In this document: positions 1-20,456 of the stretch, one piece after another
How positions within the stretch are numbered: position 1 is the stretch's first letter
Layout of the letters: every line of letters starts with the position of its first letter
IMG/VR virus record: IMGVR_UViG_3300031857_008237
Location: 1 to 20,456 of that record
DNA: 20,456 nt
Reading direction: 5' to 3' (one strand)
Origin: a virus
Notes under the pieces: model-generated
The model's input: the letters and a program-made list of their open reading frames with translations, nothing else
What the model was told of the DNA's origin: nothing
Databases searched by the model: none
Position numbers and translations under genes: made by a program

Positions 1-419
1 GTCCATCCATTAATTAGAAGATGAGCCATATGCTGAACACGATTCATTGTTGTTGTAAAATCTTCAAATAGATTATACATACCACGATCTTGCTCAGTGA
101 TACCAATATCAGGATCTTCAAGAGCATAACGAACCTTTGCGTTTTCCTTCCACTGAAGGACTGCAGCAAAGTAATCAAGGAACCGAGCACGAGTCATAAA
201 AGGAACTGACATCACAGAAGCCCAGACTTTGAATCTTTCCTTAGGAAGATTTTTAAAGTCTTCAGCAAACACTTCACACATTACAGTCCAGTAATTATCT
301 TTACCGGCCTGCTTAGCGGCGAGCATTTTTTCAAATAGATGTTTTGAAGAAGCTAAAGGTGCCGGAGCAGTCATTGCCGGATTCGCTGGTTCAGTAGAGT
401 AACGAAAATATTCAGACAT
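1..419 (-). CDS. Unknown T4-like phage protein, N-terminal part (runs off the window)
   Basis: The reading frame is open from ATG at 419 to the window edge, giving 139 N-terminal residues; the 3' end lies outside. It starts MSEYFRYSTEPANPAM and continues as a helical, mildly acidic soluble protein with no signal peptide or membrane segment. Its start shares one base with the stop of the gp59 gene (TGATG), so it is probably translationally coupled to gp59. I recall the T4 order 33-59-32, which would put single-strand binding protein gp32 here. The visible residues do not resemble the gp32 N-terminus and show no zinc-binding Cys/His cluster, so I do not call it gp32. Function unknown. Confidence 0.8.
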   Translation of the reverse strand, partial: MSEYFRYSTEPANPAMTAPAPLASSKHLFEKMLAAKQAGKDNYWTVMCEVFAEDFKNLPKERFKVWASVMSVPFMTRARFLDYFAAVLQWKENAKVRYALEDPDIGITEQDRGMYNLFEDFTTTMNRVQHMAHLLINGW

Positions 420-997
420 CAATCACCTGCAAATTTATCTTTCAGTATCTTACGACATTTAAATGCATCATAATGAAAGAATGGTTTATATTTAGATAAC
501 TTTTTATATATGCTTGGCCAAAGTACCGTATCTTCAATCTTCTTATTCCAGTGACTAAAGAAACCAAGAATATCATTCAGAATAATAATAGTTTCAATAG
601 ATATTTGACGCCGCAAGTATTGTTTAAGTAAATATGGATGTTGTCCATTCTTTACAATAACATTAGTATCAAAATCTGTCAACAACTTATTTAGATCTTG
701 CTCAAAAATATAAGTCAAAGACTGTTGCCGCATGAGCCATTCAGAATAAACTTTCTCTGAATCATCGTTAAAGAGATCACCAACCCACTTGAGATCACCA
801 TCTACAAAATTGGCTACTAGATATTTAAGTGGATCTTTATGCTTGGATAGTTTATAGAATTGATACTTATCTTTGCGAGTCTCAAAGCTAGTTTGGCTTG
901 CACCGATTTTGCCGTTGTACTTGATATAATCATAATTGTCTGTAGTAAAATGGTTCTTAACAGCAAGAAAAGTCTTATAACTCTCGAACGGTGTCAT
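419..997 (-). CDS. 59: Gp59-like loader of the replicative DNA helicase
   Basis: A 192-residue protein, close in length to T4 gp59 (217). In T4, gp59 binds fork DNA and gp32 and loads the gp41 helicase. Several blocks match T4 gp59 as I remember it, in the same order: YDYIKYN (T4 YDVIKYN), KDKYQFYKLS (T4 RDKYFFQKLS), LVANFVDGDLKWVGD (T4 LVANQDAWIGD), FEQDL (T4 FEEDI) and ISIETIIILNDIL (T4 ISFETFILLDSFL). The gene overlaps the gp33 stop by 4 bases (ATGA), and its stop overlaps the next start (TGATG). Adjacency to gp33 is as in T4. The main uncertainty is functional, since loaders diverge quickly. Confidence 0.85.
   Translation of the reverse strand: MTPFESYKTFLAVKNHFTTDNYDYIKYNGKIGASQTSFETRKDKYQFYKLSKHKDPLKYLVANFVDGDLKWVGDLFNDDSEKVYSEWLMRQQSLTYIFEQDLNKLLTDFDTNVIVKNGQHPYLLKQYLRRQISIETIIILNDILGFFSHWNKKIEDTVLWPSIYKKLSKYKPFFHYDAFKCRKILKDKFAGD
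654..682 (-). promoter_or_regulatory. Possible sigma70-type promoter inside gene 59
   Basis: On the minus strand a perfect -35 TTGACA (682-677) is followed after 17 bp by TATTGT (659-654), which matches 4 of 6 positions of the -10 consensus. It would serve the partial gene starting at 419. I recall T4 having an internal promoter in gene 59 for gene 32, which would be analogous. The weak -10 box keeps confidence low. Confidence 0.3.
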
Positions 998-1239
998 ACT
1001 GGAAGCCTCGCAGACTTTGGCAAATAATTCAAATCTTCAGCGGCCGCTTGAATCTTAGACCTAATCTTGATATTATTTTTAATGATAGAAGCAGCCGCTT
1101 CAATCTCTATATTATTCTTTTCACAGAGGTGGACGACGGCATCCATATAATCAAGTTTGTATTTTACTACTAGTATTTCTACTTCTTTAATAAACTTCTC
1201 ATTCGACATAGTCTTTTGTAGAATAACGTCGTCCACCAT
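994..1239 (-). CDS. 33: Gp33-like late-transcription coactivator
   Basis: An 81-residue acidic helical protein. T4 gp33 (112 residues) binds the RNA polymerase beta flap and links it to the gp45 clamp for late transcription. The segment FIKEVEILVVKYKLDYMDAV, followed by LCEKNNIEIE and then KIQAAAEDLNYLP, matches T4 gp33 in pattern (KMVEEFGMSYLEA, LEENSIPE, KIQSEAIDENLLRP). I chose ATG at 1239 because GAGG lies about 10 bases upstream, between the preceding stop and the ATG. A TTG at 1245, which starts directly after the lysin stop, would add two residues and has only a 4-base spacing. The end overlaps gp59 by 4 bases. The two T4-type late promoters in this window are the kind of site that gp33 would act on. 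Confidence 0.8.
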   Translation of the reverse strand: MVDDVILQKTMSNEKFIKEVEILVVKYKLDYMDAVVHLCEKNNIEIEAAASIIKNNIKIRSKIQAAAEDLNYLPKSARLPV

Positions 1240-1245
1240 AATCAA

Positions 1246-1824
1246 TTATCCTCGATAAAAAATGTGAGCACCAATTTTAGCAGTGCGATCAAAAACTCTA
1301 CCCCATGATGGACTTACATAGTCCGCATGATAGAACTTTGCACCTCTTGTTACGTCACCGTAATTTCCTAGGTACACATTTTCAGCGATCTCTTTGGCTT
1401 TGCGATATGCAGCCAGATCCTGAATTCGCTTTCCTCCTTCACACTTCCATGAAAACTGGCATACGCCTCTGGCCTTCTGATTGATGACCGCACATGGTGT
1501 TTTTGGGAAGCGTTTGTCTTTTACGCGGTTCAACACGACGTTGTTGACCGCAATCCTGCCCTTATAGGGTTCATGACCAGCTTCAAAATATGTATTCTCG
1601 GCCATGCATTGGATTTGTTGTTTATCGTAAGCGCTGAGATAAACAGGCTTCTTTACGATCTTTTCTTTTTCTATTACTTGAATTTCCGGAACCTTAATCA
1701 CCTTGACCTCTGGTTCTTTCTGTGGAGTTGCAAGAGCTACACTCGTAACTGCAATGGCTCCTAGGAAAAAACCTTCACCCCAACGCAGATAAGGAAAGTC
1801 CTTCCTGTTTTCGAAAAGTTTCAT
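1246..1824 (-). CDS. Membrane-anchored SleB/Hydrolase_2-type cell-wall lysin
   Basis: 192 residues. Residues 18-34 form a short, Ala/Gly-rich hydrophobic segment after a charged N-terminus, followed by a charged spacer (E/K/V repeats, about 36-60). The catalytic domain of the SleB cell wall hydrolase type begins near residue 70. Diagnostic features are MAENTYFEAGHEPYKG, the AVNNVVLNRV helix and the CQFSW motif. In this family the Glu of the EA-GE motif is the likely catalytic acid. The weak N-terminal helix could act as a signal-arrest-release anchor, making it the phage endolysin, which I infer. GAGG lies 5 bases before the ATG. It is read from the late box at 2082-2075 through a long structured leader, which fits a lysis gene. 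Confidence 0.85.
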   Translation of the reverse strand: MKLFENRKDFPYLRWGEGFFLGAIAVTSVALATPQKEPEVKVIKVPEIQVIEKEKIVKKPVYLSAYDKQQIQCMAENTYFEAGHEPYKGRIAVNNVVLNRVKDKRFPKTPCAVINQKARGVCQFSWKCEGGKRIQDLAAYRKAKEIAENVYLGNYGDVTRGAKFYHADYVSPSWGRVFDRTAKIGAHIFYRG

Positions 1825-1844
1825 TGTATCCTCTAATCTTAAAT

Positions 1845-2068
1845 GATCTTGGCAAACAGAGACTGCTTTAAAGGCATCTCAGCCTAACAGTTTGTCCGTC
1901 GCTATGAGAAGATACAAAATGAAATAACGAAGGTATCTTCCATCCATTTCCCTCTTACTGGAAATGCAAAATCATTATGGTTTCGTCAGTAGTATCTTAA
2001 AGATACTGCTCTCTAGCCCTAAGACTTGAAGCTTTGTAAGAGTCAATAGAGGTTGAACCTCCGTTGCG
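1845..2068 (-). other. Untranslated, hairpin-rich leader between the tmRNA and the lysin gene
   Basis: About 250 bases with no supported gene separate the late box at 2082 from the lysin start at 1824. On the transcribed minus strand it contains a chain of perfect stems: GAGGT/ACCTC around 2050-2062, AGTATC/GATACT (2007-1991), CATTTCC/GGAAATG (1966-1945), GAAGATAC/GTATCTTC with a 17-base loop (1940-1908), and a closing element GG(A)CAAAC/GTTTGCC (1897-1851). The last encloses AGGC/GCCT, whose loop GAGA can pair with downstream TCTC as a small pseudoknot. I found no tRNA fold in it. It may be a regulatory leader or a separate small RNA; the pairings are seen, the role is unknown. Confidence 0.5.
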
Positions 2069-2074
2069 ATATTT

Positions 2075-2082
2075 TATTTATA
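2075..2082 (-). promoter_or_regulatory. T4-type late promoter upstream of the lysin operon
   Basis: Exact late -10 box TATAAATA on the minus strand (2082-2075), with no -35 element, as expected for gp55/gp33/gp45-dependent promoters. A start near 2069 would give the lysin, gp33 and gp59 genes a leader of about 245 bases. It lies about 13 bases beyond the last tmRNA hairpin. Confidence 0.65.
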
Positions 2083-2094
2083 CCATATATTAAG

Positions 2095-2259
2095 TTGCCG
2101 GATTCTGTTTCGAGGCTCCGGCGGGCCCAAGAGGTCATGCCGCTAGGCGGATACCTACAACGCTATCGTTATCGTTAGCATTTGTGTTTAATGGCAACTT
2201 TGCCAAGCAATCAGTCTCGAACCGCCCTATTCCGTCCCAGTCGATCCTATCTCACCCCC
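2095..2259 (-). ncRNA. ssrA: tmRNA coding piece (5' piece) of a permuted ssrA gene
   Basis: The mature 5' end is placed at 2259, where GGGGGTG (2259-2253) can pair with CACCTCC of the acceptor piece, giving G3-U70, the alanyl-tRNA synthetase identity pair. The D-arm-like stretch GATAGGATCGAC follows, as at the 5' end of bacterial tmRNAs. The tag frame is 2179-2135: GCT AAC GAT AAC GAT AGC GTT GTA GGT ATC CGC CTA GCG GCA TGA, encoding ANDNDSVVGIRLAA. It starts with the alphaproteobacterial ANDN and ends in the LAA protease signal. CCGC-CTA-GCGG with an outer GGT/ACC forms a P5-like hairpin around the stop codon, and GCCGGA/TCCGGC (2122-2097) probably closes the 3' end. TGATTG (2213-2208) can pair with CAATCA of the acceptor piece as part of P2. 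The 3' end is approximate. Confidence 0.9.
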
Positions 2260-2672
2260 GTCATAAATGATCTTGTCTTTCGACCTTGACCTTTTGCCCA
2301 ACCTTCAGGAGGAATCTGACCTTCTCTTAAACAACATTTCTGAGTTGGATCTTCTGGATTATGAAACCATCTTAATCCACCAGTTCCAGTTGGCTTAAAC
2401 TCTCCGGGCTTTGGTCCACGCCTTGCAGTTTTGTTAGCGTTTCCTTTAGCCGCGCCTCGTTTGCCAGCCTCACTTAGCATTTCCTTAACAAGTTGTTCTT
2501 TACTTATTAAGCCAGAAAGTCCCAACCATGCTAGTCGATCTTCCCATCTGCCATGTTGTTCGTAGAGAATTCTATGAGCTTCTGCATGTTCTTCAACAGT
2601 TAACTCAATCAAATTCTCTGGGTCATCAGTTCCACCCAAATACTTAGGCACTTTATGATGAATATGCTTCAC
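2247..2672 (-). CDS. HNH endonuclease encoded in the intervening segment of permuted ssrA
   Basis: 141 residues, beginning at GTG 2672 with AGGAG 7 bases upstream. The N-terminal HIHHKVPKYLGGTDDPENL followed by a HAEAHRILYEQHG segment is the HNH fold of small phage endonucleases: His pair, Asn-containing loop and second histidine helix. The C-terminal half (GKRGAAKGNANKTARRG, then GGLRWFHNPEDPTQKCCLREG) looks like the basic NUMOD-type DNA-binding modules of mobile HNH enzymes. The gene lies wholly between the CCA end of the acceptor piece and the coding piece, and its last four codons plus stop overlap the first 13 bases of the mature coding piece. It has its own late promoter and hairpin. 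Likely a free-standing homing endonuclease; the target is unknown. Confidence 0.85.
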   Translation of the reverse strand: MKHIHHKVPKYLGGTDDPENLIELTVEEHAEAHRILYEQHGRWEDRLAWLGLSGLISKEQLVKEMLSEAGKRGAAKGNANKTARRGPKPGEFKPTGTGGLRWFHNPEDPTQKCCLREGQIPPEGWAKGQGRKTRSFMTGVR

Positions 2673-2685
2673 TTAATCTCTCCTT

Positions 2686-2707
2686 CCTAGTTATTTATAA
2701 AACTAGG
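2686..2707 (-). promoter_or_regulatory. Late promoter within a hairpin controlling the HNH gene
   Basis: On the minus strand CCTAGTT (2707-2701) and AACTAGG (2692-2686) form a perfect 7-bp stem. The exact T4 late box TATAAATA (2699-2692) occupies the loop and first base of the 3' arm. The 3' arm abuts the Shine-Dalgarno AAGGAG. A late start would fall near 2686 and remove the hairpin, while early read-through from the ssrA promoter would include it. This is the arrangement described for T4 I-TevI and some late genes. Confidence 0.65.
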
Positions 2708-2725
2708 ATCTTAAAGACTAAGATC
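2707..2725 (-). other. Hairpin just after the tmRNA CCA end
   Basis: GATCTTA (2725-2719) and TAAGATC (2713-2707) form a perfect 7-bp stem with a 5-base loop, starting six bases after the encoded CCA. It lies in the intervening segment that must be removed to make the two tmRNA pieces. It could be a processing signal or protect the precursor; there is no T-run, so it is not a classical terminator. Confidence 0.45.
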
Positions 2726-2730
2726 ACTTA

Positions 2731-2796
2731 TGGTGGAGGTGACGGGTACTGCCCCCGTGTCCTCAGAACCTTTATCGTTGATTGTCAACAACTGAT
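2731..2796 (-). ncRNA. ssrA: tmRNA acceptor piece (3' piece) of a permuted ssrA gene
   Basis: The piece ends in CACCTCC, discriminator A and an encoded CCA (2741-2731). The T arm is ACGGG/CCCGT (2758-2742) with a 7-base loop GGCAGTA that lacks the usual TTC; I recall non-standard T loops in permuted alphaproteobacterial tmRNAs but could not check. CAATCA (2784-2779) and GTTCTG (in 2775-2764) complement TGATTG and CGGAAT of the coding piece, forming the P2 region. The 5' end is set by the promoter just upstream, about 2796. The gene order (acceptor piece first, coding piece second) is that of permuted, not intron-containing, ssrA. Confidence 0.9.
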
Positions 2797-2802
2797 ATAC
2801 TA

Positions 2803-2831
2803 TATATAATCTATTCTTGTTTAAATGTCAA
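2803..2831 (-). promoter_or_regulatory. Strong sigma70-type promoter for ssrA
   Basis: TTGACA (2831-2826), 17-bp spacer, TATATA (2808-2803). The expected start is near 2796, just before the tmRNA acceptor piece. The -35 box begins four bases after the stop codon of the thermonuclease gene. It belongs to the TTGACATT-type promoter family that recurs in the window. Confidence 0.75.
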
Positions 2832-2834
2832 CAC

Positions 2835-3272
2835 TTAATTGCACCAAGATTGCTTTGCATCACCAAAATATTCTCTAGCATATCCGTTGGCAATTAACTG
2901 AGTTCGAAGACTCTTACCATCAAGAATCATGTCACCCAGCACTCGGCCACCATACTTATCCCAATCATATAGGATATATCTAACTTTCACCGCTTTGGCC
3001 ACTAGATCCTTTGTAAAGGCGCTCGCTGCTTGACCCTTTTCATCTTCTGCGGGACACTGCGCACGAAAACCTTTTTCTGGAGTATCTACACCATAGATAC
3101 GAACTGAAATTTGCTTCTTAATTGGTGCTGGCACCCAGAGTGCTTCAATCTGTATAGTATCACCATCAGTTACTTTAATAACTTTGGCGTTATAAGCTTT
3201 ACCAACCGGCGTCTTCTGTGCAAACACTGGAGTGGCCAGCGTCAGCGCTGCTAGAACAATAAACTTCTTCAT
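2835..3272 (-). CDS. Secreted thermonuclease (staphylococcal nuclease-like)
   Basis: 145 residues: signal peptide MKKFIVLAALTLATPVFA with a probable cut after the AxA-like VFA, then one SNase-like OB-fold domain. Family landmarks are VTDGDTIQIE (metal-binding Asp), the RIYGVDTPE segment (catalytic Arg and Glu, Staphylococcus R35/E43 equivalents) and KYGGRVLGD (second catalytic Arg, R87 equivalent), followed by the usual ANGYAREY helix. It would hydrolyse DNA or RNA with Ca2+ outside the cytoplasm. AAGGA lies upstream of the ATG. It follows the other MKKFIV-starting exported protein at 3617. A phage use could be destroying DNA in the periplasm (competing phage genomes or lysis debris); this is inference. 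Confidence 0.88.
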   Translation of the reverse strand: MKKFIVLAALTLATPVFAQKTPVGKAYNAKVIKVTDGDTIQIEALWVPAPIKKQISVRIYGVDTPEKGFRAQCPAEDEKGQAASAFTKDLVAKAVKVRYILYDWDKYGGRVLGDMILDGKSLRTQLIANGYAREYFGDAKQSWCN

Positions 3273-3281
3273 TTAGTTTCC

Positions 3282-3617
3282 TTAATTGCAGCGAGTTTGC
3301 CAATAGACGTAGCGCTCTCCGCGATACCATTCTGTCACCTGCTCGCGTACACAATAGCGTCGATCGTAACGATTATCAGGCGGATAATACTGATTATCAT
3401 ATTCACGACTACGATCCCGCGAGTCTCGCTGACTGGAACTAATAGTGCCTACTACAATTCCGCCAAGAATAGCGCCGCACAACCAGCCACAGCCAGTGTT
3501 ACGATCGCGATCTCGATGATTGTATTCTCTATGGTGTCGATCGCGATTTTCACGAGCGATGGCTGGAGTGGCAATAAGCATGCTACCAACAATCATAGAT
3601 ACAATAAACTTCTTCAT
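3282..3617 (-). CDS. Small exported Arg/Tyr-rich protein with a glycine-zipper segment
   Basis: 111 residues. A signal peptide MKKFIVSMIVGSMLIATPAIA is followed by a very hydrophilic HRDRDR-rich stretch, a hydrophobic glycine-zipper GAILGGIVVG (about 48-57), another charged Arg/Asp/Tyr-rich stretch and a C-terminal domain with Trp/Tyr and two cysteines. Four cysteines in total suit an oxidising periplasm. Similar short zipper-bearing proteins occur as host cell-envelope proteins, so it may have a host origin. The start overlaps the previous gene's stop by 4 bases (ATGA). Its first 17 coding bases equal those of the neighbouring thermonuclease. I do not recognise a function. Confidence 0.75.
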   Translation of the reverse strand: MKKFIVSMIVGSMLIATPAIARENRDRHHREYNHRDRDRNTGCGWLCGAILGGIVVGTISSSQRDSRDRSREYDNQYYPPDNRYDRRYCVREQVTEWYRGERYVYWQTRCN

Positions 3618-3796
3618 AATTCTTCATCCATTTCAATAAACATAACTCGTTTTCGTGGATCGCCTTCTGTGATACAACTCGTAAGTATAAGCGCCTCCTT
3701 ATAATTTTTTGTATGAAATTTTACTGGAAAGACGATCTCGTCTTCCTCAGTTTCAATCATCATTCCAACAAAGTAAACGCCATTTTGTTCTACCAT
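3614..3796 (-). CDS. Small acidic protein of unknown function
   Basis: 60 residues from ATG 3796 (MVEQNGVYFVGMMIETEEDE...). A TTG at 3811 overlapping the previous stop (TTGA) would add five residues; neither start has a clear Shine-Dalgarno, so coupling to the upstream miniprotein is likely. It alternates beta-prone strands with acidic turns and ends FIEMDEEL. It sits between the DUF932 gene and the exported proteins in the same transcription unit. No family recognised. Confidence 0.65.
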   Translation of the reverse strand: MVEQNGVYFVGMMIETEEDEIVFPVKFHTKNYKEALILTSCITEGDPRKRVMFIEMDEEL

Positions 3797-3807
3797 ACGT
3801 TTATTTA

Positions 3808-3924
3808 TCAAACGTGCGTATCATCATAATCATTATCAAATTGAATATAACCACGATAACTGATATAACTGATGATTGCACACACAATCACCAGTATACC
3901 AGCTGCAATCACTTCATTAGTCAT
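3808..3924 (-). CDS. 38-residue single-span membrane miniprotein
   Basis: ATG at 3924 overlaps the DUF932 stop (TAATG), indicating coupled translation. The product has a short acidic N-terminus (MTNEV), one hydrophobic helix of about 18 residues (IAAGILVIVCAIISYISY) and a polar, Asp-rich tail ending DYDDTHV. This looks like a bitopic inner-membrane peptide, perhaps acting on host membrane proteins. The position in a run of overlapping early-type genes supports it being real. Function unknown. Confidence 0.6.
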   Translation of the reverse strand: MTNEVIAAGILVIVCAIISYISYRGYIQFDNDYDDTHV

Positions 3925-4871
3925 TACACAGCATCTGCAAATTCAACCGCGGTTTCTAGTGCTCGAGTCTTAAGATTCTTGTTTGAACCATACCAGGCCG
4001 AGGTAAGACGGTTGTCAGTAGAACGACCAATCATGTGATCAGTCATAAACGTGACAGCGTTGAAAGCCTGCCACCAGCTACCCTCAGCAAATTCAGCACC
4101 TGGCTGCTGGTCCATAATTTCCAGAGCGATGCTAGCATTCTTGCTGATTTCCTTCTTGGAACCAGAGACAGGGAAAATGCGCTTGAAGTAATCAACAATA
4201 TTTTCATCGTTGAAACGCTTCGAGCCAAGATAAGCAGCCATTTCCTTGTACTTGGCAAGCTTTTCCTTTGCAACGCCAAGAGTTTCCTTGACCAGCTCAG
4301 GATCGAATTCGCGACGGTGGCTAACCTTGACGATCTTGCTCGACTGAGTGTTGAGCGACAGAGTCAGAGTGTTGTTGCAAACCACACGAATCGGAGTAAA
4401 GCGAACGTCGATCGACCAACCATACTTGTGTGGATTCGTGAAGAGGAGGTAGGATTCAACAGCATCGCCATTGAAGAGCTCGAAGCTTTCCTTGACCTTA
4501 GCAAGAGCCCAGACAAGCTGGCCGTCACGAAGTGAACCAGCGGTGTGCATTTCCATTTCACCAGCGGCGACGAAATCGTTGAAGAACTCGAAAGCCTTTT
4601 CGTTCTGGTTCGGAATCCAGTCGTTAGTGATTACGTCGAGGATCTTGTTGTCGACGTCACGAACCAGAGCTGAGTGACCGACGTCAACCTGCTTACCAGC
4701 GATTTCGGCAAAGGCAGGAACTGGAGTCACGCGCCAGTCAAGACCGGCTGCCTTGAGCATATCATTCGGAGTGATATCAGCCGGAACTTCCGTACCAAGA
4801 CCGTGCCAAGGAGTTTCACCAGCATAAGCCATCGAAGCCTTGCCATCCATAAATTCAATCATATGTGCCAT
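3924..4871 (-). CDS. DUF932 / TIGR03299-type phage and plasmid protein
   Basis: 315 residues beginning MAHMIEFMDGKASMAYAG, with ETPWHGLG soon after. That N-terminus, the later VRFTPIRVVCNNTLTLSL segment and the C-terminal stretch with NRLTSAWYGSNKNLKTRALE are typical of the DUF932 family found in phages and plasmids, whose biochemical role is unknown to me. The gene starts 28 bases after its own strong promoter (-10 at 4904-4899), with AAAGG upstream of the ATG. Sampled stretches are about 50 percent GC, against roughly 30-40 percent for neighbours, and it uses C/G-ending codons. This suggests high expression or recent acquisition from a host replicon. Confidence 0.85.
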   Translation of the reverse strand: MAHMIEFMDGKASMAYAGETPWHGLGTEVPADITPNDMLKAAGLDWRVTPVPAFAEIAGKQVDVGHSALVRDVDNKILDVITNDWIPNQNEKAFEFFNDFVAAGEMEMHTAGSLRDGQLVWALAKVKESFELFNGDAVESYLLFTNPHKYGWSIDVRFTPIRVVCNNTLTLSLNTQSSKIVKVSHRREFDPELVKETLGVAKEKLAKYKEMAAYLGSKRFNDENIVDYFKRIFPVSGSKKEISKNASIALEIMDQQPGAEFAEGSWWQAFNAVTFMTDHMIGRSTDNRLTSAWYGSNKNLKTRALETAVEFADAV

Positions 4872-4898
4872 AACAAAAACCTTTCCAATTGATAATTA

Positions 4899-4927
4899 AG
4901 TATAGTCTATTTTCAAAATAATGTCAA
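4899..4927 (-). promoter_or_regulatory. Sigma70-type promoter for the DUF932 gene
   Basis: TTGACA (4927-4922), 17-bp spacer, TATACT (4904-4899); start expected near 4892. Extended match TTGACATTAT is shared with the promoter at 5360-5332. Confidence 0.75.
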
Positions 4928-4935
4928 CTGTTAAA

Positions 4936-5199
4936 TCACATTGCAGCTATTTTATTCATTATAGCCAGCACACTATCAGTATCCTGCCAGCCATCAACGT
5001 CATCATTACTGCCAAGCTTCACCCAGTTACCATCGGCATCCCAAGCAGCAACTTCAGCAGAAACAAACCCAGTGTCAGCAGTACCCGTCGAGTACGTCCC
5101 GTCACCCATAGCCAAGGATACAGTATAGCCATTAGCGAACTTCATAGAGAAGTTGCTCTTAGCACCACCAGACCAGTCAAGAACACGAACTTTAAACAT
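4936..5199 (-). CDS. Small protein of unknown function (MFKVRVLDWSGG...)
   Basis: 87 residues from ATG 5199, chosen because GAGG lies 8 bases upstream; an upstream in-frame start would run through the neighbouring miniprotein and lacks such a site. The product is acidic and rich in Gly, Asp, Trp and Ser, with repeated beta-like strands (VRVLDW, YTVSLAMGDG, FVSAEVAAWDADGNWV), so it is probably a small soluble beta protein. It is the second gene of the unit starting at the promoter 5360-5332. No family recognised. Confidence 0.7.
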   Translation of the reverse strand: MFKVRVLDWSGGAKSNFSMKFANGYTVSLAMGDGTYSTGTADTGFVSAEVAAWDADGNWVKLGSNDDVDGWQDTDSVLAIMNKIAAM

Positions 5200-5213
5200 A
5201 ATAAATTCCTCAA

Positions 5214-5306
5214 TTATGCGGGAAGAGTCTGTTGAATTTCCCACAGTGTAATCATAGCAAAAACAAAAATACCAGAGCCAAGAAAAATCAAAATGTTCTT
5301 AATCAT
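5214..5306 (-). CDS. 30-residue membrane miniprotein
   Basis: The ATG at 5306 has GGAG 6 bases upstream and a strong promoter just ahead. The peptide MIKNILIFLGSGIFVFAMI then TLWEIQQTLPA is one hydrophobic helix with a short polar tail, so it is a predicted inner-membrane peptide. It ends 15 bases before the next start. Function unknown; perhaps a host-takeover or envelope-acting early peptide. Confidence 0.6.
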   Translation of the reverse strand: MIKNILIFLGSGIFVFAMITLWEIQQTLPA

Positions 5307-5331
5307 GACAATCTCCATTCCGTATATTCTT

Positions 5332-5360
5332 AGTATAGTTTATTTTGATAATAATGTCAA
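5332..5360 (-). promoter_or_regulatory. Sigma70-type promoter for the 5306/5199 genes
   Basis: TTGACA (5360-5355), 17-bp spacer, TATACT (5337-5332); start expected near 5325. It lies directly behind the stop of the 5569-5366 gene. Confidence 0.75.
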
Positions 5361-5365
5361 CAAAA

Positions 5366-5569
5366 TTATGCATGTTCCATATAATTAATCATGCGATCAA
5401 TGATCTTTTCAAAATCATCATCCGGATGCAGATACTGATCAATGCAAATATCGTTATACAGCTCTGTTAGAACAGTCTGAGTCTCTACACCATGAGTACC
5501 AGAGATACCTTCATAGACAAACTCAAAGGGATCATCCTGAGCGACAATATATTCAAACAACCGAGTCAT
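5366..5569 (-). CDS. Small acidic protein of unknown function
   Basis: 67 residues from ATG 5569, overlapping the previous stop (TAATG). Acidic (many Asp/Glu), with no hydrophobic segment, starting MTRLFEYIVAQDDPFEFVYEG and ending DRMINYMEHA. It is the last gene of the four-gene coupled run 6244-5366. Early phage genes of this kind often encode host-modifying proteins, but nothing here shows which. No family recognised. Confidence 0.7.
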   Translation of the reverse strand: MTRLFEYIVAQDDPFEFVYEGISGTHGVETQTVLTELYNDICIDQYLHPDDDFEKIIDRMINYMEHA

Positions 5570-5799
5570 TATGCAATCTCCTTGATAGGATCATCCCACC
5601 TAGTAGGATACCCAGCAGCGCAGTTAGACCAATCGCCGGCCGGCTTCTTAACAAGATAATTATCAAAATACTTATCTTCGAGCTGCATAAGTCTATAGAA
5701 CTCAGTCCAGCAGGCTTCTCGAGTGCCACTAAAAATTGATGAAGTGGAGGTGATTCCATCTTCATAGAATCCATTGATGATATGTACTTCGTAAGTCAT
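5569..5799 (-). CDS. Small protein of unknown function (MTYEVHIINGFYEDG...)
   Basis: 76 residues. The start overlaps the previous stop and the end overlaps the next start, each as TAATG. Aromatic-rich, with a beta-like start (YEVHIINGF) and a helix with Cys-Trp (TREACWTEFYRLM), then a Gly/Pro-rich end (PAGDWSNCAAGYPTRWDDP). The order strand, helix, WDDP-like tail resembles small phage proteins of the nucleotide-pool or host-takeover regions, but I can name no family. Confidence 0.7.
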   Translation of the reverse strand: MTYEVHIINGFYEDGITSTSSIFSGTREACWTEFYRLMQLEDKYFDNYLVKKPAGDWSNCAAGYPTRWDDPIKEIA

Positions 5800-5981
5800 T
5801 ATTCGACTCCCACAAAATTGTAGCGGCGAGCATGGCTTTCCATGATCGCTCGAGCTTCCGGAACTCGAAGAAGAATATCTTCCATGGCACCTTCTAAGTA
5901 GCCGAGCTTAAAGCTAGTCGAAGCTTTCTCCGAAACACCGAGTTCTTCAGCAATATGATCGATCAGCTTTACAATAAACAT
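5799..5981 (-). CDS. Small helical protein of unknown function
   Basis: 60 residues from ATG 5981, overlapping the preceding stop (TAATG). Mostly helical: IVKLIDHIAEELGVSEKAS, then KLGYLEGAMEDIL and EARAIMESHARRYN. No membrane segment and no cysteine. Part of the coupled run 6244-5366. No family recognised. Confidence 0.7.
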   Translation of the reverse strand: MFIVKLIDHIAEELGVSEKASTSFKLGYLEGAMEDILLRVPEARAIMESHARRYNFVGVE

Positions 5982-6244
5982 TATGCAAACTCCTTTTCAC
6001 CACGAGCAATTTGAATATCAACATCACGAAACATTACTACAAACTTATACATTGCCAAGCAATTACCAGGAATGCGGGCAAAGCAATCACGATTGAACTT
6101 GGTATAACAAACCGTAATCCACGGAATGACGTCACCATTTGCATTTTCTGCATAGTCAATTTTAGTGACTTCACCTCGAATCGTACCAGCAGCAGATTCG
6201 TAACGAACACGATCACCAATGAGAACAGTCTTAGGAGCAGTCAT
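5981..6244 (-). CDS. Small beta-rich protein of unknown function
   Basis: 87 residues starting MTAPKTVLIGDRVRYES. I place the start at ATG 6244 because AAGGA lies about 7 bases upstream; an ATG at 6259 has its only AAGGA directly abutting it. The first half (VLIGDRVRYESAAGTIRGEVTKI) has the look of a KOW/SH3-like small barrel as in other phage and ribosome-associated proteins, followed by WITVCYTKFNRDCFARIPG. First gene after the promoter at 6301-6273. Function unknown. Confidence 0.7.
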   Translation of the reverse strand: MTAPKTVLIGDRVRYESAAGTIRGEVTKIDYAENANGDVIPWITVCYTKFNRDCFARIPGNCLAMYKFVVMFRDVDIQIARGEKEFA

Positions 6245-6272
6245 AATGTTTTCCTTCATTCCTTATATTGTT

Positions 6273-6301
6273 AATATATCAAAACTTTCATATAATGTAC
6301 A
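6273..6301 (-). promoter_or_regulatory. Promoter for the 6244-5366 gene run
   Basis: TGTACA (6301-6296; one change from TTGACA would need two bases), 17-bp spacer, TATATT (6278-6273). It keeps the ACATT extension and exact spacing of the family. Weaker match than the others, but it sits between a terminator and the first gene. Confidence 0.55.
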
Positions 6302-6302
6302 C

Positions 6303-6337
6303 AAAAAAATGCACTCAGAATCAACCGAGTGCATTTT
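6303..6337 (-). terminator. Rho-independent terminator after the exonuclease gene
   Basis: ATGCACTC (6334-6327) and GAGTGCAT (6316-6309) form a perfect 8-bp stem, extended by A/T pairs, with a 10-base loop, followed on the minus strand by a run of seven T. The symmetric A/T flanks mean that it could also work on the plus strand. It separates the exonuclease gene from the next early unit. Confidence 0.8.
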
Positions 6338-6355
6338 AGTTTTGATTTAAAACAA

Positions 6356-7048
6356 TTACTTATAAAGTTTGTGATATGATCGAACTAAATCAACAGCCTT
6401 TTCAATATAATTTACAGGCCTTTCAACAAACACCTGAGGCTCAATTTCATCATCAACGCCGATGATGATAACAATATCCTTCACACCAATTCCAGTCATC
6501 TCCCATAGCATGTAAGCATAAAGACTACACTGTAAGAAGTAACCTTCAATCCAATCTTTTCTCTTACGCTTAGCAGATGTCTTATAATCAATAATGGATA
6601 GTCTACCATCATAGTTAGCAATCAAATCACACGTTCCAGCAATCTTGAGCCGGTGACTAAAGAGTGTGCATTCTGTTGCACGAATCATATCAACCTTTTC
6701 ATCAAGATTTTTCTTAATTTGATTAAAAATCATCATGTTATGAGGCATTGACATGTCGACAGTTTCACCAAGAATGTACTTTTCGCACATAGTATGGATA
6801 AACGTCCCACGAGATGCGGCTCGCGATGAAACCCTATTGGCTTCCTCATTCCCGACTCTCTTACGCCACTCGTCAAGGGCGGTCTTGTCAGACATCTTTC
6901 CGAGCACAGTAGTTACTGATGGATAGCGTTCACCAGTAGGAGTCTCGTACAAACGAGCAGTTTCTCCGTCAATACGATTCAGATGTACAAATTCGAGTAG
7001 ATCGAATTCAAAATCTTTACGGCTGTAGTCCAAGCTTTTGGCGAGCAA
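6356..7048 (-). CDS. PD-(D/E)XK exonuclease (RecB / MGME1-like)
   Basis: 230 residues. The family signature is readable in order: YPSVTTVLG near residue 45, RGTFIHTMCEKYI (helical motif I region), TCDLIANYDG with the metal-binding Asp, IIDYKTS (D-x-K core of the PD-(D/E)XK site), and YFLQCSLYAYML (the Q-xxx-Y motif of RecB-type nucleases). It probably degrades or trims DNA in recombination or host DNA breakdown. The start is TTG at 7048 with AAGGA 8 bases upstream; no ATG gives a full domain. That start lies inside a remnant phoH tail read in another frame. A terminator follows the stop directly. Confidence 0.85.
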   Translation of the reverse strand: MLAKSLDYSRKDFEFDLLEFVHLNRIDGETARLYETPTGERYPSVTTVLGKMSDKTALDEWRKRVGNEEANRVSSRAASRGTFIHTMCEKYILGETVDMSMPHNMMIFNQIKKNLDEKVDMIRATECTLFSHRLKIAGTCDLIANYDGRLSIIDYKTSAKRKRKDWIEGYFLQCSLYAYMLWEMTGIGVKDIVIIIGVDDEIEPQVFVERPVNYIEKAVDLVRSYHKLYK

Positions 7049-7091
7049 TTATGTATTCCTTCACAAGTTTAGAGCGCACGATATCGGCCTC
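7017..7091 (-). pseudogene. Remnant of a second, divergent phoH 3' end
   Basis: Just after the phoH stop, another frame encodes EADIVRSKLVKEYIIARQKL then GLQP and TAA (7019-7017). The intact phoH ends EDIVRSSIVKRYIVARHKLG, then MS and stop. From DIVRS to KLG, 14 of 19 residues are identical, yet the codons differ widely (GTA/GTG, AGA/CGC, AGT/TCT). It is thus not a recent tandem copy but the tail of a different phoH allele. No start codon or SD serves it. The exonuclease gene begins inside it (TTG 7048), suggesting that in the ancestor phoH and the exonuclease gene overlapped. Confidence 0.75.
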
Positions 7092-7098
7092 TAGACAA

Positions 7099-7857
7099 TT
7101 AAGACATTCCAAGTTTATGTCGAGCAACAATGTATCTTTTAACTATAGAACTTCTTACAATATCTTCTATTTCAAAATCAATAAATTCAAAATCAGGAAT
7201 GTTTTGAAGAATTTTCATGAAGTTAATAAGACCTGAATATTCCTTTCTTCTTTCAGAAGAAAGATCGTCTTGTCTAAAATCTCCACAAAATACAATTCTA
7301 CAATTTTTACCAATACGAGTCATCACACTATGCAATTCTTGATCTGCCATATTTTGGCATTCATCGACAACAATATAACAGTTGTTCAATGTGATACCAC
7401 GAACAAATGAAGTGCTCATGAATTCAATAGCATTCTTTTGCTTTAGAATATCGTAAGCGTCTCCACGTTCGAACAACTCACCACAAATAGCATAGTAGGG
7501 AGCTTCATAGACCTTCATCTTCTCTTTCTGAGATCCTGGTAGAAATCCCATATCGCGAGTTGGAACTACAGAACGAACTACGTAGATCTTTTCTTGTTCA
7601 CTATTTCCAGACATTAGATCATTGATTGCTAGATACATGGAGAGAAAAGTCTTACCAGTTCCAGCCATACCATGAAGCATCAGATGTTTACCATCACGAA
7701 AAGCTTCAAATGTCTTTTTCTGATTATCAGTAAGTGGATGAACTCGTTTCAAGTTAAAATTTGGAGAGTTGAAAGTTGGCTTATTGTTGATCAGTTCTTG
7801 TTCTCCGTTTTGACGTAGAATTCTTTTCTGTCTTTTAGTAAGTCTTGCTTCGGTCAC
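7099..7857 (-). CDS. phoH: PhoH-family P-loop ATPase
   Basis: 252 residues. Walker A GMAGTGKT at residues 63-70, Walker B YIVVDECQN around 160, and CGDFRQDD further on (sensor-like segment of the PhoH/SF1-related ATPases). PhoH is common in T4-like phages of marine and soil bacteria; proposed roles lie in RNA metabolism or phosphate stress and remain unsettled. The N-terminal 40 residues are basic (TKRQKRILRQ). Start GTG 7857 with AAGGA 6 bases upstream. Parts of the gene are very AT-rich (about 28 percent GC in one sampled 60-base line), and a divergent phoH tail follows it, so this allele may be a replacement. Confidence 0.9.
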   Translation of the reverse strand: MTEARLTKRQKRILRQNGEQELINNKPTFNSPNFNLKRVHPLTDNQKKTFEAFRDGKHLMLHGMAGTGKTFLSMYLAINDLMSGNSEQEKIYVVRSVVPTRDMGFLPGSQKEKMKVYEAPYYAICGELFERGDAYDILKQKNAIEFMSTSFVRGITLNNCYIVVDECQNMADQELHSVMTRIGKNCRIVFCGDFRQDDLSSERRKEYSGLINFMKILQNIPDFEFIDFEIEDIVRSSIVKRYIVARHKLGMS

Positions 7858-7866
7858 GAGTCATCC

Positions 7867-8166
7867 TTATTTTTTATTTTTGGCTTTGTTAACGGCGTCG
7901 CGAGTCTTTGAGGCTTTAATGCTCTTATCTCCATATTGTTGAGCGAGTGGAGAGGTTGGGTTTGCGTTACCAATCTTATTTAACAGATCGTTAAAACCAC
8001 TATCAGTCTTATGAGTAACGCCTGCTATTCCAGAAATGATAGCAGGCGCGCCTATAACTAACTGTGCATGAGGATTAGCAACTAGATATTCGTCTTTTCC
8101 AGACATAGTGAGGAACTCTTCCCAGATTTCTCCGGTGTCTTTGTTCCTGAACTCATAAATTGGCAT
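7867..8166 (-). CDS. Conserved T4-like phage protein with FmdB-like N-terminus
   Basis: 99 residues. The start MPIYEFRNKDTGEIWEEF resembles FmdB-type zinc ribbons (MPxYEF..C..C) but has no cysteines at all, so it cannot be the zinc form. The middle is Ala/Gly-rich (IGAPAIISGIAGVTHKTDSG) and the C-terminus is basic and Lys-rich. I recall similar proteins next to phoH in cyanophage-like T4 relatives. It overlaps the previous gene as TAATG. Function unknown; a structural or assembly role would be a guess. Confidence 0.75.
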   Translation of the reverse strand: MPIYEFRNKDTGEIWEEFLTMSGKDEYLVANPHAQLVIGAPAIISGIAGVTHKTDSGFNDLLNKIGNANPTSPLAQQYGDKSIKASKTRDAVNKAKNKK

Positions 8167-8330
8167 TAATAATCTTCTTCAATTACGTTGAAGATTGCAT
8201 TTTTATTACCAGATCGAAGAGCAGATTTAAGCCGTTTTTCTTTTAGCTTCTGCCCATGGTCTTCATGATAACTCTTGACTTCATCATCATAATTACTATA
8301 CTTACTGTTACGCTTGATAGACTTACTCAT
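8166..8330 (-). CDS. 54-residue basic miniprotein
   Basis: ATG 8330 overlaps the end of the preceding gene by 8 bases (ATGAGTAA) and its stop overlaps the next start (TAATG), so it lies in a fully coupled run. The product starts MSKSIKRNSKYSNYDDEVKS, is rich in Lys/Arg in the middle (KLKEKRLKSALR) and ends acidic (IEEDY). Predicted helical and soluble. Function unknown. Confidence 0.7.
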   Translation of the reverse strand: MSKSIKRNSKYSNYDDEVKSYHEDHGQKLKEKRLKSALRSGNKNAIFNVIEEDY

Positions 8331-8739
8331 TGATTAAACCCGGAAATGCTAGGTTGACGATTTTGGTTGAAAGAGTACTAGAAAGTAGCTTGTCTTTTAC
8401 TTGAATAAGCAGAGCGGCGTCTTTAGGATCAATTGATTCTAATAGTCCAATAAAGAGCATCTCTCTCTTAACTCTATTAAGATTAGGAGCATTACCTAGT
8501 AAATACAAATAAAGTGTTCGACACTCTGCATATAAGCGACCTTCAAGATCAACAAGTTCACATGGTGTATATGGAGGTGCACCTTCAGGAAGATCCCACT
8601 TTACGCCTGGAACAAGAGCAAGTTCTAAAATATATTTTAGCTGTTCACTCTCATTATTTCGTAAGTACTGAACACGATCTTCGACACTCTCAATATTAGA
8701 GGCTGTTTCAATGATTTGTGCAATAGATAATTTTAGCAT
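8323..8739 (-). CDS. Conserved T4-like phage protein (DUF6433-like)
   Basis: 138 residues, helical. The segment LKYILELALVPGVKWDLPEGAPPYTP and the later LLGNAPNLNRVKREMLFIGLLESIDPKDAALL match my memory of the DUF6433 proteins of T4-like phages, encoded beside the replication genes. It follows rnh by two bases and overlaps the next gene by eight. A link to replication is suggested only by position. Confidence 0.75.
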   Translation of the reverse strand: MLKLSIAQIIETASNIESVEDRVQYLRNNESEQLKYILELALVPGVKWDLPEGAPPYTPCELVDLEGRLYAECRTLYLYLLGNAPNLNRVKREMLFIGLLESIDPKDAALLIQVKDKLLSSTLSTKIVNLAFPGLINE

Positions 8740-8741
8740 GT

Positions 8742-9593
8742 TTAAAACTCATTAATACTTTCGATAAGATTTTTAAGACGCTTCTCAATGAAATAATTGA
8801 AAAGTTTGCTGCGATCTTTTCCATTCTGAGCGACAAATTCTTCTTCGATACGATCACGAAGATCTTCAGGAATGAAGTCAAGATCTACAAGTTGCTGGTT
8901 ACGAAGATAACCACGAAGCATATGATCATCACAAAAATCTCGAGGATTCATAAGAATCCACTGATCAAGCTTCTTTTGGCTGATGGGCTTTTGACGCGAT
9001 CCGACGACAAAGGTATTATCATCAGAAAGAAAATTAGGTACTCCATCGCCAGTATCACCACGCATAATATGTTCACGAACAAATCTATCTGGATCGTTAG
9101 TGATGCGCCACTTCTTTTGTACCGGATCATACTGCTTGACGTTATTATAACGCTGTAGTTGAACGAAATCCTTATCACCAGATAAGATCAAAATTGGCTC
9201 TGATGTATTACCAAACTTATGAACTAAAGTTCCGATGATATCATCGGCTTCAGCTCCATCGATCTGAATCACACGATATGGGAAATACTCCTTTAGTTCA
9301 TCACGAACCTTATTTAGAGTATCAAAGATCTGAGACCAGTTAAGCTCAGACTTTTGTCGATTCTTACGACGATTAGCCTTATAGTAAGGAAAGATTTCAC
9401 GTCGCCAGTTATTACCGGCATCACATGTAATAATCATTTCACCAAACTGATTCTTAAACTTCATGTTATATGAACGAATCGAATTCAGAATCATATGGCG
9501 AAGAAGATCTTCTTCGAGTTCAGTATTAGTATGGTTTCCAAGTTGGACCATTAGGTTAGAAATCATCACCTGAGACAGATCGACGATAATCAT
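8742..9593 (-). CDS. rnh: T4-type RNase H, 5'-3' FEN-like exonuclease
   Basis: 283 residues (T4 RNase H has 305). The metal-binding acidic residues of the FEN family are in place: DLSQVM (residue 4), ITCDAGNNWRREIFPYY, the EADDIIG core, LSGDKDFVQLQ and RGDTGDGVPNF. PYYKANRR after the first catalytic loop is the basic bridge region. It removes RNA primers and some adjacent DNA at Okazaki fragments. It begins with MIIVDLSQVM at ATG 9593; its ribosome site is weak (AAGAG). A perfect-consensus promoter lies inside the preceding gene (9682-9654). As in T4, rnh is upstream of 33 and 59, but here about 7 kb of other genes intervene. Confidence 0.92.
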   Translation of the reverse strand: MIIVDLSQVMISNLMVQLGNHTNTELEEDLLRHMILNSIRSYNMKFKNQFGEMIITCDAGNNWRREIFPYYKANRRKNRQKSELNWSQIFDTLNKVRDELKEYFPYRVIQIDGAEADDIIGTLVHKFGNTSEPILILSGDKDFVQLQRYNNVKQYDPVQKKWRITNDPDRFVREHIMRGDTGDGVPNFLSDDNTFVVGSRQKPISQKKLDQWILMNPRDFCDDHMLRGYLRNQQLVDLDFIPEDLRDRIEEEFVAQNGKDRSKLFNYFIEKRLKNLIESINEF

Positions 9594-9599
9594 GATATA

Positions 9600-9953
9600 T
9601 TACTCTTCATCAGTTGTTGGAATTTTGTATGTGTATTCGACTGTACTATCTTCATTATAACTAAAATCAAAAATATTGTCAACCATTTTATGAAAGGGAT
9701 GTTCAAGACGATATTGTCTACTTATCATAGACTTAGTTGATTCCATAATCATTGCTACATCTTTAATGAATTCATCAGAAGTAACATCAAGCCCATAAGA
9801 ACCAAATAGATGAATGAACTCAGGAACGATGTCGGCCATGACTCCTTCCACATGATCTTTTCGAGTCTGAGTTACTTTATCAACAATCTCTTCTACGGTC
9901 TGCGGAGGAGATTCGCGTTTAAATCCTGGAAATGGTATAACGTTATCTGTCAC
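9600..9953 (-). CDS. Conserved T4-like phage protein of unknown function
   Basis: 117 residues from GTG 9953 (AAGGA 7 bases upstream), overlapping the previous stop by 4 bases (GTGA). It begins MTDNVIPFPGFKRESPP, then a helical section with HVEGVMADIVPEFIHLFGSYG, ending in an acidic tail. The VIPFPG opening is common in phage proteins of this neighbourhood as I recall. It carries a complete promoter within its coding sequence. Function unknown. Confidence 0.75.
   Translation of the reverse strand: MTDNVIPFPGFKRESPPQTVEEIVDKVTQTRKDHVEGVMADIVPEFIHLFGSYGLDVTSDEFIKDVAMIMESTKSMISRQYRLEHPFHKMVDNIFDFSYNEDSTVEYTYKIPTTDEE
9654..9682 (-). promoter_or_regulatory. Perfect-consensus sigma70 promoter inside a coding region, upstream of rnh
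   Basis: TTGACA (9682-9677), 17-bp spacer, TATAAT (9659-9654): all twelve consensus bases with optimal spacing. It lies in the last third of the 9953-9600 gene (codons for VDNIFDFSYNE) and predicts a start near 9647, about 54 bases before rnh. Confidence 0.65.
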
Positions 9954-11041
9954 TTAATAATCCTTAATAGAATACATTCTTGATTAATTCTACCATTAGG
10001 CTGACTTTCCGATGTCTTTATATTTGACATAAACGACCTCAGACCAACTCTGCCTGCTGACAAGAGTTCCGTCAGCGACTCTTCTGGCTTCCTTAGAGTC
10101 TTCGACATACTGGATTCTACATCCCAACCAGTAAGAGTCGTTCCCTTGACTTGAATACCCGCAGGACCCACTGCTAGATATTGAATCAGTTTCCGATATT
10201 TGGTGTTGTATACCCATAGTTGCTGGCACCCAATAATTTCTGCCGGATGAGCAGAGACAATCTTAAGAGAAGGTTCTTCCTTCTGGTACTTCAGGTTCTT
10301 GACGAGATCAACAGCCGATTTAGCTTTCTTCTCACGCGGCTTACGAACCTTTACTACCTTCTTGTTATTTAGGTAACGATCGATGTCAGCGAAGAAATTG
10401 TTCCAAAAATTAGTCCAAAACTTTTGGCGCTTACCATACGCTTCGTTTACTTGTTCATCATTTGATAGAATCTCTTCTAACTGAGGACGATAGTGATCAG
10501 TAACAATATTTAAAATTTGAGGGTTGAGTTCATTGGCTTGGCAGAAGGTGTACATGGAGAATTCTTTACCATCCATGACCAGATCAAGCTCTTCTTCAAT
10601 GTTGGTGATAATTGCATTAGCCTTATCACGAACACGAGCCTGAATATCTACTGGCTTAGCAGTATCTTCAACTTCTTCTTGCTTAACGCGTTCACCTTCA
10701 GCAAACAATAGGTCAAGCTGTTGATTAAAGAAGTTCATCGATGATTCTGAAAGTGTATTGCCATTCATCATCATACGAGCCTGCCAACCAATAGTAGTTG
10801 GAATCTTGTACTTAGAGCAACGCTTTACAGCTTCAATTTGAGCCTTCTCAAAGCCAGACTTTTTCATGTGCTCAAGAAGCCAATCACGTGCCTTCTCATG
10901 ATCATACATGTAATTATACCAGTTGAGCGCATGAGTTGTGTCAGTGACTACAACTGGTTCTGGACCATAGTGCTTCTCATCAATCGACTTAATAACCACA
11001 CGAGACTTCTGCTTTGGTTTTGCTTTCAACTTAATAGCCAT
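9950..11041 (-). CDS. Large conserved T4-like phage protein of unknown function
   Basis: 363 residues. Lys-rich N-terminus (MAIKLKAKPKQKSRVVIKS), helical middle with Asp/Glu-rich stretches and an N-K-K-V-V-K-V-R-K-P basic linker, and a beta-rich C-terminus (LWVYNTKYRKLIQYLAVGP, then GTTLTGWDVESS and NGRINQECILLRI). Related proteins are carried by many cyanophage-like T4 relatives as I recall, without an assigned function. It overlaps the upstream miniprotein by 11 bases and the next gene by 4 (GTGA). An overlapping frame at 9996-10229 is a shadow. The C-terminus is complete, so there is no frameshift. A DNA-associated role is possible given the rnh neighbourhood. Confidence 0.75.
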   Translation of the reverse strand: MAIKLKAKPKQKSRVVIKSIDEKHYGPEPVVVTDTTHALNWYNYMYDHEKARDWLLEHMKKSGFEKAQIEAVKRCSKYKIPTTIGWQARMMMNGNTLSESSMNFFNQQLDLLFAEGERVKQEEVEDTAKPVDIQARVRDKANAIITNIEEELDLVMDGKEFSMYTFCQANELNPQILNIVTDHYRPQLEEILSNDEQVNEAYGKRQKFWTNFWNNFFADIDRYLNNKKVVKVRKPREKKAKSAVDLVKNLKYQKEEPSLKIVSAHPAEIIGCQQLWVYNTKYRKLIQYLAVGPAGIQVKGTTLTGWDVESSMSKTLRKPEESLTELLSAGRVGLRSFMSNIKTSESQPNGRINQECILLRIIK

Positions 11042-11165
11042 TAATAATCACCTTCTTCACACGACGAAAAGATCCCTTGCCCTTCTTAGCAGGAATCAGC
11101 TTAGATTTATGTACGCGACCAACTACTCGAGCGATCGGGTTTCTGTTTTTAAGTTCTACTTTCAT
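11031..11165 (-). CDS. 44-residue very basic miniprotein, possibly leaderless
   Basis: Starts at ATG 11165 and overlaps the next gene by 11 bases. The sequence MKVELKNRNPIARVVGRVHK, SKLIPAKKGKGSFRRVKKVI, NGY is strongly cationic and could bind nucleic acid. No Shine-Dalgarno precedes it: only seven bases separate the -10 box (11178-11173) from the ATG, so transcription is predicted to begin at or next to the start codon. Conserved basic miniproteins recur elsewhere in this window (15415, 17846, 14759), but I cannot assign a function. Confidence 0.65.
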   Translation of the reverse strand: MKVELKNRNPIARVVGRVHKSKLIPAKKGKGSFRRVKKVIINGY

Positions 11166-11172
11166 AATATTC

Positions 11173-11201
11173 AATATATTATAGAACATAAAAAATGTCA
11201 A
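11173..11201 (-). promoter_or_regulatory. Sigma70-type promoter with start at the ATG
   Basis: TTGACA (11201-11196), 17-bp spacer, TATATT (11178-11173). The -35 box contains the stop codon of the isomerase gene (TGA 11200-11198). The expected start is at 11166-11164, on the ATG of the 11165 gene. Confidence 0.7.
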
Positions 11202-11785
11202 CCACTATTTTTCGTGCGAAGATATTTTGCGATCATATGCATAATTGCTTGGTGCACATCTTCAGTTGCTTCGTATTCATGAATATCTACATGAATAGAA
11301 ATATCAGCTAACTCGCGAGCTTTGCCTCCATTAAATCCAGTCAGAGCAATAGTTTTCATCTTGAGTTCTTTTGCTTTTTCTAAAGCTTTTACAACGTTGG
11401 GTGAATTACCACTTGAAGAGATAGCCACTAAAATATCATCTGGTCTACCAAGCTTATCTATCTGAAAGGAATAGACATCATCAAACGAGATATCATTGCC
11501 AATTGCAGTCATGAGTGGAATATTAGCAGCGAGTGAAATTACACGTGGCTTAAAGTTAAGACGAGAACATCCCTTTGTATAGTCACAGGCCCAGTGCTGA
11601 GCAATTGCAGCAGATGCGCCATTTCCAATTGTAAAGATATTATTATAATAGTGAGTGAGTGATGCGATATAGATTAGATCTGCCGCCTTTTGAACTTGCC
11701 GGCGATCTACAGAATCAAATCCATATTTGATAGTCTGAACGTGCTGATCATAGATAATATCTAGAAGATTAATCTCTGTAGACAA
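11198..11785 (-). CDS. gmhA: Phosphoheptose isomerase-like SIS protein
   Basis: 195 residues, the usual GmhA length (~190). GmhA converts sedoheptulose 7-phosphate into D-glycero-D-manno-heptose 7-phosphate, the first step to activated heptose. SIS-domain landmarks are IGNGASAAIAQHWACDY, LAANIPLMTAIGND, ISSSGNSPNVVKAL and TGFNGG. The C-terminal EDVHQAIMHMIAKYL helix carries the His typical of the GmhA active site. I prefer TTG 11785, with AAGGAG 6 bases upstream, over the ATG at 11815, which has no SD. It overlaps the kinase gene by 17 bases. The pair forms the first two steps of heptose activation. Confidence 0.85.
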   Translation of the reverse strand: MSTEINLLDIIYDQHVQTIKYGFDSVDRRQVQKAADLIYIASLTHYYNNIFTIGNGASAAIAQHWACDYTKGCSRLNFKPRVISLAANIPLMTAIGNDISFDDVYSFQIDKLGRPDDILVAISSSGNSPNVVKALEKAKELKMKTIALTGFNGGKARELADISIHVDIHEYEATEDVHQAIMHMIAKYLRTKNSG

Positions 11786-12719
11786 TTCTTGCTCCTTCGT
11801 GTGAAATACCCACATCAAGACAGGTACGATCTGAGAACTCGTGTCGAATCTTTTCTTTAGATTCTGTGAGAGCTAGTATATAACCACCTCCACCAGCACC
11901 TAACAATTTAGCACCAAGTGCTTCTGCTTCTTTACACCGTTCATACATATTATCTATATCGTTATTCGATATTTCATTACTCATTTGTTTCTTAAGAACC
12001 CAAGCAGAATTAAGAAGTCGACCGTATTCAAGTGGATTTACTTTTTGAGTGCCTTGCATCTCTGCTATACGAGCGAGTTCACGAATAGTAAAAGTCTTAG
12101 CTTCAAAATTAATACTATCTAAAATCTTAGATGCATGATGTTCCATATTTGTAGGAATCAAAATCATATAGTTCTCGATACTATTCGAATCAAGGCGCTT
12201 TACATCAACTCTTCCTTGGCCAAGATCATTAGCGTACTCAATGTAGTTCATACCACCAAATGCAGATGCAAACTGATCTTGCATGCCAATATTCCAGCCA
12301 CACAAATCAATTTCAATATGGCATGCAGTTTTTGCTACTCCATATGGATTTATATATTCATAACCAAGGTATGCACTGAGCGCCTTGACAAGAGCACACG
12401 CAAACGCTGACGATCCACCAAGACCATTTCCAATCGTCGGAATATCTGCAAATGAAGTGATTTCAATATTTGACTTAATACCAAAAAACTTGAGAGCATT
12501 ACGAACAATATCGTTCTGAATATCTTCTACATTTGTCACAAGTTCTTGTTTTGAATAAGATACTTTAATGTGTTTATGTGGTGTCTGCATGACTGCTACG
12601 TAGACATACTTATCAATAGCAGTAGAGATTGTAGCGCCACCCCATTGAGCAAAGTGAGTAGGAATATCACTACCCCCACCGAAAAAACTAACTCTGAGTG
12701 GTGCCTTGGATAAGATCAC
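11769..12719 (-). CDS. GHMP kinase, heptose 7-phosphate kinase (HddA)-like
   Basis: 316 residues with the three GHMP motifs: APLRVSFFGGGSD at the N-terminus (6-18), the ATP loop PTIGNGLGGSSA (94-105), and KLLGAGGGGYIL near 271. The FFGGGSD form is that of the HddA subfamily, which phosphorylates D-glycero-D-manno-heptose 7-phosphate at C1 on the way to GDP-heptose; other sugars (fucose kinase-like) are possible. GTG start at 12719 with AAGGA 8 bases upstream. It overlaps the glycosyltransferase by 32 bases and GmhA by 17, a tightly coupled set. Confidence 0.85.
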   Translation of the reverse strand: MILSKAPLRVSFFGGGSDIPTHFAQWGGATISTAIDKYVYVAVMQTPHKHIKVSYSKQELVTNVEDIQNDIVRNALKFFGIKSNIEITSFADIPTIGNGLGGSSAFACALVKALSAYLGYEYINPYGVAKTACHIEIDLCGWNIGMQDQFASAFGGMNYIEYANDLGQGRVDVKRLDSNSIENYMILIPTNMEHHASKILDSINFEAKTFTIRELARIAEMQGTQKVNPLEYGRLLNSAWVLKKQMSNEISNNDIDNMYERCKEAEALGAKLLGAGGGGYILALTESKEKIRHEFSDRTCLDVGISHEGARIVYRD

Positions 12720-13677
12720 GGTGTTGTTCCTTTAATGATGCAATAAGACCCTTCCACTTCGGCATAATTGATTCCCAAGAGAATCGAGTATCAGTATAAG
12801 TTTTAATAAAACTTAGAAGGTTTGTTAAGTCATTATTTTGTATGTTTTCAATAGCATACATAAGAGTATGAGCGAAAATATTAGCATGAAGATTTTGATC
12901 TTCATGATCTCCATCATATTGTACTGTTAGACCACCACATGTATCAGAAAGAGCAGAGAAGTTAGGGTGAACAGCCAAACAACCAGCAGACATAGCCTCG
13001 ATAAGAGATCTGCATGAGGTTTCAGGCCAGATACAAGGGTATGCAAAAATGTGTGCTCTTTGATATGCTGCACGAACTGTCTCCTGATCTGCCCAACCAT
13101 GATAGTTAATTTGTGGGTGTTCTTTCATTCTCTTGAAGAGAGGTTCATATTGTTGATCTCTGCTTTCCCAGCCTGGACCATAGATACCAAACGATGAGAA
13201 AACATCTAGTTCAATGTTTGGATACCGTTCAGCTAAAGCACAGAACACAGGAACTAGAATCTCTAGTCCACGATGAGGTGTGGATGTATAAATGAGACGT
13301 ATCTTATCCTTTGGCTTTTCAACAAATGGAATTGGTTCAACACCAGTTTCAATAACTGATGACTGATGACTATATGGAACTCCAAGATAGTCACGATACT
13401 GTTGATATTGCCAGTTGCTGCTAAAGACCAACTTATCAAAGCGTTCTCTTGAAGCCGGGTCTTTAAGATGTGCAGCTTCTGGGTCGAGAGGTAAATCGTG
13501 GAGATGATAGATCTTAATTCGGTTAGGATCAAGGTCGCGGACGCGAGCAGTGATAATTTGAATACCATCGAGCTCTTCCCTTGTAAGTCGATTGAAGAGG
13601 CCTCGTGTGGTAAGTTCTGTTCCACCATTCGACTCCTTGTTGAGCTCATTCAATTCAATTAGATCTTCATTATTCAT
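12688..13677 (-). CDS. GT4-family glycosyltransferase
   Basis: 329 residues from ATG 13677 (GGAG 6 bases upstream; overlaps the HAD stop by 8 bases). It has the GT-B layout: an N-terminal domain with ESNGGTELTTRGL (GT4 donor/acceptor loop) and IYHLHDLPLD, the linker FSSNWQYQQYRDYLGVP, and a C-terminal domain with LIYTSTPHRGLEILVPVF and YPCIWPETSCRSLIEAMSAG. The last is the E-x7-E nucleotide-sugar site of retaining GT4 enzymes. It would transfer a sugar, probably the heptose made by the neighbouring enzymes, to a lipid, protein or glycan acceptor. No membrane segment is visible. Confidence 0.88.
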   Translation of the reverse strand: MNNEDLIELNELNKESNGGTELTTRGLFNRLTREELDGIQIITARVRDLDPNRIKIYHLHDLPLDPEAAHLKDPASRERFDKLVFSSNWQYQQYRDYLGVPYSHQSSVIETGVEPIPFVEKPKDKIRLIYTSTPHRGLEILVPVFCALAERYPNIELDVFSSFGIYGPGWESRDQQYEPLFKRMKEHPQINYHGWADQETVRAAYQRAHIFAYPCIWPETSCRSLIEAMSAGCLAVHPNFSALSDTCGGLTVQYDGDHEDQNLHANIFAHTLMYAIENIQNNDLTNLLSFIKTYTDTRFSWESIMPKWKGLIASLKEQHRDLIQGTTQS

Positions 13678-14011
13678 CAATATCTCCGATAAATTCACGG
13701 TCAGCAAGGAAGAAGTACTCTTTATCATTGAAAGCTTTATCATCGATCCATATATCGTATGACGGCTTTCCTAGACGAACTTCGTGGAACTTGCATCCCC
13801 AGTCATTTAGTTGTTGGTTGGTAAGTTCGGTCCAGTCGATTCCCGACCCTGAACCACGGGCAGTCCAATAGATGATGGTGTGCCCTTGATCGTATAGTTT
13901 ATTTATCTCTTCGATACGATGATAGAATGGGATGGACATATCATAACGATGTACATCATTGATCTTAGGTGTCAGACAAACAGTCTGGTCAATGTCTACC
14001 ATATAGATCAT
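13670..14011 (-). CDS. HAD-type phosphatase of the sugar cassette
   Basis: 113 residues with the HAD nucleophile motif VDIDQTVC (DxDxT, residues 5-12), YWTARGSGSGIDW (motif II Thr/Ser region) and KPSYDIWIDDKA (motif III/IV lysine and acidic pair). Small HAD proteins of this type occur in capsule and LPS loci. In this cassette it could supply the phosphatase step at C7 (the GmhB role) between kinase and nucleotidyltransferase; the substrate is inferred. It shares ATGA with the preceding gene. Confidence 0.8.
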   Translation of the reverse strand: MIYMVDIDQTVCLTPKINDVHRYDMSIPFYHRIEEINKLYDQGHTIIYWTARGSGSGIDWTELTNQQLNDWGCKFHEVRLGKPSYDIWIDDKAFNDKEYFFLADREFIGDIDE

Positions 14012-14304
14012 GGTTCTTCACTAAATCCAATAATCGAATCATAGCGGAATGAACGCCATCCCTGGGCTTCTACATCCCATACTGCTAAAACGTCTGGATT
14101 CGGAGTCTTCTTTTGTACCGCTTCTTCAATATCAGTCTGAGCTGGAAGAAGATCTGATTTTAATGTACAAAGCATCTTACGCTCTGTACCATCTTTCTTT
14201 ACAAAAATTACCTGAACGACGCTCTTATGAAGAGCTTCTTTTAAGTAATTATTCTGCCAGGAAGTGCTGCTCTGGTCTGTTGTAGTATTCAATGAGTTTG
14301 TCAT
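14008..14304 (-). CDS. Conserved SH3-like phage protein (DUF2693-like)
   Basis: 98 residues. The C-terminal half, VQVIFVKKDGTERKMLCTLK, then VLAVWDVEAQGWRSFRYDSI, has the form of the small beta-barrel DUF2693 proteins common in T4-like cyanophages and relatives, of unknown function. ATG 14304 is chosen (AAGG 9 bases upstream); it overlaps the glutaredoxin gene by 56 bases, an unusually large overlap here, and no ATG, GTG or TTG lies after the glutaredoxin stop. Confidence 0.7.
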   Translation of the reverse strand: MTNSLNTTTDQSSTSWQNNYLKEALHKSVVQVIFVKKDGTERKMLCTLKSDLLPAQTDIEEAVQKKTPNPDVLAVWDVEAQGWRSFRYDSIIGFSEEP

Positions 14305-14500
14305 AACCACCAACCTTATTTTCATCAATAATAATAAAAGGAACTGTCTTTACTTCTGGAAAGATACTAATGAATTCTTCTCTAGTCAAATCAACGCCAA
14401 TCTTCATTTCTGTGTATGACTGTTGCTTAAGACTAAAGAAGTTTTTTGCCTGCACACAATACGGACAATTGTCTTTTGTGTAAAGTACAATATTACTCAT
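14249..14500 (-). CDS. Glutaredoxin
   Basis: 83 residues from ATG 14500, which overlaps the previous stop (ATGAGTAA). It has a classical glutaredoxin fold: beta strand SNIVLYTKDNCPYCVQAKNF with redox motif CPYC (residues 11-14), the TVPFIIID cis-Pro loop, and GGYDKLIEYY. It can pass electrons from glutathione or host thioredoxin/glutaredoxin reductases to the phage ribonucleotide reductase in the same transcription unit, a role like T4 NrdC. An upstream extension of 19 residues in the ORF lies inside the preceding gene. Confidence 0.9.
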   Translation of the reverse strand: MSNIVLYTKDNCPYCVQAKNFFSLKQQSYTEMKIGVDLTREEFISIFPEVKTVPFIIIDENKVGGYDKLIEYYNRPEQHFLAE

Positions 14501-14759
14501 CAGAACTCTTTCCTTTATAGAGATTAGATGTAGCGCGAGGATCGCCATAAACTTCATTAGCGCGCTTCTTTACAAAGGGCATATTCTTAGAAATTCCACG
14601 AACGGTGATCCAAGGATTCAAGCCTTTCTTCCACGCAGCAATCTTATTCAACGCACTTTCAATTCCAGCTCGAGCGCTCCGAGCTTCTTTAACACCATTC
14701 ACAACAGATCTCCGCTGTGACTTCGAAGTCAGCGCCTTACGAATTTTCTTTTTACCCAT
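14493..14759 (-). CDS. Small basic conserved phage protein
   Basis: 88 residues, ATG 14759 overlapping the methyltransferase stop (TAATG). It begins with the strongly basic MGKKKIRKALTSKSQRRS and contains ITVRGISKN and GDPRATSNLYKGKS. It looks like a soluble nucleic-acid-binding or ribosome-like protein; I recall similar T4-like cyanophage hypotheticals. Function unknown. Confidence 0.7.
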   Translation of the reverse strand: MGKKKIRKALTSKSQRRSVVNGVKEARSARAGIESALNKIAAWKKGLNPWITVRGISKNMPFVKKRANEVYGDPRATSNLYKGKSSDE

Positions 14760-15310
14760 TATGTATTCTCCTTAGCAGCATTCCAACAATTACCATATCT
14801 ACTCACGTGATTTAAACTATCATTTACGGCTCGATATACTGGCTCATGATTATAATCATGTCCTGCAATAATACCACCCGGTTTAACTTTTGGTAACCAT
14901 GCTGCAATATCTGCAACTACAGAATCATAGTCATGTGCAGCATCAATAAAAACAAAATCAATACTGTTGTTAACATATGTGGCCGCGGCAGCTACACTTT
15001 CTGATTGAGTAACGTTATAATAACCTTCAACTGGCGACATGTTCGCTTTAAAAGCATTATATAGTGTATTATTGATTACGTCTAGATCTCCAGATAATTC
15101 TTCACTTCCCAAAAAATTATCGATAGCATCAAAACGAATATCTTTACCACTATTAATAATTTCAACAGCCATAAAGGAAGTCGATCGGCCTTTCCATGAA
15201 CCAACTTCTACAAAGTGAGCTGGCGATGGTGACTGGCGAACAATATCAGAATAAAAGCTAAAATCAACTTCATTAAAATATCCTTCGACATTATTAGCAA
15301 AATGTTCCAT
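14759..15310 (-). CDS. Class I SAM methyltransferase (Methyltransf_24-like)
   Basis: 183 residues. Motif I FVEVGSWKGRSTSFMAVE (about 33-50), the acidic strand-2 end FDAIDNFLG, and DFVFIDAAHDYDSVVADI followed by PKVKPGGIIAGHDYN are those of the Methyltransf_24 group, which methylate sugars, small molecules or glycopeptides. Next to the HAD, glycosyltransferase and heptose enzymes it may methylate a sugar; this is inference. Its SD is AAGGA in TAAGGATACATAATGG. The gene before it ends 9 bases upstream. Confidence 0.85.
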   Translation of the reverse strand: MEHFANNVEGYFNEVDFSFYSDIVRQSPSPAHFVEVGSWKGRSTSFMAVEIINSGKDIRFDAIDNFLGSEELSGDLDVINNTLYNAFKANMSPVEGYYNVTQSESVAAAATYVNNSIDFVFIDAAHDYDSVVADIAAWLPKVKPGGIIAGHDYNHEPVYRAVNDSLNHVSRYGNCWNAAKENT

Positions 15311-15319
15311 TATGTATCC

Positions 15320-15415
15320 TTACTTTTTGTTTTTCCGACCATTACGGGCTTTGCGCTTTGTCGAACCAATTTTACGACGACCTTTACGAGGGCGATTCTT
15401 TGACGGATGTGGCAT
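15320..15415 (-). CDS. 31-residue highly basic miniprotein
   Basis: The ATG at 15415 has GAGG 6 bases upstream, and it is the first gene after the promoter 15476-15448. The product MPHPSKNRPRKGRRKIGSTK, RKARNGRKNKK is about half Lys/Arg, as expected of a nucleic-acid-binding peptide; a similar peptide is conserved in T4-like cyanophages as I recall. Function unknown. Confidence 0.65.
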   Translation of the reverse strand: MPHPSKNRPRKGRRKIGSTKRKARNGRKNKK

Positions 15416-15446
15416 TTTTCACCTCAGTTATAATATGTTATAAGTA

Positions 15447-15833
15447 TTATATAATACTTTTCTCAATTAATGTCAACTCATTTTCTCTATCTATATACTT
15501 ATACTCTACTTTAGTGGGATTCCATTCTTCAATAGCATCAAATACATCTTGAATATTGAGTGCACTGCATGTGTATACGTCAAGTTGTGCTAGAGCAGGT
15601 TCTGCTTCATCCCAAACATGAAGAGCAATATGAGAAGTTTCGATAATAGTTACAGCAGTTAATCCTTGATTACCAACCATATCAGAATATACTGCATATG
15701 GACCCATAAGTATGTTCATGCCAATCTTATCGACGAGATTTCTCATCCAGTCTTTTATTTCGTGTGGCAAATATGGAGGTTCGCTCAGCTCTGCTCTTAC
15801 AATTAAATGCTTATGTTCTAATATCTTACCCAC
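15447..15833 (-). CDS. speD: SpeD-like S-adenosylmethionine decarboxylase homologue
   Basis: 128 residues from GTG 15833, with AGGAG 10 bases upstream; an ATG at 15878 would add 15 residues inside the GIY-YIG gene and has no SD. SpeD enzymes self-cleave before a serine to form a pyruvoyl group and decarboxylate SAM for spermidine synthesis. The region TIIETSHIALHVWDE aligns with the usual VIAESHLTIHTWPE: the Ser, the next His and the later DVYTC cysteine are kept, but the residue before the Ser is Thr instead of Glu. The C-terminus (LTLIEKSII) is encoded over the next promoter. SpeD is known from T4-like cyanophages. Confidence 0.8.
   Translation of the reverse strand: MGKILEHKHLIVRAELSEPPYLPHEIKDWMRNLVDKIGMNILMGPYAVYSDMVGNQGLTAVTIIETSHIALHVWDEAEPALAQLDVYTCSALNIQDVFDAIEEWNPTKVEYKYIDRENELTLIEKSII
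15448..15476 (-). promoter_or_regulatory. Sigma70-type promoter overlapping the speD 3' end
   Basis: TTGACA (15476-15471), 17-bp spacer, TATATA (15453-15448). It lies within the last codons of speD and serves the 15415 miniprotein, the methyltransferase and the genes beyond. Confidence 0.7.
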
Positions 15834-15834
15834 C

Positions 15835-16254
15835 TCATAAAGTCTCCTGTTCGGGGTTAAAGAGTAGAGCCTTGACATGACTCGCTTGAATTTTACAACT
15901 TACCCAGTTATTGTAAAATTTTGGATCTAGTATTGCATCATGATCAAAAATATACTTTGTTTCAAAGTAATTGCACTCACCACGAGATTTACATAAACGA
16001 AGAATAGTTCGTTTGAAGTTCTCTTTGCCGTACACTTCTATGTCTGCCTTTAAGGCGGGAGAAGACCCGTAATAGTCGTCCCAATCGGACTCTACACGGA
16101 TCTTCTTCCTTTTACCTTTGACAGTCTTGTATCCAGCTTTTGTAAGATACTTACGACCTATGTATTTCTTACCATTGGTCAGATTTTCAATAAGGTATAC
16201 GAAACCATACCATTCGCCATCATGAACAAATTCTTTGTCTTCGAATAACCACAT
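15835..16254 (-). CDS. GIY-YIG nuclease
   Basis: 139 residues from ATG 16254 (GGA 8 bases upstream). The nuclease core is clear: GFVYLIENLTNGKKYIGRKY (the GIY strand appears as FVY and the YIG as YIG with its Arg), DWDDYYGSSPALKADIEVYG, KENFKRTIL, and EUxE-like LCKSRGECNYFETKYIFD with the catalytic Glu. Beyond it there is no DNA-binding module, so it is close to the small GIY-YIG proteins of T4-like phages rather than a full homing enzyme. It may act on host DNA or as a Seg-type enzyme. It ends TGA at 15837-15835, overlapping the region where speD starts. Confidence 0.85.
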   Translation of the reverse strand: MWLFEDKEFVHDGEWYGFVYLIENLTNGKKYIGRKYLTKAGYKTVKGKRKKIRVESDWDDYYGSSPALKADIEVYGKENFKRTILRLCKSRGECNYFETKYIFDHDAILDPKFYNNWVSCKIQASHVKALLFNPEQETL

Positions 16255-16286
16255 AAATCTATTCCATAACAAGCGGAAAGATTTAT

Positions 16287-16424
16287 TTATTCATCTTCTT
16301 CTTCATCAAAAAGATCTTTAAGATCAAGTTCCTCTGCACAAAATGGACAGAACGTAGGCCGAGTTGTAGTATCAGTAAGTATTTTAAATTCTTCCTCACA
16401 CGAGGAGCATGTTGTCCAATCCAT
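16287..16424 (-). CDS. 45-residue zinc-ribbon miniprotein
   Basis: ATG 16424 overlaps the nrdB stop (TAATG). MDWTTCSSCEEEFKILTDTT, TRPTFCPFCAEELDLKD, then an acidic tail LFDEEEDE. Two CxxC pairs (residues 6/9 and 26/29) form a single zinc ribbon, a typical protein- or nucleic-acid-interaction module. The tail is highly acidic. It might contact a polymerase or the reductase; nothing direct shows this. Confidence 0.75.
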   Translation of the reverse strand: MDWTTCSSCEEEFKILTDTTTRPTFCPFCAEELDLKDLFDEEEDE

Positions 16425-17509
16425 TATAATTGAAATCCCTTAAAAGTATTTTCATCTAAATCTTTTTTAACACCACCATTGATATAGCTGGTGATTTCTG
16501 TTTCTTGAGGAGCAACTTGTACGTCAGATCCTGCAATCCATTTCTGTGTCCATGGAAGAGGGTTAACTCCAGGTTTACCATTTAATCCAATAGCACCCAT
16601 ACGCTTAGCTGCAATATGGTCTACGTAGTCGCAAAGCAATTGCTCATTCAGTCCTATCATAGACCCATCTTTAAACAGATATCGTGCCCACTCTTTCTCC
16701 TGTTCAACTACAGAATAGAACATCTTAATGCACTCTTCACGAGTCTCTTCTTGTATGCGAGCAAAGTCCTCATCTTCTTTCGGCAGAATTTTGAGGAGTT
16801 GCTGAGTAGAGGCAAGATGAATGTTCTCATCTCTGGCAATGAGTTTGATGATCTTAGCGTTACCTTCCATTTTCTTGACTTCAGCAAACGCCCATGAACA
16901 CGCAAAGGACACATAGAATCTTACTCCTTCCAGTGCATTCACTGCATTGAGACACAGCCACAGTGCCTTCTTATGGTCATACATATGCTTCTTGTCATGT
17001 TGGAAGAGAGAGTACTGATTGTTGGATTTGATTAATCGATCGTAGTGTTTTGAGATGTCTCCGGCGCACTCTGAGATTTCTTCAATGTCGAGCATTTCAT
17101 CAAATACCCGCGACGGATCTGAATATACGTTTCGAATGATGTGAGTGTAGGATCTACTATGAATCGTCTCGGAAAATGCCCAAGTTTGGATCCAGGTTTC
17201 GAGTTCGGGGAGCGAACATATCGGAAGAAAAGCCAAGCTAGGCGCGCGTCCCTGTACAGAGTCAAGAAGAATTTGCCGCTTGAGATTAGATGTAAAGATA
17301 TGCTTTTCATGATCGTTCAGTCCTTTAAAGTCTTTACCATCACGAGAAAGATCTATTTCTTCTGGTCTCCAGAAAAACCCAAGTTGTTTTTCAGTTAACT
17401 TTTCAAAAATATTATACCGCTGTTTATCATAGCGAGCAATATTAACCGGTTCTCCGAAGAAACACGGTTGCTCAGTATTATCAATTTTATTTTGTGTAAA
17501 CACACTCAT
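16424..17509 (-). CDS. nrdB: Ribonucleotide reductase class Ia, beta subunit
   Basis: 361 residues. NrdB carries the diiron-tyrosyl radical that NrdA uses. Readable landmarks are FFWRPEEIDLSRD (first iron Asp region), PELETWIQTWAFSETIHSRS (E115 and H118 equivalents), with SYTHIIRN following, containing the radical Tyr122 equivalent, and later EGVRFYVSFACSWAF and KLIARDENIHLAS (E238, H241). The C-terminal FQL is the tail that binds NrdA, as in E. coli. A 58-residue protein lies between nrdA's side of the operon and this gene. Confidence 0.97.
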   Translation of the reverse strand: MSVFTQNKIDNTEQPCFFGEPVNIARYDKQRYNIFEKLTEKQLGFFWRPEEIDLSRDGKDFKGLNDHEKHIFTSNLKRQILLDSVQGRAPSLAFLPICSLPELETWIQTWAFSETIHSRSYTHIIRNVYSDPSRVFDEMLDIEEISECAGDISKHYDRLIKSNNQYSLFQHDKKHMYDHKKALWLCLNAVNALEGVRFYVSFACSWAFAEVKKMEGNAKIIKLIARDENIHLASTQQLLKILPKEDEDFARIQEETREECIKMFYSVVEQEKEWARYLFKDGSMIGLNEQLLCDYVDHIAAKRMGAIGLNGKPGVNPLPWTQKWIAGSDVQVAPQETEITSYINGGVKKDLDENTFKGFQL

Positions 17510-17513
17510 TTAA

Positions 17514-17690
17514 TTAGCTTTCTTCTTCCCATTCAATTTGGTGATAAGCCACGACTCGTTCAAATGTTTTTCCATTATATTCTAAAACCAATTCAGTAGC
17601 AGTACTATTAGTACGTCTATTTAAAGAAACAAGTCGATACCATTTACCAACATCTTCCCAATTGTCCGTGTTCAACATGATATAATTCAT
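17514..17690 (-). CDS. Small conserved phage protein (58 aa)
   Basis: ATG 17690 with AGGAG 6 bases upstream. It begins MNYIMLNTDNWEDVGKWYRL and has beta-like, aromatic-rich strands (WYRLVSLNRRT, ELVLEYNGKTFERVVAYH) ending WEEES. Located in the nrd operon, five bases before nrdB. A small SH3/WYL-like barrel is possible. Function unknown. Confidence 0.7.
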   Translation of the reverse strand: MNYIMLNTDNWEDVGKWYRLVSLNRRTNSTATELVLEYNGKTFERVVAYHQIEWEEES

Positions 17691-17702
17691 AATCAACTCC
17701 TG

Positions 17703-17846
17703 TTATCGGCGACCTTGGCCTCGATATGCTTTGAAGGATCTCTTCTTGTGTTTATTCATAGTAGAAAATTTAGGACGTCTTATGTCTTGTGAGGTTCCAG
17801 TTGTAATTTTTACATGTGCGTCTTTTGATGAAACAGATTTTGCCAT
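17703..17846 (-). CDS. 47-residue basic miniprotein of the nrd operon
   Basis: ATG 17846 with AGGAG 6 bases upstream. MAKSVSSKDAHVKITTGTSQ, DIRRPKFSTMNKHKKRSFKA, YRGQGRR: a hydrophilic, strongly basic peptide without hydrophobic core, similar (from memory) to one conserved in T4-like cyanophages. Its start is 13 bases after the nrdA stop and it may bind nucleic acid. Function unknown. Confidence 0.7.
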   Translation of the reverse strand: MAKSVSSKDAHVKITTGTSQDIRRPKFSTMNKHKKRSFKAYRGQGRR

Positions 17847-17858
17847 TTAATACTCCTG

Positions 17859-20132
17859 TTAAATTGTACAAGAGTCACAGTCCTCATCATCTAATTGCCC
17901 TTGTGCTAGTGGTTTAGAATCTTCAATTTCACCAGCACCATCAAAGGTGTTGAAATAGTATAGTGTTTTACCACCATACTTATAATGCATAAGAACATGC
18001 TTAATCATTTCAGACATTGGAATCTTCTCATCATCATAGCAAAGAGGATTATAAGAAGTGTTTACTGAAATTGCCTGATCAATAAACTTTTGTAAGACTG
18101 CCATAATCTTCAGATATCCTTCTGGAGACTTTTGATCCCACAGTAGCTCGTATTTATTCTTTAATCTCTTTAGCTCAGGAACAACCTGCTTGAGCACGCC
18201 ATCCTTTGACTGTTTGATCGAGATGAGAGCTCGAGGAGGTTCAATACCATTAGTTGAATTGCTAATCTGAGCTGAGGTTTCAGCCGGCATCAGAGCCATC
18301 AGAGTCGAGTTACGAATTCCAAGTACATTTGCTCTTATACTCAAAGAGTCCCAGTCCATTTTATAACTAGGGTCGACTAATTCATCAACTTCTTTCTTGT
18401 AAGTATGAATTGGCATAAGACCATGATGATACTTTGTCTCATTAGATTTCGGACAGGCTCCCGTTTCTTCTGCGAGATCGACCGAAGCTTTAATTAGGTA
18501 ATACGACCAGGCTTCAGCATACTCATGAACCAACTCAAGATGAGGAGAGGAATAAGTGGAATCATTACGAGCAAGCCAATAAGCAAAATTAATAATCCCC
18601 ACACCAAGAGGGCGGCGGTTGTGAGTACCCACTTCAGCGGCTCTAACAGGATATGATTGATAATCAAGTAAAGCGTCAAGTGCGCGGACCGCGACGGTGC
18701 AGGGTTTTTCAAAGTCGCTAGGCTTCCGTATCTTTCCCCAGTTGATAGCAGCAAGAGTACAGAGACTAATCTCTCCATGTTCATCATTAATGTCCTTTAA
18801 TGGTGTGGTAGGAAGAGTGATCTCACAACACAGATTACTCATACGAATAGGAGCTACATTTTTTATAAACGATCCATGATCATTTACATGGTCAACATTC
18901 ATTAGATAGATTCGTCCGGTGTCTTTTCGCTCTTGCATAAAGGTTGAGAAGAGATCAATCGCAGAAATGGTTTTTTTTCTGATTTTGGTAGAGCGCTCAT
19001 ATTTTTCATAGAGTTCTCTAAATTTTTCATTGTCTGTATAAAACGCTTCGTAGAGATCCGGGACATCACTAGGCGAGAAGAGGGTGATATTATCTCCAGA
19101 TAGAAGTCTTTCATACATTACCTTATTAAACTGAACACCATAATCTAAATGACGAATACGATTATCTTCAGTTCCCTTGTTGTTCTTTAGGACAAGTAGA
19201 TCCTCCACTTCGTAATGCCAAAGGGGGTAATAGAGTGTCGCTGCTCCACCACGGACACCGCCTTGGCTACAAGATTTAACAGCAGACTGAAAATGCTTCC
19301 AAAAAGGAATAACACCAGTGTGAGAAGCATCGCCGCGGCGTATAGGAGATCCAATAGCCCTAATACGACCCCCACCGATACCAATTCCAGCTTTCTGACT
19401 AACATATTTGACGATGGCTGATGTTGTAGCATTTATCGAATCCAGCGAGTCATCAGTTTCGATAAGTACACACGAACTAAATTGACGTTGAGGTGAGCGG
19501 ACGCCTGCCATAATAGGAGTAGGCAAACTAATATCAAAAGTACTGATTGCATCATAGAGATCCTTTACCCACTTGATTCGGTCTTTAGTATAATTCTGGA
19601 AGAGAGTCATGGCAATAAGCATGAAAGCCATCTGTGGAGTTTCGTAAAACTTTCCTGTTACACGGTTCTTGATGAGATACTTGCCACGGAACTGTTCCAT
19701 GGCAGCGTATGTTAGAAGACCATCACGTTCATGATCGATGTAATCAGCTAGTTCGTTCCAATCTTCTTGATTATATGCAGTTACAAGAGCATTATCATAG
19801 TATCCATCGATGACAACCTTGCTATAATGCTTCCATAGATGCCAGGGCTCATACTCGCCATAAACTTCTTTGCGAAGATTATAGTTGATTAGTCTACCAG
19901 CAACATACTGATAATTCGGTGCTTCTTCAGTAATAAGCTCAGCAGCAGCCTTGATCAAAGTCTCTTGAATGTCAGTCGACTTGATCTTATCGTAAAATTG
20001 AATATGAGTTTTAATTTCGAGATCAGATACAGAAACGCCAGATAGACCTTCACATGCATACATAGCGACTTTGTGGAATTTATTAATGTCTAGTGGCTCG
20101 CGTGTTCCGTCACGCTTCATTACTGTTATCAT
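17859..20132 (-). CDS. nrdA: Ribonucleotide reductase class Ia, alpha subunit
   Basis: 757 residues, full length. NrdA reduces ribonucleoside diphosphates, making dNTPs for phage DNA. N-terminal ATP-cone (MITVMKRDGTREPLDINKFH), then the catalytic barrel: FSSCVLIETDDSLDSI (Cys225 equivalent), RMSNLCCEITLPT (Asn437, Cys439, Glu441 equivalents), SLCTLAAINWGK (Cys462 equivalent), and the radical-path tyrosines near KTLYYFNTFDG. The C-terminus ends DEDCDSCTI; its CxxC pair re-reduces the site with glutaredoxin. Starts 61 bases after the thyX stop; GGAAGAG precedes ATG 20132. Confidence 0.98.
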   Translation of the reverse strand: MITVMKRDGTREPLDINKFHKVAMYACEGLSGVSVSDLEIKTHIQFYDKIKSTDIQETLIKAAAELITEEAPNYQYVAGRLINYNLRKEVYGEYEPWHLWKHYSKVVIDGYYDNALVTAYNQEDWNELADYIDHERDGLLTYAAMEQFRGKYLIKNRVTGKFYETPQMAFMLIAMTLFQNYTKDRIKWVKDLYDAISTFDISLPTPIMAGVRSPQRQFSSCVLIETDDSLDSINATTSAIVKYVSQKAGIGIGGGRIRAIGSPIRRGDASHTGVIPFWKHFQSAVKSCSQGGVRGGAATLYYPLWHYEVEDLLVLKNNKGTEDNRIRHLDYGVQFNKVMYERLLSGDNITLFSPSDVPDLYEAFYTDNEKFRELYEKYERSTKIRKKTISAIDLFSTFMQERKDTGRIYLMNVDHVNDHGSFIKNVAPIRMSNLCCEITLPTTPLKDINDEHGEISLCTLAAINWGKIRKPSDFEKPCTVAVRALDALLDYQSYPVRAAEVGTHNRRPLGVGIINFAYWLARNDSTYSSPHLELVHEYAEAWSYYLIKASVDLAEETGACPKSNETKYHHGLMPIHTYKKEVDELVDPSYKMDWDSLSIRANVLGIRNSTLMALMPAETSAQISNSTNGIEPPRALISIKQSKDGVLKQVVPELKRLKNKYELLWDQKSPEGYLKIMAVLQKFIDQAISVNTSYNPLCYDDEKIPMSEMIKHVLMHYKYGGKTLYYFNTFDGAGEIEDSKPLAQGQLDDEDCDSCTI

Positions 20133-20196
20133 ACACTCTTCCTAATGCTACAATAGCTTCAATCATTTTACATAGTAACTTTATATATAAGTTCTT

Positions 20197-20456
20197 TTAT
20201 GGTAACTTGTTTTTAAATTCTTGATGTGCTACAAGATCATCAAGAGCTTTCTTCACATCTGGGAAATGTTGGCCAATAATATCCCAGCATTGTTCTGCAA
20301 TAATTCTGTGCTCTTTCTGAGTTGCCTTATCCATACGAAGCTGGCAGTAGTGAACCCACGAGCGCAACGAACCCGACATGATCATAACCGATTCGGTGCA
20401 ACCTTCAGGCAAAACCACACGAGCTTGTTCCTTAGCAATACCACGTTCAGTAGCCC
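20197..20456 (-). CDS. thyX: Flavin-dependent thymidylate synthase, C-terminal part
   Basis: The frame is open to the window edge, giving the last 86 residues and stop. IAKEQARVVLPEGCTES and SGSLRSWVHYCQLRMD are the C-terminal ThyX signature, where the Arg/Ser/His residues contact FAD and dUMP. ThyX makes dTMP from dUMP using methylenetetrahydrofolate and FADH2; the N-terminal part lies outside. It heads the nucleotide-metabolism run with nrdA, nrdB and glutaredoxin. The 64 bases between it and nrdA hold only the nrdA ribosome site and an AT-rich stretch. Confidence 0.92.
   Translation of the reverse strand, partial: ATERGIAKEQARVVLPEGCTESVMIMSGSLRSWVHYCQLRMDKATQKEHRIIAEQCWDIIGQHFPDVKKALDDLVAHQEFKNKLP

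Follow-up and report, generated by a model that had tools for sequence, protein, structure and literature searches.

The intervening segment (IVS) of a permuted ssrA gene is discarded in the mature two-piece tmRNA. An HNH endonuclease reading frame in such a segment raises the question of how it came to be housed there, how it is expressed, and whether the surrounding tmRNA gene stays intact. These questions were addressed for IMG/VR virus record IMGVR_UViG_3300031857_008237, of which positions 1 to 20,456 (20,456 nucleotides, here called the window) were analysed. All features of the ssrA locus described below lie on the minus strand.

A permuted ssrA gene with an HNH reading frame in its intervening segment

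Rfam covariance models for tmRNA_permuted (RF04321) and alpha_tmRNA (RF01849) matched the window at 2793-2135 (79.9 bits, gathering threshold 47) and 2835-2093 (62 bits, gathering threshold 50), respectively. ARAGORN missed the ssrA gene in the window, probably because of its long insert. From its 5' end, the gene consists of the acceptor (3' half) RNA with the T-arm and the acceptor 3' strand CACCUCC (2735-2835, strand at 2741-2735; RF01849/RF04321 and sequence), the ACCA end of the tRNA-like 3' piece (2731-2734; sequence and Rfam alignment), an IVS of 471 nt (2260-2730), and an mRNA-like 5' piece (2093-2259; Rfam) that comprises the acceptor 5' strand GGGGGUG (2259-2253), the D-arm, the tag and the pseudoknot region. 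The tag ORF (2135-2179) encodes ANDNDSVVGIRLAA, followed by a stop. This order, with the acceptor/T-arm piece before the mRNA-like piece, is that of alpha-type permuted genes, as were the matching covariance models. The two acceptor strands form 7 of 7 pairs and include the G3-U70 alanine identity pair, and the tag ends in LAA. At the level of sequence, these features confirmed a permuted (two-piece) alpha-type tmRNA gene at about 2835-2093. A sigma-70 scan revealed no convincing early promoter for ssrA.

The HNH ORF (2247-2672) encodes 141 amino acids, starts with GTG and ends with TAG; a Shine-Dalgarno (SD) sequence, AGGAG (2680-2684), was recognised in the sequence 7 nt upstream of the start. 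Its product matched PHROG 655, 'homing endonuclease' (E 1.8e-11). The initial annotation, made from the sequence alone, had stated that an HNH ORF fills the 471-nt IVS, which was confirmed by Rfam, the sequence and PHROG 655. The range it had assigned to the gene (2247-2731) had to be narrowed, since the ORF runs from 2672 to 2247 and 2731 is the CCA end. Its view that the ORF sits in neither an intron nor an intein was upheld: Rfam yielded tmRNA families only in the window, and the ORF, which lies in an RNA gene and is not fused to a host protein, is provided with a start and a ribosome-binding site (RBS) of its own.

The window protein scored 19.6 bits against the Pfam HNH model, slightly below the cut-off of 21.4 bits, which was exceeded by its relatives at loci L206 and L212. 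Residues H5, H6, N20 and H29 were invariant across 15 relatives. An AlphaFold model showed a beta-beta-alpha HNH finger (E3-6, E21-24, H26-40; pLDDT about 90) and lower certainty for the C-terminal half. A match to the Cas8f-HNH fold was weak, and a Foldseek search returned nothing significant. Values of dN/dS were 0.07-0.13 among alleles (0.12 for the window versus L004), which indicates that the gene is under purifying selection. These low ratios make it very probable that the ORF is translated and under selection; the initial annotation had made its interpretation depend on translation.

HNH-bearing and HNH-less ssrA loci

IMG/VR was searched with the HNH protein, its alignments and the neighbouring gp59 homologue. 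These searches identified 14 distinct HNH-in-IVS alleles with one common layout, namely the window, L004, L005, L156, L206 (also L207 and L208), L210, L211, L212, L213, L214, L215, L216 (also L217), L220 (also L221 and L222) and L248. Their IVSs measured 464-642 nt; L211 and L220 scored under the Rfam gathering thresholds. Since 14 distinct alleles share the layout, it is not due to chance. In an IQ-TREE protein tree, the 14 IVS-borne HNHs and that of L219, which lies directly upstream of a short-IVS ssrA, formed one clade (support 98/94), separate from 27 HNHs at other locations. The association of HNH and ssrA, for which HNH genes elsewhere without an ssrA link had been named as counter-evidence, thus recurs and is specific to one HNH clade, and genes of the latter kind belonged to other clades only.

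The isolates phiA8-29 and S-CBWM1 each carry a full-length relative within a tRNA array (L286 1426-2100 and L287 1426-2064), and one in isolate S-SRM01 is flanked by structural genes; none of these three relatives lies in an ssrA IVS. The tRNA-array location is in keeping with a lineage whose putative target is tRNA-like sequence. In S-SKS1 a close match to the HNH N-terminus was found, with no tmRNA nearby. Among bacterial genomes, two relatives were found, both in MAGs and neither inside ssrA on inspection. Some other arrangements were also observed. In phiA8-29, the gene starts 14 nt past one tRNA, and there is no gap between the gene and the tRNA that follows. In L004, a second, antisense HNH gene (1840-2280, minus strand) lies directly 3' of the HNH-bearing ssrA. 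L238 and L272, which belong to another clade of the HNH tree, carry an HNH just upstream of ssrA; a T-arm-like fragment (GGACGGCGGTTCGAY) precedes it and an intact permuted ssrA follows, a pattern that would result if an insertion had cut the T-arm and the T-arm had been rebuilt downstream.

Within the phage group of the window, defined by gp59 identities of 80-95%, at least 33 ssrA loci (17 found by pattern, 16 by Rfam) had a short IVS without room for an HNH gene, and three loci besides the window were HNH-bearing. Among about 110 permuted ssrA genes found by pattern, none besides the window and the HNH-bearing loci named above contained an HNH. HNH-less L147 matched the window up to 2729 and again from 2268, with 89.7% identity in the 5' piece; the flanks are therefore homologous and the IVS alone differs. 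The presence of HNH is thus patchy at an otherwise conserved locus. The search for ssrA loci with and without the ORF, which had been proposed together with a search for the cleavage site, succeeded in its first part; HNH-less and HNH-bearing IVSs do not align, and this comparison gave neither a clean empty site nor a mapped cut site. In L145, the downstream flank is 90% identical to that of the window and the T-arm and D-arm are unrelated, with a different acceptor as well, a contrast which suggests that tRNA-like-domain haplotypes have been exchanged between phages.

This distribution also bears on whether the HNH has been domesticated, in the sense that it has ceased to home and has taken on a function for the phage, such as exclusion of rivals by cleavage of their ssrA or a part in the handling of tmRNA. 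Strong purifying selection and repeated retention at one site would fit such a role, but patchiness among close relatives is typical of mobile endonucleases, and we know of no reported tmRNA factor of this HNH family, which also counts against it. Domestication in place of homing is considered unlikely, and the two are not mutually exclusive.

tmRNA structure and expression of the HNH gene

An inserted gene might have inactivated ssrA and left a decaying pseudogene that merely holds the HNH. The Rfam score of the window (79.9 bits) is indeed lower than that of phage Melnitz (113.4), and the T-stem of L005 is weak (3 of 5 pairs). Against this, all 14 HNH-bearing alleles formed 7 of 7 acceptor pairs and kept G3-U70, while their acceptor stems varied (GGGGGUG, GGGCCUG, GGGCCCG, GGGGAUG and GGGGACG among them) with compensatory changes. 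Recognisable tags, each different, were found in 13 of the 14, and the helix that closes the IVS was also kept. By these comparisons the tmRNA around the HNH appears to stay intact, and its loss is regarded as very improbable.

The closing helix extends the acceptor stem by pairing of IVS bases 1-8 with bases that start five from the IVS 3' end. In the window, the 5' arm UAAGUGAUCUU (2720-2730) pairs in fixed register with the 3' arm AAGAUCAUUUA (2264-2274), which is made of codons for the HNH C-terminus. At least 7 of 8 pairs were formed in 13 of the 14 HNH-bearing alleles (L220 has no helix) and in 80 of 85 shorter phage IVSs, the latter with 58 different 5' octamers. In HNH-bearing alleles, arms paired at 7.4 of 8 positions with their own partner and at 5.0 of 8 after partners were swapped, a test that overstates independence as the alleles are related. 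In these alleles, the 3' arm is coding sequence from the end of the HNH ORF.

The stop codon of the ORF itself was less constant, and its position relative to the mature 5' end ranged from 12 nt before to 40 nt after in the 14 alleles. Six ORFs stop short of that end, and in five of these the stop is the TGA within a common TGAT that precedes it; the window frame instead stops at a TAG in the D-arm. The initial annotation had emphasised that the gene ends inside the mature 5' piece. In the window this is correct for the last 13 nt, including the TAG (2247-2259), but the overlap is not conserved, and because it is absent from 6 of 14 alleles it is taken to be incidental. Judged by the same alleles, the conserved trait is that the last codons of the HNH form the 3' arm of the closing helix (13 of 14).

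Control elements were found upstream of the HNH start. The window contains a hairpin (2672-2722) whose outer stem (2722-2713/2681-2672) covers the SD sequence and the first base of the GTG, and whose inner stem is formed by 2708-2701/2692-2685. Its loop holds most of TATAAATA (2692-2699), which is the T4-type late promoter element. The hairpin folded with a z-score of -3.9, and none of 200 shuffled sequences folded equally well. Each HNH-bearing allele has a hairpin directly upstream of HNH with the outer arm paired to the SD region, and in or near its loop lies TATAAATA (12 of 14 alleles) or ACTAAATA (2 of 14). Relative to shuffled sequences, z-scores were -3.9 to -7.4 for the leaders of four alleles and -1.4 to -5.5 for longer leader stretches of all 14. 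Pairing of the SD/RBS arm was better in native combinations than after partners were exchanged between alleles (permutation p 0.0005, by a test that is generous because the sequences are related), while pairing in L213 and L216 was no better than in swaps. TATAAATA occurs twice in the 20-kb window, both times at the ssrA locus, before HNH and just 3' of ssrA at 2082-2075; with a chance mean of 1.28, the element is no rarer than expected and its count by itself does not exceed chance, and the weight of the element rests on its position and conservation.

The second copy heads a non-coding stretch of about 250 nt (2082-1826, minus strand) between ssrA and a cell-wall hydrolase gene. Of 76 loci that match this stretch, many do so at 83-100% nucleotide identity, and Rfam gave no match to it; it is possible that it represents a structured RNA or a leader of a new type.

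Free-standing homing endonuclease genes are common between genes of T4-like phages, and a hairpin combined with a late promoter is reported to control I-TevI, I-TevII, I-TevIII, segB and Aeh1 mobE; early read-through RNA then hides the RBS, and late RNA lacks the 5' arm of the hairpin (PMC2988022). By sequence and folding, the window shows the arrangement of the I-TevI type, with a late promoter in or overlapping an RBS-sequestering hairpin. Predicted RBS accessibility was not consistently higher for the late transcript than for the early read-through transcript. The initial annotation had proposed that one RNA serves as both HNH mRNA and tmRNA precursor, so that 5' processing would cut the HNH message and, if the two compete, couple both functions. 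An ORF that spans the mature 5' end in the window, and an HNH orientation identical to that of ssrA in 14 of 14 alleles, are compatible with translation from the precursor. The six ORFs that finish ahead of the mature 5' end argue against it, as do the late promoter element and RBS-hiding hairpin, which suit a separate late transcript rather than read-through. Such dual use of one transcript is accordingly judged improbable. Instead, HNH probably has its own late mRNA, separate from the tmRNA precursor. An mRNA that begins inside the IVS would not include the acceptor 3' strand, and RNase P would be expected to leave it uncut for that reason.

Proposed homing at ssrA and comparison with known systems

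The preferred interpretation, to which we assign a probability of about 0.78, is that the gene encodes a free-standing HNH homing endonuclease specialised on the permuted ssrA of T4-like aquatic phages and housed in the IVS. Homing itself is inferred. When two phages infect one cell, the enzyme would cut or nick the ssrA of the partner that lacks HNH, and HNH would be copied together with flanking ssrA during repair. The insertion would be harmless as RNase P and 3' processing would strip the IVS from the precursor, aided by the continuation of the acceptor stem into the closing helix. In the read-through precursor, the hairpin would conceal the HNH RBS; late-promoter transcripts would be translatable for want of the hairpin 5' arm, and would be spared by RNase P for want of the acceptor 3' strand. 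The HNH frame extends into the IVS 3' arm, so that the codons for its C-terminus serve at the same time as one strand of the helix.

The D-arm was considered as homing site on the basis of the best 14-nt matches between it and the HNH leader (L220, for instance, has AATAGGATCGACTG), a likeness that recalls the similarity of operator and homing site of I-TevI. It is only a tentative candidate, as matches were near shuffled levels in many alleles and the alleles are related. Differences of the D-arm and T-arm in HNH-bearing alleles are only suggestive of a target site.

The closest known systems are free-standing HNH (mob) genes of T4-like phages, notably Aeh1 mobE, which is inserted in nrdA; with respect to regulation, I-TevI and segB are also close (PMC2988022). 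Shared with the mob enzymes are the small HNH protein with a separate C-terminal region, the intergenic type of insertion, and the RBS-hiding hairpin with a late promoter (PMC2988022). Unlike these, the window HNH is housed in an IVS, within a non-coding RNA gene that is permuted, its putative target is ssrA, and the codons for its C-terminus contribute a strand to the RNA precursor. A tmRNA database paper from 2025 noted one IVS with a tRNA gene, and group I introns of tmRNA genes of which some carry LAGLIDADG genes (PMC11915505). As in those introns, a mobile endonuclease gene lies in a tmRNA gene and is removed before the RNA works, but the introns are self-splicing and lie in the T-loop of standard genes, whereas the window gene has no intron, is permuted and would undergo tRNA-type processing. 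ORFs for the 23S IVS protein are likewise known in IVSs of bacterial 23S rRNA, which are cleaved by RNase III and left unligated (PMC11270868). Both cases concern an ORF in a segment of structural RNA that is excised without ligation, and they differ in processing (RNase III versus tRNA-type), RNA (rRNA versus phage tmRNA) and protein (non-HNH versus HNH).

Two-piece tmRNA has been described for Melnitz and pelagimyophages (PMC9004378). Melnitz, like the window, represents a T4-like marine phage with an alpha-type permuted ssrA and gp33-like and gp59 neighbours; its IVS is 142 nt long and holds a small unrelated ORF and no HNH, whereas that of the window measures 471 nt and holds the HNH. The papers searched, a set that mostly excluded subscription titles, contained no description of a tmRNA IVS with a protein gene, be it HNH or another. 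The designation of the IVS as a third kind of home for mobile endonucleases was too strong, given known intergenic homing endonuclease genes and ORFs in 23S rRNA IVSs.

Other IVSs in these phages are not normally empty either; the initial annotation had described the segment as normally short and discarded. An SD-led ORF that spans at least 65% of the IVS was present in 19 of 43 phage IVSs that measure 100-300 nt and lack HNH, compared with 1.6 expected from shuffled sequences. In six families of these small ORFs, dN/dS was 0.09-0.22 in most pairs, with 0.41 for one close pair and saturation in another pair, so that several families appear to be under purifying selection; nine representatives had no match in PHROG. 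Loci with such ORFs include L001, L013, L019, L032, L037, L043, L058, L066, L076, L080, L084, L092, L105, L114, L123 and L124, as well as others, and the small ORF in the IVS of the cultured Melnitz is one of them. We consider it probable, with slightly less confidence than homing at ssrA, that nested protein genes generally find a niche in the IVS of permuted ssrA in phages. The tenant would be a homing endonuclease lineage specialised on ssrA in some phages and one of several unrelated small protein families in others, and coding sequence and closing helix would share the same bases.

Under the homing interpretation, a selfish endonuclease would occupy a non-coding RNA gene without disruption or intron, by use of a gap made by gene permutation. 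Permuted tmRNA spacers, treated as discarded, gain a coding role in phages, and the locus is a natural system for asking how a single piece of DNA can encode a protein while it also meets the needs of RNA processing and RNA structure.

Elsewhere in the window, an ORF at 15835-16272 (minus strand) contains a GIY-YIG-like motif (YGFVYLIENLTNGKKYIGRKYLTKAGY) and possibly encodes another mobile or repair endonuclease.
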